A stretch of 64,000 nt of DNA from Alphaproteobacteria bacterium. GTDB lineage: Bacteria; Pseudomonadota; Alphaproteobacteria; UBA8366; GCA-2717185. The notes below the pieces were generated by a model. The model saw only the letters and a program-made list of their open reading frames with translations, was not told where the DNA came from and did no database searches. Where the stretch lies: assembly GCA_040905865.1 (NCBI GenBank), contig JBBDQU010000045.1, positions 26,536 through 90,535 of the forward strand, in the 5' to 3' direction. Every line of letters starts with the position of its first letter. The stretch's first letter is position 1. Made by a program: the position numbers and the translations under genes. Below, piece by piece: positions 1-64,000 of the stretch.

Positions 1-178
1 TCTGGAAGACAGGGTAGCGTGGCTGTCTGCACAAAACAAGACCTGACCCCTATCATTTGCCATCCTTCCTCCCGGGTCAGGAAATGCCCTTATTCCGACT
101 CTGGAAGACAGGGTAGCGTGGCTGTCTGCACAAAACAAGACCTGACCCCTATCACAAAACAAGACCTGACCCTGATCA
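1..178. repeat. Tandem repeat, period 99 bp, with a third partial copy
   Basis: A 55-base unit at 1-55 (starting tctggaagac, ending cctatca) recurs exactly at 100-154. A third partial copy of its end (acaaaacaagacctgaccc) follows at 154-172. Each full unit contains a small hairpin, agacag/ctgtct. The acaagacctgacccc core resembles short palindromic repeats scattered in many proteobacterial genomes, sometimes near REP-associated transposases; that comparison is from memory. An inverted relative lies at 1019-1041. The array starts at the window edge, so it may extend further left. Confidence 0.8.
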
Positions 179-225
179 TAAATCCCAGGCACTTGAAAGG
201 ATTTCAACAGGTATGGTAGGTTTCA

Positions 226-639
226 ATGTTATCTGGAGAATGTCGGCTGATATTATTACCCTCAATAGGGGTGGAACTTTTTCGGAGAATATCCGTGACG
301 GAAGTTGAACCCAGATATCGGAAAATTTTGGCAGGAATCATAAGTCGTTTGTCTCGACGGGGGCTTGTTGCCTTTGGCGTGACGCTCGGGGTGTTGGGAT
401 TCGTATTTTTGGATGGTTGGCATCCGAGCTTAGATATCATCACCAACCTACAATACCAGACGATCACTGTTATTCCGAAAATGACCTACTGCATCGACTG
501 CGATATGGAGTATCTCCGCCGTGAGAGGGAGTATTGGTTTTCACAATTTGCAATACCCTACAAATATGTCTTGGGGCTCGGCTTTATGTTTGTCTTGGCA
601 GGATTTTTTTTCGGAAAGCCAAACCGTTCAGATCGTTGA
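226..639 (+). CDS. Small hypothetical membrane protein
   Basis: 137 residues, family not recognised. Two hydrophobic stretches are visible, GLVAFGVTLGVLGFVFL around residues 46-62 and YVLGLGFMFVLAGFFFG around 114-131, so a two-span inner-membrane protein is likely. The loop between them holds a CIDCDMEYLRRERE segment with two cysteines. The body is clearly A/T-richer than the genes that follow. It ends four bases before the next ATG, suggesting one transcript. The start is uncertain because no strong ribosome site precedes the ATG. It lies inside a segment bracketed by inverted repeats. Confidence 0.5.
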   Translation: MLSGECRLILLPSIGVELFRRISVTEVEPRYRKILAGIISRLSRRGLVAFGVTLGVLGFVFLDGWHPSLDIITNLQYQTITVIPKMTYCIDCDMEYLRREREYWFSQFAIPYKYVLGLGFMFVLAGFFFGKPNRSDR

Positions 640-643
640 CTTG

Positions 644-979
644 ATGAGAAATGATATGAGGACACTTACAAAGAACCAGAAATTTGTAGCAATGGCACTG
701 ACGGTCTGTTGGCGAAGTAGTGCGGACATAAAAAAACAGGCTACAGAAGACGGGGCGACGGGAACGAAGAACTATGGACAGGATGAATATGAGCCCGTCC
801 AGCGTATTCAGTGGTCAAAACTGGTGCGATTGCGGATCGCGGAACAACATCCTGAAAAGAAATGGTTTAAGCGAGGCATCGAATGGGGACGCTTCAAGGA
901 TCAAGATGGGAACGAGCCAACGCAAGACGGCTCCGATTACATTGACATGAAAAAAGCTGTTGACCCGATTTTTGACTGA
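644..979 (+). CDS. Hypothetical soluble protein
   Basis: 111 residues from the ATG at 644, four bases after the upstream stop. The reading frame is open further upstream, but that part overlaps the neighbouring membrane gene and gives implausible protein. The protein is charged, with RIQWSKLVRLRIAEQHPEKKWFKRGIEWGRF in its middle (written here as seen in two parts: RIQWSKLVRLRIAEQ, then HPEKKWFKRGIEWGRF) and an acidic tail. No signal peptide, membrane span or known domain is recognisable. Base composition is like that of the preceding gene. The pair may be a small transferred cassette. Confidence 0.5.
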   Translation: MRNDMRTLTKNQKFVAMALTVCWRSSADIKKQATEDGATGTKNYGQDEYEPVQRIQWSKLVRLRIAEQHPEKKWFKRGIEWGRFKDQDGNEPTQDGSDYIDMKKAVDPIFD

Positions 980-1018
980 TAGCGTGTCCCCTCCTGGACC
1001 TCTGTCGGGTAAGTTTCC

Positions 1019-1041
1019 GGGGTCAGAACTTGTCCTGTGCA
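1019..1041. repeat. Inverted relative of the left-edge repeat
   Basis: This stretch reads ggggtcag, two unmatched bases, cttgt, two unmatched bases, tgtgca. The reverse complement of the repeat at 130-149 reads the same except at those four positions. It is therefore in opposite orientation to the left-edge copies and closes off the 226-979 gene pair. Confidence 0.6.
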
Positions 1042-1109
1042 TACTCTATCTACACTGGTCTTCGATCAAATGTCGTAAGCCAACCCGGCAGTCACAATTG
1101 CAACGGTGA

Positions 1110-1146
1110 GAAAAAACGGCGCGGCCCGTTTTACCGGACCGCGCCG
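1110..1146 (-). terminator. Intrinsic terminator after the CoA-transferase gene
   Basis: Read on the minus strand, a G/C-rich stem (ggcgcggtccgg paired with cgggccgcgcc) with a short taaaa loop is followed directly by a run of six T. It sits about 25 bases beyond the stop of the CoA-transferase gene and fits a Rho-independent terminator for that transcript. Confidence 0.75.
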
Positions 1147-1170
1147 CCATTTCCGCTTGCACGCCGTGCG

Positions 1171-2406
1171 TCAGATGACGTTTTCGGCGCGCATCTTCTT
1201 CACTTCCTCCGGCGAGAGGCCGAGCCACTTGCCGTAGATTTCCTCGTTGCTCGACCCGTGGATCGGCGAGCTCTTCACCGGCACCTTGCTGCCCGACATG
1301 CTGATCGGCGAGCCCGGCACGGTCACCTTGCCGCGTATGGGGTGGTCGATCACGTTCATGATGCCGCGCTTGAGCAGGTCCTTGTCCTCAAGCTGCTCCT
1401 TCATGTTGTAGACGGCGCCGCAGGGCACGCCCGCGCCGGCGATCTGTTCCATCACTTCCGTCTTGGTGTGCTTCGTTGTCCAGGCGGTGATGGCCTCGTT
1501 GATGACGTCCTTGTGCTCATAGCGGGTGCTGCCGTCGGCCATGCGCGGATCGTCGATCAGGTCCTCGCGGCCGATCACCCGGCACAGGCGCTTCCAGTGC
1601 TCCTCATTGCCGCGCGAGGCGAAGACATAGGCCCAGTCGTCGATGCCGCCCGGCTTGCACGGGAACAGCCCGCCCGGCGCCGTGCCGAACACCTCGTTGC
1701 CGATACGCGGCAGGACCGAACCGTCCTTCAGCGCCGCCTGGCGGCTCATCGGCGTGCGGCTGTAATTGACCATCGCATCGCGCATCGCGACCTGGATGTG
1801 CTGGCCCTTGCCGGTGCTGACCCGCTGGTACAGGGCGGCGAGGATGCCCATGGCCGCCATCATGCCGGTGCCCGTATCGCCCATCGTCGCGCCCGGGCGG
1901 ATCGGCGGCTGGTCGGGGAAGCCGTTGATGGCGAAGGTGCCGCCGGCGGCCTGGGCGATCATGTCGAAGGCCAGGTAGTTGGCGTGCGGTCCCTCGGGCG
2001 AGAAGCCCTTGACCTGCGCGAAGATGATGCGCGGGTTCAGTTCGGCCAGCCGCTCATAGGGAAAGCCGAGCCGGGCGAAGGTGCCGGGCGCCATGTTTTC
2101 CACGACGACATCGACTTCCTTCACCATCTTCTCGATCAGCGCCTTGCCTTCCGGGGATTTCAGATTGCAGGTGACGCTTTTCTTGTTGAGGTTATAGAAG
2201 ATGAAGTAGTGCGAATCCGCGTCCGGGCGGTCGGTCATGCCCCAGCGGCCGGGTTCGCCGCGCCTGGGTTCCTCTACCTTGACCACTTCCGCGCCCATCC
2301 AGGCCAGCGCCTGGGTGCAGGACGGTCCCGCCTCGAACTGGGTGAAGTCAAGCACCTTGATGCCGTCAAGCGCCGGGGGTGTACCCGGTGTAGTGTTTCC
2401 ATCCAT
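1171..2406 (-). CDS. CaiB/BaiF CoA-transferase (class III, formyl-CoA-transferase-like)
   Basis: 411 residues, normal for the family. Class III transferases move CoA between carboxylic acids through aspartyl-CoA intermediates. The N-terminal signature GIKVLDFTQFEAGPSCTQAL is at about 15-34, LNKKSVTCNLKSPEGKAL at 73-90 and VVVENMAPGTFARLGF at 100-115. The segment PGATMGDTGTG ends near 181, and Asp177 aligns with the catalytic Asp of formyl-CoA transferase. The substrate cannot be read from sequence. An SDR gene lies 44 bases upstream on the same strand, so the two are probably co-transcribed. A strong terminator follows. Confidence 0.9.
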   Translation of the reverse strand: MDGNTTPGTPPALDGIKVLDFTQFEAGPSCTQALAWMGAEVVKVEEPRRGEPGRWGMTDRPDADSHYFIFYNLNKKSVTCNLKSPEGKALIEKMVKEVDVVVENMAPGTFARLGFPYERLAELNPRIIFAQVKGFSPEGPHANYLAFDMIAQAAGGTFAINGFPDQPPIRPGATMGDTGTGMMAAMGILAALYQRVSTGKGQHIQVAMRDAMVNYSRTPMSRQAALKDGSVLPRIGNEVFGTAPGGLFPCKPGGIDDWAYVFASRGNEEHWKRLCRVIGREDLIDDPRMADGSTRYEHKDVINEAITAWTTKHTKTEVMEQIAGAGVPCGAVYNMKEQLEDKDLLKRGIMNVIDHPIRGKVTVPGSPISMSGSKVPVKSSPIHGSSNEEIYGKWLGLSPEEVKKMRAENVI

Positions 2407-2450
2407 TTTGTAATTCCTCTCTTCTGTGATCGTCTTGTTCAGATTTCATC

Positions 2451-3203
2451 TCACGACAGATATTGTCCGCCATTCACATGCATCGTCTGGCCCGTGATGC
2501 GCGATGCGCCGTCCGACGCCAGAAAGACCGCCAGGTCGGCGATGTTTTCCGGTTGCGACAGGCCGGGTAGCGGGTTCAACGCCGCTATCGCCGCAATTTC
2601 TTCCTCACTGTTACCGTGGCGCGGTTGCGCCGTGTCCGTCATCCCCGGCGCGATGGCGTTTACGCGGATGCCGTGTGGCGCCAGTTCCAGGGCCGCGGCC
2701 CGGGTCAGGCCGACGACGCCGCCCTTGCTGGAAACGTAATGCACGCCGCGCGGCGAACCCCGGAACGCCGCGCCGGATGTCAGGTTGATAATATCGCCTT
2801 TCGTGCCCGCGGCAACCATGCGTTTTGCCGCCGCCTGCGCGCACAGGAAACTGCCCTTCAGGTTCACGCCGATGACCGCGTCCCACTCGGATTCCGCCAG
2901 GTCCAGAAAACCGGAGCGCGGAAAGATCGCCGCGTTGTTGACCAGGATGCCAATGCCGCCCAGCCGGTCCGCCGCCGCCATGATGGTTTCGACATCGGCG
3001 GCGCTGGAAACGTCGCCCTGCACGGCTTCCGCCTTGACGCCCATGTCCCAGGCCTGTTGAGCGATAGCGGCCGCCGCATCGGGGTCGTCCAGCCAGTTGA
3101 TGACAACATGCGCGCCCTCGGCCGCCATGGCCAGCGCGATGGCCCTGCCGATTCCCTGCTGCGCGCCGGTAACCACGGCAACCCTGTCGGCCAGTTTCGC
3201 CAT
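2451..3203 (-). CDS. Short-chain dehydrogenase/reductase, FabG-like
   Basis: 250 residues from the ATG at 3203. The open frame extends further upstream, but that extension lacks homology-like features, and MAKLADRVAVVTG is the usual start of the family. The NAD(P) motif TGAQQGIG is at 12-19, NNAA at 89-92, catalytic Asn114, Ser143, Tyr156 and Lys160 (YVSSK), and the terminal ITGQTMHVNGG is typical. The likely role is oxidation or reduction of a hydroxyl or keto group on a small substrate or acyl-CoA. It precedes the CoA-transferase gene and diverges from a TauD-type oxygenase. Confidence 0.92.
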   Translation of the reverse strand: MAKLADRVAVVTGAQQGIGRAIALAMAAEGAHVVINWLDDPDAAAAIAQQAWDMGVKAEAVQGDVSSAADVETIMAAADRLGGIGILVNNAAIFPRSGFLDLAESEWDAVIGVNLKGSFLCAQAAAKRMVAAGTKGDIINLTSGAAFRGSPRGVHYVSSKGGVVGLTRAAALELAPHGIRVNAIAPGMTDTAQPRHGNSEEEIAAIAALNPLPGLSQPENIADLAVFLASDGASRITGQTMHVNGGQYLS

Positions 3204-3391
3204 TTCGCCGGGCCTCGCCTCATGGTTTCGGTAAACGGTGAACCGGCATTGTTCGACGGCGCGCCATGGCATGTCAACGGGCACTCCGGGACCGGTCATT
3301 GATTTCGGCACCCGCCCTTGGGTAGTCTTGCACTCTGCCGGCCAGTTCCGGATTGTTTCAGCACCACGACCTGCAGGAGATGAGGGTTGCC

Positions 3392-4252
3392 ATGAAGGTT
3401 ACGTCACTGGATGCCCCGCTGGGCGCCGTTGTATCGGGAATCGACCTGTCGCAGCCGCTGGATGCGGCGACCGGGTCGGCGTTACGCAAGGCCTGGCTCG
3501 ACCATATTATTCTCGTTTTCCATGATCAGGAGCTGACGGATCCGCAGTTGCTGGCCTTTGCGCGCCATTTCGGCGCGCTGGAATTTCCGCCCAGCCGCCT
3601 GCTGAACTATTCGCAGGGGTCCGGCCAGAAAGACGATATCCCGCCAGAGGTGAATGTCATTTCCAACGTCGTGGAAGGCGGCAGGAAGATCGGACAGCTG
3701 GGCTCGGGCGAGGCGCGCTGGCACACCGACAGCTCCTTCGTCGAGCGGCCGCCCTCCGCCAGTATCCTGCACGCGCTGGAACTGCCGCCATCCGGGGGCA
3801 ATACGTCCTTCATGGACATGTACGCGGCGCTCGAATTGCTCCCGCAATCCCTGCGGCGCCGGATCGAGGGCCGTTCCTGCAAACATGACTGTTCGCATAC
3901 CAGCGACGGCGTGTTGCGGCGCGATTTCGCGCCGTCGCGGGATGTGTCCGAATGTCCCGGCCCGACACACCCGCTGATCCGCACCCATCCGGAAACCGGG
4001 CGAAAGTCGCTGTATCTCGGCCGCCGCCTCAACGCCTATATCGAGGGGCTGCCGGTCGCGGAAAGCGAGGCGCTTCTGGACGAATTATGGGAAACGGTGC
4101 TGGCGCAGGATATCGTCTACGAGCATGTATGGACGGTCGGCGACGTCATCATGTGGGACAACCGCTGTGCGATGCACCGGCGCGCGCCGTTCGACGAATC
4201 GGCCCGCCGCATCATGCACCGCAGCCAGGTCCAGGGCGAAGTGCCGGCCTGA
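3392..4252 (+). CDS. TauD/TfdA-family Fe(II)/2-oxoglutarate dioxygenase
   Basis: 286 residues. The start at 3392 was chosen because gatgagg lies about eight bases upstream and the family consensus begins with LGAVVSGIDLSQPL. The iron triad is visible as His111-Thr-Asp113 (WHTDSSF) and a distal His262 (WDNRCAMHRR); Arg272/273 near the C-terminus would hold 2-oxoglutarate. Members hydroxylate taurine, phenoxyacetates, alkyl sulfates and other small acids; the substrate here is unknown. It is tail-to-tail with the RraA-like gene, one base between the stops, with no terminator seen. Confidence 0.9.
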   Translation: MKVTSLDAPLGAVVSGIDLSQPLDAATGSALRKAWLDHIILVFHDQELTDPQLLAFARHFGALEFPPSRLLNYSQGSGQKDDIPPEVNVISNVVEGGRKIGQLGSGEARWHTDSSFVERPPSASILHALELPPSGGNTSFMDMYAALELLPQSLRRRIEGRSCKHDCSHTSDGVLRRDFAPSRDVSECPGPTHPLIRTHPETGRKSLYLGRRLNAYIEGLPVAESEALLDELWETVLAQDIVYEHVWTVGDVIMWDNRCAMHRRAPFDESARRIMHRSQVQGEVPA

Positions 4253-4253
4253 T

Positions 4254-4958
4254 CTAAGGTTTCGGCGTCAGCGTCGGAATCTCCCGCAGCGTATCGGCGG
4301 TCCGGGTCGCGGCCCAGTTCTCGCCGTACAGGATGCCGAGCGCCTGATCGCCCGTGCGGATCCCCTCCGCCTGGTCGTGCTCCATCTGCTGCCGTTCCCG
4401 CGCCTTGGCCAGCACTTCCTCGGCGAAAGCGAGCGGCACCACGGCGACCCCGTCATCGTCGCCGATGACGATATCACCGGCCTGAACGACGATTCCGCCG
4501 ACGCTGACCGGCACGTTGATGGCGCCGGGGTGGTTCTTCTGCGCCGACCGGGGGCAGACGCCGCGGCAGAAAACCGGGAATTGCTCCTCGCGCAGCAGCC
4601 GGGCGTCGCGGACATGGCCGGAACTGACCAGCCCGATCACGCCGCGCGCCCGCGCGTTCAGCGACATGTTGTGGCCGAACGCGCCGGTCACATTGCCGCG
4701 GCCTTCATCGATGACCAGGATATCGCCCGGCCGCGCCATCTGCAGCGCGCGGTGCGTGGTGATGTTGTCGTTCGGGTAGTTGATGACCGTCAGCGCGACG
4801 CCGATCACATTGACCGGGGCGAAGAGCGGCTGGATATCCGGGTCGAGGACGCCGTGCCGGCCCATCGCATCGGAAATGGTGGAGGTCCAGATTCCCTCGA
4901 ACTGCTTCAGCAGTTCCGGGCTGGGGCGTGGCGGTTCGGTAACGACTTTTCCGTACAT
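4254..4958 (-). CDS. RraA-family protein (4-hydroxy-4-methyl-2-oxoglutarate aldolase-like)
   Basis: 234 residues from the ATG at 4958, which has gggag six bases upstream. The RraA fold is indicated by GDILVIDEG, by GVIGLVSSGHVRDARLL around the middle, where the family binds Mg2+ and substrate (SGHVRD), and by a late GDIVIGDDDGVAVVP. Stand-alone relatives in catabolic clusters are HMG/CHA aldolases of aromatic ring-cleavage pathways; others bind RNase E. The presence of PRSAQKN and its setting among catabolic genes favour an enzyme, but this is inference. Confidence 0.85.
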   Translation of the reverse strand: MYGKVVTEPPRPSPELLKQFEGIWTSTISDAMGRHGVLDPDIQPLFAPVNVIGVALTVINYPNDNITTHRALQMARPGDILVIDEGRGNVTGAFGHNMSLNARARGVIGLVSSGHVRDARLLREEQFPVFCRGVCPRSAQKNHPGAINVPVSVGGIVVQAGDIVIGDDDGVAVVPLAFAEEVLAKARERQQMEHDQAEGIRTGDQALGILYGENWAATRTADTLREIPTLTPKP

Positions 4959-5040
4959 GGTGACTCCCGTTGCTGACAGCGGCAATGTTCGGGCGCGCCC
5001 GATGCCGTGTCAACAGTGCGTATGTGGATGCGGTGCGCGA

Positions 5041-5496
5041 TCAGCCCGCCGCCGTGCAGCGTCCCAGTTCCGCATTGGCTACGACGCTTTCATTCGCGAG
5101 GTCGTGCAGCGCGACGGCATCGTCATCCCACTGCAGCCGGTAGCGCCGTCCCGCTTCGGCGTCGAACATCAGGGTGGCGCAATGCGTATCCGCTGCGCCG
5201 AACCAGCCATATCGTGCGATACGGGCCGTCAGGCTATGGCGGCCGGGCAGGACCGCGGCCCCCTTCGTCGGCTTGCCGGGCAGCCACGACCTCGTGCCCG
5301 GCTGCAAATAGTACTGGGCCAGCGACCCGGTCTTCGCGCCGTCGATGGCGATGTCGGCGCTGGCATCGAGCGCCCGCGCCGCCTCGACGAAGGCGACCCG
5401 GTCGCGCGGCAGCGGCTCGCCCGGGTAGATGTTGCGATCGGCGCAACCGGTCAGCGCGGCGGTGGCTGTCATGACCAGCAGGATCGCCCACTGCAT
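5041..5496 (-). CDS. Small putative outer-membrane lipoprotein
   Basis: 151 residues. The N-terminus is a classic lipoprotein signal: hydrophobic residues 4-14, then lipobox LTGC with Cys18. Asp follows the Cys, which in enteric bacteria would signal inner-membrane retention, a rule not secure in alphaproteobacteria. The rest (YYLQPGTRSWLPGKPTKG, PGRHSLTARIARYGWFG) has no recognised domain but resembles small periplasmic beta-rich lipoproteins. Its ATG overlaps the stop of the DUF2279-like gene (TGATG), so the two are probably translationally coupled. Confidence 0.8.
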   Translation of the reverse strand: MQWAILLVMTATAALTGCADRNIYPGEPLPRDRVAFVEAARALDASADIAIDGAKTGSLAQYYLQPGTRSWLPGKPTKGAAVLPGRHSLTARIARYGWFGAADTHCATLMFDAEAGRRYRLQWDDDAVALHDLANESVVANAELGRCTAAG

Positions 5497-6467
5497 CAGT
5501 CCAGCCCCTTCTCGTAGCCGCCGGTCGTATAGGGCAACTGGACGTAGTCCAGCACCCGTGTGTCCAGGTATTTCTGCACCAGCTTGCTGATATTCAGCCC
5601 GACGCCGAAATACAGGTTCCGTTCGCGGTTGTCGGGCTGTCCAGGATTGAATTCCTCGTATCCGCGGGTCGAGTAGCCAAGATGCAGTTCCAGATAGCTC
5701 AGATATGTATCATGCAGCGCCTCGATTCCGTCGAGCTTGAGCGCCATGATGTAGCGCTGGTTTTCATAGTCCGTCAGCACGTCGTTCCGGAAATCGGTCC
5801 AGGTATCGGGCGTGTATTCGATGCGGAAATCGACCTTGCGCCCGAGCGACGGATATCGACCGAGCATATAGGCGGCGCCGGCGCCGGCGACATTCATCAG
5901 CGCGTCTTCGTAGGAGAAGCCGAACCCGCCGCTGAAGGCGTCGCCTACCTCCATCAACGTCTGCAGGCCGAGCGCGGACATTGCGCCCAGGGTGTTTGCC
6001 TGCCGGGGTTCATAGTCCCACCGGCGGTACATGTAGGAGAACGCATGCCCCATCGTGTAGGTGCCCCAGAAATGGCCCAGCTTGTCGGCGCCGCCATGCT
6101 TGGTTTCGCGCCCGAACCAGTCTTCGTTGTCCGCTTTCGGCGCCGCCTGGAAATAGTCCCAGAACAGCGTGCCGTAGAGGGTGATCGCAGCCGCTCCGCC
6201 CGCATTGAGGATCAGTGCCTTGTCTTCCTTGGTCAGGCCGGGTCTTGCGTTTTCGGCGTCCGTCCGCGCGACCGATTGCGGCGCGGCGGGCAGCGTCAGG
6301 TCACGACCGTAGGCCGACGTCCCGGAATTGTCGGCTACGTAGGTCGCCTGCGCCGGAACGGACCGGATATCCGCGGCGGGCTGCGCCGCAACGGCGCCAG
6401 AGGCCATGAAGGTCGCCGCCACGATGCTCGCCGGAACGCTCCGATAGGTGCAGGGTGGTGTCTTCAA
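5496..6467 (-). CDS. DUF2279/YfiM-like exported protein
   Basis: 323 residues if translation begins at the TTG at 6467, which follows a strong aggagg by nine bases; an ATG at 6527 in the same frame is the alternative but has no such site. The N-terminus then reads as a signal peptide (SVPASIVAATFMASGAVAA). A core KHGGADKLGHFWGTYTMGHA with invariant Asp and His is typical of DUF2279. Later segments (NLYFGVGLNISKLV, RVLDYVQLPYTTGGY) look like outer-membrane strands. Function is unknown; the lipoprotein gene overlaps its end, suggesting an envelope pair. Confidence 0.75.
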   Translation of the reverse strand: MKTPPCTYRSVPASIVAATFMASGAVAAQPAADIRSVPAQATYVADNSGTSAYGRDLTLPAAPQSVARTDAENARPGLTKEDKALILNAGGAAAITLYGTLFWDYFQAAPKADNEDWFGRETKHGGADKLGHFWGTYTMGHAFSYMYRRWDYEPRQANTLGAMSALGLQTLMEVGDAFSGGFGFSYEDALMNVAGAGAAYMLGRYPSLGRKVDFRIEYTPDTWTDFRNDVLTDYENQRYIMALKLDGIEALHDTYLSYLELHLGYSTRGYEEFNPGQPDNRERNLYFGVGLNISKLVQKYLDTRVLDYVQLPYTTGGYEKGLD

Positions 6468-6691
6468 GTAACCTGTCCTCCTAACCGTCGCCCGAGGAAT
6501 TCGCCGCAGACCCGTCTGGATAAACAATACAACTTGCCTTTACTGTCTCAGAGTTATCAGGAACCGGTTTTGTTGGAAACAGGTAAAGTTGGGTCGCTGA
6601 ATGATGGCGAACGGGACCACGACGCTGTTCGAAGCCGGGCGCTTCACGTTCGGCACGATGCGCCGCGGCGGGTCACGTCACCCGGCATTGG

Positions 6692-7054
6692 TCAGCGGGA
6701 GCGAGCATAGGCCCAGATTTCGGGATCGGGGCTCAGCCGCCGGTTGCGGTGGCCCTTGCCGGTCGTGTCCTCGACCAGCAGCACATCGCCCGTTGTGAAG
6801 ACGCGCTTCTCGCCGTCGCTGACCTCGATCTCGGTCGAACCGACCACGAACATGACATACTGCCGCTGCGGCGCGGTATGCCAGTCGCCCAGCGCCGGCC
6901 TGTCGCCGAGCGGTTCCGTTTCCCGGAAGGCGAGCCCGTAGGCGTCGATGACGCGCGTATACGCGGCGTTGTCACGGAATTCGACGCCGGGTTCCTCATG
7001 CTCGTCGAAATGCGTTTCACCGGAATCGTCTGTGTAGATGCGGGTGATCTTCAT
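6692..7054 (-). CDS. Cupin-domain protein
   Basis: 120 residues forming a single small cupin: LGDWHTAPQRQYVMFVVGS for the first motif and a second-motif region with FTTGDVLLVEDTTGKGHRNR. One putative metal His is present in each motif. It lies 13 bases downstream of an acyl-CoA dehydrogenase on the same strand and is probably in its operon. Such cupins occur as accessory or isomerase-like proteins in catabolic clusters; no precise role can be given. Confidence 0.8.
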   Translation of the reverse strand: MKITRIYTDDSGETHFDEHEEPGVEFRDNAAYTRVIDAYGLAFRETEPLGDRPALGDWHTAPQRQYVMFVVGSTEIEVSDGEKRVFTTGDVLLVEDTTGKGHRNRRLSPDPEIWAYARSR

Positions 7055-7067
7055 GATTGCCTTCCCG

Positions 7068-8228
7068 TCAGTAAGACCGCGGCAGCCCCAGGACCTTTTC
7101 GGAAATATAGTTCAGGATCATCTCGCGGCTGACCGGGGCGATGCGGGCGAGCATGCTTTCGCGCAGGTAGCGCTCCACATGGTATTCCTTGGCGAAGCCC
7201 ATGCCGCCATGGCTCATCACCGCGCGTTCGCAGGCGGTGAAGCCGGCCTCCCCGGCCAGGTATTTCGCCGCGTTCGCCTCCGCCCCGCAATCCAGCCCCT
7301 TGTCGTACAGTTCCGCCCCGCGGAAGGTCATCAGGTTGGCCGCCTCCAGCTCGCACCAGCTTTTCGCCAGCGGGTGCTGGATGCCCTGGTTCTGCCCGAT
7401 GGGCCGGTCGAAGACAACGCGTTCGGTGGCGTATTGCGCCGCCTTGCGCAGCGCCGCCCGGCCCAGCCCGACGGCTTCGGCGGCAACCATGATCCGTTCC
7501 GGGTTCAGCCCGTGCAGCAGGTAATAGAAGCCCTTGCCTTCCTCGCCGATCAGGTCCTCCTGCGGCACCGGCAGCCCGTCGATGAAGACCGCGTTGGAAT
7601 CGACGCATTTGCGGCCCAGCTTCTCGATCTCCCGCGCCTCGATATAGTTGCGGTCGAAATCGGTGTAGAACAGGCTCAGCCCCTCGGCGCGTTTCCTGCT
7701 GGCGTCGCGCGGCGCGGTGCGGGCCAGCAGCAGGATCTTGTCCGCTTCCTGCGCGGTGGAGGTCCAGATCTTGCGGCCGTTGACGATATAGCCGCCATTG
7801 GACTGCTTTTCGGCGCGGGTCGTCAGGTTGGTGGTGTCCAGCCCCGCATCCGGTTCGGTGACGCCGAAACACGCCTTCTCCCTGCCCGCGATCAGCGGCG
7901 GCAGCATGCGGCGCTTCTGCTCGTCGGTGCCGAAAACGACCACCGGGTTCAGCCCGAAGATGTTCAGGTGGATGGCCGAGGCGCCGCTGAACCCCGCGCC
8001 GGATTCGGCGATGGCCTGCATCATCAGCGAGGCTTCGGTGATGCCCTGCCCGGCGCCGCCGTATTCCTCCGGCATGGCGATACCCAGCCACCCGCCCTGT
8101 GCGAAGGCCTGGAAGAAATCCTCGGGGAATTCGCCCGTCCGGTCGCGGTCCAGCCAGTATTCATCGCCGAAATCGTTGCAGATCTTCTCGATGGCGTCCC
8201 GGATCGCAATCTGGTCTTCGGTGAACAT
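7068..8228 (-). CDS. Acyl-CoA dehydrogenase
   Basis: 386 residues from the ATG at 8228; an in-frame ATG at 8252 would add eight residues. It is a flavin enzyme that forms a 2,3 double bond in an acyl-CoA. Visible are MPEEYGGAG, the FAD/substrate loop FGVTEPDAGLDTTNLTTRA, WTSTAQEADKILLLART and the C-terminal HGGMGFAKEYHVERYLR. The usual IxEGTxxIQ catalytic Glu segment is replaced by ARIAPVSREMIL, so the base must come from elsewhere or the clade differs. It diverges from the Nudix gene and precedes the cupin. Confidence 0.9.
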   Translation of the reverse strand: MFTEDQIAIRDAIEKICNDFGDEYWLDRDRTGEFPEDFFQAFAQGGWLGIAMPEEYGGAGQGITEASLMMQAIAESGAGFSGASAIHLNIFGLNPVVVFGTDEQKRRMLPPLIAGREKACFGVTEPDAGLDTTNLTTRAEKQSNGGYIVNGRKIWTSTAQEADKILLLARTAPRDASRKRAEGLSLFYTDFDRNYIEAREIEKLGRKCVDSNAVFIDGLPVPQEDLIGEEGKGFYYLLHGLNPERIMVAAEAVGLGRAALRKAAQYATERVVFDRPIGQNQGIQHPLAKSWCELEAANLMTFRGAELYDKGLDCGAEANAAKYLAGEAGFTACERAVMSHGGMGFAKEYHVERYLRESMLARIAPVSREMILNYISEKVLGLPRSY

Positions 8229-8343
8229 GGCGCGGCTTTCCTTTTTCGGCATTCGCTGTCTCAGCGGTTGCTTTTTATGTTAGGAGCCTAATAATTAGCG
8301 GGCAAACAAAAATTGGCCGAATCCCAACCAACGGAAGCTCCTT

Positions 8344-9162
8344 ATGTCCAGCGACGCCGCGACCCCGCCAGCCGACAAGAAAATCCCCGTAGACGCCGTC
8401 GGCGCGTCGACCGTCCTGCTGGTCCGCGATGGCGATTCCGGCCTGGAAGTCTTCATGGTCGTGCGCCACCGGGAGATCGATTTTGCGTCCGGCGCGCTGG
8501 TGTTTCCGGGCGGCAAGGTCGATCCCGGCGATGCCGACCCGGTCCTGCGCGACCGCTGCGGCGGCATCCCGGAGGACCGGATGGCGTTCCAGGTGGCGGC
8601 GATCCGCGAAACCTTCGAGGAAGCCGGCATCCTGCTGGCGCGGCCGCATGGCGGCGACAGGGTGATCGACCCCGAGCGCCACGAACGCATCGCGGAAAAA
8701 TACCGGGCCGCGCTGGACGTGGGCGACATCGTCATCCGCGACATCGTCGAGGCGGAGGACCTCGACCTTGCCTGCGACCTGCTGGTGCCCTTCGCGCACT
8801 GGATCACCCCGGAATGGCAACGCCGGCGCTTCGATACGCATTTCTTTGTGGCCCATGCGCCCGAACGGCTGCTGGCGATGCATGACGGCACGGAATCGGT
8901 CGATTCGATCTGGATCAACCCGGCGCAGGCGCTGGCGGATGCGGAAGCCCAGCGGCGCACCGTGGTGTTCCCGACCCGCATGAATCTCGGCAAGCTGGGC
9001 CGCGCCGCGACCGCCGAAGACGCCGTCGCCGCCGCGCGCGCGACCCCTGTCGTCACGGTCCTGCCGACGGTGGAGGAAGTCGATGGCGGCCGTTTCATCC
9101 GGATTCCCGAAGCGGCGGGTTATGGTACGACCGGGGAACTGGTAACCTACGGTTCCTCCTGA
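8344..9162 (+). CDS. Nudix hydrolase, NUDT19/RP2p-like
   Basis: 272 residues. The Nudix box is split by an insertion as in NUDT19-type CoA diphosphatases: FPGGKVDPGD at about 54-63, then AAIRETFEEAGI at about 86-97, with RExxEEAG intact. NUDT19 enzymes cleave CoA and CoA esters to 4'-phosphopantetheine compounds and 3',5'-ADP. Here it heads a tight run (gaps of 15, 18 and 2 bases) with a metallo-hydrolase, a CoA-transferase and an acyl-CoA dehydrogenase, which fits turnover of acyl-CoA. The specific substrate is inferred. Confidence 0.85.
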   Translation: MSSDAATPPADKKIPVDAVGASTVLLVRDGDSGLEVFMVVRHREIDFASGALVFPGGKVDPGDADPVLRDRCGGIPEDRMAFQVAAIRETFEEAGILLARPHGGDRVIDPERHERIAEKYRAALDVGDIVIRDIVEAEDLDLACDLLVPFAHWITPEWQRRRFDTHFFVAHAPERLLAMHDGTESVDSIWINPAQALADAEAQRRTVVFPTRMNLGKLGRAATAEDAVAAARATPVVTVLPTVEEVDGGRFIRIPEAAGYGTTGELVTYGSS

Positions 9163-9177
9163 GGACCGGTCCGAACC

Positions 9178-10203
9178 ATGTCCGATACCATCGAATATCA
9201 CGATATCGAAACCCCCGCGCCCGGCGGGACGACGGAAATCGCGCCGGGGGTCCACTGGCTGCGCATGCCGCTGCCGTTCCGGCTGAACCACATCAACCTG
9301 TGGCTGCTGGAGGACGGCGCCGGCTGGACCATCGTCGATACCGGCGTGCACAGCGAGGACAGCATCGCCATCTGGGAAGGCCTGCTGGGCGGGATGCTGG
9401 CCGGGCGGCCGGTGCACCGGGTCATCGTCACTCATTTCCACCCCGATCACGCGGGCATGGCCGGCTGGCTGTGCCGGCGGCTGGGCGTCGGGCTGTGGAT
9501 GACGCAGGTGGAATGGCTGCAGGCGCGCAGCCTCAGCCTCGATACGGACCCCTCCCTGCTGGACGACCAGGCGGCCTTCCTGCGCGCCGCCGGTTGCACC
9601 GAGGAACTGGTGGCGGATACCCGCAAGGGCGGGTTGCGTTACCCGAAACTGGTCAGCCCGGTCCCGCGAAGCTATTACCGCATGCATGACGGCATGACGT
9701 TCGATATCGGCGGCCGCGCCTGGCGGGTCGTGGTCGGCACCGGCCATGCGCCCGAACATGCCTGCCTGTACTGCGAGTCGCTGGAACTGATGATCGCGGG
9801 CGACCAGGTGCTGCCGCGGATCACGCCCATCGTGGCGGTGCAGGCGGCGGAGCCGGACGCCAACCCGCTGGCGGAATTCCTGTTCTCCCTTGAAAAGCTG
9901 CGGCAGCTTCCGGCCGATACCTATGTGCTGCCCTCGCATGACAGACCCTTCGCCGGGTTGCATGCGCGCCTCGACTACCTGAAAAGTCACCACGTCGAAC
10001 GGCTGGAGGAATTCCTCGCGAAATGCGCCGCGCCGATGACGGCGGCGGCGCTGGCGGCGGAAATCTTCCCCCGGGCGATGGACGGGAAGAACATCACCTT
10101 CGCGCTGGGCGAAACGCTGGCGCATCTGAATTATCTGGTCGTGGCCGGGCTGATGGCGCGGGAACTGCAGCCGGATGGAACGAATCTGTACGGACGGGTA
10201 TGA
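9178..10203 (+). CDS. MBL-fold metallo-hydrolase, LACTB2-like
   Basis: 341 residues. The metal-binding motif THFHPDH sits at about 85-91, with later ligands in GTGHAPEHACLY and the LMIAGDQVLP strand, and a C-terminal winged-helix-like extension (VERLEEFLAKCAAPMTAAAL) as in the LACTB2-like and hydroxyacylglutathione-hydrolase-like group. It probably hydrolyses a thioester or other small ester or phosphodiester; its place between a Nudix and a CoA-transferase gene favours a thioester. Translation from the ATG at 9178 begins 15 bases after the Nudix stop. Confidence 0.88.
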   Translation: MSDTIEYHDIETPAPGGTTEIAPGVHWLRMPLPFRLNHINLWLLEDGAGWTIVDTGVHSEDSIAIWEGLLGGMLAGRPVHRVIVTHFHPDHAGMAGWLCRRLGVGLWMTQVEWLQARSLSLDTDPSLLDDQAAFLRAAGCTEELVADTRKGGLRYPKLVSPVPRSYYRMHDGMTFDIGGRAWRVVVGTGHAPEHACLYCESLELMIAGDQVLPRITPIVAVQAAEPDANPLAEFLFSLEKLRQLPADTYVLPSHDRPFAGLHARLDYLKSHHVERLEEFLAKCAAPMTAAALAAEIFPRAMDGKNITFALGETLAHLNYLVVAGLMARELQPDGTNLYGRV

Positions 10204-10221
10204 ACGAAAGGGGTTGAGGCC

Positions 10222-11391
10222 ATGAGCGATACCGGAAAACGCAGCGGCCCGCTGGTCGGGGTGAAAGTCATCGAACTGGCGGGGATCGGCCCGGCGCCGC
10301 TGTGCTGCGCGCTGCTGTCCGACATGGGCGCGGATATCCTGCGCATCGACCGCAATACCGACCCGGGCCTTGGTCTCGGCCAGCCGGTGAAGGCCGATAT
10401 CGGCCGCCGCGGCCGGCACTCGGTTTCCGTCGACATGAAGCACCCGAAAGGCATCGAAACCGTCAGGCGGCTGATCGCCGAAGCCGATGTGCTGATCGAT
10501 CCGTTCCGGCCGGGCGTGACCGAAAAGCTCGGCATCGGGCCGGACGACTGCGCCGCGCTCAACAGGCGCCTCGTCTATGGCCGCATGACCGGCTGGGGCC
10601 AGACCGGCCCGCTGGCGAAGGTGGCGGGGCACGATCTGAACTACCTGGCGATCACCGGCGTGCTGCACGCCATCGGCTCGCCGGAACTGCCGCTGCCGCC
10701 GCTGAACGTGGTGGCGGATATGGGCGGCGGCGCGATGTTCCTGGCCGTCGGCATCCTGTCGGCGGTGCTGGAAGCGCGCGCCTCGGGCGCGGGGCAGACG
10801 GTGGATGTCTCCATGGTCGAAGGCTCGTCCTATCTGGGCATGGGCCATTACGGGCTGGTCGCCAGCGGCAACTGGGTGCATGAACGCGGCCGGAACTTCA
10901 CCGATGGCGGCGCGCATTTCTATCGCTGCTACCGCACGAAGGACGATCAATTCGTGTCCATCGCCTCCATCGAAGCCAAGTTCTATGCCCTCCTGCTCGA
11001 TGCGCTGGGGCTGGACGCGAAGGACCTGCCGCCGCAGATGGACCGTTCCACCTGGCCGGACATGGCGAAACGCTTCGAGGCGATCTTCGCGCAAAAGACC
11101 CGCGACGAATGGTGCGCGATCATGGAAGGCACCGATATCTGCTTCGCCCCGGTGCTGAATTTCGAGGAAGCCGCGCAGTATTCGCACAACCGGGCGCGCG
11201 GCAGCTTCGTTGAACTGGACGGCATCGCCCAGCCCGGCCCGGCGCCGAAATTCAGCCGCACGCCCTCCGCCGTGCAGTTCCCGCCGCAGGATGTCGGCGC
11301 GGGCACCCGCGACGGCCTCGCCTCCTGGGGGTTCTCGGCGGCGGAAATCGAATCGCTGCTGGCCGAAAAAGCGGTCGGCTGGCAGGGCTGA
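10222..11391 (+). CDS. CaiB/BaiF family, alpha-methylacyl-CoA racemase-like
   Basis: 389 residues. The N-terminal LVGVKVIELAGIGPAPLCC, the phrase SVDMKHPKGIETVRRL and VLIDPFRPGVTEKLGIGP are those of alpha-methylacyl-CoA racemases rather than formyl-CoA transferases. The racemase acid/base pair is visible as His in GHDLNYLAITG and Asp in VVADMGGGAMF. It would interconvert the R and S forms of 2-methylacyl-CoA so that branched acids can enter beta-oxidation. The next gene, an acyl-CoA dehydrogenase, begins two bases after its stop. Confidence 0.88.
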   Translation: MSDTGKRSGPLVGVKVIELAGIGPAPLCCALLSDMGADILRIDRNTDPGLGLGQPVKADIGRRGRHSVSVDMKHPKGIETVRRLIAEADVLIDPFRPGVTEKLGIGPDDCAALNRRLVYGRMTGWGQTGPLAKVAGHDLNYLAITGVLHAIGSPELPLPPLNVVADMGGGAMFLAVGILSAVLEARASGAGQTVDVSMVEGSSYLGMGHYGLVASGNWVHERGRNFTDGGAHFYRCYRTKDDQFVSIASIEAKFYALLLDALGLDAKDLPPQMDRSTWPDMAKRFEAIFAQKTRDEWCAIMEGTDICFAPVLNFEEAAQYSHNRARGSFVELDGIAQPGPAPKFSRTPSAVQFPPQDVGAGTRDGLASWGFSAAEIESLLAEKAVGWQG

Positions 11392-11393
11392 CC

Positions 11394-12572
11394 ATGGACG
11401 GCGCGGAGGACGGGGTGCCGGTCGAACAGTACGGGCTGACCGACGAACAGCAGATGCTGCGCGAAACCATCCAGGCGGTGGCGCGCGACCGGGTGGCGCC
11501 GCGCGCGGCGGAGATCGACCGGACGGCGGAATACCCGCAGGACATGTTCGACCTGCTGCGCGAACTGGGCCTGTTCGCGCTGCCGTTCCCGACCGAATAT
11601 GGCGGCGCCGGCAGCATCCTGTCGGCCTGCCTCGCGATCGAGGAATTCGGCCGCGTCTGTTACAACACCGCCTATCTGCTGATGGTGCAATGGGCCCCGT
11701 TCGGCGCGATCCTCGCCGGCGGCACCCCGGAGCAGAAACAGAAATACCTGCCGGTGCTGGCCTCGGGCGAGATGCGCGCGGCGATCTCCGTCACCGAACC
11801 GGGCGCGGGGTCCGATGTCGCGGGCATCGCCACGCGGGCGGACCGCCGCGACGGCGGCTATGCGCTGACCGGCAACAAGATTTACTGCACCAACGCGGCG
11901 GTGGCGGATTTCATCCTCGTCGCGGCCAAGACCGACCCGGCCAAGCGCCATGGCGGCATCGGCATCTTCATCGTCGACGCCGATACGCCGGGGCTGGAGA
12001 TCGGCCGCAAGGAGGACAAGCTCGGCGCGCGCGGCGTGCCCTCCTCGGCGCTGCATTTCGACAACGCCTTCGTGCCGGAAGCAAACCGCATCGGCAGCGA
12101 GGATGCGGGCTTCAAGCTGGTCATGGAGGCCTTCAACAAGGGCCGCCCGATGATCGGCGCGCGCGGCGTCGGCCTGGCGCAGGGGGCGACGGACCTGGCG
12201 GCGCGCTACGTGAAGGAGCGCGTGGCCTTCGGCCAGCCGGTCGCCGATTTCCAGGGCGTGCGCTGGATGCTGGCCGACATGGCGATCCAGACCGAGGCCG
12301 CCCGGCACCTCGTCTACAAGGCGGCGGCGATGGCCGATGCGGGCGCTTCGGGCGCGGCGCTGGCGCCGATTGCCGCGATGTCGAAATGCTTCGCCACCGA
12401 CACGGCGATGAAGGTAGCGACCGACGCGGTGCAGCTGTTCGGCTCCGCCGGCATCGCCCGCGAAAACCCCATCGAACGCTATTTCCGCGACGCCAAGGTG
12501 CTGCAGATCATCGAAGGCACCAACCAGATCCAGCGCAACATTATCGGAAGGCACGTGGTGCGCTCGGCCTGA
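11394..12572 (+). CDS. Acyl-CoA dehydrogenase
   Basis: 392 residues with all family marks: GLTDEQQMLRETIQAVARD at the N-terminus, FPTEYGGAG, ISVTEPGAGSDVAGIATRA (FAD/substrate loop), RDAKVLQIIEGTNQIQRNI near the end. Glu374 of IIEGT is the expected catalytic base. Coming right after a racemase-like gene, it may act on 2-methyl-branched or other short acyl-CoAs. It is the last gene of the Nudix-to-dehydrogenase run; a palindrome of the local repeat family follows at 12595. Confidence 0.93.
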   Translation: MDGAEDGVPVEQYGLTDEQQMLRETIQAVARDRVAPRAAEIDRTAEYPQDMFDLLRELGLFALPFPTEYGGAGSILSACLAIEEFGRVCYNTAYLLMVQWAPFGAILAGGTPEQKQKYLPVLASGEMRAAISVTEPGAGSDVAGIATRADRRDGGYALTGNKIYCTNAAVADFILVAAKTDPAKRHGGIGIFIVDADTPGLEIGRKEDKLGARGVPSSALHFDNAFVPEANRIGSEDAGFKLVMEAFNKGRPMIGARGVGLAQGATDLAARYVKERVAFGQPVADFQGVRWMLADMAIQTEAARHLVYKAAAMADAGASGAALAPIAAMSKCFATDTAMKVATDAVQLFGSAGIARENPIERYFRDAKVLQIIEGTNQIQRNIIGRHVVRSA

Positions 12573-12594
12573 CCGGGGCGTTACTCCTGCAAAA

Positions 12595-12712
12595 CCCTCG
12601 CCCCTTGGGGAGAGGGCAGGGTGAGGGGGTCTTCGAAACCGCGCGCTCCTCATGGAGGGCCATCGGGCGAAAACATTCCGTATCGATATACATCGATTAA
12701 CATCGCTTAACA
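12595..12712. repeat. Composite palindromic repeat, copy 1
   Basis: The element starts with a stem (ccctcgcccc, 2-base loop, ggggagaggg), continues through a G/C-rich linker, and ends with cgggcgaaaacatt and atacatcgattaacat. The same order of parts recurs at 12973-13090. It may double as a terminator for the upstream dehydrogenase gene, although no T-run is present. Stretch 12573-12905 holds no gene; it consists of this element, a related stem at 12745 and a small tandem repeat at 12787-12832. Confidence 0.6.
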
Positions 12713-12786
12713 TTCGCCCCGCGAGCCGCCGCCACCAGATTTCCCCCTCTCCACCCCACGGAGGTGGAGAGAGTCGGGGGGGTCCG

Positions 12787-12832
12787 AACCGGATAGATCG
12801 CTGACACTATGGACCGGATACATCGCTGACAG
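12787..12832. repeat. Two-copy tandem repeat, 25-bp period
   Basis: The units at 12788 and 12813 both read accggatanatcgctgaca, differing at one base. This motif recalls the ends of some insertion-sequence remnants, an association made from memory only. No transposase gene is nearby. Confidence 0.55.
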
Positions 12833-12905
12833 TTCCGGCGGGGAGGACATGGCGGGGGCAGAGCGGGAGCCAGCGGGCGCTGCGAAACCTTCCGGCGATT
12901 GGCTT

Positions 12906-13781
12906 TTATTGGCATCCATTGGCATTTCCCGGCGCGGGCGGAAAAAATGCACGCGCCGCCCGAATAATTTCCCCCTCTCCACCCCTCGGGGGTGGAGAGG
13001 GTCGGGGTGAGGCGGGGGCTTCGACGCCACGCCTGCCGCCCATCGGCGAGAAAACATGTCGTGTCGCTATACATCGATTAACATTTGTTGGCATTCCCTC
13101 CGGGGCGGGCCATTGCCCCGGGCACAGCCTGTCACCCCGCACCCGCCTTTTCGAGGGATGGCATGGCCTGACCGCAAAACATAAAATAGGAATATAGTCT
13201 ATTTCAACAAAAAAATCAAGACGGACGCGCGGGATGGGAAATCGGTCGGGAAATAAAAAATACACTGTCACCGAGTTTTGAGAACGCATCAGGATCGAGT
13301 AGACTTCATCCGATACTGAGGTGCTTTTTGAGTCTAACTTACGAGCAGAATCACGTCCAAATGTTGGGCATGGTAGCTTGGCAAGTGACCAGCATGTCGC
13401 GATATTTCGGATGGCTAAAAATATCGTCGATAGCTCAAATACTAGACTTGGAGTGCCTTCACGGACAGAGCAAAGGGCAGACTGGAATATTTCTCTGAAT
13501 CGTTGGCAATCTTCTGCCGCATTGATATATTTCGATGGTCTTCCTAGATCCTGCAGGAAGTCTCTGCCGTCTTCTGAATATATGAGTTTGCTCTCAAGTG
13601 CTAGGTGCCAAGCAAAAGCATTTCCCGATTCCCATAATTCATTAATGCGAATATATGAATATATTGAAAATTTATTAGGGTCCAACCTTGGATCTAAACC
13701 TTCAACCAACGCCAACAGGTCCACGTCGGAATCAGCTGTTATATCTCCACGGCAAATTGACCCAAATACATATATGTGCAT
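12906..13781 (-). CDS. MNT-type nucleotidyltransferase with HEPN-like C-terminal region, altered tail
   Basis: 291 residues from the ATG at 13781 (an in-frame GTG lies just before it). The minimal nucleotidyltransferase motif VFGSICRGDITADSDVDLL spans about residues 5-23, with GS and the two catalytic Asp residues. Residues about 95-185 are helical and fit a HEPN-like domain (REIFQSALCSVREG, FLAIRNIATCW). From about residue 190 the frame runs through palindromic repeats and codes unlikely protein, so the true C-terminus is probably lost. MNT/HEPN proteins often act as toxin-antitoxin or tRNA/toxin-modifying enzymes. The domain part is A/T-rich, unlike the neighbours. Confidence 0.65.
   Translation of the reverse strand: MHIYVFGSICRGDITADSDVDLLALVEGLDPRLDPNKFSIYSYIRINELWESGNAFAWHLALESKLIYSEDGRDFLQDLGRPSKYINAAEDCQRFREIFQSALCSVREGTPSLVFELSTIFLAIRNIATCWSLAKLPCPTFGRDSARKLDSKSTSVSDEVYSILMRSQNSVTVYFLFPDRFPIPRVRLDFFVEIDYIPILCFAVRPCHPSKRRVRGDRLCPGQWPAPEGMPTNVNRCIATRHVFSPMGGRRGVEAPASPRPSPPPRGGEGEIIRAARAFFPPAPGNANGCQ
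12973..13090. repeat. Composite palindromic repeat, copy 2
   Basis: It starts with a perfect 13-bp stem (ccctctccacccc at 12973-12985, loop tcg, ggggtggagaggg at 12989-13001), continues through gggcttcgacgccacg and ends in atacatcgattaacat at about 13068-13083. It shares part order and most of its end sequence with copy 1 about 378 bases to the left. It lies inside the open frame of the nucleotidyltransferase gene. Confidence 0.65.
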
Positions 13782-13886
13782 CACCGACGACTAAGTCTCT
13801 TAATAAGAATTGAAACCAAACATGCAATCATTATATAGCGAAGGCTTGCGATCCCCGCTAAAGTTAATCCCGAAAAATCGAGAGGT

Positions 13887-14621
13887 TTAGAAATACCTAG
13901 TAATACCTAGTAATACTTCAGGGGCTTGCAAAAATGCAATGGTGTAGCTTGCAAGTTCGTGGTTATCTCTTACATAATAGACGTCTCCCAAAGCTATTAG
14001 AACAATTAAAAGTAATAATGATCGCAATAATCTGAGAGGGCTTTCTCCGTTTCCCCAAAATAAATCCAGAGCCACAAAATGAAGCCACTCAAAGAACATT
14101 TTGATCCTTTGGAGCCCAGTATATTTTTTTCTATAATACGATTCTCGCGACCGCCATGCCTTGTAGAAATGAATACTAGTAGCATTTAGCTCAATTTTTA
14201 TGGCTTTATTTGCAGCCGATGAGTCGCCAATTTGATGATAATTAATTCGGAGGGTTCGAGCAAATGACTGCTGTAAATTTTCCTGGCCCGGACATCCTGT
14301 ATCTAAAATTTCCGGCTCTACTAGGGTGTGTGTAAATTGTACATAGTCGAACTTGCAGCCGATAAATTTACTGCCTCGCAGATTTGTATTCGAAAATTTA
14401 CACCCAGTAAAATTGCAAGAATCGAAAACGCAATTCCTTAGGTAAGCAGCGTCGAATTCTGAGTAACTAAAGTCGCAGTTCGTAAAGTTTTTTCTCGTGG
14501 CCACCAAGCGGTAGAATTGAAAATTGAGAAATTTTTCATCGTTTAAATCGTGTGAGACTGCGTAGTCGGTTCTAATTTCCCGACCGCTTGGGCGGAGGTT
14601 CTCATTCATGGCGTATACCAT
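13887..14621 (-). CDS. Pentapeptide-repeat protein with C-terminal membrane (ion-channel-like) part, frameshifted
   Basis: 244 residues as it stands. Residues about 45-105 carry A(D/N)Lxx-type pentapeptide repeats (FTNCDFSYSEFDAAYLRNC, FTGCKFSNTNLRGSKF). A helical region with FWGNGESPLRLLRS leads into a membrane span LLLLIVLIALGDVYYV. This order matches pentapeptide proteins ending in an ion-channel-like pair of spans. The frame stops at RYF just after a duplicated 10-mer; with one copy removed it continues with a second span and ends in RLSRR, its stop overlapping the nucleotidyltransferase start. The start is unsure (14621 or 14609). Strongly A/T-rich. Confidence 0.75.
   Translation of the reverse strand: MVYAMNENLRPSGREIRTDYAVSHDLNDEKFLNFQFYRLVATRKNFTNCDFSYSEFDAAYLRNCVFDSCNFTGCKFSNTNLRGSKFIGCKFDYVQFTHTLVEPEILDTGCPGQENLQQSFARTLRINYHQIGDSSAANKAIKIELNATSIHFYKAWRSRESYYRKKYTGLQRIKMFFEWLHFVALDLFWGNGESPLRLLRSLLLLIVLIALGDVYYVRDNHELASYTIAFLQAPEVLLGITRYF
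13891..13915. repeat. 10-bp tandem duplication causing a frameshift
   Basis: On the plus strand aatacctagt occurs twice in a row at 13892-13911 and is followed by aatac. Ten bases are not a multiple of three, so one extra copy shifts the frame of the pentapeptide gene and creates the early stop at 13887-13889. Confidence 0.85.
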
Positions 14622-14740
14622 ATCACTGTTTAGCGAATATCTTGTAGTAATGGTTGCTTTCGGTCAACTTTGGACGGATGTTTTTATTGCTGCTAAAAAA
14701 TACTAGTTGCGTCAATAGTTTAGAGAATTCTTGTCTTCCC

Positions 14741-15595
14741 CTAATACACAATCGCCCGTAACAGCACCCGGCGTTCCTCCGGCCGGGAGTCGCCGGCGCC
14801 GCGGTGCATGGTGGCGCGTTCGTCCCAGATGACCACGTCACCCGGCCGCCAGTCGTGGCGGTAGACGAAGCGGTCCTGCACCGAATGGTCCCAGAGATCC
14901 TGGACCAGCTGCCGCCCCGCGTCCTCGTCCATGCCGTCGAAGCCGACCGCATGCGCCGGGTTGACGAACAGGATGCGCCTGCCGCTGCGCGGGTGGACCG
15001 CCGCCGCCGGGTGGCGCTGGGTGGCCTCCACCGCCTCGCGCACGCCGGCCTGGCCGTCATAGATGCCGGCGCCGTTGGCGGGGCCCCGGTTGAACCGGTG
15101 CAGCCCGGTGAGCGGCAGCAGCCGCGCCTGCGTCTCCGGCGGCAGGGCGTCCCAGGCGGCGCGCAGGTCGGCGAACAGGGTGCCGCCGCCTTCCGCCGGC
15201 ACTTCCAGCGCATGCAGGATGGCGAGGCGCGGCAGGCTCGCCTCATAGGTGGCGTCGCTGTGCCAGACGGTCGCGCGGCGCACCCCGAACGGGTCCACCG
15301 ACCCGTCGGCGGCGACATTGGTGACATAGGAGATTTCCGGAATCTCCCTGTGCCGGTAACGTTCCAGCACATGCCGCTGCGGCGTCCCGAAGCGGCGCGA
15401 GAATTTGTCCAGCGCCGCCGCGTCGAGATGCTGGCCGCGAAACACCAGCACGGCGTAATCGTCGAGCCGGTCCGCGATCCAGCCGATGGCGCCGTCATCC
15501 AGCGGCCCGGCGAGGTCCAGCCCCGCGATTTCCGCCGCGAAGCCGTCGCCCAGCGGCCGGACGCCCGGCGCGGCGGTGACTGTTGCCTCTGTCAT
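14741..15595 (-). CDS. TauD/TfdA-family Fe(II)/2-oxoglutarate dioxygenase
   Basis: 284 residues. Iron ligands are His112 and Asp114 (WHSDATY) and His264 (ATMHRGAG), and Arg276 near the end would bind 2-oxoglutarate. The N-terminal GFAAEIAGLDLAGPLDD and the AVLVFRGQHLDAAAL segment are typical of the TfdA side of the family. The substrate is unknown. It lies 134 bases downstream of a DUF1330 gene on the same strand, and the A/T-rich island begins just beyond its stop. Confidence 0.92.
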   Translation of the reverse strand: MTEATVTAAPGVRPLGDGFAAEIAGLDLAGPLDDGAIGWIADRLDDYAVLVFRGQHLDAAALDKFSRRFGTPQRHVLERYRHREIPEISYVTNVAADGSVDPFGVRRATVWHSDATYEASLPRLAILHALEVPAEGGGTLFADLRAAWDALPPETQARLLPLTGLHRFNRGPANGAGIYDGQAGVREAVEATQRHPAAAVHPRSGRRILFVNPAHAVGFDGMDEDAGRQLVQDLWDHSVQDRFVYRHDWRPGDVVIWDERATMHRGAGDSRPEERRVLLRAIVY

Positions 15596-15729
15596 GTCAG
15601 ACCCTCCCGTATTCGCCAGATACCGGGATTACTCTATGCCGGAGTACGCGCCCGATAAAGGGGCGGGCGCTTTGGCGCACCGCTGCAAGTGCCGGCGCGG
15701 CCCGGCCCGCCGGTCCGGCGGGCGCGGCA

Positions 15730-16020
15730 TCAGGCGCCCTCGATAATCCGGAAATGGCGAAGGACGCCACCATCCAGTTCCTTGAGCGCCGCCTGATAGT
15801 CCGCAGTTTCATAGGCCGCTTTCGCTGCCTGCAAGCTGGGATATTCCACGATCACGGTGCGGTTGGCGTCCATGCCTTCCTTGGCCACGGTCTCGCCGCC
15901 GCGAACAATGAAGGTGCCGCCCGCTTTCTGAACGGCCGGCCCCGCCAGTTTTGCGTAGGCCGCCAGTTTGTTTTCATCGATGATCTTCTCGTAGAAGCTT
16001 ACCCAATACCCCTTGGCCAT
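15730..16020 (-). CDS. DUF1330 protein
   Basis: 96 residues from the ATG at 16020, preceded by ggggag. The small ferredoxin-like alpha/beta barrel family is recognised from MAKGYWVSFYEKIIDENKL, GGTFIVRGGETVAKEG and VIVEYPSLQAAKAAYETADY. Biochemical function of DUF1330 proteins is not established. It is transcribed with, and 68 bases downstream of, a DMT-type permease, and ahead of a TauD-type gene. Confidence 0.9.
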   Translation of the reverse strand: MAKGYWVSFYEKIIDENKLAAYAKLAGPAVQKAGGTFIVRGGETVAKEGMDANRTVIVEYPSLQAAKAAYETADYQAALKELDGGVLRHFRIIEGA

Positions 16021-16088
16021 ATTCGAATCTCCCCGCGCTGGTGTCGATCGATCCGGCATTCCGCATTCCGGAACGCGTCCGGTAAAGG

Positions 16089-17015
16089 TTACGGGCCAAC
16101 TTTCCCCGGTTCAACCGACAAGTTTCGCCGTCCCCCCGCCAGCTTCCGCTCGCGGTACAGGATGAACAGCCCGCTGCCGGTTACCAGCGCGATGCCGGCG
16201 AAGACGCCCGGCGTCGGGATGTGGTGCCAGAACAGCCAGCCGAACAGGATCGCCCAGGCCAGCGCGGTATAGTCCAGCGGGGCGATGGCGGCGGTTTCGG
16301 CGAGGCGGAAGGCGAGCGTCATGTAATACTGGCCGAAGCCGCCGATCAGCCCCACGGTGACGAGCAGCGCGAGGTCGGGCAGGGTCGGCGTCACCCAGCC
16401 GAAGATCGCGGTGAGGATGGCGCCGCCGATGGTGCCGATCAGCGTGAAATAGAAGATGATCGTCGCCACGTTCTCCGTGCCGCTCTGGTAGCGGATGACG
16501 ATGACGACCAGCGCATACAGGATCGCCCCGCCCAGCGCGAAGAGCGCGCCGGACTGCATCATGCCGTCGTCCGGGCGCAGGATAACCAGCACGCCGAGGA
16601 AGCCGACCAGCACCGCGCTCCACCGGTAGATGCCGACCTTTTCGCCCAGGATCGGGATCGACAGCACGGTCATGAACAGCGGGGCGGCGAACAGGATCGC
16701 CTTGGCGTCCGCCAGTTCCATGCGGCCATAGGCGAGGAACACGCAGCCCATCGCCAGCAGGCCGAGCCCGCCGCGCAGCGCGTGCAGATGCGCCCGCTTC
16801 GTCCGCAGCACGGCGATCCCGCCGGCGCGGTGGATGAACCAGGCGCAGGGCGGCAGCGCGAAGGCGGAGCGGAACAGGATGATCTGCTGCACCGGGTAAT
16901 CCGCCGCCAGCCATTTGACCATGGCTTCCATGACGGAGAACAGGAACACGCCGGTCAGCATGGCGATCGCGCCGCGCGTATTGTCGCCGGGAGAGCTGAT
17001 GAGCGTCGTGGCCAT
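16089..17015 (-). CDS. EamA/DMT-family permease
   Basis: 308 residues from the ATG at 17015; the upstream extension of the frame is R/P-rich and not membrane-like. About ten hydrophobic spans are arranged as two EamA repeats: the first has GVFLFSVMEAMVKWLAADYP and FAAPLFMTVLSIPILGEKVG, the second FYFTLIGTIGGAIL and ALAWAILFGWLFWHHIP. DMT permeases export or import small metabolites; the solute is not predictable. The permease precedes DUF1330 and TauD genes and could bring in or export their substrate. Confidence 0.9.
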   Translation of the reverse strand: MATTLISSPGDNTRGAIAMLTGVFLFSVMEAMVKWLAADYPVQQIILFRSAFALPPCAWFIHRAGGIAVLRTKRAHLHALRGGLGLLAMGCVFLAYGRMELADAKAILFAAPLFMTVLSIPILGEKVGIYRWSAVLVGFLGVLVILRPDDGMMQSGALFALGGAILYALVVIVIRYQSGTENVATIIFYFTLIGTIGGAILTAIFGWVTPTLPDLALLVTVGLIGGFGQYYMTLAFRLAETAAIAPLDYTALAWAILFGWLFWHHIPTPGVFAGIALVTGSGLFILYRERKLAGGRRNLSVEPGKVGP

Positions 17016-17237
17016 GGCCGGTCCGATCCGTGATACGGGGTTCTGCAGCGGATTTCTGCGCCCGCGCCGGGGGCGGCACAACCCTTATTTGCGCAATCCT
17101 GCATCCCGATAACGGAAGATATGGATCATACATGGCCCTCAAATGGGTGATTGCGCACGGGGGACGAATTGGTATCCAGCCGGTCAGGTGTACAGGCGAA
17201 TTCCGGCAGGAGAGCTGTTTCAGCGGGGACGTGTGGC

Positions 17238-18806
17238 ATGGCGAGTGAATTTCTGGTGCTGACCGACAGGGGCGGGCGGCTGAGCGCGGTTTCCGACGAT
17301 GCGGCGGCGACGGTTGGCCGGTCCGGCGGCGAGATACGGGCTGGCTCCCTGTTCTCCCTATTTACCGAAGAAAGCGGCGGGGCGGTGAGAGCGGCGCTTC
17401 GGATCGCGTCGCCCCGATCGGCGACGGCGGTCACGGGATTGAAAATACTGACCGGGTCGGATAACGAAGCGCTATTCGATATTTCGATCGAACCGGCCGG
17501 CTCTGACAGGTTCTGGGTCCGGTTCACCCCCGTGGCGCCGGCGGAAACCGGGCCGCTGGCGCGGGAGAACTTCCTGGAAGCTGTTTCCAGCCGGCTGGGC
17601 CTGCCCGGCGGCGACGACATGCGGCTGTTCATGATCGATTTCGACGGGTTGCGGGATGCCCGCCTGAGCCGCCGGCTGGGCGAGGACGCGGCCCGCAACG
17701 TGCGCGCCGGTATCGAGGCGGCGCTGGGCGCGGCCGGCGGGCCGGTCGGCCGGCTGGCCGTCAGCAGCTACGGCGTGCTGGCCGCGGCGGACCAGGACCA
17801 GGCGGAGATGGTGGCGTCGGCGGTCGAAGCGGCGGAACGGCTCGGCGTTTCGGCGCAGGATCTGGGGGCGCAGGCGCAATCCGTCGTGCTGGACGCGGTG
17901 GCGGCGGATCCGGGGAAACGGCGCGGGCTGCTGTCCCATCTCTGCCACAAGTTCTCCCAGACCGTCCGCCACGGCGCGGATTTCGGCAGCGACCGGCTGA
18001 GCGGGGTATCCGAAGAGATTACCCGGGCGGTCCGGCTGATCGAGACCGCGCTGGACCGGGACGATGTCGCCATCTATTGCCGGGAGGTCCGCATGCTGGC
18101 AACGGGCGAAGTGAAACTGGTGCTGGCCCATGGCGAACTGGTGTTCGGCGACGAAAGCGTGCTGGCCAGCCGCCTGCTGGTGCTGGCGGATCACCCGGAA
18201 CTCTGCTGCCGCCATGACCGGGCGGTTGCCACGCTTGCGCTGGCGGCGCAGCCGGACCCCCGGACCACCGTGATCGTCGATATCCATCCGCCGACCCTCG
18301 AAACCGGCGCCGCCGTTGCTTTCGCGGCGGAGCAGGCCGGGCAGGGCCGCACCGTCGGGTTCCGCCCGCTGGGCATCGATACCGGCGCGACGCGGTCGCG
18401 CGCCATGCGCCAGCTGTATCGGCTGCTGCAGGATGGGTATCCCGTCTGGCTGGTCAATTTTTCGGCGGCCATCGCGAAAACCCGGCAGCTGCGCGGCGCC
18501 TATGTGGAGGTGTCGGCGACCTTCCTGCGCGATGTCAGCGCCATGCCGGATCGCAATGTCCTGCTGTCGCGGCTGCTGAAGGCCTGGAACGATGTGGAGG
18601 TCAGCCTCGTCGCCGTCAATGTGGATTCGAAGAACCTCGCCGCCTTCGTCGGCAAGCTGGGCGTCGCCTACGGTATCGGCATGGCGGCGGACCCGGCGGC
18701 GGATGCGCCGCAATCGACGCGCGACATGGCGGCCAGATCAGATCGTGCACGGCTGGAATCGCCGCCGGCGACCCGGCCAACACGTGACTCTGATCTGCCT
18801 TGTTGA
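17238..18806 (+). CDS. PAS protein with degenerate GGDEF and EAL regions
   Basis: 522 residues from the ATG at 17238, preceded by gggga. Residues 1-100 look like a PAS domain. About 130-220 resemble a diguanylate cyclase (FMIDFDGLRDARLSRRLGEDA), but the GGDEF position reads SSYGV. About 265-500 resemble an EAL domain (TALDRDDVAIYCREVRMLATGEV, then VEVSATFLRDV), yet the EAL and DDFG metal motifs are gone. It is therefore probably a non-catalytic regulator, perhaps scaffolding or sensing. The final 24 residues are encoded by an intergenic-type repeat, so the original stop has been replaced. Confidence 0.65.
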   Translation: MASEFLVLTDRGGRLSAVSDDAAATVGRSGGEIRAGSLFSLFTEESGGAVRAALRIASPRSATAVTGLKILTGSDNEALFDISIEPAGSDRFWVRFTPVAPAETGPLARENFLEAVSSRLGLPGGDDMRLFMIDFDGLRDARLSRRLGEDAARNVRAGIEAALGAAGGPVGRLAVSSYGVLAAADQDQAEMVASAVEAAERLGVSAQDLGAQAQSVVLDAVAADPGKRRGLLSHLCHKFSQTVRHGADFGSDRLSGVSEEITRAVRLIETALDRDDVAIYCREVRMLATGEVKLVLAHGELVFGDESVLASRLLVLADHPELCCRHDRAVATLALAAQPDPRTTVIVDIHPPTLETGAAVAFAAEQAGQGRTVGFRPLGIDTGATRSRAMRQLYRLLQDGYPVWLVNFSAAIAKTRQLRGAYVEVSATFLRDVSAMPDRNVLLSRLLKAWNDVEVSLVAVNVDSKNLAAFVGKLGVAYGIGMAADPAADAPQSTRDMAARSDRARLESPPATRPTRDSDLPC

Positions 18807-18810
18807 AAAT
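18735..18810. repeat. Nested palindromic repeat, copy A, inside a gene end
   Basis: Outer arms agatcaga (18735-18742) and tctgatct (18789-18796) enclose a second, imperfect stem (ggctggaatcgcc with ggcgacccggcc), followed by a ttgttgaaaat tail. The same architecture and much of the sequence recur at 32414-32490. Here it supplies the last codons and stop of the PAS/GGDEF/EAL-like gene. Confidence 0.7.
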
Positions 18811-18909
18811 GGCCTCCATCAGGACGTCGTTGAATTCAATCGAATCCGCCAGGAACGGCGTGACAGTCATGGCGCCACGGCCGGACAACGGCGTAGAAGG
18901 CGGCGACGG

Positions 18910-19515
18910 CTATTCCCGGTTCCGCATCATCTCCGCGGTTCTGCGCCCGTCCGAATGGGGCGATTTCGCCAGCGCCTCGATCACATTGGCGCGGTCCCCG
19001 GCCGGCCGGTTCTGGCTCAGCTTGAACTTGCCCTCGATCCGCGCGATGGGGATGCGGAAATTGACGATGGCGCGGATCATGCCCGCTACATAGTCCGGGT
19101 TGCGGTCATCCAGCGACCAGGGCGCGTCGGCGCCGGATTCGAAGGCGTCAGCCAGCTTTTTCTGGTCGGCAAAGGCGGCGTCGGGATCGTCGATGATCTC
19201 CGGCGCGCCATAGACATGCACAGCGGTGTAGTTCCAGGTCGGCACCGCGTTTTCGGCCGCGTACCAGCGCGGCGAGACATAGGCGTGCGGTCCGGAAAAA
19301 ACGCACAGCACCTCGCCGCCCCCTGCAAAAGCGCGCCAGTGCGGGTTGGCGCGCGCCATATGGGCGATCAGCGTATCCCCGTCCAGCAGGAAGGGCAGGT
19401 GGGTCGCATAGGGTGTGCCGTCTACCGCGCTGGTCAGGATGCCGAAACTGTTCTGCCGGATGAAATCCCGCAGGACCGCCGGATCGTCCTCGGCAAAATG
19501 TCGTGGTATGTACAT
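18910..19515 (-). CDS. PaiB-family FMN-binding protein
   Basis: 201 residues from the ATG at 19515, which has aagga upstream. The family is recognised from MYIPRHFAEDDPAVLRDFI, FGILTSAVDGTPYATHLPF, VFSGPHAYVSPRWYA (the flavin-binding region), VPTWNYTAVHVYG and the late IARIEGKFKLSQNR. PaiB-type proteins bind FMN and were first described as negative regulators of sporulation genes in Bacillus; in proteobacteria many are of unknown enzymatic role. Transcribed alone. Confidence 0.92.
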   Translation of the reverse strand: MYIPRHFAEDDPAVLRDFIRQNSFGILTSAVDGTPYATHLPFLLDGDTLIAHMARANPHWRAFAGGGEVLCVFSGPHAYVSPRWYAAENAVPTWNYTAVHVYGAPEIIDDPDAAFADQKKLADAFESGADAPWSLDDRNPDYVAGMIRAIVNFRIPIARIEGKFKLSQNRPAGDRANVIEALAKSPHSDGRRTAEMMRNRE

Positions 19516-19737
19516 GGTCGATTTCCTTCGATGCCGCGCTCGCAGAGCCGCCACAGGTGCTCCCTTTCAACGGGACAGACCAGATTTAGCATCGGTCCAT
19601 CGGGCAGGACAGGACCGCATTGTAAAATTCGCGGCGGTCCAATTGACCCATGTCATGGGCCGCGCGCCGGTCTCTGGCTGAATGCGGCGAATCGGCCTAT
19701 GCCTGCTGCGGCAAGCGCAGCGGGAAGGGTCGAACGG

Positions 19738-19983
19738 GTGGCGTCCTATGTTTATATCCTCGGCAGCGAGGGCCGGGGCGGGTACCGCACCTATGTCGGT
19801 TGGACGCTGGATCTCGACCGGCGGCTGGCGGCGCATAATGCGGGCCGCGGGGCGCGGTCGACGCGCGGGCGCGAATGGGTGCTGCTCTACGCCGAACGCT
19901 ATCCGACGCGCAACGAAGCGATGCGCCGCGAATGGCATCTGAAGCGGGACCGGAATTTCCGCAAGCAGGTACAGAATTTCTGA
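19738..19983 (+). CDS. GIY-YIG nuclease domain protein
   Basis: 81 residues from the GTG at 19738, which has gggaaggg about eight bases upstream; an ATG at 19699 would add 13 residues. The small stand-alone GIY-YIG fold is clear: SYVYILGSEGRGGYRTYVGWT carries the two-strand motif and is cut here to YVYIL, then TYVGWTLDLDRRL with catalytic Arg, AHN, then the family's acidic Glu in RREWHLKRD. Such UPF0213-like proteins are thought to act in DNA repair or mobile-element biology, but few are studied. Confidence 0.85.
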   Translation: MASYVYILGSEGRGGYRTYVGWTLDLDRRLAAHNAGRGARSTRGREWVLLYAERYPTRNEAMRREWHLKRDRNFRKQVQNF

Positions 19984-20051
19984 TATCCGCCGTCGCGGCG
20001 GCGCAGAAAATCTGCTGGCCCCGGGGCGGTCGTGTGTAGTATTCGCGCGCC

Positions 20052-20822
20052 ATGAACAATCTTTCACACGAAGCACGGGTATTCCTGGTCGGCGCCGGCC
20101 CGGGCGATCCGGAACTGCTGACCCTGCGCGCCGCCCGGCTGCTGGGAGAGGCGGAAACCGTTGTCTATGACCGCCTGGTCTCGCCCGAAATTCTCGATCT
20201 CGTCGCCCCGGGCGCGACCCGGATATTCGCCGGCAAGGCCGCGCGCGACCATGTCTTGCCGCAGCAGGCCATCAACGAGCTGCTGGTGTCGCTGGCGCAG
20301 GACGGCAAGCGCGTGGTGCGGCTCAAGGGCGGCGACCCCTTCGTGTTCGGGCGCGGCAGCGAAGAGGCGCTCTATCTGGCCGAACACGGCATCGGGTTCG
20401 AAATCGTGCCGGGGATCAGCGCTTCGGCGGGCTGCGCCGCCTATGCCGGTATTCCGCTGACCCATCGCGGCGTCGCCAAGGGGGTGCATTTCGTTACCGG
20501 CCATACGCGCGGGACCGCCGATGACGACCTGGACTGGCCCCGGCTGGCCGACCCGGACACGACGCTGGTGATCTATATGGGCCTGTCGAAGATCGAGCGG
20601 ATCTGCAACAGGCTGATCGGTGCGGGTCTGCCGGGCGACACGCCGGCGGCGGCGATAGAAAACGGCACCCTGCCGTCGCAGCGGGTGATCCTGTCCACGC
20701 TGTCGGACCTGCCCGGGCGGATCGCCCGGGAGGGCCTCGGCGCGCCGACCCTGTTCGTCATCGGCGCGGTGGTGGCGCTGGCCGACCGGCTGGGATGGCA
20801 GGTCGAAGGGCGGAACGGCTGA
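20052..20822 (+). CDS. cobA: Uroporphyrinogen-III C-methyltransferase
   Basis: 256 residues, normal for the single-domain SUMT. It adds two methyl groups from S-adenosylmethionine to uroporphyrinogen III, giving precorrin-2 for siroheme and cobalamin. Landmarks are VFLVGAGPGDPELLTLRAA near the start, VVRLKGGDPFVFGRGSEEA, VVPGISASAGCAAYAGIPLTHRG in part, the MGLSKIERICNRL segment and a terminal ALADRLGW. The TauE/SafE gene follows by 96 bases, so a siroheme/sulfite context is plausible. Confidence 0.93.
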   Translation: MNNLSHEARVFLVGAGPGDPELLTLRAARLLGEAETVVYDRLVSPEILDLVAPGATRIFAGKAARDHVLPQQAINELLVSLAQDGKRVVRLKGGDPFVFGRGSEEALYLAEHGIGFEIVPGISASAGCAAYAGIPLTHRGVAKGVHFVTGHTRGTADDDLDWPRLADPDTTLVIYMGLSKIERICNRLIGAGLPGDTPAAAIENGTLPSQRVILSTLSDLPGRIAREGLGAPTLFVIGAVVALADRLGWQVEGRNG

Positions 20823-20918
20823 ATTGCCGCCAACAGTGCGGGATGAGGCGCGGGAAATTGCTGTCGCCGTCCGGCGCGGCCCGGCGTAATCTGCCCGGAC
20901 ACAGCAGGGGACACTGAC

Positions 20919-21740
20919 ATGCCGACGGATATTCAGGTTTTTCTGCCGCTCGCCGGCGTACTTGTCGCGACAGGCTGCATCGCCGGGGTGCTGGCCGGGC
21001 TGCTCGGCGTCGGCGGCGGGATCGTGGTGGTGCCGGTGCTGTTCAGCATGCTGGGGCTGTTGGACATCGACATGTCGGTGCGGATGCATGTGGCCGTCGG
21101 CACGTCGCTGGCCAGCATCGTTCTGACCTCGCTCATTTCGGCGCTGGCGCATCACGGACGCGGCGCGGTCGATACGGCCGTGCTCCGATCCTGGGGCGGC
21201 TGGATTTTCGGCGGCGCAATCATGGGCACGCTGATCGCCGGTTCGGTCCGTGGGGCGACCCTGAGCGCGATTTTCGCGGCGGTCGCCATCTGCGTCGCGC
21301 TTTACATGGTGCTGACGCCACCGTCATTCCGCTTGCGCGACGGTCTGCCGAAAGGGATTGTCTCCTGGTTGTCCGGGTTTACCATCGGCGGGACGTCCGC
21401 GATGATGGGGATCGGCGGCGGCACGCTGTGCGTACCCTATTTCAACGCCTTCGGCTTTCCCGTGCACCGGGCCGTCGGCACCGCCGCGGCGATAGGTCTG
21501 GTGATCGCGCCGCCGGCGGCGCTGGGTTTCATCATCACGGGCTGGGGCATCAAGGCGCTGCCGTTCGCCAGCGTGGGTCATGTCAACCTGCTGGGGCTGG
21601 TCCTGATCGCGCCGTTCACGACGCTGACGGCGCCGCTGGGCGTGAAACTGGCGCATTTCCTGAGCCCGCGGGCGCTCAAGTTCGCCTTTGCGTTCTTCCT
21701 GTTCGCGACCGCCGGCCGCATGATATACGGTCTGCTCTAG
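20919..21740 (+). CDS. TauE/SafE-family permease
   Basis: 273 residues with about eight membrane spans. The two glycine-rich signature repeats of the family are visible, GLLGVGGGIVVVPVL at about 27-41 and MMGIGGGTLCVPYF at about 163-176. TauE/SafE proteins export sulfite, sulfoacetate or related organosulfur anions. Neighbours are the siroheme methyltransferase upstream and a TauD-type dioxygenase 107 bases downstream; if that enzyme attacks a sulfonate, the permease could relieve sulfite build-up. This link is inferred. Confidence 0.9.
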   Translation: MPTDIQVFLPLAGVLVATGCIAGVLAGLLGVGGGIVVVPVLFSMLGLLDIDMSVRMHVAVGTSLASIVLTSLISALAHHGRGAVDTAVLRSWGGWIFGGAIMGTLIAGSVRGATLSAIFAAVAICVALYMVLTPPSFRLRDGLPKGIVSWLSGFTIGGTSAMMGIGGGTLCVPYFNAFGFPVHRAVGTAAAIGLVIAPPAALGFIITGWGIKALPFASVGHVNLLGLVLIAPFTTLTAPLGVKLAHFLSPRALKFAFAFFLFATAGRMIYGLL

Positions 21741-21847
21741 GGCGACAGGGGTCGCCGGCGGCTCGACTTGCTGTCGTGGCGTCCTTGGCTGTAGCATCCC
21801 GGCAGCAACATATCGGCAAAAGCGAATAAGATGGAAGGAGACGGAAA

Positions 21848-22792
21848 ATGTCGGCTGTCATGGAACAGGGTCAGGAAGCCGGGCGGAATGCCACCATCGA
21901 GGTGACGCCGGTGACGGTGCATACCGGCGCGGAAATTACCGGTGTCGACCTGAAACAGCCGATTTCGCCGCAGACGGTGGCGGAAATCCGCGCGGCGCTG
22001 GTGCAATGGAAGGTCGTTTTCTTCCGGGGCCAGCACCTGGATCATGCCCAGCATGTCGCCTTCACGCGGCAGTTCGGTGCGCCGACAATCGGCCATGTCG
22101 TCTTCGGCCATGACGACAGGTTCCCGGAAATCTATTCGGTCGCAAAGCACCGCAAGGCGCAGACCTTTACCGGCGCGCCGATGATACGGCCGTGGTCCGG
22201 CTGGCACACGGATATCACGGCGGCGATCAACCCGCCCGCCGCGTCGATCCTGCGCGGCGACATCGTGCCGCCGCATGCCGGCGACACGCAGTGGACCAAC
22301 CTCGCCGCCGCCTATAACGGGCTGTCGGAAGTCATGCGCGGAATTGTGGACAATCTGAAGGGGCTGCACAGCTTTGCGCCGCCGCAGGGCGCGGCGGCCA
22401 GTCACGAATACGCGGAATCGGTAAAGAGCCGGACCCTGATCAGCGAACATCCCCTTGTGCGGGTGCACCCGGAATCGGGGGAGCGGGTCCTGTTCATCAG
22501 CCCGACCTTCCTGAAATCGATCATCGGCATGGCGCCGCGTGAAAGCCAGATGATGCTGGAGATGCTGTGGGAACACGCGGTTCGCCCGGAATACACGGTG
22601 CGGTTCCGCTGGAACAAGGGCGATATCGCCTTCTGGGATAACCGCTCGACGGCGCATCTGGCGCCCAGGGATGTGTTCGAGATTGACGACGACCGCCAGA
22701 TGTACCGCACCACGCTGGTCGGCGACGTGCCGGTCGGCGTGGATGGCAGGTCGTCGGTTTCCGTCGAGGGCGTGCCGATCGAAGGTATCTGA
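21848..22792 (+). CDS. TauD/TfdA-family dioxygenase, taurine-dioxygenase-like
   Basis: 314 residues; aaggaga lies seven bases upstream of the ATG. Iron ligands are His120 and Asp122 (WHTDIT) with the distal His in NRSTAHLAP; Arg in DDDRQMYRTTL follows. VHTGAEITGVDLKQPIS and VVFFRGQHLDHAQHVAF are typical. A long insertion in the middle (FAPPQGAAASHEYAES) resembles taurine and alkylsulfonate dioxygenases more than TfdA. Position after a TauE/SafE exporter would suit release of sulfite from a sulfonate, but the substrate is unproven. Confidence 0.9.
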   Translation: MSAVMEQGQEAGRNATIEVTPVTVHTGAEITGVDLKQPISPQTVAEIRAALVQWKVVFFRGQHLDHAQHVAFTRQFGAPTIGHVVFGHDDRFPEIYSVAKHRKAQTFTGAPMIRPWSGWHTDITAAINPPAASILRGDIVPPHAGDTQWTNLAAAYNGLSEVMRGIVDNLKGLHSFAPPQGAAASHEYAESVKSRTLISEHPLVRVHPESGERVLFISPTFLKSIIGMAPRESQMMLEMLWEHAVRPEYTVRFRWNKGDIAFWDNRSTAHLAPRDVFEIDDDRQMYRTTLVGDVPVGVDGRSSVSVEGVPIEGI

Positions 22793-22944
22793 CCGAGCGG
22801 GGTTCGCGCTCCGCGCCGAACAGGGCGCGTGATGTATCGGAAGACCTGAAATCCGGCCGCCTGCACATCGTCGATGGAGCCGGTTGCCGTTCTGCGCGGC
22901 GGCGGTACAATATGCGGAAGACGCAGCGTGCAGGAGGCTGAACG

Positions 22945-24144
22945 ATGGACATGACTTTCGGCGCGGCCGATCTCGCGTTCCGGGACGAAGTCCGGACGTT
23001 TCTGCGCGAAAACCTGCCGGAACCGGTGCGCCGGGTCGTGCGGCGGACGCCTTCCTACCTGTCGAAGGAGGCGATGGTCGACTGGCAGAAGACCCTGTAC
23101 CGCAAGGGCTGGATCGCGCCGGGCTGGCCGCGGGAATATGGCGGGACCGGATGGAGCGCGGTGCAGAAATTCATCTATGGCGAGGAATACCAGGCCGCGG
23201 ACTGCCCCAAGATCAGTTCCTTCGGCATCACCATGGTCGGGCCGGTGATCTACACCTTCGGCACCGACGCGCAAAAACAGCGCTACCTGCCGAAAATCCT
23301 GTCCAGCGACGAATTCTGGTGCCAGGGCTATTCGGAACCCGGGGCCGGGTCGGACCTCGCCTCGCTGCAGACCCGCGCGGTCCGCGACGGTGACGAATAC
23401 GTCGTCAACGGCCAGAAGATCTGGACCTCGCAGGCGCACCGGGCCGACATGATTTTCTGTCTGGTGCGGACCGATCCGCATGTAAAGAAACAGGAAGGCA
23501 TCAGCTTCCTGCTGATCGACATGAAAACGCCCGGCGTGACGGTAAAGCCGATCATCACGATGGACGGGATGCATTACCTGAACGAGGTTTTCTTCGACGA
23601 TGTCCGGGTGCCGGTCGAAAACCGCATCGGCGAGGAAAACAAGGGGTGGACCTATGCGAAGTTCCTGCTGGGGCATGAACGCACGGGTATCGCCGGCGTC
23701 TCGAAATCGAAGCGGGTGGTGGAAAAGATCAGGGAAATCGCCGCGATGGAACGGTCGGAAGGCGGCGCCCTGATCGACAACGCGGAATATCGGGCGAAAC
23801 TGTCGGCGGTCGAGGTCGATCTGATGGCGCTGGAAGTGACCAATCTGCGCATGATGGCGGCGATGAGCGCCGGGCGGCCGCCGGGCGCGGAATCGTCGAC
23901 CCTGAAAATCCGCGGGACGCAGATCGAACAGGAACTGAACGAGCTTCTGGTCGAGGCGATGGCGTATTACGCATTGCCGTTCGGACCGGGCCAGGTGCGC
24001 CCGGACACCAATGAGGCGCCGGTCGGTCCGGATTACAGCGTCGGGATCATGAGCGAGAGAATCCTGCGCCGGGCCGCGTCGATTTATGGCGGATCGAACG
24101 AAATCCAGAAGAATATTATCGCCAAGGCCATTCTGGGACTCTGA
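22945..24144 (+). CDS. Acyl-CoA dehydrogenase, PimC-like
   Basis: 399 residues. N-terminal FRDEVRTFLRENLPEP, then WPREYGGTGWSAVQKFIYGEE, the loop QGYSEPGAGSDLASLQTRA and WTSQAHRADMIFCLVRT mark the PimC/large-subunit type that acts on longer or dicarboxylic acyl-CoAs. The C-terminal motif is IYGGSNEIQKNII: Gly stands where most relatives have the catalytic Glu, which is common in this subgroup and implies a different base. The usual partner small subunit is not adjacent; TauD-type genes flank it. Confidence 0.9.
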   Translation: MDMTFGAADLAFRDEVRTFLRENLPEPVRRVVRRTPSYLSKEAMVDWQKTLYRKGWIAPGWPREYGGTGWSAVQKFIYGEEYQAADCPKISSFGITMVGPVIYTFGTDAQKQRYLPKILSSDEFWCQGYSEPGAGSDLASLQTRAVRDGDEYVVNGQKIWTSQAHRADMIFCLVRTDPHVKKQEGISFLLIDMKTPGVTVKPIITMDGMHYLNEVFFDDVRVPVENRIGEENKGWTYAKFLLGHERTGIAGVSKSKRVVEKIREIAAMERSEGGALIDNAEYRAKLSAVEVDLMALEVTNLRMMAAMSAGRPPGAESSTLKIRGTQIEQELNELLVEAMAYYALPFGPGQVRPDTNEAPVGPDYSVGIMSERILRRAASIYGGSNEIQKNIIAKAILGL

Positions 24145-24493
24145 AATCCCCCGCGGCTTCGTTATGCGCGCACCTGCCAAGGCCTTGCCAGATATTACAG
24201 TTTTCCTCCCCGCGTCATTTAATGGCCAGTTTTCGGATCGCTTTCCTTGACTGCGATGCATGCGGGAAAAAAATCCCCCAAATCCAGTATTTTATAGCGA
24301 TTCAGATTATTTCCCCGCTTGTCCGGCAAAATGATCGCCCGTATTGTCTTCAGGCTTTCGTATGGGAATGGCGGGAAGAATAGGTGGGCGGCTGCCCCTT
24401 GAGCGGTCTGCCGTCAGTGAACTATTGCCTTCTCGAAGCGTTATTGTGATGAATCCGCCTCGGTTCAGGCGGAAATTCCGTGGGAGGAAAACG

Positions 24494-25393
24494 ATGCCGC
24501 CGGTCATGGTTGCGGGTAAGCGCTGTTTCAATATCGCACCCCTCAGCGGTCCATTCGGAGCGCGGATAACGGGCCTGGACTTCACCAGATTTTCCGGCGA
24601 GGCGCTGTTCAAGGTAATTGAAGAGGCGCTGCTGGAGCACCAGGTGCTGGTTTTCCGCGACCTGGGGCTCGACGAACGGCAGCAGATCACCCTCAGCCGG
24701 TATTTCGGCGATATCCAGGAACATGTGCTGAGCCAGTATCGCGGTGTGGATCCCGGCATTTTCGTGATCAGCAACCTGGACAGGGATGGCCGGCCGACCG
24801 GGGAACATCCGGATCCGGGCGCGATGATCTGGCATACGGATGGATCATGGTCGCACCGCAGGGGCGCCATCACCATGCTGTATGCGTTGCAGATTCCCAG
24901 CGAAGGCGGCGATACGCTGTTCGCCGACATGTATACGGCCTATGACGATCTCGACAACGCCACAAGGACGCGCATCGCGAACATGACGGCCGTCCACGAC
25001 CTGAACGATTCCCGGCGCCGTTCCGGGGCGCGCGTCCAGATGACGGCGGAGCAGCGCGCCGCCGCGCCGCCGGTCGAACATCCCATTGTCCGGGTCCATC
25101 CGGAAACGGGCCGTGCCGCGCTGTATCTTGGCGAACATGCCGCCTACGCCACCGGCATGCCCGAAGCGGAAGGCCGGGCGCTGGTCGCGGACCTGAACGA
25201 GCGCGCGACCGCGCCGCAACTGATCTACCGGCACCGCTGGCGGCGGCGCGACCTGGTCATGTGGGACAATCGCTGTGTGCTGCACCGCGCGACCCCCTTC
25301 GACACAGCCCATGAAAGCCGCGTCCTGCGCCGGACGACGGTGCTGGAACCGTTCATGGAGGAAGTCGCGCCGGCAATGGTCGCTAATCTCTGA
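24494..25393 (+). CDS. TauD/TfdA-family dioxygenase
   Basis: 299 residues from the ATG at 24494, chosen because gggagg lies just upstream; the open frame continues 50 codons further up through non-conserved R-rich sequence. His114 and Asp116 (IWHTDGSWS) and the His in WDNRCVLHRATPF form the iron site. ARITGLDFTRFSG and HQVLVFRDLGLDERQ are typical. It ends 11 bases inside the convergent extradiol-dioxygenase gene. The 349 bases before it (24145-24493) hold no convincing gene or promoter. Confidence 0.9.
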   Translation: MPPVMVAGKRCFNIAPLSGPFGARITGLDFTRFSGEALFKVIEEALLEHQVLVFRDLGLDERQQITLSRYFGDIQEHVLSQYRGVDPGIFVISNLDRDGRPTGEHPDPGAMIWHTDGSWSHRRGAITMLYALQIPSEGGDTLFADMYTAYDDLDNATRTRIANMTAVHDLNDSRRRSGARVQMTAEQRAAAPPVEHPIVRVHPETGRAALYLGEHAAYATGMPEAEGRALVADLNERATAPQLIYRHRWRRRDLVMWDNRCVLHRATPFDTAHESRVLRRTTVLEPFMEEVAPAMVANL

Positions 25394-26258
25394 TCCAGCC
25401 GGGACCCCACAGGTTCAGCGAACGTTCCTCCAGCGGCCAGGTCCGGGGCGCCATTTCGCGCGGCAGGTTTTCCAGTTCGGCGGAAATTTCCACCTGGTTC
25501 CCGTGCGGGTCCCTGATCATGAAGAACAGGTTGTTGCCGGGGCCGTGGCGGCCCGGCCCCCACCACAGCCTGATGTTCCGCGACGCCATGTGGTCGGCCC
25601 AGTCGCGGATATCGTTCCAGGAATCGACTTCATAGGCATGGTGGTCGGAACGGACTTCCGAGGCGCTGAACACCGCGAAACTGTGATGTTCCGGGTCGGA
25701 CCGGTAGAACGCGACCTTGCGCGTCGCCGGGTCGTCGACATCGGCGGCGCAGTAATCGGATGCGGCGTAACCCAGCACGTCCTCGTAAAATTGCATCATC
25801 GGCGCGAGGTTGTTCGTCGCGACAACGACATGCTGCAGCCGCCCCGAAAGCTTCAGCGCCGACGGCGTATTGACCGCTTTCCGTGACGGCAGGTCGCGGC
25901 GCGGCAGGCCGAAGACGCCGAGCCAGCCATCGGGGTCGCGTACCGCCACCGCGTCGGGTTCGAAAACGGTCGACGGCGAGGGTTCGGTGTTCAGCCCCTG
26001 TCCCTGGACGAAGTCGCGGATCTCCTCGAGCTGCCGGCGGCTCTGCACCCGGAAGCCGTGATAGGGCCGCTCGCCCGGCCTGCCGCCGCCGATGACGAGT
26101 CGCCGCCCGGGACCCTGCAGCAGGAAGGTATCGTCCTCGAAGGGCGACCGGTGAAAGCCGAACACGGTGGCGTAGTAATCGGCCAGCATCGCCGGGTCAT
26201 CGGAATTGAGTCGAAGGTGATCCAGCTGCGCCGGCCAGATTGGTGATTCGATGCTCAT
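25383..26258 (-). CDS. Type I extradiol ring-cleavage dioxygenase, BphC-like
   Basis: 291 residues from the ATG at 26258, with ggggag upstream. Two VOC modules are present: residues about 8-120 and 140-260. The second keeps the iron triad of BphC-type enzymes: His143 (LQHVVV), His206/207 (SDHHAYEV) and Glu257 (PHGNQVEIS), at nearly the spacing of BphC (146, 210, 260). It would split a catechol next to its hydroxyls. It diverges from the Rieske oxygenase genes, whose product would normally feed such an enzyme through a diol step. Confidence 0.88.
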   Translation of the reverse strand: MSIESPIWPAQLDHLRLNSDDPAMLADYYATVFGFHRSPFEDDTFLLQGPGRRLVIGGGRPGERPYHGFRVQSRRQLEEIRDFVQGQGLNTEPSPSTVFEPDAVAVRDPDGWLGVFGLPRRDLPSRKAVNTPSALKLSGRLQHVVVATNNLAPMMQFYEDVLGYAASDYCAADVDDPATRKVAFYRSDPEHHSFAVFSASEVRSDHHAYEVDSWNDIRDWADHMASRNIRLWWGPGRHGPGNNLFFMIRDPHGNQVEISAELENLPREMAPRTWPLEERSLNLWGPGWIRD

Positions 26259-26417
26259 GCTTCCGGCTCCCCCTGTAAGGTGGTGACAGTTGCATTCTAT
26301 AGCGATCCGACGGCGGGGAAAATGCCGGATATTGCGGGATTGCGGCGCCTCTATTGCCGCCCGGCCCGCGGAATCGCTATGTTCGGGCATGCGAATGTGA
26401 TGAGGGAGGCCATCGCA

Positions 26418-27773
26418 ATGAGCGGCGGCGGCGCGCGGCGGTATACGGGCGGGCTGGTCAACCTGGACAAGGGCCGGATCAGCCGGGAAATTTTCACCGG
26501 GCAGGCCATCTATGACGACGAACTGGAGCGCATCTTCGCGCGCTCCTGGCTGTTTGTCGGCCATGAAAGCCATGTTCCGGAACCGGGTGACTACATGCTG
26601 GGCCGGATGGGCGAGGAATCGGTCATCTTCAACCGCGACCGGCATGGCAGGCTGCATGTCTTCCTCAACAACTGCCGCCATCGCGGCATGCGGGTCTGCC
26701 GTTACGACAGCGGCAATTCACGCAAATTCGCCTGCCCCTTCCACGCCTGGGTGTTTTCCGACGAGGGCGAACTGATCGGCGTGCCGAAGCTGGAAAGCGG
26801 CTATCACAACGAACTCGACCGGTCGCAATGGGGGCTGATCGAGGCGTGTGTCGCCAGCTATCACGGCTATGTCTTCGCCTGCTGGGACGAGGAAACGCCG
26901 GCATTCGAGGACTATCTGGGCGACCTGCGCTTCTATTTCGACGATTACTGCGAACTGCCCGACGGCACCCATGGCGACTGGGAAGCCTTTGGCGGCGTCT
27001 TCAAATGGAAAGTGCCGTGCAACTGGAAATTCGGCGCGGAGAATTTCGGCGGCGATTACTATCACAACCCCAGCCACGCCTCGGTCGATGCGGTGGTCCT
27101 GTCGCCCGCCGGCACCAGGGGCCGGCATACCTATGACACGGTGTCGAAAACGCGCGCGGTGCACAAGCTGAACATCCTGACGAAGGAAGGCCACAACGCC
27201 CGGGGCGAACTGTTCAAGGATGATTACGCCTACGTGCCCACCTATCAGGAAATGGCGGTGGTCGAGGATTACTTCCGCGACTGCTACGCGAAGCGACAGG
27301 CGAAGCTGGGCGAGAAGGCGCGCTGGTACGGGCATGGCGGCACGATCTTCCCGAATGTGTCCTACTCCAACGGGGTGCAGAGCATGGGCACCTGGCATCC
27401 TTCCGGTCCGCATGAAACCGAAATCTGGCGCATCTTCCTGGCGCCAAAATCGGCGCCGGACGAGGTCAAGAACGTGCTGCGCCATTATGTCATCCGTTAC
27501 CAGGGGCCGTCGGGCCTGACCGAACAGGACGACATGGAAAACTGGAGCTCGGCGCATCAGGGCGCGCGCGGCACCATCGCGAAACGCCATGATTTCCATT
27601 ACGGCATGGGCATGGGGCATGAGCGCAAGGGCTGGCCGGTATCCTGGCTGGGCGGCGAAATTTATGCGACCGAGGATGTCTCCGAACAGAACCAGCGCGC
27701 CTATTACGGTCGCTGGGCGCGCGACATGGACCGCCCCCCGTTCCAGCGCAAGCCGCTGCAGGCGGCGGAATAG
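26418..27773 (+). CDS. Aromatic-ring-hydroxylating dioxygenase, alpha subunit
   Basis: 451 residues from the ATG at 26418, with ggagg ten bases upstream; the frame is open further up but without conserved sequence. The Rieske [2Fe-2S] ligands are Cys86, His88, Cys106 and His109 (CRHRG, CPFHAW). The catalytic iron site is in ENFGGDYYHNPSHAS with Asp213, His216 and His220, and a late Asp in EQDDMENW. The His-His spacing is shorter by one than usual. Together with the beta subunit it adds O2 to an aromatic ring; ferredoxin and reductase genes are not nearby. Confidence 0.93.
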   Translation: MSGGGARRYTGGLVNLDKGRISREIFTGQAIYDDELERIFARSWLFVGHESHVPEPGDYMLGRMGEESVIFNRDRHGRLHVFLNNCRHRGMRVCRYDSGNSRKFACPFHAWVFSDEGELIGVPKLESGYHNELDRSQWGLIEACVASYHGYVFACWDEETPAFEDYLGDLRFYFDDYCELPDGTHGDWEAFGGVFKWKVPCNWKFGAENFGGDYYHNPSHASVDAVVLSPAGTRGRHTYDTVSKTRAVHKLNILTKEGHNARGELFKDDYAYVPTYQEMAVVEDYFRDCYAKRQAKLGEKARWYGHGGTIFPNVSYSNGVQSMGTWHPSGPHETEIWRIFLAPKSAPDEVKNVLRHYVIRYQGPSGLTEQDDMENWSSAHQGARGTIAKRHDFHYGMGMGHERKGWPVSWLGGEIYATEDVSEQNQRAYYGRWARDMDRPPFQRKPLQAAE

Positions 27774-27781
27774 CGCCGGTC

Positions 27782-28318
27782 ATGGACGCGACGCCGGAGA
27801 GCGCCTTCCTGGCACAGGTCATCCTCCGCCACCGGGTGGAGCAGTTCTATATCGCGGAGGCCGACCTGCTGGATACGCGCCGGTTTCGCGAATGGCTTGC
27901 CCTTCTGGACGCGGATATCCGCTACTGGATGCCGGTCGCGAGCAATCGCGAAACGGGCAAATGGGACGGGGAATACACAAGGGAAGGCGCCGACCTGAAC
28001 TGGTTCGACGAGGGCCGCTTCGAACTGGAGCAACGGGTCGAGCAGATCATGACCGGGCTGCACTGGGCGGAGGAGCCGGTTTCCCGCACCAGCCACATGA
28101 TCGCCAATCTGCGCGTCGTGGAAGCGGATGACGGGCGTATCGACACGCATTGCCGTTTCTTCATCTATCGCAACCGCAACGAGACGGAGACGGACTTCTT
28201 TGTCGGCAAGCGCCATGACCGGCTGCGCCCCGATGGCGGCGGGTTCAAAATCGCGGCGCGCGAAATCTTCCTCGACCAGAGCGTCCTGCAGGCCAAGAAC
28301 CTGACGCTGTTCTTCTGA
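27782..28318 (+). CDS. Aromatic-ring-hydroxylating dioxygenase, beta subunit
   Basis: 178 residues, normal for this NTF2-like structural subunit. Typical segments are VEQFYIAEADLLDTRRFREW, LLDADIRYWMPVASN, SHMIANLRVVEADDG, FFIYRNRNETETDFFVGKR and the conserved close LDQSVLQAKNLTLFF. The gene starts eight bases after the alpha-subunit stop, so the two form an operon. It has no catalytic residues of its own and stabilises the alpha3beta3 oxygenase. Confidence 0.94.
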   Translation: MDATPESAFLAQVILRHRVEQFYIAEADLLDTRRFREWLALLDADIRYWMPVASNRETGKWDGEYTREGADLNWFDEGRFELEQRVEQIMTGLHWAEEPVSRTSHMIANLRVVEADDGRIDTHCRFFIYRNRNETETDFFVGKRHDRLRPDGGGFKIAAREIFLDQSVLQAKNLTLFF

Positions 28319-28348
28319 AGCCGCCGGGCGGGGGATGGCGGAGGCCGC

Positions 28349-29254
28349 CTATGACCGGTTCTTTTCCTGGGCGCGGACGCGCTCGCGATAGGCGACATAA
28401 ACGCCGCTGGCGACGATGATGGCGGCGCCGACCCAGGTCCAGCTGTCGGGGAAATCGCCGAAGAAGAAATAGCCCAGGACGGTCGCGCCGATGAGCTGCC
28501 CATAGGCGAAGGGAGCGGTGATCGCGGCGGGGGCGTATTGCAGCGCCTTGATGACCAGATACTGGACCGCGCCGCCAATGCCGCCCAGCAGGACGAACCC
28601 CAGCGCATGCAGCCATTCGCGCGGCGCTTCGAAATAGAACGGGACGACGGCGCTGGTAATCAGCGTCCCCGCCAGCGCGGTGTACAGGATCAGCGTGTCC
28701 GGCGCGTCGACCGCGACCAGCTTGCGGGTCAGGATCTGGTAGAAGGCGAAAGATGTCGCGGAGACCAGCACCAGCATTTCGCCGGTCGCGATCGACGCGC
28801 CGTCCGGGCGGATGATGATCAGCGCGCCGGCGAACCCCACCAGCACGGCGGCCCAGCGGCGCGGTCCGACCCGCTCGCCCAGCAGCGGCATGGACAGGGC
28901 GGTGACGATCAGCGGCGCGGTGAAGCTGACCGATGACGCGGTCGCCAGCGGGATCAGGGACAGCGCGACGATGTAACAGCCGTTGGAGGCGAACATGGTC
29001 ACCGAGCGGGCGAATTGCACCAGGGGCCGGGTGGTGACAAAGACGCGCCAGCCCCGGCGCGGCATGAACAGCAGCAGCATGATCAGGAAATGCCCGGCGA
29101 ACCGCGCCCAGACGACCTGTTGCAACGGGTATTCCGTGGCCAGCATCTTGGCGATCGTGTTCATGACCGGCATCAGCGCCACGGCGAGGCACATGAACAG
29201 GATTCCATGCAGCGTGTTCTGGCGCACGGCGGTAAAGGCGGCATAGGGCAGCAT
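28349..29254 (-). CDS. EamA/DMT-family permease
   Basis: 301 residues from the ATG at 29254; an in-frame ATG at 29314 would add a charged 20-residue stretch. Ten spans in two EamA halves are visible, for instance HGILFMCLAVALMPVMNTIA, FTAPLIVTALSMPLLGERVG and FAYGQLIGATVLGYFFFGDFP. It is convergent with the Rieske beta gene, so regulation is probably separate, though uptake of an aromatic precursor is conceivable. The solute is unknown. Confidence 0.88.
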   Translation of the reverse strand: MLPYAAFTAVRQNTLHGILFMCLAVALMPVMNTIAKMLATEYPLQQVVWARFAGHFLIMLLLFMPRRGWRVFVTTRPLVQFARSVTMFASNGCYIVALSLIPLATASSVSFTAPLIVTALSMPLLGERVGPRRWAAVLVGFAGALIIIRPDGASIATGEMLVLVSATSFAFYQILTRKLVAVDAPDTLILYTALAGTLITSAVVPFYFEAPREWLHALGFVLLGGIGGAVQYLVIKALQYAPAAITAPFAYGQLIGATVLGYFFFGDFPDSWTWVGAAIIVASGVYVAYRERVRAQEKNRS

Positions 29255-29423
29255 TTTCGGCACGCTTCGGTCAGACCTGCTGCGGGAGAAGGGGCCGGCC
29301 CCTTGTTTCAACATGGCGTTGCCGGGTCAAGCGATTTTGTGGTCGTTGCCCGCCGCCGCTGCGGGGGCTACAAATATCCGGCTGCCGTATTCCTTGAAAC
29401 GCGGCGACAGAGTGGGGTGGCGA

Positions 29424-30377
29424 ATGCCGATCCGGGAAGCCGATCCGTGGCGCATGCAGTATTTCGAGGGGGTGGACTGCCCCGAGGACGTCAATGTTCC
29501 GACCGAGGACGGCGACGCCTGGCTGTGGTATCCGGAATACAAATGGGTCTACAACAAACTGGAGATTTCCGAGAGTCAGGGCTTTGCCTGCGGTCCGCAC
29601 GGGCTTGAGCCGCCGTCCTTTCCCGTCTTCTCCAAGCCGGTCTTCAACATGCGCGGCATGGGGACCGGCAGCCGCGTCATGCGCAACCTGACCGACTACA
29701 AGACGCATCAGAAACCCGGTCATTTCTGGACGACCCTGCTGGAAGGCGAGCATGTTTCGACCGATGTCGCGGTGGTCGATGGCGAGGCGAAATGGTGGCG
29801 CCACACCACCGGCGAGCCGCTCAAGGGCGGGATGTTCGATTACTGGACCGTGCTGGCCGACAGCAAGCCGGAGATCGAGGAATATTGCGGGGACTGGCTG
29901 CGCAGGAACCTGACGGGCTATACCGGCATGGCCAATTTCGAAACCATCGGCGCGCGGATCATCGAGGCGCATCTGCGCTTCGCCGACCAGTGGCCGGACC
30001 TGTACGGCGGCCATCCCTGGGTCGATGCGCTGGTCCGGCTGTACCGCGACGGCGTGTGGCAATACGACGATTCAGCGCGCCGCGAAGGGTACAGCGTCGT
30101 GCTGTTCGGCGCGCATAACGTCCAGTACCACCATCCGCCGCGGGACCTGATCGACGACATCCGCGCCATGCCGGACGTTACCAGCGTGCAGGTAACCTTT
30201 CATGAGGACCGCCCGCCAGCCTGGCATTCCATGCCGCCGGGCGGTTTCCGGCTTGGCATCGTGAACTGCTGGAACCTCGAGGCCGGCATGCGGGCGCGCG
30301 AGCGGCTGGCGCTCAGCTACTGGTCGACCCAGGAATTGCGTTCCGCGCGCCGACGCCGGCCGGCCGTGGATGGCTGA
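29424..30377 (+). CDS. Uncharacterised ATP-grasp-like protein
   Basis: 317 residues from the ATG at 29424, with ggggtgg upstream. No family name comes to mind, but the order of motifs suggests ATP-grasp: YKWVYNKLEISESQG, a strand with FPVFSKPVFNMRGMGTGSR (nucleotide-binding Lys plus a Gly loop), LLEGEHVSTDVAVVDGEA, and a late acidic strand FETIGARIIEAHLRFADQW. Such enzymes join a carboxylate to an amine or thiol. The stop overlaps the CocE-type hydrolase start by eight bases, so the two are likely partners. The fold call is inference. Confidence 0.5.
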   Translation: MPIREADPWRMQYFEGVDCPEDVNVPTEDGDAWLWYPEYKWVYNKLEISESQGFACGPHGLEPPSFPVFSKPVFNMRGMGTGSRVMRNLTDYKTHQKPGHFWTTLLEGEHVSTDVAVVDGEAKWWRHTTGEPLKGGMFDYWTVLADSKPEIEEYCGDWLRRNLTGYTGMANFETIGARIIEAHLRFADQWPDLYGGHPWVDALVRLYRDGVWQYDDSARREGYSVVLFGAHNVQYHHPPRDLIDDIRAMPDVTSVQVTFHEDRPPAWHSMPPGGFRLGIVNCWNLEAGMRARERLALSYWSTQELRSARRRRPAVDG

Positions 30378-32403
30378 CCGGTATCCGCCGATGGACCTGT
30401 CCACGATCGAGGAAATCGAGAACATCTGGATTCCGATGCCGGACGGCACGAAGCTCGCCGCCCGGCTGTGGCTGCCGAAAGGACAGGGGCCGGCTCCCGC
30501 CCTGCTCGAATACCTGCCCTACCGCAAGCGCGACTTCATGCGGCTGCGCGACGAACCGATGCACCGGTATTACGCCCTGCACGGCTATGCCAGTATCCGC
30601 GTCGACCTGCGCGGCACCGGCGATTCCGAGGGTGTGCTGCATGACGAATACACCGCCCAGGAACATGAGGACGCGGTTGCCGTGATCGCCTGGCTGGCGG
30701 CGCAGGAATGGTGTTCGGGCGCCGTCGGCATGACCGGGATATCCTGGGGCGGATTCAACGCGCTGCAGGTCGCGGCCCTGCGGCCGCCGGCGCTGAAGGC
30801 GATCATCACGCTCTGCGCCGCCGATGACCGCTATGCCGACGACGCGCATTACAAGGGCGGCTGCCTTTTGAACGAGAACATGCAATGGGGTTCCGTTTTC
30901 ATGCATTACAACGCGCTGCCGCCGGATCCGCAGATCGTCGGCGACCGCTGGCGCGACATGTGGCGCGGCCGGATTGCCGCGTTGCAGCCGTTCCCGGCGG
31001 TCTGGATGGGGCACCCGTGGCGCGACGAATTCTGGAAACACGGCTCGGTCTGCGAGGATTTCGCCGCGGTGTCCTGTCCCGTCTACGCCATCGGCGGTTG
31101 GGCGGACGGCTATACCAATGCGGTGTCGCAACTGCTGGAAGGCCTGCCGGGCCCGCGCAAGGGGCTGATCGGCCCGTGGTCGCACGCCTTTCCGCATGAC
31201 TCGGTTCCCGGCCCCTCCATCGGCTATCTGCAGGAAGCGGTGCGCTGGTGGGATCACTGGCTGAAGGGCATTGACGACGGAATCATGGACGAACCGATGC
31301 TGCGGGTCTGGGTCCAGGACAGCCTGCCGCCGCAGCCGCAATACGAGACCCGGCCCGGCCGCTGGGTCGCGGAGGCGGACTGGCCCGACGCGAAGGCGGC
31401 GACCCGCCGTTACCATCTCGGCTGGGGTCACCTGTCCGAGGCGGAGCACGAGACGCACGAGGTCAGCTTCAGTTCGCCGCATACCATGGGCGTGCGGGGC
31501 GGCGAATGGTGCGGTTTCGGGTCGGATGGCGAAGCGCCACGCGACCAGCGCTCGGACGATGGCGGCTCGCAATTGTTCGACAGCGATCCGCTGGCGGCGG
31601 ATATCGACCTGTTCGGCGCGCCGGAACTCACCCTCGATATCAAATCGGACAAGCCCGTGGCCTTTCTCGTCGCGCGGCTGTGCGACGTGCATCCCGATGG
31701 CACGTCCGGGCGAATATCCTTTGGCATCCTCAACCTGACCCATCGCGACAGCCACGAATTCCCGTCGCCGCTGGAACCGGGGACATGGTACCGCGTCACG
31801 CTGAAGCTGGATGACCTGGGGCAGGCCGTCCCGGCCGGGCACCGGCTGCGGCTGGCCCTGTCCACGGGGTACTGGCCGATGATCTGGCCGGCGCCGGAAA
31901 CGGCGATCCTGACCGTGCGGACGGGGACCGGGTTTCTCGATCTTCCGGTCCGGCCGGATCGTGATGACGATGCCGGATTACGGCCGTTTGGGGAGCCTGT
32001 TGCCGCGCCGGGCGCGCAGCAGAAGAAGCTGTCCCATATGGACATGCGCCGGCGGGTCGAGATCGACCTGACCACGAACGAGATGGTCTATACGCTGCGC
32101 GGCGATGGCGGTGAACTGGGCGGCGCGGCGCTGGCCCGGCTTGAGGATATCGACCTCGACATCGGCTTCACGATGATGAAGCGCTACCGGATCGTCGAGG
32201 ACGATCCGCTGTCGGCGCAGACGGAACTGGTGCAGAGCGCCACCCTGCGGCGCGACGACTGGTCGATCCGGGTGGACTGCCGCACGCGGCTGTCCGTAAC
32301 CGCGGATGCCTTCCAGTTTTCCGGCGATGTGGAGGCTTTCGACGGCGGCGCGCCGTTCGAATCACGGCACTGGACAGTGGCGATTCCCCGCAAGCTATTG
32401 TGA
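30370..32403 (+). CDS. CocE/NonD-family hydrolase
   Basis: 677 residues. The family (cocaine esterase, X-Pro dipeptidyl peptidase) has an alpha/beta-hydrolase core and a C-terminal jelly-roll. The nucleophile is Ser125 in TGISWGGFN; IWIPMPDGTKLAARLWLP and SIRVDLRGTGDSEG are typical, and GPWSHAFPHD carries the catalytic His. The C-terminal half (SDKPVAFLVARLCDVHPDG, GTWYRVTLKLDD) is the galactose-binding-like domain. No signal peptide, so it is cytoplasmic. The start at 30370 lies inside the preceding gene's end; 30391 is an alternative. Confidence 0.92.
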   Translation: MADRYPPMDLSTIEEIENIWIPMPDGTKLAARLWLPKGQGPAPALLEYLPYRKRDFMRLRDEPMHRYYALHGYASIRVDLRGTGDSEGVLHDEYTAQEHEDAVAVIAWLAAQEWCSGAVGMTGISWGGFNALQVAALRPPALKAIITLCAADDRYADDAHYKGGCLLNENMQWGSVFMHYNALPPDPQIVGDRWRDMWRGRIAALQPFPAVWMGHPWRDEFWKHGSVCEDFAAVSCPVYAIGGWADGYTNAVSQLLEGLPGPRKGLIGPWSHAFPHDSVPGPSIGYLQEAVRWWDHWLKGIDDGIMDEPMLRVWVQDSLPPQPQYETRPGRWVAEADWPDAKAATRRYHLGWGHLSEAEHETHEVSFSSPHTMGVRGGEWCGFGSDGEAPRDQRSDDGGSQLFDSDPLAADIDLFGAPELTLDIKSDKPVAFLVARLCDVHPDGTSGRISFGILNLTHRDSHEFPSPLEPGTWYRVTLKLDDLGQAVPAGHRLRLALSTGYWPMIWPAPETAILTVRTGTGFLDLPVRPDRDDDAGLRPFGEPVAAPGAQQKKLSHMDMRRRVEIDLTTNEMVYTLRGDGGELGGAALARLEDIDLDIGFTMMKRYRIVEDDPLSAQTELVQSATLRRDDWSIRVDCRTRLSVTADAFQFSGDVEAFDGGAPFESRHWTVAIPRKLL

Positions 32404-32413
32404 CGCGCGGCAC

Positions 32414-32490
32414 AGATCAGATCGTATCTGGTTGGATCGCCAGAGGCGATTCAACCAAATACGTGAATCTGATCTATCTTATTGAAGATA
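32414..32490. repeat. Nested palindromic repeat, copy B
   Basis: Outer arms agatcaga (32414-32421) and tctgatct (32468-32475) enclose ggttggatcgcc/ggcgattcaacc, a 12-bp stem with one wobble. Copy A at 18735 has the same layout, including the tail ttnttgaanat. The element fills most of the gap between two convergent genes together with the hairpin at 32489-32551. Confidence 0.7.
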
Positions 32491-32551
32491 TAGCACCTTC
32501 ACAGGATAGAATGGAACCTGATGCGGTTCCATTCTATCCTGATGTGCTATA
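32489..32551. repeat. Long two-part hairpin over the Ddl-like stop codon
   Basis: A perfect 17-bp stem (caggatagaatggaacc at 32502-32518 with ggttccattctatcctg at 32525-32541, 6-base loop) sits inside an outer 8-bp stem (tatagcac and gtgctata). The stop codon of the minus-strand gene lies in the outer arm. There is no T-run, so it is not a standard terminator, but it may block or stabilise both convergent transcripts. Confidence 0.7.
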
Positions 32552-33569
32552 GCCGGGTGATGGCGGCGTCGACGATCATTTCCAGCATATGCGGGTAGGC
32601 GATTCCGGCGAAGGACGCCATGAAGGCGAGCTTGCCGTCATTCGCCCAGGCCGGGTTGGGGTTGACCTCCATCAGCTTCGGCCGCCCGTCGTCGGCGCAG
32701 CGGAAATCGAACCGCCCGTAATCCTGCAGGCCCAGCCGTCCGAACAGCGTGCCGGCCCAGCCGGTCAGCCGCGCGGCGGTGGCCGCATCGATAGCGGCCC
32801 TGCGGAAGGCGATCTTCGTCCAGTAGGGCGAATCCGGGTCGGCCTTCGATTCGAAGGATAGGATCGGGTTCAGCCCGGCGGGCAGTTGGGAGAAGTCCAC
32901 TTCCAGCGGCGGCAGCGCGGTCAGGGTATCCGCCGGATTGCCGATCAATCCGACGCCGTATTCCGGTCCCGGCAGGTATTCCTGCCACAGCACGTCGTGC
33001 CCTGGGAGGGTATCGTGCAGGAAGGCGAGGTAACGGCGCGCCTCGTCGTCGTTTCGGACCACCGCGTCTTTGGTGATGCCGACGCTGCCATCGGCGGTAT
33101 TCGGTTTCAGCAGCGCCGGATAGAATCCGGGCAGCGTCTGGAAACCCTTTTCGGCCGGCATCCAGGCTTCGCGCGGCACCTCGATGCCGATTGCCTCCGC
33201 AAGCAGGCGGACGACCTGTTTGTCGAAGCACAGCACCATCGCCTGCGGCGAGGCGCCCGTATAGGGAATGCCGTGGAGCTCCAGCCAGGCCGGCAGGTTC
33301 AGTTCCCGCGTCGGCCGGTTGTTGACGCCGGTGTCGCAGAAGTTGACCACCAGGTCGGGCCGGTCGGCCGTCAGCCGCTCGAACAGCCCGTCATGGTCGT
33401 TGTACACGGTAATGCAAAACCGGTTCAGGCTTTCCAGCGCCGCGACCATGGCGGCATGCGCGGCGAGGTCTTCGGGCCCGTAGGCGGCGCCCAGCTTGGT
33501 CGGGTCGCTGGCCTTGTGATCGCCGGTGATGACGGCGAGTTTCCGGAACGATGCGGGATCCTTCTGCAT
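32547..33569 (-). CDS. D-alanine--D-alanine ligase-like ATP-grasp protein
   Basis: 340 residues from the ATG at 33569; the frame stays open upstream only as a shadow of the arsenite-pump gene. The N-terminal domain has LAVITGDHKASDPTKLGAAYG; the middle has DLVVNFCDTGVNNRPTREL and IPYTGASPQAMVLCFDK; the ATP-grasp part has FYPALLKPNTADGSVGITK, a QEYLPGPEYGVGLIG strand and the metal site RPKLMEVNPNPAWANDGK. It differs from housekeeping Ddl in its substrate loop, so it may join other amino acids or make a peptide; the true substrate is unknown. Confidence 0.8.
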   Translation of the reverse strand: MQKDPASFRKLAVITGDHKASDPTKLGAAYGPEDLAAHAAMVAALESLNRFCITVYNDHDGLFERLTADRPDLVVNFCDTGVNNRPTRELNLPAWLELHGIPYTGASPQAMVLCFDKQVVRLLAEAIGIEVPREAWMPAEKGFQTLPGFYPALLKPNTADGSVGITKDAVVRNDDEARRYLAFLHDTLPGHDVLWQEYLPGPEYGVGLIGNPADTLTALPPLEVDFSQLPAGLNPILSFESKADPDSPYWTKIAFRRAAIDAATAARLTGWAGTLFGRLGLQDYGRFDFRCADDGRPKLMEVNPNPAWANDGKLAFMASFAGIAYPHMLEMIVDAAITRL

Positions 33570-33616
33570 GGCGCGACAATACCGGCGCGCCGCCGCATGT
33601 ACAGCGGGGAATCCGG

Positions 33617-34690
33617 TCAACTGCCGGGAAAATGTGCCCGTGTGCGGTTGGCGAAGGCGACCAGCGACAGCATGACCGGCACCTCGACCAGCACGCCGAC
33701 GACGGTGGTCAGCGCCGCGCCCGAGGACAGGCCGAACAGGCTGATCGCGACCGCCACCGCCAGTTCGAAGAAGTTCGACGTGCCGATCAGGGCGCAGGGC
33801 GCCGCCACGTTGAACGGCACCTTCCACAGATAGGCCGCGCCATAGGCGATGACGAAGATACCGTAGGACTGGATGATCAGCGGCGCGGCGATCAGCGCGA
33901 TCAGCACCGGCCGGTCGAGGATGACCTGCCCCTGGAATCCGAACAGCAGCACCACCGTGGCCAGCAGCCCGGAAACCGATACCGGCTTGATCGTCCCGGT
34001 GAATTTCTCCACCGCCGCGGCGCCGGATTCGCCCCGCGCCGCATGGCTGACCAGCCAGCGCCGGGTGACGATACCGGCGGCAAGCGGGATGACGACATAG
34101 AGACCGACCGACAGCAGCAGCGTTTCCCAGGGCACCACAATGCTGGTGACGCCCAGCAGCAGCGCGACCAGGGGCGCGAAGGCGAAGATCATGATGACGT
34201 CGTTCAGCGACACCTGGACCAGCGTGTAGGTGGCATCGCCACGCGTGAGCTGCGACCACACGAAAACCATCGCCGTACAGGGGGCCGCGCCCAGCAGGAT
34301 CAGCCCGGCGATATACTGTTCCGCGTCGGCGGGGGCGATCAGGTCGGCGAACAGGATTTCGAAGAACAGCACGCCCAGCGCCGCCATGGTGAAGGGCTTG
34401 ACCAGCCAGTTGACCAGAATGGTGATGACCATCCCCTTGGGCCGGTCGCCGATGCTGCGCAGGCTGGCGAAGTCGACATTCACCATCATCGGATAGACCA
34501 TCGCCCAGATCAGCACCGCGACCACCAGGTTGACCGAGGCGTATTCCAGCTTCGCCAGCACATCGAACAATCCGGGCACGAGACTGCCCAGCCCGATCCC
34601 GGCGGCGATGCACAGGGCGACCCAGACCGACAGCCATTTTTCAAAGAATCCGATGCCGGCCGGCGCGGCGGCTGTCATATTTGTAGTCAT
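33617..34690 (-). CDS. acr3: ACR3-family arsenite efflux permease
   Basis: 357 residues with ten membrane spans. Cys138 in [13 protein letters not shown] and the Glu in [13 protein letters not shown] are the residues needed for arsenite transport in ACR3 proteins. It exports As(III) using the membrane potential. The arsR-type gene lies 152 bases upstream on the same strand. A 35-codon open frame in that gap has no clear ribosome site and was not called. Confidence 0.93.
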
Positions 34691-34842
34691 ATGCGGTGTG
34701 CTTTCCCTGGGCAGGTGGCGGTCAGGCGGGCGCGCCGGGTCGGGCGAATTCTTCCCGGTGCGTCGGGCGCGGGTCGGTGGCGGCGTTTCGGTCGCCGAGA
34801 AACAGGACGATTATCGATTCAATATTCATGTGTCGGGTTTTT

Positions 34843-35175
34843 TCAGCAAGAAGTGACGATATCGCGCAGCAACGGGGCGCACAGTTCAGGCTGCCCCCCG
34901 CAGCAGTCTTCCATCAGAAACCGCAGCAATGCCCTCATGCTGTCCAGGTCGGCAAAATAGCGGATGCTCCGCCCTTCCCGGACGCCCCGGATCAGGCCGG
35001 CGCGCTCCAGAATGCCCAGATTGGCGGACATCGTATTCTGGCGCACCCCCAGCCGTTCGGCGATGTCACCGGCGCACAGTCCTTCGGGTTCGGCCTTCAT
35101 CAACAGTCGGAAGACATCCAGCCGGGTTCCCTGCGACAGCGCGGACAGCGCATCGAGGGTCTGCGTTTTATCCAT
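34843..35175 (-). CDS. arsR: ArsR/SmtB-family repressor
   Basis: 110 residues from the ATG at 35175; an upstream in-frame ATG at 35211 would code palindrome sequence and is unlikely. The winged helix is seen as GTRLDVFRLLMKAEPEGL, AGDIAERLGVRQNTMSANLGIL and REGRSIRYFAD. The C-terminal CCGGQPELC, with three Cys, is the probable arsenite site, as in C-terminal-type ArsR proteins. It should release its operator when As(III) binds, allowing ACR3 expression. Confidence 0.9.
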   Translation of the reverse strand: MDKTQTLDALSALSQGTRLDVFRLLMKAEPEGLCAGDIAERLGVRQNTMSANLGILERAGLIRGVREGRSIRYFADLDSMRALLRFLMEDCCGGQPELCAPLLRDIVTSC

Positions 35176-35201
35176 ATATCCAGAAAACACGATATATGGA
35201 T
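35170..35201. promoter_or_regulatory. Probable ArsR operator
   Basis: A perfect palindrome: atccatatatc (35170-35180), ten-base spacer, gatatatggat (35191-35201). The inner edge contains the arsR start codon itself. Size and AT-rich arms fit an ArsR dimer site. Its overlap with the ATG implies that binding blocks both transcription start and early elongation, or that the message has almost no leader. Confidence 0.7.
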
Positions 35202-35268
35202 GCATTGTCAAGCGACGTTTTTATGCCGGCGGCTCCGGCGAGCCGCCGGCCAACCGGGGCCGTCCCGG

Positions 35269-35544
35269 TCAGTAATCCTGCAGGTCGTCGGTTGCGATGG
35301 TTATCGGCGTGCCCGGCGTGGCGTCAATGGCGGCATGCTTTTCCGCGGCAAGGCGTTCCAGTTCCGCCTTGTTGTCCATCAGCAGGCCCCAGTATTCATG
35401 GAAATCGCCGGACGCGGTGGCGTTGTAGCGGCGCTCGAACACTTCCCGGTCAATCGTGACCCTGTAGCGGCGCAGATCGTGTTTTGCGTAAAGCGAGAGT
35501 TCTTCGTCGCTGAATGAATACTCGCCATCGGTGAGAAATTTCAT
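35269..35544 (-). CDS. Hypothetical protein, 91 residues
   Basis: The ATG has gggac upstream. The sequence is soluble and charged, opening with MKFLTDGEYSFSDEELSLYAK and closing with ITIATDDLQDY, with a helical centre (WGLLMDNKAELERLAAEKHA). No family is recognised. Codon use is like that of its neighbours, which supports a real gene. It lies upstream of, and on the same strand as, arsR but separated by the arsR operator, so it is probably an independent unit. Confidence 0.65.
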   Translation of the reverse strand: MKFLTDGEYSFSDEELSLYAKHDLRRYRVTIDREVFERRYNATASGDFHEYWGLLMDNKAELERLAAEKHAAIDATPGTPITIATDDLQDY

Positions 35545-35730
35545 CGGTGCTGTCCCTTTCCTAAAGTTCGATTGCCGGCCGAGCGGTACGGCATCACCGG
35601 TATGAACGGACGGTTGCCCGGCACGGTTCCCCGAATATCCGGCTGCGGCGCCGCCATTTATTCATCGGGTCGATGCGTATAATCTTTTCCGCAACAAAGT
35701 CGCCGCGCCTGATCCCGGGGAGAAATCGCC

Positions 35731-36879
35731 GTGCCATTCGACAAAGCTTCCGATGAATTTCTGCAGGAGACCGGGCCGCTGGCGATAGACGCGGCGGCCG
35801 CCTGCGCCGGCCTGGAACCACCGCCCGACGGATTCGAACGGATCTGGGCCGCCTTCGACCCGCTGGAGGTGATGCAGAAACGCGGGCAGGTTTTCCGCCC
35901 GGCTGCGGATGAGGCCTGGCAACTGCTCTGCGACGAGGGGCCGGGGCTGGGCGGCACCGACTGGGCGCCGCCGCCGCTGGCCTGGTTCGCCGCCGGGATG
36001 GCGTGTTCCGTTGCCGGGGCTGTCGCCGAGAAAGCCGCCGCACAGGGCATTCCCGCGTCGGCGCTGTCGGTCGACATGACCAATCACTACAGCCTCAGCG
36101 GCTCGATCCTGCAAGGGACGATGGAAGGCACGGGGCTGAACCCCGATGTCGCGGTTTCGATCAGGGACCTGCCGAAGCGGGCGGTCTCCGCGCTGGCGCT
36201 GGAGGCGGTATCCGGGTCGCTGGCCGGCTACCTGATGCGCAGCGCCTTCATAAGCGAGTTCAGCCTGGTATCGCACGGCGCGCCGGTACCGCTGGACCCG
36301 CCCGGCTGCGGACTTGCGGTCGGCATCGATGTCCTGCCCGCCGCGCCGCTGTCGGCGGTCGGCACCTCCTGCATCGTCAAGAGCGGGTTGCGGCCGGACG
36401 ATCCGACATTCGTCCAGACCGGCGGTTCGGGGCTGGATGCGGTGCAGAACCGCCGCAACCGGGTATCCGCCACCGCGCGGGTCACGGCGGACGGCGCGAT
36501 TGTCGGCGAAACCGGCATCGCGCGGCCGAAAGCCGGGGTTTTCGCCTGGCGGGGGTCCTCCGATGCGGGGTCGCCCACCGCGCCGTCCAGCGCCGTGCTG
36601 CTTGCCGCCGGAATCGGATTCTGTTTCATGACCCAGCTTGGCCGCTATGCGGCGGCAATGAAACGCCCGGTGCACGACTACCGCATGATCCAGGCCATCG
36701 ACATTCCCCTGCCCGGCGCCGCGCCGGAAGCAGCGCCGGTCATCGGCACCGTGCTGTATCTGAACCCGGACGAACCGGATCCGGAATACGCCCGCGATGT
36801 CATGCATTCCGCCAAACGCACCTGCTTCCTGCATTCGACATTGCAGAGCGAACTGCGCTGCCGGGTGACGGCGGCATAG
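35731..36879 (+). CDS. OsmC-like protein, apparent double domain
   Basis: 382 residues. Two regions resemble OsmC/Ohr halves: about 85-165 (WFAAGMACSVAGAVAEKAAA, DMTNHYSLSG) and about 285-380 (GIGFCFMTQLGRYAAAMK, RTCFLHSTLQSEL). Each has a Cys in the position of an OsmC redox Cys, but the usual pair is not clearly present. OsmC/Ohr proteins reduce organic peroxides; this longer type is poorly known and may have another role. It is tail-to-tail with an SLC13 permease. Confidence 0.55.
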   Translation: MPFDKASDEFLQETGPLAIDAAAACAGLEPPPDGFERIWAAFDPLEVMQKRGQVFRPAADEAWQLLCDEGPGLGGTDWAPPPLAWFAAGMACSVAGAVAEKAAAQGIPASALSVDMTNHYSLSGSILQGTMEGTGLNPDVAVSIRDLPKRAVSALALEAVSGSLAGYLMRSAFISEFSLVSHGAPVPLDPPGCGLAVGIDVLPAAPLSAVGTSCIVKSGLRPDDPTFVQTGGSGLDAVQNRRNRVSATARVTADGAIVGETGIARPKAGVFAWRGSSDAGSPTAPSSAVLLAAGIGFCFMTQLGRYAAAMKRPVHDYRMIQAIDIPLPGAAPEAAPVIGTVLYLNPDEPDPEYARDVMHSAKRTCFLHSTLQSELRCRVTAA

Positions 36880-36886
36880 GAATCGA

Positions 36887-38338
36887 TCAGACGTTGAATT
36901 CCCCCAGCAGCCACCACCAGGCGAAGTCGAGCGGCAGGATGACGGCGACGGTGATGGCGGACAGGACGAGGCACAGCTTCAACCCGTCCTTCAGCGCCGC
37001 CCCGCCGATCAGCATGGCGATCATCATCGGCGGCGACTGGTAGGGCACGAATACCGTGGCGAAGACCGGCACCTGCAGGTTCAGCAGCGTATCGATGGAC
37101 AGTCCGCTGGCCTGGGCGAATTCGCCCGCGACCGGCGTCAGCACGGCGGGCAGGCCGGGCAGGGTGGTCAGCAGCCCGATCCCGGCATAGATCGCGGCGA
37201 CCAGCGGGATATTGGCAATCGGGTTGTCCGGCGTCATCTCGGCGAGGTCGAGCAGCCCGCGCCCGGCCCAGGCGCCAAGCCCGCTTTGCGCGATTACCGC
37301 GCTGAGGCTGAGGAACCCGGCGACGTAGAGCAGCGGCCCGATGGCCAGGCCCTGCTGCAGCTCCTTCGACGACACCAGCCCCGATTGCGGCAGCAGGCAG
37401 GCCAGCCCCGCGCCGAGGCAGATCCAGGCCGGCGAAATACCGTGCCAGAAATCGGTCGCGAACAGCGACAGCATCAACGCCAGCAGGAAGACGAGGCGGC
37501 CCTCGCCGGAGGACAGCCGCCCATGTCCGGCGGTGGTGGCGGCCGGCTGCGACGCCACGGTATCGGGGAACAGGCGGCAGATCAGCCAGATCAACACCGC
37601 CCCCTTGACCAGCCCCAGCACCGGGAAATGCAGCAGAAAATATGAGCCGTATTGCAGCTTTATCCCGTACAGCGCGTCGGCGGCGCCCAGCAGCACCGTG
37701 TTCGGCACATTGGCCGGCAGGATCGCGGTGGAGGGCAGGTAGCTGCCCATCGCCGTGGCCATGATCAGGCCGGTGCGGCCCGTGCGCCCCGGGGTGAAGC
37801 CGAGCCGGTCCGCCAGCCCCATGACGATGGGCACCAGCAGCAGCACCCGTCCCATGGTCGAGGGCATCAGGAAGGCGAGACTGACCGAGGCGACCACGAC
37901 CATGGCGATGAAATAGCGGTAGCCGCCGCTCGCCCGGCCGAAGAACAGCCGCCCCAGCCTGGGGCCAAGCCCCGTGGTGCGGATGGCGATCCCGACAATG
38001 GCGCCGCCCAGCACCAGCCACCATGTCGGCGTGGCGAAGCCGGCGAAGACAGTCGTCGGCGCGGCGATATGGAACAGCATGGCGGCGAGGAAGAACAGCA
38101 GCGTCGTCAACGGTTCCGGCAGCAGGTTCATCGCCCAGGACGCGATGGTGAACACCACCAGGATTCCGGTGCGCACACTGTCCGGGCTGGCCCCTTCGGG
38201 CAGCGGTACGAAGTCGACGGCGACGAGCGCCGTAACGAGGCCGAGGATCAGCAGCGGAATACCGGCCCCGCGCAGCGCCGCGACCGCCCGGGTGCGCGGT
38301 GCGGGGGCGCCGCCGGGCGCTGGTGTGGCGGATGTCAC
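36887..38338 (-). CDS. SLC13/DASS-type anion permease
   Basis: 483 residues with about 11-12 spans. SLC13 features are FLAAMLFHIAAPTTVFAGFA, ATPTWWLVLGGAIVGIAI in part, LPSTAILPANVPNTVLLGAA (the first clamshell loop, with SNT-type replaced by PNT) and VFVPYQSPPMMIAMLIGGAA near the end. The family co-transports Na+ with dicarboxylates, sulfate or similar anions. Downstream of a cupin gene on the same strand by 22 bases, so the two may be co-transcribed. Confidence 0.85.
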   Translation of the reverse strand: MTSATPAPGGAPAPRTRAVAALRGAGIPLLILGLVTALVAVDFVPLPEGASPDSVRTGILVVFTIASWAMNLLPEPLTTLLFFLAAMLFHIAAPTTVFAGFATPTWWLVLGGAIVGIAIRTTGLGPRLGRLFFGRASGGYRYFIAMVVVASVSLAFLMPSTMGRVLLLVPIVMGLADRLGFTPGRTGRTGLIMATAMGSYLPSTAILPANVPNTVLLGAADALYGIKLQYGSYFLLHFPVLGLVKGAVLIWLICRLFPDTVASQPAATTAGHGRLSSGEGRLVFLLALMLSLFATDFWHGISPAWICLGAGLACLLPQSGLVSSKELQQGLAIGPLLYVAGFLSLSAVIAQSGLGAWAGRGLLDLAEMTPDNPIANIPLVAAIYAGIGLLTTLPGLPAVLTPVAGEFAQASGLSIDTLLNLQVPVFATVFVPYQSPPMMIAMLIGGAALKDGLKLCLVLSAITVAVILPLDFAWWWLLGEFNV

Positions 38339-38360
38339 GCGGTGCTCCCGTCGGTCGCGC

Positions 38361-38804
38361 CTAATGGTCCAGATCGTGTTCTTCGGGCGTTTCGGGGCGG
38401 GCGAGATTCATGCGCCCCTCATAGAGCGGCCGCGCACCGGTATTGGGCCCGGGATACTGTACGAACAGCACCGTGCCGCCGGTTTCGGTATACATCTCGT
38501 CCTCGAAATGCGGGTCGTCCATGCAGACCAGCGTGCCGGGTCCATAGGTCTTTTCACCCATGCGGAAGGTGCCGTCGATGATGTACCAGACCTGCGCGAA
38601 TTCATGCTTGTGGAAGGGAAATCCCGCTCCCGGTTCGTAATGCAGGAACCCGGCATTCGGCCGCGTCGGATGCGCTTCGGAGGGGTGGAACAGGAACTTG
38701 GTGCGGTTTTTGAACCGGCCCATTTCCCAATCCATGTCGTCCGGATGGCGGAATTCCGGCGCCCTATGGGTTTCAGAGGCGGCGGTGGCGGATTTGGTGG
38801 TCAT
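38361..38804 (-). CDS. Cupin-domain protein
   Basis: 147 residues. The cupin fold is seen as FPFHKHEFAQVWYIIDGTF with HxH and a second-motif stretch YGPGTLVCMDDPHFEDEM. Metal ligands are thus probably His, His, Glu/Gln and His. It begins an operon-like pair with the SLC13 permease (22-base gap). The cupin may bind or modify the transported acid, but nothing in the sequence fixes a substrate. Confidence 0.82.
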   Translation of the reverse strand: MTTKSATAASETHRAPEFRHPDDMDWEMGRFKNRTKFLFHPSEAHPTRPNAGFLHYEPGAGFPFHKHEFAQVWYIIDGTFRMGEKTYGPGTLVCMDDPHFEDEMYTETGGTVLFVQYPGPNTGARPLYEGRMNLARPETPEEHDLDH

Positions 38805-38856
38805 CGGGTGCCCTCCTGTTTCGGACGTCGTTGTGTAGTGCGATTCTACCGTCTGG

Positions 38857-39783
38857 TCAGAAAACCGACCACCCCGTCAGCAGGGCCAGCCGTTCCAGCG
38901 CCAGCGAGCCGACCAGCGAGTTGCCGACCGCGTTGAGCCCTGGCGACCAGACCGCGACGGAGGCGCGGTGCGGGGCGACGCAGAGGATGCCGCCGCCGAC
39001 GCCGCTCTTGCCCGGCAGGCCCACATGGAAGGCGAAGTCGCCCGAGGCGTCGTAATGGCCGCAGGTCATCATGACCGCATTGATGCGCCGCGCCCGTGCT
39101 TCCTTGACGACCTGCTCGCCGGAAATCGGGTCGCGGCCGCTGCCGGCCAGGAACAGCCCGGCGCGGGCCAGCTGGACGCAGTTCATGGTGATGGCGCATT
39201 GATGGAAATAGGTGGTCAGGACATCGTAGACCGGGCTGTTCAGATTGCCGAAGGCGCGCATGAAATAGGCCATGGCGGTATTGCGGTGCCCGGTATCCGC
39301 TTCCGATCGGGCGACTTCCTGGTCGATCTGCACCGACCGGTCGTCGGCGCGGGCGCGCAGGAATTCCAGGATTTCGGTGATCGCCAGTTTCGGGTCGCGC
39401 TGGTTCAAAATCACGTCCGCGACGACAATGGCGCCGGGATTGATCAGCGGATTGCGCGGAATGCCGTGTTCGTGCTCCAGCTGGACGATGGAATTGAAGG
39501 CGGAGCCGGAAGGCTCCCGCCCGACCCGCTGCCACAACGCTTCCCCGACCCTTTCAAGCGCAATGGTCAGGGCGAAGACCTTGGACACGCTCTGGATGGA
39601 AAAGGGTTCCTCGGCGTCGCCGGCGGTGATGGTTTCGCCGTCGCAGGTGGTGACCGCGATGCCGAATTTCCGGGGATCGACGCGGGACAACGCGGGAATG
39701 TAATCGGCGACGCGGCCGGAACCGATATGCGATTCCATGTCCGCGCGGACAGTTGCGACGATTTCCGCCAGATTCGTGGTCAC
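38857..39783 (-). CDS. glsA: Glutaminase
   Basis: 308 residues from the GTG at 39783, chosen for the aaggag seven bases upstream and the normal family length. Glutaminase hydrolyses glutamine to glutamate and ammonia. The serine-based site is [10 protein letters not shown] with Ser65 and Lys68; [25 protein letters not shown] and [20 protein letters not shown] in part are further conserved blocks. It diverges from the Anbu protease gene across a 151-base gap that holds both promoters. Confidence 0.94.
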
Positions 39784-39934
39784 GGGAGTCTCCTTGAGGG
39801 AAAGAAAAATATTTGCTGTATCGGGCACCAATTTCGCTTGTGCGGCGCTTTTGCATCGTATCGAATTCCGCCCATAAATTAGCCACATCGTTAATACGAT
39901 TTTCTTAACAGGGTTAGCCCAAAAGGAACGCAAA

Positions 39935-40672
39935 ATGACCTATTGTCTTGGAGTGTATCTGGATGACGGGTTGGTTATGGCTTCGGATTCCCGCACGAAT
40001 GCCGGTGTCGACCAGATCGCCAAGGTCCGGAAAATGTCGATTTTCGAACAGCCGGGGAAGCGGGTGATCGCGATCCTGTCCGCGGGCAACCTGGGGACGA
40101 CCCAGGCCGTGATCACCCTGCTGCGGGAAAACCTGAACAAACCCGATTCGGGCCGGGACCTGTTTTCCGCGCAAACCATGTTCGAAGTCGCGCGCATGGT
40201 CGGCGGCCAGATGCGCGATGTGCTGCAGCATGACGGCGAATTCGTCCGGATGCATGGCGATCCGAACGCCACGTTTCTTGTCGGCGGTCAGATCCTGGGC
40301 GAGGCGCATCGCCTGTTCCAGATCTATTCGGCCGGAAACTTCATCGAGGCCTCGTCGCGTTCGCAACTGCTGCAAATCGGTGAAACGAAATACGGCAAGC
40401 CGATTCTCGACCGGGCAATCTGCGACAAGACCTCGCTGGATACGGCGGCGAAACTGGCGCTGCTGTCCTATGACGCGACGATTCGAAGCAATCTGTCCGT
40501 CGAAGGGCCGATCGATCTGCTGCGTTACAGGAAGGACAGTTTTTCGGCGGAAAACCTGTCCAAATACCGCCGCGACGATCCCTACTGGGTCAGCCTCCGC
40601 GACGGATACAGCGATGGCCTGATGTCCGTGATCGCCGCACTGCCAAACCCGCCGGAACAGGGCAGAAAGTAG
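39935..40672 (+). CDS. Anbu-type bacterial proteasome homologue
   Basis: 245 residues; aagga precedes the ATG. Anbu proteins are Ntn hydrolases whose Thr2 becomes the nucleophile once Met is removed: [20 protein letters not shown] shows it. Further marks are [17 protein letters not shown] and the C-terminal [13 protein letters not shown]. Anbu is often found with an ATP-grasp, alpha-E and transglutaminase-like set; none is next to it here. It probably assembles into a helical or ring-like particle; its substrates are not known. Confidence 0.92.
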
Positions 40673-40678
40673 TCGTGG

Positions 40679-40711
40679 CGGCCGGCCGGTTTATCCGGCG
40701 CGCCGGTTTTT
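40679..40711 (+). terminator. Possible terminator after the Anbu gene
   Basis: A G/C-rich interrupted stem (cggccggccgg, tttat loop, ccggcgcgccgg) is followed by five T. It begins six bases after the stop and also covers the stop of the convergent membrane gene. Two mismatches weaken the stem. Confidence 0.45.
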
Positions 40712-41329
40712 CGCGATGATCAGCACCAGCGCCAAAATCGCCGCCGGCAGCATGACGTAATCCTCGGGAAGTCCGATCAGGATTGCCGAAATGCCGCTGG
40801 CGGCCGCCAGCCCCAGGGGCAGAATCGCCAGCAGAAGGGGCGTCCGGTTCTTCGCGACCAGCAGGAGCCCAAGGGTGAACAGGAGCGTTGAATCGGGCGC
40901 CAGGCCGACGACCGGCGCCGATTTCAGCGCCACCCCGGTTGCGACCGCTGTCGCCGGGTAGGCGAACAGGCCGTACAGCATGAACCCGATCCCGACATTC
41001 GCATGAACGCTTCGTTCGTATTGCAGCGCGAGGGCGTTTTGGAGGGTGCCGAAAACGAGCAGCAAGGCGCTCTGCAGGACGAACGCCGCGGCGGCGATCC
41101 ACGCCGCCCAGCTCAGCGCCACGATGTAGCTGCCGTAGTAGACAATGCCGATCCAGAACCAGCCGGCGGCCATCAATCCGCAAATCAGGCGGCTGCCGGT
41201 CGGCCGGTACCGGCGGACCATGTCGACCATGGCGCAGCCCAACAGGAAGGCGATGATCTGGCTGGGTTGCATGGCCGCGCCATAGCGTTCGACGACGTTC
41301 AGGAAAACGTCCCTGGAGAACGGGATCAT
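40691..41329 (-). CDS. DUF6064-like membrane protein
   Basis: 212 residues with six or seven hydrophobic spans, such as SQIIAFLLGCAMVDMV, WFWIGIVYYGSYIVALSWAA and DSTLLFTLGLLLVAKNRTPL. The N-terminus MIPFSRDVFLNVVERYGAA and the general layout recall DUF6064 proteins; function is unknown. An aldo/keto reductase gene ends only 10 bases upstream on the same strand, so both are probably on one transcript. Confidence 0.7.
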   Translation of the reverse strand: MIPFSRDVFLNVVERYGAAMQPSQIIAFLLGCAMVDMVRRYRPTGSRLICGLMAAGWFWIGIVYYGSYIVALSWAAWIAAAAFVLQSALLLVFGTLQNALALQYERSVHANVGIGFMLYGLFAYPATAVATGVALKSAPVVGLAPDSTLLFTLGLLLVAKNRTPLLLAILPLGLAAASGISAILIGLPEDYVMLPAAILALVLIIAKNRRAG

Positions 41330-41339
41330 CGGCGCCGCC

Positions 41340-42248
41340 TCACAGGGTTTCCATATGGCGCAGCATGCGCGCCCGCATGTCGGGACCGGGCAGGGCGCCG
41401 CGGCCCGCGCCCATGTTCTCGTACAGGTGATCGACCCGGCTGGTGGCGGGAATGGCGCAGGTCACGGCGGGATGGGAGATGATGAATTTCAGGAAGAACT
41501 GCGCCCAGTTGGCGCAATCGATTTCCGCCGCCCAGCCGGGCAGGGGACGGCCTTCGACACCGTTGAACAGTTCGCCGCCCCGGAACGGACGGTTGACGAT
41601 GACGGCGATCCTGCGCTCCGCGGCCAGCGGCAGCAGTCGCTTCTCCGCTTCGCGATCCCGCACATTATAGGTGATCTGAATGAAATCGATGGGCTGTGTT
41701 TCCATGATTTCGGCCAGGTCGTCATGCCGCCGGCCATGCGACGTGGTCATGCCGATATAGCGTATCCGCCCCGCCGCCTTCCACGCGAGCAGGGTCTCCA
41801 GATGCGCCTCCCAGTCCAGCAGGTTGTGCACCTGCATCAGGTCGAATTGCGCCACGCCCCACAGGTCGAGGGATTTTTCCATCTGCCTTTCGCCGAGCCA
41901 CCGGGTCGGCGTCCAGACCTTGGTGGCGGCGAACACGCGGTTGCGATCCGGGATGCGGGCCAGGCACCAGCCGATGACTTCTTCCGAAGAACCATACATG
42001 GGCGAGGAATCGATCATCCGCCCGCCTTCGTCGAAAAACGCCTGTACGACCTTCAGCCGGTCCGCCCGCAATTGCGGGTCATCGCCGACATTGAGTGTGA
42101 TCCACGTCCCCAGGCCGATGACCGGGATCGTCTCGCCGGATTTCGGGATCGGTCGGGTATGCATCGGGGCTGCGGCGGTCGCCGGGGTGACGGCCGTCAC
42201 GGCCATGCCCGTCGCCGCAATTCCCTGTATGAATATCCGGCGGTCCAA
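41340..42248 (-). CDS. Exported aldo/keto reductase
   Basis: 302 residues. The N-terminus MDRRIFIQGIAATGMAVTA looks like a twin-arginine signal (DRRIFIQG), so it is probably periplasmic. The catalytic tetrad is visible: Asp in RMIDSSPMYG with Tyr, Lys in FAATKVW and His in LMQVHNLLDW. IGMTTSHGRRHDDLAEI follows and the C-terminal NADPH loop holds AIPATSRVDHLYENM. A Tat-exported AKR must carry its cofactor folded in, or act as a binding protein. Confidence 0.88.
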   Translation of the reverse strand: MDRRIFIQGIAATGMAVTAVTPATAAAPMHTRPIPKSGETIPVIGLGTWITLNVGDDPQLRADRLKVVQAFFDEGGRMIDSSPMYGSSEEVIGWCLARIPDRNRVFAATKVWTPTRWLGERQMEKSLDLWGVAQFDLMQVHNLLDWEAHLETLLAWKAAGRIRYIGMTTSHGRRHDDLAEIMETQPIDFIQITYNVRDREAEKRLLPLAAERRIAVIVNRPFRGGELFNGVEGRPLPGWAAEIDCANWAQFFLKFIISHPAVTCAIPATSRVDHLYENMGAGRGALPGPDMRARMLRHMETL

Positions 42249-42376
42249 GCGCGATTCTCCATCAGTGGCTCAGGCGACGGATTTCGCGTCCCGCGCCCTT
42301 CGTTGGTATAGCCCGGGCGCCCCTCCTCGCCAACCTGCCTGACCCGTCCCGAAGCGACAGTGTCAACGGACTGGCG

Positions 42377-44038
42377 CTATTTCCACATGGCGCCTGGAAC
42401 GCATGGCTTCCCGGACTGATATTCCACGGGGCCGATATCCGGGGCGCCGGCCTTGCGCGGGTTGCCGCAGATATCGGTCGCCGATTTCGGAATCTCCGCG
42501 CCTTTTCCGGTTATGGCGCGCAGGCCTTTTTCCGTGGGCGTCAGCTTCAGGCCGTCGACGTGGCGGAAAACGGCGTCCAGATCCGTCGCCTCGAAATCCT
42601 CGCCGGAGATCAGCAGATTGTGGTCGCCGCTGGCTTTTCCGCCGTCGCGCTCCTTCACCCGGGCGTCGAGGATATTGTTGAAGACCCGCACGCTGGATGT
42701 CGGGAAACGCGAGTCGATGCCGCGCGTGTTCAGGATCAGATTGTTGTGGATCAGCGTATCGGTGGCCCTGTTCAGATAGACGCCGACATCGACCGGGCAG
42801 TTGACGATGATATTGTTGCGGATGATCCCGCCCGTGTGTTCGGAATCGCAGTTCTGGTCGCGGCAGAATTTCTGGCCGGTGCCGCCGCCGCCGATAGACA
42901 GGCCCAGACGGACGCCGCCCTTGACCTCCGTCTGCATGTAACACGCCACGACATTGCCATCGAACACGCCGTCGCGGCTGTTCGCCTTGAAATAGGCGCC
43001 GTAACTGATTCCGTTGCCGCCGCGTTTCTCGTAATCGGCGATCAGGTTTCCTCGCACCATCCAGCCATTGCCGGAATTGATATTCAGCTTCGTGACGGGC
43101 GCGCTGGTCTGGCGGCCCTGGGTATCGTAGACGCTGTTGCCTTCCACCAGGCCGAAATCCGGATTGTCGTCATAAATCGCGTTGACCTTCAGCTGCGCGT
43201 TGAAATCCCGGATGTGATTGTTGCGCAACACGAGGGAGGTCGCGCTGCCCACCACATGGAAGGCATGGTGGCAATGGCTGTGGTCGGCGCAATTCCCCTC
43301 GATCTCCAGGTTCTCGAATATCCAGTAGGGCGCCTTGACAATAAAGCCTTCCGATGCCTCCAGTTTAAGAGTGACGGAGCCGGGGGTCTTGGCGCCGACG
43401 GCAATCGGCGCCTCCGCCCGTCCGGCCGTTTGCACGGTGATCCCGCGATAGATTTTCGCCGCGTATGTGCCCGGTTCCAGTTCGATATAGTCGCCCGGTT
43501 TCGCGTTCTTGACCGCCTGTAGCAGGCCCGGCACGTCGCGCACCGGAACCCGGCGCAGCGGGAAACCGTCGGCCCGGACGGCAACCCTGGCCCCGGCGGC
43601 GATATCGATATCCGAAAGCGGCCGCCCCTCGGCCGTATAGGCGGGCTGCCAGCGGGCGCGGTCCGGGCGTGCACCGGGGCCGCGCCAGTCGGCAATCGCC
43701 GGGAATTCAATTAACGAAAGTTCAGGTTTCTTCGGCGGCGGCGGTGGTGGATTAGGATCCTTTTCGACCAGCCCGCCGGCGGCCTTTGGCGGGGCCGCCG
43801 CCCTGGCGGCGTCGGCATCCGGCATGCTATGCGTAACGCACAACCGCGTTACGTCCGGTTGCGGGAATCCGGCATCCAGCAGGCGCAGGACTTCCGCCTT
43901 CGTGCAGATGCCGTAACGCCCCGGCTGGGACGGGGTCTCGGCGCGCAGGCCGACGGCACTCACGCCGACGGCGAATATCATCGCCAGAAATGTGCCGCCG
44001 CGTAATGCTGTTTTCCCGCTTCCTGCAACTCCATGCAT
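42377..44038 (-). CDS. Secreted right-handed beta-helix protein, polysaccharide-lyase-like
   Basis: 553 residues from the ATG at 44038 (TTG at 44041 is in frame). A signal peptide (GGTFLAMIFAVGVSAVGLRA) is followed by a Cys-containing region with two cysteines, a proline-rich linker (NPPPPPPKKP) and then a parallel beta-helix of about 400 residues: PGDYIELEPGTYAAKIYRG, FENLEIEGNCADHSHCHHAF, LVLRNNHIRDFNAQLKVNA in part, GGIIRNNIIVNCPVDVGVYL and so on. The His-rich HSHCHH loop is unusual. It may bind or cleave an acidic polysaccharide; no lyase motif was certain. Confidence 0.75.
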   Translation of the reverse strand: MHGVAGSGKTALRGGTFLAMIFAVGVSAVGLRAETPSQPGRYGICTKAEVLRLLDAGFPQPDVTRLCVTHSMPDADAARAAAPPKAAGGLVEKDPNPPPPPPKKPELSLIEFPAIADWRGPGARPDRARWQPAYTAEGRPLSDIDIAAGARVAVRADGFPLRRVPVRDVPGLLQAVKNAKPGDYIELEPGTYAAKIYRGITVQTAGRAEAPIAVGAKTPGSVTLKLEASEGFIVKAPYWIFENLEIEGNCADHSHCHHAFHVVGSATSLVLRNNHIRDFNAQLKVNAIYDDNPDFGLVEGNSVYDTQGRQTSAPVTKLNINSGNGWMVRGNLIADYEKRGGNGISYGAYFKANSRDGVFDGNVVACYMQTEVKGGVRLGLSIGGGGTGQKFCRDQNCDSEHTGGIIRNNIIVNCPVDVGVYLNRATDTLIHNNLILNTRGIDSRFPTSSVRVFNNILDARVKERDGGKASGDHNLLISGEDFEATDLDAVFRHVDGLKLTPTEKGLRAITGKGAEIPKSATDICGNPRKAGAPDIGPVEYQSGKPCVPGAMWK

Positions 44039-44278
44039 CAATCAATGTACCTTCAGAACGGGTGATTTCTGTTTCAGGTTTCGTGGCAAGGCCAGCCGTT
44101 GGTGTAGTGCGGTGTCGCCACGTCATGAAGTTGGCGTTTCGCCGCGCAATGGCAACCACGGACGGCGACTTTTCTTTGCTCGCCCGGCATTCTGCAACTG
44201 CAAGGCGGTGACCGAACCGGACTGGCGAATGGCGGCTGTATTCCTATACTCCTCCGGCGACAGGCATTTCAGGGAGGC

Positions 44279-45130
44279 ATGACAAAAATGACAAGCGGAC
44301 AGGCGGAAACACGGGTCGCCATCATCACCGGCGGCGCCGGCGGGATCGGACAGGCGATGGCGCGGCGCATGGTACGGGACGGTCACCGGCTGGCGCTGAT
44401 GGATATCGATGGCGACGCGGCGGCCCGCGCGGCGGAGGCGATCAACCAGGAAGCGGGCACCAACGGCGTGTTCGCCATCGGCGGCGACGTGGCGGAGCCG
44501 GGCGATTGCGAGATCGCGGTCGGCAGGGTGTCGGATGTGTTCGGCCAGGTCGATATCGTGGTCAATAATGCCGGCTTCGGCGCCAGCAGAATTCGCCCGG
44601 ACGGCGAGAAAAATCTGCTGACCATCGAGGAGCTGACGCCGGAGGTCTGGCGCAAATTCATGTCGGTCAATACCGAAGGGCCGCTACAGATGATGCGCGC
44701 GGCCCTGCCGGGCATGAAAAAGCGCCGCTGGGGCCGGGTGATCAACGTGACCACCAGCTTCTTCACCATGCTGCGCAACATGCCTTATGGCGCCAGCAAG
44801 GCGGCGCTGGAAGCGGGATCGGCGGCCTGGGCGCAGGAACTGGACGGCACCGGTATCACCGTCAATGTGGTGGTGCCGGGCGGGCCGACCGATACCGCCT
44901 TCATCGCGAAGGAATCCGGCATGGATCCCGCCAGAATGCTGCGTCCGACCGTGATGGGGCCGCCTGTGGCCTGGCTGTGTTCCCGCGATGCGGACGGGGT
45001 GACCGGGCGGCGCTTTATCGGCGGGCGGTGGGATGCCTCCCTGCCCGATGCGGAAGCGGCCGCCATTGCCGGCTCGCCCATCGGCTGGCCGGAACTCGCG
45101 GCGGCCACGGTGATCTGGCCGGACGACTGA
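44279..45130 (+). CDS. Short-chain dehydrogenase/reductase
   Basis: 283 residues, with gggagg just upstream. NAD(P) motif TGGAGGIG at about 18-25, NNAG near 101, then catalytic Ser (TTSFFTML), Tyr and Lys (YGASKAAL). The C-terminus is longer than in FabG and reads MGPPVAWLCSRDADGVTG and a GW-containing tail. It likely oxidises or reduces a hydroxy/keto compound. Neighbouring genes point away from it, so it is probably alone in its transcript. Confidence 0.9.
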   Translation: MTKMTSGQAETRVAIITGGAGGIGQAMARRMVRDGHRLALMDIDGDAAARAAEAINQEAGTNGVFAIGGDVAEPGDCEIAVGRVSDVFGQVDIVVNNAGFGASRIRPDGEKNLLTIEELTPEVWRKFMSVNTEGPLQMMRAALPGMKKRRWGRVINVTTSFFTMLRNMPYGASKAALEAGSAAWAQELDGTGITVNVVVPGGPTDTAFIAKESGMDPARMLRPTVMGPPVAWLCSRDADGVTGRRFIGGRWDASLPDAEAAAIAGSPIGWPELAAATVIWPDD

Positions 45131-45167
45131 CGCAAGTACCGGGCGGACGGTATTATCCGCGACGCTA

Positions 45168-46016
45168 CTATTCGATGACGACGAGGGTGCGGACCTCGAT
45201 GCTTTCGCGCGCCGGGGCGTTTTCGGTATCCGGCAGGGTGAAGGCGCCATGCGGGGTGAACCGGGCGCGGCCATCCGCGACGGAGTCCCAGCCCTTGATC
45301 AGCAGCACCTCGTCGCGTTCCATTTCCGAGGCGTAATACCAGCGTTGGGTCCAGGCATGGGCGACATTGTAGATTTCGCCGACCCGGTCCGGGAATATCT
45401 GGTCGGTCGCGATCAACTCGTCCGGCTTTACGCTGGAGGCATCGGCCAGCGCCAGCGGCGAGCGCTTCACCGGGCCCCTGATCGGCCGCCAGACATTGAC
45501 CTGCAGGATGCGGGCGCCGGCATTGAACAGGCGTTCGGCTTCCGCGTCGCCCAGAATGTCGCGGGTCCGCTGCGGGCCGCTCTTGACCGTGTAATCCACA
45601 TGCACCCGGTCGGCCGGGCCGCGCAGGCCGTCCCGGTTCGGCGCGCCGGCGCCGGCATCGGCGCGGCGGGTGACGTCGAAAATATGCACCGAAGTCGCGC
45701 CGAAGCGGCGGGTCAGCAGCGCCTTGAGTTCGTCGGCATAGGCGGTGTCCACCGCATTGTCGTCATACAGGTCGTCGACGGCGGTCGGGCTGGTCATCAG
45801 TTCGAAACCCTGCACGTCGAGCGACAGCGTATCGGCAATCGGACGCATGTCCTCCACGGTGACATTATGGTCTTCGGTGCCGAAAAACACCTCGGGCGCG
45901 CCGCCGGTCAGGGCGGAACTGTTGAAATACGGCTTGGTATTCTGCCGCGTGATGAAGGTCAGCGCCGACCGGACTTCGCGCCGGGCCGCGGGCTGTTCGC
46001 CTGCAAGCTGTGTCAT
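45168..46016 (-). CDS. CmcJ/NvfI-family oxidoreductase
   Basis: 282 residues from the ATG at 46016, with aggaga upstream. This family includes CmcJ of cephamycin synthesis and fungal NvfI-like and gibberellin-desaturase-like enzymes. The probable iron site is His and Asp in RVHVDYTVKSG with a distal His in ARFTPHGAF; NVWRPIRGPVKRSPLAL and WYYASEMERDEVLLIKGWD are family blocks. It may hydroxylate, methoxylate or desaturate a small metabolite. A perfect LysR-like palindrome lies about 100 bases upstream and a LysR gene follows. Confidence 0.82.
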   Translation of the reverse strand: MTQLAGEQPAARREVRSALTFITRQNTKPYFNSSALTGGAPEVFFGTEDHNVTVEDMRPIADTLSLDVQGFELMTSPTAVDDLYDDNAVDTAYADELKALLTRRFGATSVHIFDVTRRADAGAGAPNRDGLRGPADRVHVDYTVKSGPQRTRDILGDAEAERLFNAGARILQVNVWRPIRGPVKRSPLALADASSVKPDELIATDQIFPDRVGEIYNVAHAWTQRWYYASEMERDEVLLIKGWDSVADGRARFTPHGAFTLPDTENAPARESIEVRTLVVIE

Positions 46017-46112
46017 ATCGTATCTCCTGTTCGGGCCGGGCCATGCCGCGACCATCCGTTGAGGCGAAAGATGGGGGAAACCGTAGCAGGATTCCAGCGA
46101 CTTCGTTTCACG

Positions 46113-46137
46113 ATGACTTGAATACAATTCAAGTCAT
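46113..46137. promoter_or_regulatory. LysR-type operator upstream of the CmcJ-like gene
   Basis: Perfect inverted repeat atgacttgaa, 5-base spacer, ttcaagtcat. Its core TTGAA-N5-TTCAA has the length and shape of an LTTR binding box. A one-mismatch relative lies at 47071-47085 in the lysR-phyH promoter region. Confidence 0.65.
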
Positions 46138-46144
46138 GAATGAT

Positions 46145-47050
46145 TTATGCGGCAGCGACCGATTGCAGCCAGCGCTCCAGCCGCCGCACGGCGGCGGTCG
46201 GTGTCTTGCCGGCGGCGCGGCACAGGTAATACCCCGCACCCGTCGGGTCCGCCTTGCCGAACGGGGCGATCAGCGCCGCGCGGGTCAGCCAGTCATTGAC
46301 CACGGGCCGCCGCCCCATGGCGACGCCATGGCCGCCCTCGGCGACCTGCAACGCCTGGGCCAGCGAATCCAGCGTGATCGCGCCTTTCAGGTCCGGCGGC
46401 GGCATGCCGCGGGCGCGGGCCCATTCCTCCCATTCATCGGGAAAGCTGCCATTGATGATCAGCCGCGCCCCCTGCAGCGGCAGATTGCCGCCCGGGGACG
46501 CATCGCCGCCCAGTTGCTCGAAGTAACCGGGCGCGCAGACCGGCAAGGCGGTTTCCTCCAGCAGGAAGCTGGCATCGATGCCCGGCCAGTGTCCCTTGCC
46601 CAGCCGGATGGCGATATCCGCCTGGTCGCGCCGCAGGTCGATGACCCGGGTCGTGGTGATCAACTGCAGGTCGGTATCGGCATTTTCCTTCTCGAAAGCG
46701 CCCAGCTTGGGAATCAGCCAGGCCGCCGCCAGCGAAGGCGGCAGGGTCAGCCGCACCGTATCGCGCCCGCCGGTCGGCAGCAGGGATTCCGTCGCCGCCT
46801 GGATCTGGCGGATGGCGGGATCGATCTGTTCGAAATACCGCCGCCCCGTATCGGTCAGCACGGCGCGCGGGCCGGACCGGTCCATCAGCGCCGTTTGCAG
46901 GAATGTTTCCAGCTTGCGCACCTGGTGGCTCACCGCCGATTCCGTGATGCCGAGGGTCGCGGCGGCATCGCGGTAGCGGTCATGCGTCGCCACCGCGTGA
47001 AAGGCGCGCAGGGCGGCGAAGGGCGGGGTCGGTTTCGGCGCAATTGACAT
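46145..47050 (-). CDS. LysR-family transcriptional regulator (GcvA-like)
   Basis: 301 residues from the ATG at 47050. Winged-helix motif at about 10-60: FAALRAFHAVATHDRYRDAA, then LGITESAVSHQVRKLETFL. The co-inducer domain has ADIAIRLGKGHWPGIDASFL and GVAMGRRPVVNDWL, like the GcvA/AmpR branch. It sits between the genes it probably controls: CmcJ-like gene downstream on the same strand and PhyH gene divergent. Palindromes with the same TTGAA core before both support this. Confidence 0.92.
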   Translation of the reverse strand: MSIAPKPTPPFAALRAFHAVATHDRYRDAAATLGITESAVSHQVRKLETFLQTALMDRSGPRAVLTDTGRRYFEQIDPAIRQIQAATESLLPTGGRDTVRLTLPPSLAAAWLIPKLGAFEKENADTDLQLITTTRVIDLRRDQADIAIRLGKGHWPGIDASFLLEETALPVCAPGYFEQLGGDASPGGNLPLQGARLIINGSFPDEWEEWARARGMPPPDLKGAITLDSLAQALQVAEGGHGVAMGRRPVVNDWLTRAALIAPFGKADPTGAGYYLCRAAGKTPTAAVRRLERWLQSVAAA

Positions 47051-47070
47051 GCAGGCAAAATGGCCGGTAA

Positions 47071-47085
47071 CTGAACGGAATTCAA
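47071..47085. promoter_or_regulatory. Second LysR-type box, between lysR and phyH-like gene
   Basis: CTGAA-N5-TTCAA, one mismatch from the TTGAA-N5-TTCAA core before the CmcJ-like gene. It lies 21 bases before the lysR start and 140 before the PhyH-like start, as expected for an autoregulatory site shared by divergent genes. Confidence 0.5.
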
Positions 47086-47224
47086 GTTGGGACCAATCGC
47101 CAGGGACAACTTCCGGCGCCGCGACGACAGGCCACGACATCTGGCGGCTTGTCGGCAACCGGTCAGGGCCGCTACAGTTCTCCGGTATTGCAGCGTTGCG
47201 CGAACCGGATCGGAGAACTTCGTC

Positions 47225-48058
47225 ATGAACGTATCGACGCCCACGATTGCCGCGGATTACGCCCGCGACGGATTTGTTTTTCCGTTCGATATCCTGTCCG
47301 CACAGGAAGCCGCCGAACTGCGCGCCGATCTGGAACGGGCCGAAGATGAAGTGCGCGCGGACAAACAGAAGCTGCGCCTGCTGCGCGGCTATCCGGCGCG
47401 GCTGCTGCCGTCCTTCGCCCGGCTGGTCCGGCATCCGAAGATGATTGCCGCGGCCACCGCCGTGCTGGGTCCGGACCTGATCCTTTGGGGTTCGGGACTG
47501 TTCATCAAGGAGGCGAACACGCCGAGTTTCGTGAGCTGGCACCAGGACCTCACCTATTGGGGGCTCGACCGGGCGGATGAAGTGACGCTCTGGGTCGCAT
47601 TGTCGCCGGCAACGGTGGCGAGCGGCTGCATGCGATTTATTCCCGGCAGCCATGGCCGCAGTATCGTTCCCCATGCGGACAGCTTCGCCGACAACAACCT
47701 GCTGACCCGCGGCCAGGAAATCGCCGTCGAGGTGGATGAATCCGACGCGGTCGATGTGGTGCTGCAGCCGGGCCAGGCCTCGCTGCATCACGGCCACCTG
47801 TTTCATGCCTCGGGTCCGAACGGCACCGGCGACCGCCGTATCGGCGCCGCCATCCGTTATATCGTGCCGTCCATGAAAGCCTCCGCGGGTCCGGAAACCG
47901 AGGTCTCGCTGATCAGCGGCGAGGACCGCTACGGCAATTTCCGGCTTATGCCGCCCCCCGCGACGCGGCTGGACCCGGCGGATTTCGCCGCCATCGCCGC
48001 GGATGCCGAACGCCGGGATTCGGTGCTGTATGCGGGTGCGAAGGCCGCCCGCCGCTGA
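47225..48058 (+). CDS. Phytanoyl-CoA dioxygenase (PhyH)-family protein
   Basis: 277 residues from the ATG at 47225, with ggag upstream; the frame is open earlier but unconserved. Iron ligands are in SFVSWHQDLTYW (His-x-Asp) and a distal His in LHHGHLFHASGPN; the Arg for 2-oxoglutarate follows in RRIGAAIRYI. SGCMRFIPGSHG is a PhyH hallmark. Family members hydroxylate methyl-branched acyl-CoAs, antibiotics or osmolytes such as ectoine. Likely controlled by the divergent LysR regulator. Confidence 0.9.
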   Translation: MNVSTPTIAADYARDGFVFPFDILSAQEAAELRADLERAEDEVRADKQKLRLLRGYPARLLPSFARLVRHPKMIAAATAVLGPDLILWGSGLFIKEANTPSFVSWHQDLTYWGLDRADEVTLWVALSPATVASGCMRFIPGSHGRSIVPHADSFADNNLLTRGQEIAVEVDESDAVDVVLQPGQASLHHGHLFHASGPNGTGDRRIGAAIRYIVPSMKASAGPETEVSLISGEDRYGNFRLMPPPATRLDPADFAAIAADAERRDSVLYAGAKAARR

Positions 48059-48133
48059 TGTGCCATAGTCTTGAGTCCAGGCCGCACGAGCAAGCGGCCA
48101 ATGGGTCGTGGCGAGCGCATATGGCAATGAGAA

Positions 48134-48161
48134 GGGCGGCCCGGCATCTGTGAGGCCGCCC
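48134..48161. terminator. Possible bidirectional hairpin
   Basis: gggcggcc at 48134-48141 pairs with ggccgccc at 48154-48161 around a 12-base loop, between two convergent genes. There is no T-run on either side, so termination strength is doubtful. Confidence 0.4.
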
Positions 48162-48187
48162 CGGTATGATTTGTGCCGACGGCCCTG

Positions 48188-48475
48188 TCAGCGATGCGCG
48201 ATCACCTTGTCCGTGAAGAGGTAGTCCTTCAATTCCTTGTCGAAGCTGGGGTCCTTGCGGCGGATCCATTCCATGACCATGGCGGCGTGTTCCTTTTCCT
48301 CGTCGCGGTTATGCGCGAGGATGGCCTTCAGGTCCTCGTCCTTGCAGGCGTCGACCCGCTGGTTGTACCAGTCGACGGCCTCCAGTTCCTCCATCAGCGA
48401 CGTGATTGCCCGATGCATGTCGCGGGTTTCGTCGGACAGTTCGTCGATCGGTTCGTGGTATCCCTCGTTGGCCAT
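48188..48475 (-). CDS. EncFtn-like ferritin (encapsulin-associated type), without cargo tail
   Basis: 95 residues. It matches the encapsulated-ferritin family closely: MEELEAVDWYNQRVDACKD and ILAHNRDEEKEHAAMVMEW. By alignment with the Rhodospirillum rubrum protein from memory, Glu30, Trp36, Tyr37, Glu60 and His63 correspond to its ferroxidase-site residues. In that system the protein ends in a targeting peptide for an encapsulin shell; here it stops at TDKVIAHR with none, and no encapsulin gene is nearby. It should oxidise Fe(II), but storage would need a shell elsewhere. Confidence 0.88.
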   Translation of the reverse strand: MANEGYHEPIDELSDETRDMHRAITSLMEELEAVDWYNQRVDACKDEDLKAILAHNRDEEKEHAAMVMEWIRRKDPSFDKELKDYLFTDKVIAHR

Positions 48476-48622
48476 TCTTCGGTACTCCTCGTGCCAGCCA
48501 TGGTAAAATTATTGAATCATTCTAATCGGAACGAAGCTGAAATGCACGGGGCCAGATCAGTTTATCCCGCTTTTTCAGCTTCTGACGGTGGCCAATCCGT
48601 TCCGCGCCTTAATCCGCTATCC

Positions 48623-48655
48623 ATGCCCCGCGGCGCCGGCTGCCGCGGGGCATGG
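48623..48655. terminator. Strong hairpin downstream of the SMP-30-like gene
   Basis: A perfect 13-bp stem, catgccccgcggc (48623-48635) and gccgcggggcatg (48643-48655), with a 7-base loop. It begins just after the minus-strand gene's stop at 48662. No T-run follows, so it may end transcription with Rho or protect the 3' end. Confidence 0.5.
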
Positions 48656-48661
48656 CGTGAT

Positions 48662-49585
48662 TCATTTATTGAGGTAATGCAGCGGCAGCCCCGGTCGCGG
48701 CCACTCCATCGAGACCAGCTTGCCCGTCGTCGACAGGGTCATGTAGGCAGTGCGCAGATCCGGTCCGCCGAAGCATATATTGGTGCACATCCGGTCCGGC
48801 ATGGGGATGTGTTCGATGTTCCTGCCGTCCGGCGAAATTACCGTGACGCCGCCGTTGACCAGCGTTGCGACGCAGATGTTCCCCGCGCTGTCCAGCGCCA
48901 GGCTGTCGAAGCGCTGGTAGCCGTCCACGCCGGCGATGCAGCGGCCGCCATTGACGCTGGGCCAGGGTTCCTTGCTGAGCTTGCCTTCGCCGATAATGTC
49001 CCATGCCCACAGCCGGCCGGTTTCGGTTTCCGCCACGTAGAGCGTCCTGTCATCGGCCGACAACCCGATGCCGTTCGGCGTCACCGCCGGATAGGCCGCC
49101 TCGACGATCATGCTGCCGTCGGCGCGGGCGTAGTATATGCCGCCCATATCCATGTCGCGCGGGCGGCGCTTGCCAAGGTCCGTGAACCAGAAACCGCCGT
49201 TGCCGTCGAAGACGATGTCGTTGGGGCCGCGCAGGTTGTGGCCGTTGCATTCGGTGTACAGCGTTTCGACCTCGCCGGTGTCCAGGTCGATCCGCTCGAT
49301 CCGCCCGGTCGTGTAGTCCGGGGCCGTGCCGCCGGTGCGCAGCAACCCGTCCTCCTCGACCCAGGAGAAACCGCCATTGTTGCAGATGTAGCATTTGCCG
49401 TCCGGCCCGATGGCCGCGCCGTTTGGCCCGCCGCCCGGTTCCGCCACCGTCTTCCTGGTGCCGTCCGGCAGCACCCGCGTCACCCGTCCCGCGGCGATTT
49501 CGACCAGGATGACCGACCCGTCGGCCATGGCGACCGGGCCTTCCGGAAAGCGCAATCCGCTCGTGATTTCCCTGATTTCTGGCAT
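48662..49585 (-). CDS. SMP-30/gluconolactonase-family protein
   Basis: 307 residues forming a six-bladed beta-propeller. Metal ligands are Glu in LRFPEGPVAMADG, Asn in LRGPNDIVFDGNGGFWFTD and Asp in RFDSLALDSAGNICVAT. Such enzymes hydrolyse sugar lactones or similar esters. No signal peptide. The cupin gene at 49624 diverges from it with only 38 bases between the start codons, so the two probably share one promoter region. Confidence 0.92.
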   Translation of the reverse strand: MPEIREITSGLRFPEGPVAMADGSVILVEIAAGRVTRVLPDGTRKTVAEPGGGPNGAAIGPDGKCYICNNGGFSWVEEDGLLRTGGTAPDYTTGRIERIDLDTGEVETLYTECNGHNLRGPNDIVFDGNGGFWFTDLGKRRPRDMDMGGIYYARADGSMIVEAAYPAVTPNGIGLSADDRTLYVAETETGRLWAWDIIGEGKLSKEPWPSVNGGRCIAGVDGYQRFDSLALDSAGNICVATLVNGGVTVISPDGRNIEHIPMPDRMCTNICFGGPDLRTAYMTLSTTGKLVSMEWPRPGLPLHYLNK

Positions 49586-49623
49586 GATGTATTATCTCCC
49601 CCTGAAGTTCTGTGGAGGGAAGG

Positions 49624-49938
49624 ATGACAGGAGAGGCGGACGGCGTCGATAGGAGCCGGTTTTCCGCTCCGGTGGATCATGCCACGGTAGCGGAATCCTG
49701 GCGGGAACGGGGCTATTCCTGCCATGCCTTTACCGATCCGCCCGGGCAGGAATGGAACGATTTCATCCATTCGACGAATGAACTGCTGACGGTGCTGGAA
49801 GGACGGCTGGAGTTGACGCTGAATGGCGAGAAAGTCGAAGTCGCGCCGGGCGACGAGGTGTTCATCCCGCGCGATGTGCCGCATTCGGTGAAAAATGTGA
49901 ATGGCGGCACCACCCGCTGGCTGTTCGGTTACGACTGA
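49624..49938 (+). CDS. Cupin-domain protein
   Basis: 104 residues from the ATG at 49624, which follows ggagg; an ATG at 49612 adds four residues. Single cupin: EWNDFIHSTNELLTVLEGRL and VAPGDEVFIPRDVPHSVKNV. Metal His residues are in IHST and PHSV, with Glu in NELL. It diverges from the SMP-30-like gene, fitting a small sugar- or lactone-linked pair, but the role is unknown. Confidence 0.82.
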   Translation: MTGEADGVDRSRFSAPVDHATVAESWRERGYSCHAFTDPPGQEWNDFIHSTNELLTVLEGRLELTLNGEKVEVAPGDEVFIPRDVPHSVKNVNGGTTRWLFGYD

Positions 49939-49980
49939 CCGTAAACCAGCGCATGGCAAATCGCCGCGGCCCGCAGCTCC

Positions 49981-52674
49981 TCATCGCACGGCGCCAGCGC
50001 GCCGGCGTGATCGCCGGCGTCGATCCGTTGCGCCACGCGCCGCGGAAGCGTGCTCGGGTTCGGGGAGGACGGGCGCTGCGTCGTGCACCAGGTTTAGCAA
50101 ACCGTCGGCCGACCTGTCGCGGGCCGCGCCGCCCGTGACCGCGTTGACGACCGTCAGCGCGAGCGCCGCCGCATAGGGCAGCGCCATGACCGCCAGGGCG
50201 GCAAGCCAGATCCCGTCCGCCGCCGCGAGCGGCGCCCGCATCACGGCGAACAGGATCGCGGCGCCGGTCAGCAGCGCGAGCATGAGGGTTTCCTCGCCCG
50301 CCATGGCGAGGGCCTGGACAAGCTGCGGGCCGCTCCGTTTTTTCGGCGTGCGCTGATAGGGCCGTCCGGATGTCGCCAGGCCCTGCAGCACGGCCTTTGC
50401 GACCGTATGGTTCAGCGCCAGACCGGCCAGCGCGGCGCCCCAGCGTTTCGGGGCCGAACAGGCGACGGCGCGCCGGTACAGGTGGAGGATCCGCCACTGG
50501 CGAAAGGCGAACGCGGCCAGCGCCGGGATCAGCACAATGACCGGCGGTGTATCCTGATTGGGCAGGACCGACAGCAGAACCGTCCAGACCAGGGCCGCAA
50601 CGGTGAAGACGAGGCCGGCGGCATCGGTCAGCCAGGGCAGCCAGCCCGCGACATAATGGAAGCGCTGCGCCGCGGTCAGCTTCGTATCGTCGCCGGTCAG
50701 GAACCAGCGCCAGTGACGTTTCAGGATCTGCATCGCGCCATAGGCCCAGCGCAGCCGCTGCATCTTATAAGCGCGCATGGTATCCGGCATGACGCCGCGG
50801 CCGTAGCTTTGCGCCGTATAGGCGGATTTCCAGCCGAGGCTGGCCAGTTGCAGGCCGAGTTCCGCATCCTCGGTAATGCACCATTCGGCCCAGCCGCCGG
50901 CTTCGCGCAGCGCGGTGTGGCGGACCATGGTCATGGTGCCGTGCTGGATTATCGCGTCGGCTTCGTTCCGCCGGACCATGCCGATGCGGAAGAATCCCGA
51001 ATATTCCCAGTAACAGCAGGCCTTGAACCCGTTCTCGCCCAGATCGCTGTAATCCTGCGGCGCCTGAACCAGTCCGATTTCCGGATCGGCAAAATGCGGC
51101 GTGAGATCCGCCAGCCAGTTGCTGGCGACGACATAGTCGCTGTCGATCACGGCAATGACATCGGCCCGTGGTGTGGTTTCGGCAAGCGCGAGGTTCAGCG
51201 CCCCGGCCTTGAAACCGGGCAGGGTATCGCGGTGGATGAACCGGAACCTGTCGCCCAGCATCCTGCAACAGGCCTCCACAGGTTTCCACATCGCCGGATC
51301 GGGGGTATTGTTGTCGACGACGATGACCTCGAAATCGGGGTAGTCGAGCGCGGCCAGGGCGGTCAGCGTGCGCCGGACCATTTCCGGCGGCTCCTTGCAG
51401 ATGGCGACGTGGATCGACACCATGCGCGGCGTGTCTTCAGGCCGGGCCGGGCCGAAGCGGCGCCGCATGCCGCCGTTCCACAACAGGTCGCTGGCCTCCA
51501 TGCCGTCGATGAAGACCCCCGCCAGCAGGAACAGCGCCGAAGCCAGCAATACGCCCCACAGCACCGTCTGCGCGATCGTGAGGTAGAGACCGGCCATGGT
51601 CATGACCAGCAGGACCAGCAGGGTTGCGGTTGTAAACGATGTGGCCGCGGTGAGCAGCGCGCCGCCTGTCCGCAAACCAGGCCGCCGGGCCATATAGGCG
51701 GCCGCCGGCATCAGGCCCAGCAGCGCCGCCAGTTGCGCCCATTCGAGCCAGTTGACGTGCTCCTGAACCGGACCGGTCCAGGAAAACTTGGGCTGCCGGT
51801 CGGCATCGAACAGGCCCCAGTAGCCGCCTGCCAGACCTTCCGGACCGATTTTCCAGGGCTGGTCGAACGCTTCAATGATGAAATAATCCAGGTTCCGGGC
51901 CGCCGCGGCATTGGCGAACCGGCGCAGGAACGTCGCCTGCGCGATGCGGCCGGCTTCGGCCTGCCGGATCGTCCGGCCCATGCTCGGCCAGCCGGTTTCG
52001 GTCAGGACGACGGGCTTGCCCGGATAGGCCGCTTCTATTTCCGCCAGCCGGGCAAAGGTATAACCGACGGCTTCTTCGGCGGCGATGCCTTCCCAGTACG
52101 GCAAAACCTGGACGCCGATGAAATCGACCGCCGCGGCGAGCGCCGGGTTCGCCAGCCAGATATCCCAGGTTTCCGCCGTGCTGACGGGTTTGCGGATACG
52201 GCTGCGGACCCGTTCGATTTCCGCGATCAGCGCGTCGGCTGACATGTCCTTGCGGAGCAGCGTTTCGTTGCCCACCAGGACGCGCCGGACGTTACTGTCG
52301 TTCCGCGCGATAGCGATGAGATTGTCGGTTTCACGCCGGTTCCGTTCCCGGTCGGGCCCGATCCAGGCGCCGGGCATGACGCCGATGCCCCTTTCGGCGG
52401 CCAGCGCCGGGATGTCGCGCAGCGTGCCGTCGACGCTGTATGTCCGCAGCGTCGCGGTCTGTCCGCGCAGGAGATCGAGGTCGCGGCCGATGGACTCCGG
52501 GGTCGGCATGTCGCCGTCCGTCGGGTCCTGCCCCGCGCCATAAGGGCTGTATGACAGGCCGGCCAGCGGCCCGCCGATCCATGCCGGCGCGGTGGCGGGC
52601 TGATTTGCAATTGACCAGAGGGCTACGGTCGTCGCGGTTGCGGCGACCAGAACCAGGAACGAAATGTACTTCAA
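49981..52674 (-). CDS. ndvB: NdvB-like beta-glucan synthase (GH17-like plus GT2)
   Basis: 897 residues. After a signal/anchor (FLVLVAATATTVALWSIA) come a GH17-like domain of about 300 residues, with catalytic Glu residues in VLVGNETLLRKD and VVLTETGWPSMG, several spans, then a GT2 domain: IHVAICKEPPEMVRRTL, AVIDSDYVV, TEDAELGLQLASLGW and QRLRWAYGAM (the QxxRW motif). The same order occurs in NdvB of Pseudomonas and the ndvB/ndvC glucan genes of Bradyrhizobium, which make periplasmic beta-1,3/1,6-glucans. Start overlaps the upstream LTA-synthase-like gene by four bases. Symbol by similarity only. Confidence 0.85.
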   Translation of the reverse strand: MKYISFLVLVAATATTVALWSIANQPATAPAWIGGPLAGLSYSPYGAGQDPTDGDMPTPESIGRDLDLLRGQTATLRTYSVDGTLRDIPALAAERGIGVMPGAWIGPDRERNRRETDNLIAIARNDSNVRRVLVGNETLLRKDMSADALIAEIERVRSRIRKPVSTAETWDIWLANPALAAAVDFIGVQVLPYWEGIAAEEAVGYTFARLAEIEAAYPGKPVVLTETGWPSMGRTIRQAEAGRIAQATFLRRFANAAAARNLDYFIIEAFDQPWKIGPEGLAGGYWGLFDADRQPKFSWTGPVQEHVNWLEWAQLAALLGLMPAAAYMARRPGLRTGGALLTAATSFTTATLLVLLVMTMAGLYLTIAQTVLWGVLLASALFLLAGVFIDGMEASDLLWNGGMRRRFGPARPEDTPRMVSIHVAICKEPPEMVRRTLTALAALDYPDFEVIVVDNNTPDPAMWKPVEACCRMLGDRFRFIHRDTLPGFKAGALNLALAETTPRADVIAVIDSDYVVASNWLADLTPHFADPEIGLVQAPQDYSDLGENGFKACCYWEYSGFFRIGMVRRNEADAIIQHGTMTMVRHTALREAGGWAEWCITEDAELGLQLASLGWKSAYTAQSYGRGVMPDTMRAYKMQRLRWAYGAMQILKRHWRWFLTGDDTKLTAAQRFHYVAGWLPWLTDAAGLVFTVAALVWTVLLSVLPNQDTPPVIVLIPALAAFAFRQWRILHLYRRAVACSAPKRWGAALAGLALNHTVAKAVLQGLATSGRPYQRTPKKRSGPQLVQALAMAGEETLMLALLTGAAILFAVMRAPLAAADGIWLAALAVMALPYAAALALTVVNAVTGGAARDRSADGLLNLVHDAAPVLPEPEHASAARGATDRRRRSRRRAGAVR

Positions 52675-54284
52675 CGGTGCAAGGCTCCCGCCAGACGCGG
52701 GGATGAATCAAGCGCGTGCAGCAGCAGGTGGTTCAGCGCATCCATGCGCATCAGTACCGGCGACGCCGGGGTGAGACCGGGCTGGAACCCGGCGGTGGCA
52801 AAGCGCTCCAGGATGGCGCTGTTGCGCGAAAAAATATGGACCGGAACCGCCCATGATGCGGCGGCCCCGCTGACTACCGCAGGCGGCTGGTGATCGCCCA
52901 GAACGACGATCAGGGCGTCTTCGGGCGCCCGCTTTTCCAGGAATCCGCCAAGCATCTGGAGATTGTATCGGATGGACCGCAGGTAGGCCGGCGTCATGTC
53001 CTGCCAGTCCGGCGCCAGCGCCAGCGCGGCGTCCGCTTCCGCCGGGTCGAACGGCGTTTCCGTCGCGATCCGCCCCCAGTCCGCCTGGTATGGCGGGGTC
53101 GGACCGAACGGCAGGTGACTCATCACCGAGGCATAGGTCAGGAACAGCGGCTTCCGGTCGCTGCGGCTGATTTCGGCATGGTGGAAGGCTTCCAGGCTGG
53201 CCTGGTCGGGAATCGTCCACCAGCCGAAGGCCGGGCCGCGATAGGCGATGTTCCTTGACGTCATGATTGAATCGAAGCCCATCGCCGCGCCTTCCGGCCA
53301 GTTCAATCTGATCCCCGGGAACAGGGCCACGGTGCGGTATCCGGCCTTCCGGAACCGGTCGACCAGCGTTTCCGGAGGGGCGGCCAGAAACATCCGGTAT
53401 TCCGGTTCGCGGGTGATCCAGTCGCCCGTCAGCAGCGTCGCATGGGCCAGCCAGGATCCGCCGCCGAATGTCGGGGAATCGACGAGCGCCGATACGGATT
53501 GCCAGCCGGATCTCGCGAGCACGGCGTTCAGGTTTTCGTAATCGCCCGCAAGCGCGGTTCGCATCTCCGGCCGGTCATGGACGATCGCGCCGTAGGATTC
53601 GAAAAAAAACGTATAGACATCGCCGCCTCCGGCATGCGCGAGGTCGGAAGCGGGCATGACGGCGGGCTGGCGCATGTCCGCCCGGCTCGCCCTGATCAGG
53701 AAATTGGCCTGCGCCGCGTAAACCGGTGTTACGGGCAAGGCATATGCCGTCGCCGTTCCCGTATGAACGCCGGCGGAATTGACCGAATACAGGACGATCG
53801 CCAGGACCGAGGCGATGCCGACGCCGCGCCGCAGTCCCGCAACCGGCATGGCGGCGAGGATTCCGCCGACCGCCAGGCGGATGGTCAGGTAAAGGATAAT
53901 GACGCCTGCAACGATGCCAACAGCCAGGGCGATAACCTGCCAGGCGGGGGCGCTTTCCATGATCATGGCGACAACCGCGGGCAAATGCTGCGCATCCCAG
54001 TACAGGTCGATCGGCCGTCCGAAGAGCGCCGGCGCCGTAATGTCCGCATAGCGGCCGATAACGAGCAAGAGCAGGGCCGCGGAGACGGCCCAGCGCGCGG
54101 TCCTGCCCGGCAGGCCGCGAAACTCCGTCACGACTGCGAAGGCGCACAGGAGTATGACAATTTCGATGGATATTTCGGGTGTGCTGCGGACCCAGGGTGT
54201 CGGCCAGACATTTTGCAGGGTCAGCAATACATTCAAAAAAGCCGCCCCGGCGGCCAGGCCCACAAAAATACGCAATACTGTCAT
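52671..54284 (-). CDS. LTA-synthase/phosphoglycerol-transferase-like membrane sulfatase-fold protein
   Basis: 537 residues: five or so N-terminal spans to about residue 170, then a periplasmic alkaline-phosphatase-like domain. Its site is seen as YTFFFESYGAIVHD, SPTFGGGSWLAHATLLTG (Thr/Ser nucleophile region) and VVLGDHQPP (metal ligands). Relatives move phosphoglycerol or phosphoethanolamine to polymers (LtaS, OpgB, EptA). As its stop overlaps the start of the glucan synthase (ATGA), it may decorate that glucan. The family is certain, the substrate is inferred. Confidence 0.8.
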   Translation of the reverse strand: MTVLRIFVGLAAGAAFLNVLLTLQNVWPTPWVRSTPEISIEIVILLCAFAVVTEFRGLPGRTARWAVSAALLLLVIGRYADITAPALFGRPIDLYWDAQHLPAVVAMIMESAPAWQVIALAVGIVAGVIILYLTIRLAVGGILAAMPVAGLRRGVGIASVLAIVLYSVNSAGVHTGTATAYALPVTPVYAAQANFLIRASRADMRQPAVMPASDLAHAGGGDVYTFFFESYGAIVHDRPEMRTALAGDYENLNAVLARSGWQSVSALVDSPTFGGGSWLAHATLLTGDWITREPEYRMFLAAPPETLVDRFRKAGYRTVALFPGIRLNWPEGAAMGFDSIMTSRNIAYRGPAFGWWTIPDQASLEAFHHAEISRSDRKPLFLTYASVMSHLPFGPTPPYQADWGRIATETPFDPAEADAALALAPDWQDMTPAYLRSIRYNLQMLGGFLEKRAPEDALIVVLGDHQPPAVVSGAAASWAVPVHIFSRNSAILERFATAGFQPGLTPASPVLMRMDALNHLLLHALDSSPRLAGALHR

Positions 54285-54665
54285 GCCAGTCGGTCTACCG
54301 GGTTATCCCTGCAGATCGTCGTGTCGGTTCAGCATTCTTAAGGTACCAGGATTATCTTGTTACATCGTTGTCGGCGCAGGTTGCGGCACCGTTTCGCGCG
54401 AACATGTAGCGAGATATCTTGATATTGTCCCTCCCTATTTTAAACCCCACTGCAATAATTTTTTAAAAAATGTCACTACCCTGGTTAATCTGGCGAAATT
54501 CCCTTCGCCGCTGCCGGGTTTCTTCGGCGAAATCGCGTTCTGCCGCTCAATTCCGAGTCCGCCGATGCGCCGGTGATGCTGCCGGACGGGCCGTTCGCCA
54601 GCGACGCCGCGTACCGGCAGCAGGGCGCCGATCCGCCGCGGCGGCGCGGTTATTGCTGCATGCGG
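54285..54665. other. Gap with no gene seen
   Basis: 381 bases between the LTA-synthase-like gene start and the dehydrogenase gene stop. It holds an A/T-rich patch (aataattttttaaaaaatg at 54456-54474) that may form part of the LTA-synthase-like promoter, but no confident -35/-10 pair, terminator or open frame with protein-like composition. Confidence 0.5.
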
Positions 54666-55646
54666 CTATGCCGGATCCAGAACCGACGTATTGACGACCA
54701 TGCCCCGGTCCAGCGAGCCGTCCAGCGCGTCGACGACATTCTGCGCGCAGGTGATGGCCATGCGATGCGCGGATTCGCGTGTGACGCCGGCGATATGCGG
54801 GCTGAAGATGACATTGTCCAGCCGGAACAGCGGGTTGTCCTTTCTCGGCGGTTCCGATTCAAGGACGTCGAGCCCGGCGCCACGGATGGTCCTGTTTGAC
54901 AGCGCCGCATGCAGCGCCCCTTCGTCGACAATGCCGCCGCGCGCGCAATTGATCAGGATAGCGCTTTCCTTCATGGCCTCGAATTCGGCCGCGCCGAACA
55001 TGTTGGCGCATTCCGGCGAAAACGGCAGATGCAGCGACACGTAGTCCATATCCGGCAGTGCTGCCCGGAAATCCGCGACGGGCTTGCAGCCTGCGGCAAC
55101 AATGACTTCCGGCGAAACATAGGGGTCCGCGACGTGGACATCCATTTCCAGCGCCAGGCAGCGTTTTGCCAGCCGCGTGCCGATACGCCCGAAACCGACG
55201 ATCAGCAGCTTCTTTTCCCAAAGTTCGATCGCATGGGTGTTCAACCGGTAATCCCAGTTCCCGGCGCGTACCGCCTGGTCATGCTCGCGGCCCATCTTGG
55301 CCAGTTCGAACATCATGAACATGGCGGCTTCGGCAACGGGGACGGCATTGGCCGTGCCGATGACCGCCAGCGGAATGCCGCGCGCATTCAGCGCAGGGAC
55401 ATCGATATTGTCGTAGCCGACGCCATAGCGGGACACGATCTTCAACCGGTCGGCGACGGCAATGACTTTTGGTGTGATGATCGCGGTGCGGACGGTTACG
55501 CCGTGCACGCCTTTCATCTTCGCAATCAGGTTTGCCTCGGATACGTCGGTCACGACCTCATAGGCGATATCGTCCCGCGCCTCGAATATATCGGTCGCCG
55601 CCGGGGGCATGGGACCCAGAACCAGTACCTTCCAAAGGTTATCCAT
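54666..55646 (-). CDS. D-isomer-specific 2-hydroxyacid dehydrogenase (SerA-like)
   Basis: 326 residues. NAD motif VGFGRIGTRLAKR at about 149-161; catalytic Arg in INCARGGIVDEGAL, Glu in LDVLESEPP and His in FSPHIAGVT; LKIVSRYGVGYDNID and GTANAVPVAEAAMFMM in the substrate domain are also conserved. It reduces a 2-keto acid to its D-hydroxy acid or works in the opposite direction, as in phosphoglycerate or hydroxypyruvate dehydrogenases. Without the ACT domain it is not a classical SerA. It diverges from the kinase-fusion gene. Confidence 0.93.
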   Translation of the reverse strand: MDNLWKVLVLGPMPPAATDIFEARDDIAYEVVTDVSEANLIAKMKGVHGVTVRTAIITPKVIAVADRLKIVSRYGVGYDNIDVPALNARGIPLAVIGTANAVPVAEAAMFMMFELAKMGREHDQAVRAGNWDYRLNTHAIELWEKKLLIVGFGRIGTRLAKRCLALEMDVHVADPYVSPEVIVAAGCKPVADFRAALPDMDYVSLHLPFSPECANMFGAAEFEAMKESAILINCARGGIVDEGALHAALSNRTIRGAGLDVLESEPPRKDNPLFRLDNVIFSPHIAGVTRESAHRMAITCAQNVVDALDGSLDRGMVVNTSVLDPA

Positions 55647-55716
55647 GTTGCATTCCCTGACTATTCGCCCACATTAACGATAAGCCTAAAGTCCAGAACA
55701 GTGGGGAGCAATCCGC

Positions 55717-57270
55717 GTGCCGGATAATTCGACCGACGATATCCAGCGGGACGTGATTGCCTTTCTGTCGCGACCGGAGAGTTACGGGCGGGATGTTGAG
55801 AACGTCCAGCGAATCGATACACATATTTCGGTGGTGTTCCTGGCTGGCGACCGCGTCTACAAGATGAAGCGCGCCATCCGTTTCGAATATCTCGACTATG
55901 GAACCCTGGCGCGCCGCCGCGCCTTTTGCGAGGCCGAAATCGATACGAACCGCCGTACGGCCCCGTCGCTCTATCTCGGCGTCGTGGCGGTGACACGGGC
56001 GGAGGATGGCGCCTTTCAGTTGAACGGGAACGGCGAACCCGTCGAATGGCTGGTCGAAATGCGCCGATTCGACCAGGATTCCCTGTTCGACCGCATGGCC
56101 GAAGCCGGGGAACTGACGCCGGAACTGATGACCGGGCTGGCGGATTCCATATTCGGGTTTCACGATGAAGCGGCCCCGGCAAGCGACCGGGGCGGCGCCG
56201 CGGTCATGCGGCACATTATCGACGGAAATTTCCGGGAGATCCGCAAATCCACCCCGTCGCTGTTCGATCCGGACAAGGTTGCGCTGCTGGAGGAACGGTC
56301 CCGGACGGCGCTGGACAGTTTTTCCGGGTTGCTGGACGAACGCGGCAGGGCCGGGCGCATCCGGCGCTGTCACGGAGACCTGCATCTGCGCAATATCTGC
56401 CTTGTCGACGGGGCGCCGACCCTGTTCGACGCGATCGAATTCAATGACGACATCTCCGTCATCGACGTTCTGTACGATCTGGCGTTCCTGCTGATGGACC
56501 TTGAACATCGCGGGCACCGCGACCGCGCGAACGAGGTGTTCAACCGGTATATGGCGCTTGGCGACGATGTGGCGGGGCTGGCGGCCCTGCCGCTGTTCCT
56601 CGCCTGCCGGGCGGCGATCCGTGCGCATACGGCCGTCGCCGCCGCCCGGACCCAGCCGGACACGGCAAAGCAGCAGTCGCTTGAAGCCGAAGCCTGCGCC
56701 TATCTTGACCTGGCCTGTACGTTTCTGGAGCCACGCGCGGCGCAACTGGTTGCGATCGGCGGGCTGTCGGGTACGGGAAAATCCACCGTCGCGGGGAAAG
56801 TTGCCCCGTCCCTGGGCCGCGCGCCGGGAGCCCTCGTGCTCCGCAGCGATGTCATGCGCAAGCGGCTGTTCGGCGTCGCGCCGGAAACCAGGCTGGACCC
56901 GACGGCCTATACGCGGGCGATTTCCGAACGCGTGTATGACGATATCGCCGAACGGGCCGCGTTGGCGCTGGATGCGGGCCATTGCGTTGTTGCCGATGCG
57001 GTTTTCGCACGGGAAGCGGAACGGACGGCCATTGCGGCGGTCGGCCGGTCATGCGGTGTCCGGGTGACCGGTGTCTGGCTGGACGCGCCCGCGGCGGTGC
57101 TGGAAAGCCGGGTGGCGGCGCGTCGCAACGATGCTTCCGATGCCGGTCCCGCGGTCGTGCGCGATCAACTGGACTATGACCTTGGGGTCATGGACTGGCA
57201 TCGCGTCGATGCCGGCAATGGCGCCGGCCAGACCGTCGCCGCCGTCACGGCGCTGCTGGCCCGCCGTTAG
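55717..57270 (+). CDS. APH-like kinase fused to an AAA_33 P-loop kinase
   Basis: 517 residues. Residues about 40-335 resemble aminoglycoside-phosphotransferase-like kinases: KMKRAIRFEYLDYGTLARRR, CHGDLHLRNICL (catalytic Asp, Asn) and LFDAIEFNDDISVIDVLYD. Residues about 345-510 are a P-loop kinase with Walker A GGLSGTGKST and RSDVMRKRLFG, ending in a lid with RRNDASDAG. Such fusions are widespread but untested; a role as a dual small-molecule or nucleotide kinase is plausible. Starts 70 bases from the divergent dehydrogenase gene. Confidence 0.88.
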   Translation: MPDNSTDDIQRDVIAFLSRPESYGRDVENVQRIDTHISVVFLAGDRVYKMKRAIRFEYLDYGTLARRRAFCEAEIDTNRRTAPSLYLGVVAVTRAEDGAFQLNGNGEPVEWLVEMRRFDQDSLFDRMAEAGELTPELMTGLADSIFGFHDEAAPASDRGGAAVMRHIIDGNFREIRKSTPSLFDPDKVALLEERSRTALDSFSGLLDERGRAGRIRRCHGDLHLRNICLVDGAPTLFDAIEFNDDISVIDVLYDLAFLLMDLEHRGHRDRANEVFNRYMALGDDVAGLAALPLFLACRAAIRAHTAVAAARTQPDTAKQQSLEAEACAYLDLACTFLEPRAAQLVAIGGLSGTGKSTVAGKVAPSLGRAPGALVLRSDVMRKRLFGVAPETRLDPTAYTRAISERVYDDIAERAALALDAGHCVVADAVFAREAERTAIAAVGRSCGVRVTGVWLDAPAAVLESRVAARRNDASDAGPAVVRDQLDYDLGVMDWHRVDAGNGAGQTVAAVTALLARR

Positions 57271-57425
57271 ATCGGATCGTGATTTGGCGGCGGAACGGCA
57301 GGGTGTCAACCTTCCCTGCAACCGCTATTGTCGAAAAAAATCGCTGCTTTGTCTGGTGTAACGTGGCTCCCTGCGGTATTTCTCGCGCCCATAACATAAA
57401 ATGACGAGCGCTTTTTCCGACTGCA

Positions 57426-59342
57426 ATGCTTCATATCAATGACCTGACATACCGGATCGGCGGACGAACCCTGCTGGACCAGGCGACGGCTGTGGTGCCG
57501 CAGGGGCACAAGGTTGGCCTGATCGGGCATAACGGCTCCGGCAAGTCGACCCTGCTCAAGCTGATCATGGGCGAACTGGAACCCGATACGGGAACGATCA
57601 GCCTGCGCAACCGGGCGCGGATCGGCACCGTGTCGCAGAAAATGCCGGAGGGCGAGGGGTCGCCGCGCGATTTCGTGCTCGCGGCCGATGAAGAGCGCGC
57701 ATCCCTGCTGGCGGAGGCGGAAACCGCGACCGATCCGCACCGGATCGGTGAAATTCATATCCGGCTGGCCGACATCGGCGCCGAGGCCGCGCCCGCGCGG
57801 GCCGCCGCCATTCTCGCCGGGCTGGGGTTCGACGAAGAGGCGCAGGCGGCGCCGCTGGATTCATTTTCCGGCGGCTGGCGGATGCGCGTGTCGCTGGCCG
57901 CGACGCTGTTTTCCGCGCCCGACCTGCTGCTGCTCGACGAACCCAGCAACCATCTCGACCTGGAAACGCGGCTCTGGCTGGAATCGCACCTGACATCCTA
58001 TCCGGGCACGATCCTGCTGGTCAGCCATGACCGCAACCTGTTGAACACGATTGTCGATACGATCATCCATCTCGACGAAATGAAACTGAATGTCTATCGC
58101 GGCAATTACGACCGGTTCGAGCGGACCCGCAACGAGCGGCTGATCCTGCGCGCCGCCGAATTTTCCAAGCAACTGGAACAGCGCAAGCATATCCAGAGTT
58201 TCATCGACCGGTTCAAGGCGAAGGCCACCAAGGCGAAACAGGCGCAGTCCCGGATGAAGGCGCTGGAGCGCATGGAGGAACTGCGCCCGGTCCGGCCGGA
58301 TCGCGAGGTCGCGTTCGACTTTCCAGATCCGGCGCAACTGCCGCCGCCACTGATCGCGATGGATGGCGCCAGTGTCGGCTACGTCGAAGGCAAGCCGATC
58401 CTGCGCAAGCTGGACCTGATACTCGGGCCGGAAGACCGGATCGCCCTGCTGGGTGAAAACGGCAACGGCAAGACAACGCTGCTGCGCCTGCTGATGGGAC
58501 AGTTGAACGTCATGGGCGGCGCCGTGCGCAAGCCCGGCAAGCTGCGCGTCGGGTATTTCGAGCAGGAACAGGCGGATGCCTTCGACCTGGAGCGCACCCC
58601 GGCGCAGGAACTGTCCAGCCGCATGCCCGATGCGACGGTAACCAGGGTCCGGGCGCATCTTGGCGGTTTCGGGCTGGGCCAGGAAAAGGCGGATGTGAAG
58701 ATCGGATCGCTGTCCGGCGGCGAGAAGGCGAAACTGCTGTTCGCCTGCATCACGCGGGACGCGCCGCATGTGCTGTTGCTCGATGAACCGACCAACCATC
58801 TGGATATCGATTCCCGCGATGCCCTGATCAGCGCGATCAACGCCTATCAGGGCGCGGTAATCCTGGTGACGCATGACCTGCATCTGGTGGAGCTTTGCGC
58901 GGAGACCCTGTGGGTCGTTCGGAACGGGGGTTGCAGGGTGTTCGACGGGGATATCGACGAGTACCGCAAGGGCGTGCTGGAATCGCGCCGCGCCGACAAA
59001 CGGCGCAACAAGGCGGAAAAATCCGCGGGCGACGACCGTGGCGCGCGGCGCGACGCCCGGCGGGCGGGGGCTTCGGCGCGGGCCGCGCGGTCGTCCCAGC
59101 GCAAGGCGGTGCAGGCGGCGGAGCAGCAGATGGAAAAACTGGCTCGGGAAAAGGCGCTGCTGGAGAAAAAGCTGGCGGACCCGGCCCTGTATCGCGGGCC
59201 GGCGGTCGAAATTGCGCTGCTGAACCGGCAGCTTGGCGATCTGCAGAAAAAGATTTCACAGGCCGAGGCCGAATGGCTGGAAGCCGAGGAAGCGCTCAAC
59301 GGGGCGGATGACGACGAACAGGAACGAGGGGTGGCGCGATGA
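57426..59342 (+). CDS. ABC-F family ATPase, Uup-like
   Basis: 638 residues, two ATPase domains. First: GHNGSGKSTLLKL at about 37-49, signature SFSGGWRMRVSLA, Walker B LLLLDEPSNHLD. Second: GENGNGKTTLLRL, SLSGGEKAKLLFA, VLLLDEPTNHLD. Between them lies the ABC-F linker (RTRNERLILRAAEFSKQLEQ in part). The charged C-terminal region (QRKAVQAAEQQMEKLAREK) forms a coiled coil as in Uup. ABC-F proteins bind ribosomes or DNA structures; this type affects ribosome assembly and transposon excision. No membrane domain. Its stop overlaps the next gene by four bases. Confidence 0.93.
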   Translation: MLHINDLTYRIGGRTLLDQATAVVPQGHKVGLIGHNGSGKSTLLKLIMGELEPDTGTISLRNRARIGTVSQKMPEGEGSPRDFVLAADEERASLLAEAETATDPHRIGEIHIRLADIGAEAAPARAAAILAGLGFDEEAQAAPLDSFSGGWRMRVSLAATLFSAPDLLLLDEPSNHLDLETRLWLESHLTSYPGTILLVSHDRNLLNTIVDTIIHLDEMKLNVYRGNYDRFERTRNERLILRAAEFSKQLEQRKHIQSFIDRFKAKATKAKQAQSRMKALERMEELRPVRPDREVAFDFPDPAQLPPPLIAMDGASVGYVEGKPILRKLDLILGPEDRIALLGENGNGKTTLLRLLMGQLNVMGGAVRKPGKLRVGYFEQEQADAFDLERTPAQELSSRMPDATVTRVRAHLGGFGLGQEKADVKIGSLSGGEKAKLLFACITRDAPHVLLLDEPTNHLDIDSRDALISAINAYQGAVILVTHDLHLVELCAETLWVVRNGGCRVFDGDIDEYRKGVLESRRADKRRNKAEKSAGDDRGARRDARRAGASARAARSSQRKAVQAAEQQMEKLAREKALLEKKLADPALYRGPAVEIALLNRQLGDLQKKISQAEAEWLEAEEALNGADDDEQERGVAR

Positions 59343-60145
59343 CCCTGCTGACAGCGGAAACCGAACGTCCGGAAGTCGCCTTCAAACGCAAGGGCAGCGG
59401 ACCCAACTACGTGCTGCTGCATGGCGGGATGGGATCGTGGAATCACTGGGCGCGCAATATCGATGCGCTGGCCGAACATTACACCGTCTACGCGATCGAC
59501 CAGCCCGGCTATGGCGACTCGCCCGATGTCGACAAGGAAATGTCCGGCGATGAGTACCGGAGCCTCGTCTGCCGCGCCATCGATACGATGCTGGGGGACG
59601 ACGCGTCATTCCACCTGACGGGGTTTTCCTTCGGCTCGGTGCTCAGTTCCTGCATTGCCGCACGGTTCGGCGCGCGGGTAAAGGCGCTGTCGCTGATCGG
59701 ATCCAGCGGCTACGGCAGGCCCGAAGGGCGCGATATCGGCACGCGCAGCTACAAATCCGCCGGCGAGGACGAGGCGGTGTTCCGCGAAATCGTGCGCAAC
59801 AACCTGCTCGCCTTCATGCTGACCAATCCGGACAGCATCGACGAGACAGCCATCGATTATCATGGCGCCAATGTCCGCCGCACCCGGTTCGACAGCCGCA
59901 AGGTCAGCTGGGGCGACACCCAGCGGATCGACCTGCCGCGCATCGCCTGCCCGTTGCAGATTATCTGGGGCACCAACGATATCACGGCGCACCCGTCGCT
60001 GGATGAACGCATTGCGCTGGTGCGGTCCTTCAAACCCGATTTCCGGCTGGATCTCATCGAGGGCGGCTCGCACTGGACGATGTATGACAGCGCCGACGCG
60101 GTAAACCGGCTGCTGCTCGATTTCCACAAAAAGGTTGAAGGTTAG
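59339..60145 (+). CDS. Alpha/beta hydrolase
   Basis: 268 residues. Oxyanion loop HGGMGSWNHWARNI at about 27-40, nucleophile Ser in LTGFSFGSVLSS, acid in NDITAHPSLDE or nearby, and His in IEGGSHWTMYD. It resembles the MhpC/BphD-type C-C hydrolases and related esterases. Translation is coupled to the ABC-F gene by an ATGA overlap. It also overlaps by four bases the convergent hyuB-like gene. The substrate is unknown; the co-transcription with a ribosome-type ATPase may be accidental. Confidence 0.9.
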   Translation: MTLLTAETERPEVAFKRKGSGPNYVLLHGGMGSWNHWARNIDALAEHYTVYAIDQPGYGDSPDVDKEMSGDEYRSLVCRAIDTMLGDDASFHLTGFSFGSVLSSCIAARFGARVKALSLIGSSGYGRPEGRDIGTRSYKSAGEDEAVFREIVRNNLLAFMLTNPDSIDETAIDYHGANVRRTRFDSRKVSWGDTQRIDLPRIACPLQIIWGTNDITAHPSLDERIALVRSFKPDFRLDLIEGGSHWTMYDSADAVNRLLLDFHKKVEG

Positions 60146-61749
60146 ACCTTTTCCTCGTCCCGGTCCCTTTTCAAGAATTCCGGGTCGCGCGCCGTCGCGG
60201 GGCCGTAGCCGCCCCCGCCGGGGGTGCGCAGCATGATCAGGTCGCCGGTCTGTACGATATGCTGGCGCTTGGGATCGACCGGTTCGCCATTGATCAGGAC
60301 TTCGCCTTTCGCGCCATCCGACCCGCCGACGATACCGGGGGCGGCGATCCGGGTGCGCTCGGCCAGGAAGGCAACGGCGCTGGGTTTCTTCGTCAGGTTT
60401 TCGAACAGCACTTCCTGACCCAGCCCGCCGCGATACTGCCCTTCGCCGCCGGAACCCGGCCGCAGTTTCCGGTGCCGTATGCGCAGCGGCGCAAGCTGCT
60501 CCATGACCTCCACCGGCGTGGTCGAGATATTGCTCGGCCAGCTCAGGCAGCTCTGCCCGTCGGTCTGCGCCGTGCCGCCCATGCCGCCATTGAAGAAGAA
60601 CAGCCTGGCAAAGGGCCTGCCGGCATCGGTCACCCCGGACTGGTTGATGCACCACAGGGGCGACCCCGCGCCGGCCATGATCTTTTCCGGAATGACCTGC
60701 GCCAGTGCGCCGAATACCAGCGACGGCACGAAATGCCCGATCAGCGCCCGTGAACCGCCGGAGGCCGGGTATTGCGGATTGAGGATGCAGCCTTCGGGCG
60801 CCACGGCGTGAATCGGGCGGATCGAGCCCTCGTTATTGGGCAGGTCCGGCGCCGCCGCGCATTTCACCGCATAGGCGGTCATGGCGTAGGTATAGCACAT
60901 GGCGCAGTTGATGGCCTTGTCGACCTGCTCGGCGGAGCCGGCGTAATCGGCGAAGACCTCGTCATCGCGGATGGTCAGCGTGACCTTGAGGTCCAGCGGT
61001 TCGGTCAGCCCGTCGGTGCGGATCGTATTCGTGTAGACGCCGTCCGGCAGCGCGCGTATGGCGGCGCGCATGGCGCGCTCCGAGCGGCTCTGGATTTCCA
61101 CGGCCAGATCCTCGAGCGTCGAGAGCCCGTATTCATGCATGAACGCTCCGGTGCGTTCCGCCATCAGGTCCAGCGCGGTAACCTGCGCCCACAGGTCGCC
61201 CACGACCTCGTCCGGCACGCGTACATTCTTGCGCAGCAGGCGGAAGAATGTTTCGTCCGGCTCGCCGGCGCGGATCAGCTTCATGATCGGGATCTGGAAG
61301 CCTTCCTCGAACACCTCGCGCGGTTCCGGGGAACGGATCTTGCCGCCGATATCGGGCGCGTGCGCCGTGCTGCCGGCGAAGCCGACCAGCCTGCCGTCAT
61401 GGAACAGCGGACGGCCGACGCTGATATCGGGCAGGTGGCCGGTGCCCATCCAGATGTCGTTGGTGATCAGCACATCGCCCGGCTGCAGGGTGTCCGCCGG
61501 ATATTCGTCCAGGAAATGCCGGATCGTGCGCGGCAGGGTGCCGATGAAGGACGGGATGCTGTCGGTCGCCTGCACCAGCGAACCGCCGGCCACATCGGTA
61601 ATGACGCAGGAAAAATCATGGCTGTCGCGCACCACGGTCGAAAACGAGGTCCGCACCAGGGCCGCCGCCGCCTCGTCGACGATGGACACCAGACGTGTCC
61701 ACAGCACCTCCAGCGTGGCGGAATCGAAGGACTGTTTCAGGTCTGTCAT
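60142..61749 (-). CDS. hyuB: Hydantoinase B/oxoprolinase family protein
   Basis: 535 residues. HyuB marks: FSCVITDVAGGSLVQATDSI, PGDVLITNDIWMGTGHLPD, APDIGGKIRSPEPREVFEEG and the C-terminal GVPDAGR-like region, here RTPGGGGYGPATARDPE. It forms the second half of an ATP-dependent N-heterocycle (hydantoin, 5-oxoproline) or acetone/acetophenone carboxylase-like enzyme. Starts four bases inside the hyuA-like gene, so the two are coupled. Tail-to-tail with the alpha/beta hydrolase gene. Confidence 0.93.
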   Translation of the reverse strand: MTDLKQSFDSATLEVLWTRLVSIVDEAAAALVRTSFSTVVRDSHDFSCVITDVAGGSLVQATDSIPSFIGTLPRTIRHFLDEYPADTLQPGDVLITNDIWMGTGHLPDISVGRPLFHDGRLVGFAGSTAHAPDIGGKIRSPEPREVFEEGFQIPIMKLIRAGEPDETFFRLLRKNVRVPDEVVGDLWAQVTALDLMAERTGAFMHEYGLSTLEDLAVEIQSRSERAMRAAIRALPDGVYTNTIRTDGLTEPLDLKVTLTIRDDEVFADYAGSAEQVDKAINCAMCYTYAMTAYAVKCAAAPDLPNNEGSIRPIHAVAPEGCILNPQYPASGGSRALIGHFVPSLVFGALAQVIPEKIMAGAGSPLWCINQSGVTDAGRPFARLFFFNGGMGGTAQTDGQSCLSWPSNISTTPVEVMEQLAPLRIRHRKLRPGSGGEGQYRGGLGQEVLFENLTKKPSAVAFLAERTRIAAPGIVGGSDGAKGEVLINGEPVDPKRQHIVQTGDLIMLRTPGGGGYGPATARDPEFLKRDRDEEKV

Positions 61750-63830
61750 GACGGCAGCTCCACAATCAGGTTGCCCGCGTCGTCCACCCGGGCTTGGCCG
61801 CCCGGGCCGACGATCAGGGTCGATTCCGCTTCCTCGACCACGGCGGGGCCGGTGAAACTATCGCCGGGGCGCAGCCGGGCGCGGTCGTAGACGGCGGTAT
61901 CCACGAAATCGTCGTTTTCCGGAAAGCGGACCGGCCGGCTGCCGGTTTGCGCGCCGCCGGTTTCGCCGGCCGCACCGGTAGCGAATTCCGCGCCCTCGCC
62001 CGGTACGTCGGCGCGCAGCGACACGCGGATATTGATGATCTCGGCCACCACATCCGGCGGTGTGCGGGAAAAGGTGCGGCGATAGGATGTTTCGAACGCA
62101 TCCAGCATCATCGCGGCACTTTCCGCCGTATAGGGGCCCGGGGGTAGGGTGACCACCACCTCGAACCCCTGCCCGACATAGCGCATATCGGCGAGCCGGG
62201 TGATGCGGGCCGCCGCCGGGTCGAACCCGGTTTCCGCGATGACGGTCGAGGCGTCGGTTTCCAGTGCCCGGTAGGCCGCTTCCAGTTCGGGCCAGTCGAT
62301 GGAATCCAGCCGTTTCGCAACGGTGGCCACCCGGTCGATCCGCGCCGGCGCGATCAGCAGCCCCAGCGCGGAGGCGACACCGGCGGCGGGCGGACAGACG
62401 ATCCGCCGCACGCCCAGCTTGCGGGCGACGTACCAGGCATGCACCGGCCCCGCGCCGCCGGTCGCCAGCAGCGTATAGAGGCGCGGGTCCTTGCCGCGTT
62501 CGGCGATATGGACGCGCGCGGCGCTGGCCATGTTCTCGTTCACGACCTCATAGATGCCGCGCGCGGTGTCGATGACCGAGAGGCCGGACCGCTCGGCGAG
62601 CGGCTGCATGGCGCGGGCGGCGGCCTCCGCGTCGATGTTCATGCTGCCCCCGGCGAACGAACCGGCGTTCAGATAGCCCAGCAGCAGGTCCGCATCGGTC
62701 ACGGTCGGGTTCGTGCCGCCGCGTCCGTAGCAGACCGGCCCCGGCACGGAGCCGGCGCTTTCCGGCCCGACCTTGAGCAGTTCCATCGCGTCGATCCGGG
62801 CGATGGACCCGCCGCCGGCGCCGATCTCGATCAGTTCTATGGCGGAAATGGTCAGCGGCAACCCGCTGCCTTCGGCGAAGCGCTTCTCGCGCGCCGCCTC
62901 GAAACGATAGGCGACATGCGGTTCACCGTTATCGACCAGCGCCAGCTTCGCGGTGGTGCCGCCCATGTCGAACGCCAGGATATTGGCGATACCGGCCTGG
63001 GCGCCGAAATGGGCCGCGACCAGCGCGCCTGCCGCCGGGCCGGATTCCAGCAATTGCACGGGCGTACGCTTGGCTTCCGCGATATGGGTCAGCCCGCCGT
63101 TGGACAGCATCATGAAATAGGGCGCGCCGATGCCGAGTTCCCTGGTATGCGCCACCAGCCGGTCGACATAGGTATGCGCCAGCGGTTTCACATAGGCGTT
63201 GGTGACCGTCGTCGAGGTCCGGTCGAATTCACGGATTTCCGGCGCAACATCATGGCTGGCGGTGACGATCAGGTCGGGAAAGGCGCGTTCGATGGCGTCC
63301 AGCGCCGCGTCTTCATGGGCCGGATTGGCGTAGGAATGCAGGAAGACGATGGCGACGGCTTCGGCGCCCCTGTCGATCAGCGCCTGCACCTTGGCCAGCA
63401 GGTCGTTTTCGTCCAGCGGGGTGATGACCGCGCCGTCGGGGCCGATACGTTCGGTCACTTCCAGGCGCAGGTCGCGCGGGGCCAGCGGCTTCGGCATCGC
63501 GATGAACAGATCATAGAGTTCGTATTTGCGTTCGCGCCCGATTTCCAGCACGTCGCGGAATCCGTCGGTGGTGATCAGCCCGGTCCGCGCGCCCTTGCGT
63601 TCGATCAGCGCATTGGTGAACAGGGTCGTCGCATGGACGATCCGGTACAGGGATTCGGGTGCGATACCGCCGTCCAGCAGCTTCTTCAGCCCGGTAAGAA
63701 CGCCCCGCGACGGATCGTCCGGGGTGGTCAGTTCCTTCCCCTTGGCGATCCGCCCGGTGCTGCGATCGTAGACGACGAGATCGGTGAATGTGCCGCCGAT
63801 ATCGATGCCTAGTGCGTGTGTGTCGGTCAT
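61746..63830 (-). CDS. hyuA: Hydantoinase A/oxoprolinase family protein
   Basis: 694 residues from the ATG at 63830; the frame upstream of it overlaps the neighbouring gene and is not conserved. ATP-binding actin-like motifs are ALGIDIGGTFTDLVVYD at the start and LAFDMGGTTAKLALVD in the middle. Other blocks are ATTLFTNALIERKGARTGL and LATGGAGPVHAWYVAR. With HyuB it would open a lactam or imide ring at ATP cost. It starts eight bases after a carboxymuconolactone-decarboxylase-like gene, and the three form an operon. Confidence 0.94.
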   Translation of the reverse strand: MTDTHALGIDIGGTFTDLVVYDRSTGRIAKGKELTTPDDPSRGVLTGLKKLLDGGIAPESLYRIVHATTLFTNALIERKGARTGLITTDGFRDVLEIGRERKYELYDLFIAMPKPLAPRDLRLEVTERIGPDGAVITPLDENDLLAKVQALIDRGAEAVAIVFLHSYANPAHEDAALDAIERAFPDLIVTASHDVAPEIREFDRTSTTVTNAYVKPLAHTYVDRLVAHTRELGIGAPYFMMLSNGGLTHIAEAKRTPVQLLESGPAAGALVAAHFGAQAGIANILAFDMGGTTAKLALVDNGEPHVAYRFEAAREKRFAEGSGLPLTISAIELIEIGAGGGSIARIDAMELLKVGPESAGSVPGPVCYGRGGTNPTVTDADLLLGYLNAGSFAGGSMNIDAEAAARAMQPLAERSGLSVIDTARGIYEVVNENMASAARVHIAERGKDPRLYTLLATGGAGPVHAWYVARKLGVRRIVCPPAAGVASALGLLIAPARIDRVATVAKRLDSIDWPELEAAYRALETDASTVIAETGFDPAAARITRLADMRYVGQGFEVVVTLPPGPYTAESAAMMLDAFETSYRRTFSRTPPDVVAEIINIRVSLRADVPGEGAEFATGAAGETGGAQTGSRPVRFPENDDFVDTAVYDRARLRPGDSFTGPAVVEEAESTLIVGPGGQARVDDAGNLIVELPS

Positions 63831-63838
63831 GTGGTTTT

Positions 63839-64000
63839 TTACGGCTTGAGCGGCAATTCTTCCCCTTCGGGCAAGTCGACGCGGCCGACATTCAGGGTCA
63901 TGGAAATCAGGGTATAGAACCCGCAAAGGGCAATCAGTTCGGCGACGCCGGACTCGCCCAGGTTTTCCACCGCCCAGTTATAGGTTTCATCGCCGACATC
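63839..64000 (-). CDS. Carboxymuconolactone-decarboxylase-family protein, C-terminal part
   Basis: Only the last 53 codons are in the window; the gene enters from the right edge. The end reads ELIALCGFYTLISMTLNVG and then RVDLPEGEELPLKP, a pattern common to AhpD/CMD-like proteins of the 4-carboxymuconolactone decarboxylase family. These include decarboxylases and peroxidase-like reductases. Its stop lies eight bases before the hyuA-like start. Confidence 0.75.
   Translation of the reverse strand, partial: DVGDETYNWAVENLGESGVAELIALCGFYTLISMTLNVGRVDLPEGEELPLKP

Follow-up and report, generated by a model that had tools for sequence, protein, structure and literature searches.

The stretch of DNA analyzed here (the window) comprises 64,000 nt of contig JBBDQU010000045.1 from an alphaproteobacterial genome. 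Two open reading frames on its minus strand, 52671–54284 (537 aa) and 49981–52674 (897 aa), encode a putative transferase and a putative glucan synthase and share 4 nt. Genomes and loci used for comparison are labeled with G and L numbers, respectively. The following features were distinguished at the locus:

52671..54284, minus strand: membrane head-group transferase of predicted LtaS fold, 537 aa, with 5 transmembrane helices followed by a periplasmic sulfatase-superfamily domain (open reading frame, PF00884, AlphaFold, PDB structure matches)
53775..54281, minus strand: N-terminal membrane part of the transferase, residues 2–170, helices 2–21, 40–56, 61–88, 114–144, and 149–170 (secondary structure of the model)
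52674..53672, minus strand: catalytic domain of the transferase, residues about 205–537 (model range matched by LtaP/LtaS chains)
52685..52689, minus strand: GGGAG, Shine–Dalgarno-like, 10 nt before the TTG start (sequence reading)
52671..52674, minus strand: TTGA stop/start overlap (sequence reading; kept in 6 relatives)
49981..52674, minus strand: NdvB-type GH17-GT2 glucan synthase, 897 aa (open reading frame, Pfam, PDB match, alignment)
51787..52575, minus strand: GH17 domain, residues 34–296, invariant E137 (GNE) and E226 (TETGWPS) (4wtp match, alignment)
50563..51429, minus strand: GT2 domain, residues 416–704, invariant D511/D513, E602-D603, and QRxRW (639–643) (Pfam, alignment)
49929..50036, minus strand: remnant (the first 35 or so codons) of a third gene, TPR/GT9-like, that overlaps the 3′ end of ndvB out of frame (comparison with kin)

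The shared nucleotides are TTGA, combining the TGA stop of the transferase gene with the TTG start of the synthase gene; the minus strand reads ...CCGTTGAAG... at this point. The initial annotation had described the coupling as ATGA; the overlap itself is real, but the letters were misread. The same TTGA junction was found in six relatives (G001, G002, G003, G007, G009, and L032) at protein identities down to about 54–57%, the sole exception within the kin group of the window being G004 (L084), where TAG, 9 nt, and ATG follow one another. Conservation of the overlap across kin argues against chance and also fixes TTG as the start codon. True ATGA overlaps were present in four gammaproteobacterial loci (L071, L075, L078, and L085), and overlaps or short gaps between transferase and NdvB genes are kept in both alpha- and gammaproteobacteria. 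Coupling by itself was rejected as insufficient proof of a common substrate.

Upstream of the pair, the window encodes a 2-hydroxyacid dehydrogenase (54666–55646, minus strand); this gene order is conserved, since L030 also has a gene of the same Pfam family ahead of the pair, as do, going by clustering, L032 and L034. In the kin genomes G001 and G003, the third gene is a long TPR gene that runs over the 3′ end of ndvB in a different frame (loci compared: L020, L021, and L032); its intact homolog in L032 matches TPR and GT9 models.

The 897 aa protein contains a GT2 domain (PF13641, 6.7e-24). The GH17 domain was weak in Pfam (23.9 bits, under the 28.2 cut-off) and clear in comparison with the solved beta-1,3-glucanosyltransferase 4wtp (2e-27, residues 34–296). 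The GH17 catalytic pair and the GT2 motifs D,D,(E/T)ED,QxxRW were all present, with E137, E226, D511, D513, E602, D603, and Q639–W643 invariant in 9/9 sequences; we take these residues to have their usual catalytic roles. NdvB of P. aeruginosa was 45% identical to the window synthase over the full length. With GH17 at the N-terminus and GT2 at the C-terminus of a single membrane protein, the synthase is assigned by sequence to the NdvB-type GH17-GT2 family, which agrees with the initial annotation of an NdvB-like GH17+GT2 protein. One NdvB-type gene was found in the genome to which the window belongs. This protein has the domain order and the catalytic motifs of Pseudomonas NdvB, the 'Orphan' BcsA-like GH17-GT2 cyclic beta-glucan synthase (PMC10237404).

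Regarding the transferase, Sulfatase (PF00884, 6.3e-11) was its only Pfam match. NCBIfam has no family for it, and neither an OpgB nor an LtaS model was among the matches of 21 members. A sequence search of the PDB gave no significant relative (LtaP, E 0.91); it is the predicted fold on which the assignment is based. The AlphaFold model (pLDDT 87) consists of five N-terminal membrane helices and a periplasmic domain. Its best matches among solved structures were LtaP, LtaS, and GacH of Gram-positive bacteria, which likewise have an external catalytic domain (Z 20–22, rmsd 3.3–3.8, 257–277 residues, roughly 270); LtaP and LtaS matched the catalytic domain with Z about 21–22. Residues E229, T272, H390, D464, and H465 were invariant in 21/21 aligned sequences. 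Their roles (Thr as the nucleophile; Glu, Asp, and His as metal ligands) are carried over from LtaS, which has the same residue order (Glu, Thr, His, Asp-His) and also five transmembrane helices. The predicted model thus combines the alkaline-phosphatase/sulfatase fold with a putative active site of the LtaS/OpgB type. Unlike the three Gram-positive enzymes, with which it has 10–16% identity, the transferase lies in a neighborhood offering a glucan rather than a poly-glycerolphosphate or GAC acceptor.

The transferase profile was compared with three enzymes of E. coli: OpgB was the nearest (E 0.037), followed by OpgE (0.14) and EptA (0.26). BLASTP against OpgB gave E 1.5, and hhalign gave a probability of 1.4%. 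Since OpgB was nearest without reaching significance, the window transferase is not OpgB proper, and the family, as judged by sequence, is distinct from OpgB. Of the 'LTA-synthase/OpgB-type' enzyme proposed initially, the LtaS fold is retained for the predicted model, but membership in the OpgB family is not. The window transferase and OpgB share the superfamily, a membrane N-terminus, and a periplasmic catalytic domain, and the same kind of reaction is plausible; OpgB (MdoB), phosphoglycerol transferase I, is longer (763 aa vs. 537 aa) and serves the OpgH/OpgG beta-1,2 glucans, according to the part of PMC3818809 available to us. Our literature search found no chemistry or genetics on the present family.

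MCR-type phosphoethanolamine transferases followed LtaP, LtaS, and GacH by a small gap (Z 19–20). With this common fold, an enzyme of the EptA/MCR/OpgE kind would add a zwitterionic rather than an anionic substituent. EptA-type enzymes contain several disulfides in the periplasmic domain; 20/21 of the transferase sequences lack a periplasmic cysteine, and a disulfide-rich domain was not found. The profile matches to OpgE and EptA were also weaker than that to OpgB, none being significant, and we regard a phosphoethanolamine transferase as very improbable.

Alignments A1 and A3 omit the transferase of G002 (L013), whose reading frame contains a TAA; A3 also omits L101 (in-frame stop) and L009. 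L013 and L101 were kept in the transferase tree with X at the stop. In the record of the same genome with both genes (L031), the TAA lies near position 1919, at about residue 178, and the synthase downstream is open; the stop reflects either decay or an assembly error, the genome being incomplete.

The neighborhood survey called for initially was carried out on the 80 named loci closest to the window transferase out of 166 confirmed ones. In 17 of these best 80 loci, all from alpha- and gammaproteobacterial metagenome assemblies, the transferase gene was followed immediately by a co-directional NdvB gene; in three more, the alphaproteobacterial loci L069, L079, and L102, the two were convergent. 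The transferase tree had 94 rows, repeats and rows of <380 residues being left out; the pairing count on it covered 83 rows, 19 of them paired, with 11 rows set aside because the locus ended ≤600 nt from the gene. The pairing state changed at least five times on this tree and at least five times on the NdvB tree (45 rows), gain and loss not being distinguishable, and alpha and gamma pairs formed separate clades in both trees.

In a class draw of 241 alphaproteobacterial genomes, both genes were held by 11 of the 19 genomes with the transferase (expected 3.8; Fisher 1.5e-4, kinship ignored), and they were adjacent in just 2 of these 11. A PF00884 gene was located ≤5 kb from NdvB in 2/48 alphaproteobacterial NdvB genomes (G000 and G228), as judged from gene coordinates; PF00884 misses several family members (e.g., in G183 and G263), which were also non-adjacent in the family search. 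Pairing as a general trait of NdvB was rejected on this 2/48 count.

A second set of genes accompanied the transferase. It encodes a BchC-like dehydrogenase, a RibD_C reductase, PTPS, a GT4 glycosyltransferase, a CDP-alcohol phosphatidyltransferase, and a methyltransferase-like protein; some loci add GTP cyclohydrolase II, creatininase, and YceI, the last two often. These cluster genes were present in 38 of the best 80 of the 166 transferase loci, and a divergent phosphatidyltransferase gene lay ≤1.6 kb from the transferase gene in 33 of the same 80. The cluster is widely conserved in Pseudomonadota and Acidobacteriota (loci including L009, L036, L041, and L119). In the genome of the window it is located on another contig, with the following genes:

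L115 7073–13248, contig 85 (C85): span of the cluster
L115 7073–8185: cyclohydrolase
L115 8191–8997: phosphatidyltransferase
L115 9176–10036: RibD_C
L115 9996–10982: dehydrogenase
L115 11008–11415: PTPS
L115 about 11450–12484: GT4

Co-occurrence was scored in two genome draws by one cluster marker, the BchC-like dehydrogenase. In the class draw, 19 genomes had the transferase, 34 had the dehydrogenase, and 18 had both (expected 2.7; Fisher 6e-17, kinship ignored). In a phylum draw of 397 genomes, the numbers were 24, 32, and 18 (expected 1.9); the draws overlap by a few genomes, and without the four named shared ones the phylum draw gives 16/22. The 6/24 phylum-draw genomes with the transferase but without the marker were five of one family with distant transferases, plus G605. 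Transferase and cluster co-occurred in 11/11 searched genomes of the window's family, and the marker was present in 11/11 class-draw genomes holding both the transferase and NdvB. A phosphatidyltransferase match was obtained in 17/17 chosen genomes (that of G002 partial, at a contig edge), beside the dehydrogenase in 16/17 and on a separate contig in G091. No paper describing the cluster was found in the open-licence PMC literature, and it is apparently undescribed and unstudied.

Glucan decoration, as proposed in the initial annotation, is the natural reading of a pair that is conserved and coupled in alpha- and gammaproteobacteria; the general idea is already in print (PMC2997053, PMC10237404). 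The phosphoglycerol substituent claimed with it fared worse: the transferase family tracks the cluster (18/19 genomes) far more tightly than it tracks NdvB (11/19), an indication that the donor is a different lipid. Phospholipids are both the products of CDP-alcohol phosphatidyltransferases and the source of the head groups that LtaS-fold enzymes remove; the linkage thus suggests the cluster's lipid as the donor for this family. We regard it as moderately probable that the pair forms a synthesis and decoration unit for a periplasmic beta-glucan and that a dedicated phospholipid, produced by the C85 cluster, is a likelier donor than plain phosphatidylglycerol.

The GT2 domain would polymerize glucose in the cytoplasm, and the chain would be passed through the membrane. 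In the periplasm, the GH17 domain would cut and rejoin the glucan, probably cyclizing it as proposed for Pseudomonas NdvB. The LtaS-fold enzyme would remove the phospho-head group from a membrane phospholipid via a covalent Thr272 intermediate and place it on glucose hydroxyls, yielding a charged glucan, while the gene overlap would keep synthase and transferase in step.

GTP cyclohydrolase II and RibD_C in the cluster suggest that the head group may be a GTP-derived, ribityl- or pterin-like alcohol. Put more broadly, and only tentatively, glycans may receive from this family the head group of a phospholipid not yet described. The cluster phosphatidyltransferase would make the lipid, with a GTP-derived head group such as a ribityl- or pterin-type alcohol phosphate, and the NdvB glucan would be the acceptor in the lineages with coupled pairs. 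In three alphaproteobacterial loci (L036, L041, and L119, the last from G228), genes for the phosphatidyltransferase, YceI, the transferase, NdvB, and an IF-2B-family protein follow one another on one strand, as identified by Pfam on L036 and, for the phosphatidyltransferase only, on L119, and by clustering for the rest. This run suggests donor lipid, transfer, and acceptor in sequence.

Alternatively, phosphoglycerol could be moved to the NdvB glucan from ordinary phosphatidylglycerol, the cluster being unrelated to the reaction in the organism of the window. The top structural matches are phosphoglycerol transferases, OpgB is, weakly, the closest of the three E. coli enzymes by profile, and the cluster lies on a different contig in this genome. 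The NdvB glucan of P. aeruginosa bears glycerol phosphate, as stated in the accessible part of PMC2997053, which also makes phosphatidylglycerol a possible donor. The near-complete co-occurrence of family and cluster, including all searched genomes of the window's family, and the directly adjacent divergent phosphatidyltransferase in 33 of the best 80 of 166 loci make this donor doubtful. The P. aeruginosa case also counts against a decoration unit: in the record examined, its ndvB is flanked by tcdA and dapE and no transferase gene adjoins it, unlike the coupled window synthase, although its glucan is decorated.

Most relatives of the transferase are encoded away from NdvB and many beside the cluster, so glucan cannot be the sole acceptor of the family. 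The enzyme might act on a non-glucan that the cluster GT4 helps to make, either a glycolipid or a different sugar of the envelope, and its coupling to ndvB would then be co-regulation of two envelope functions. The many relatives in cluster loci with GT4 and without NdvB are consistent with this, as is the absence of NdvB from 8/19 class-draw transferase genomes. Pairs with tight overlaps in separate clades are, however, poorly explained by chance operon formation, and all class-draw genomes holding both genes have the cluster marker; we consider a non-glucan acceptor unlikely for the coupled pair.

The synthesis and decoration unit, as a general idea, was partly anticipated. In the accessible part of their paper, Spiers et al. 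(2023) described the GH17-GT2 family, proposed an MdoB-like enzyme as the decorator, and reported one adjacent synthase–MdoB pair, in Desulfofustis glycolicus, as the sole example known to them (PMC10237404). There, too, a GH17-GT2 gene adjoins a homolog of phosphoglycerol transferase, but, going by that paper's description alone, the synthase gene is upstream, in the opposite order to the window. The present pair thus differs in gene order, in conservation, and in a transferase family without a significant OpgB match. The one-off neighborhood of 2023 gains a family base, namely a distinct transferase family that is coupled to NdvB in several clades.

The new lead is the link of this family, distinct from OpgB, to the apparently unstudied cluster. 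Should the cluster lipid prove to be the donor, a widespread but unexplained set of genes would have a function, and a new substituent would be added to those of periplasmic glucans; if the GTP-derived lipid is real, both it and the periplasmic glucan decorated with it would be new in kind and spread across Pseudomonadota and Acidobacteriota. Cultured bearers of the transferase together with the cluster include Thiocystis violacea, Thiorhodococcus minor, and Peristeroidobacter agariperforans (loci L050, L063, and L103).

Searches of plasmid records added only the NdvB of P. aeruginosa and a Thiodictyon cluster. One P. aeruginosa plasmid record (L008; NZ_CP131792.1, 846,886 bases) contains ndvB, dapE, and other genes of chromosomal appearance, suggestive of a piece of chromosome on a megaplasmid or a matter of assembly.
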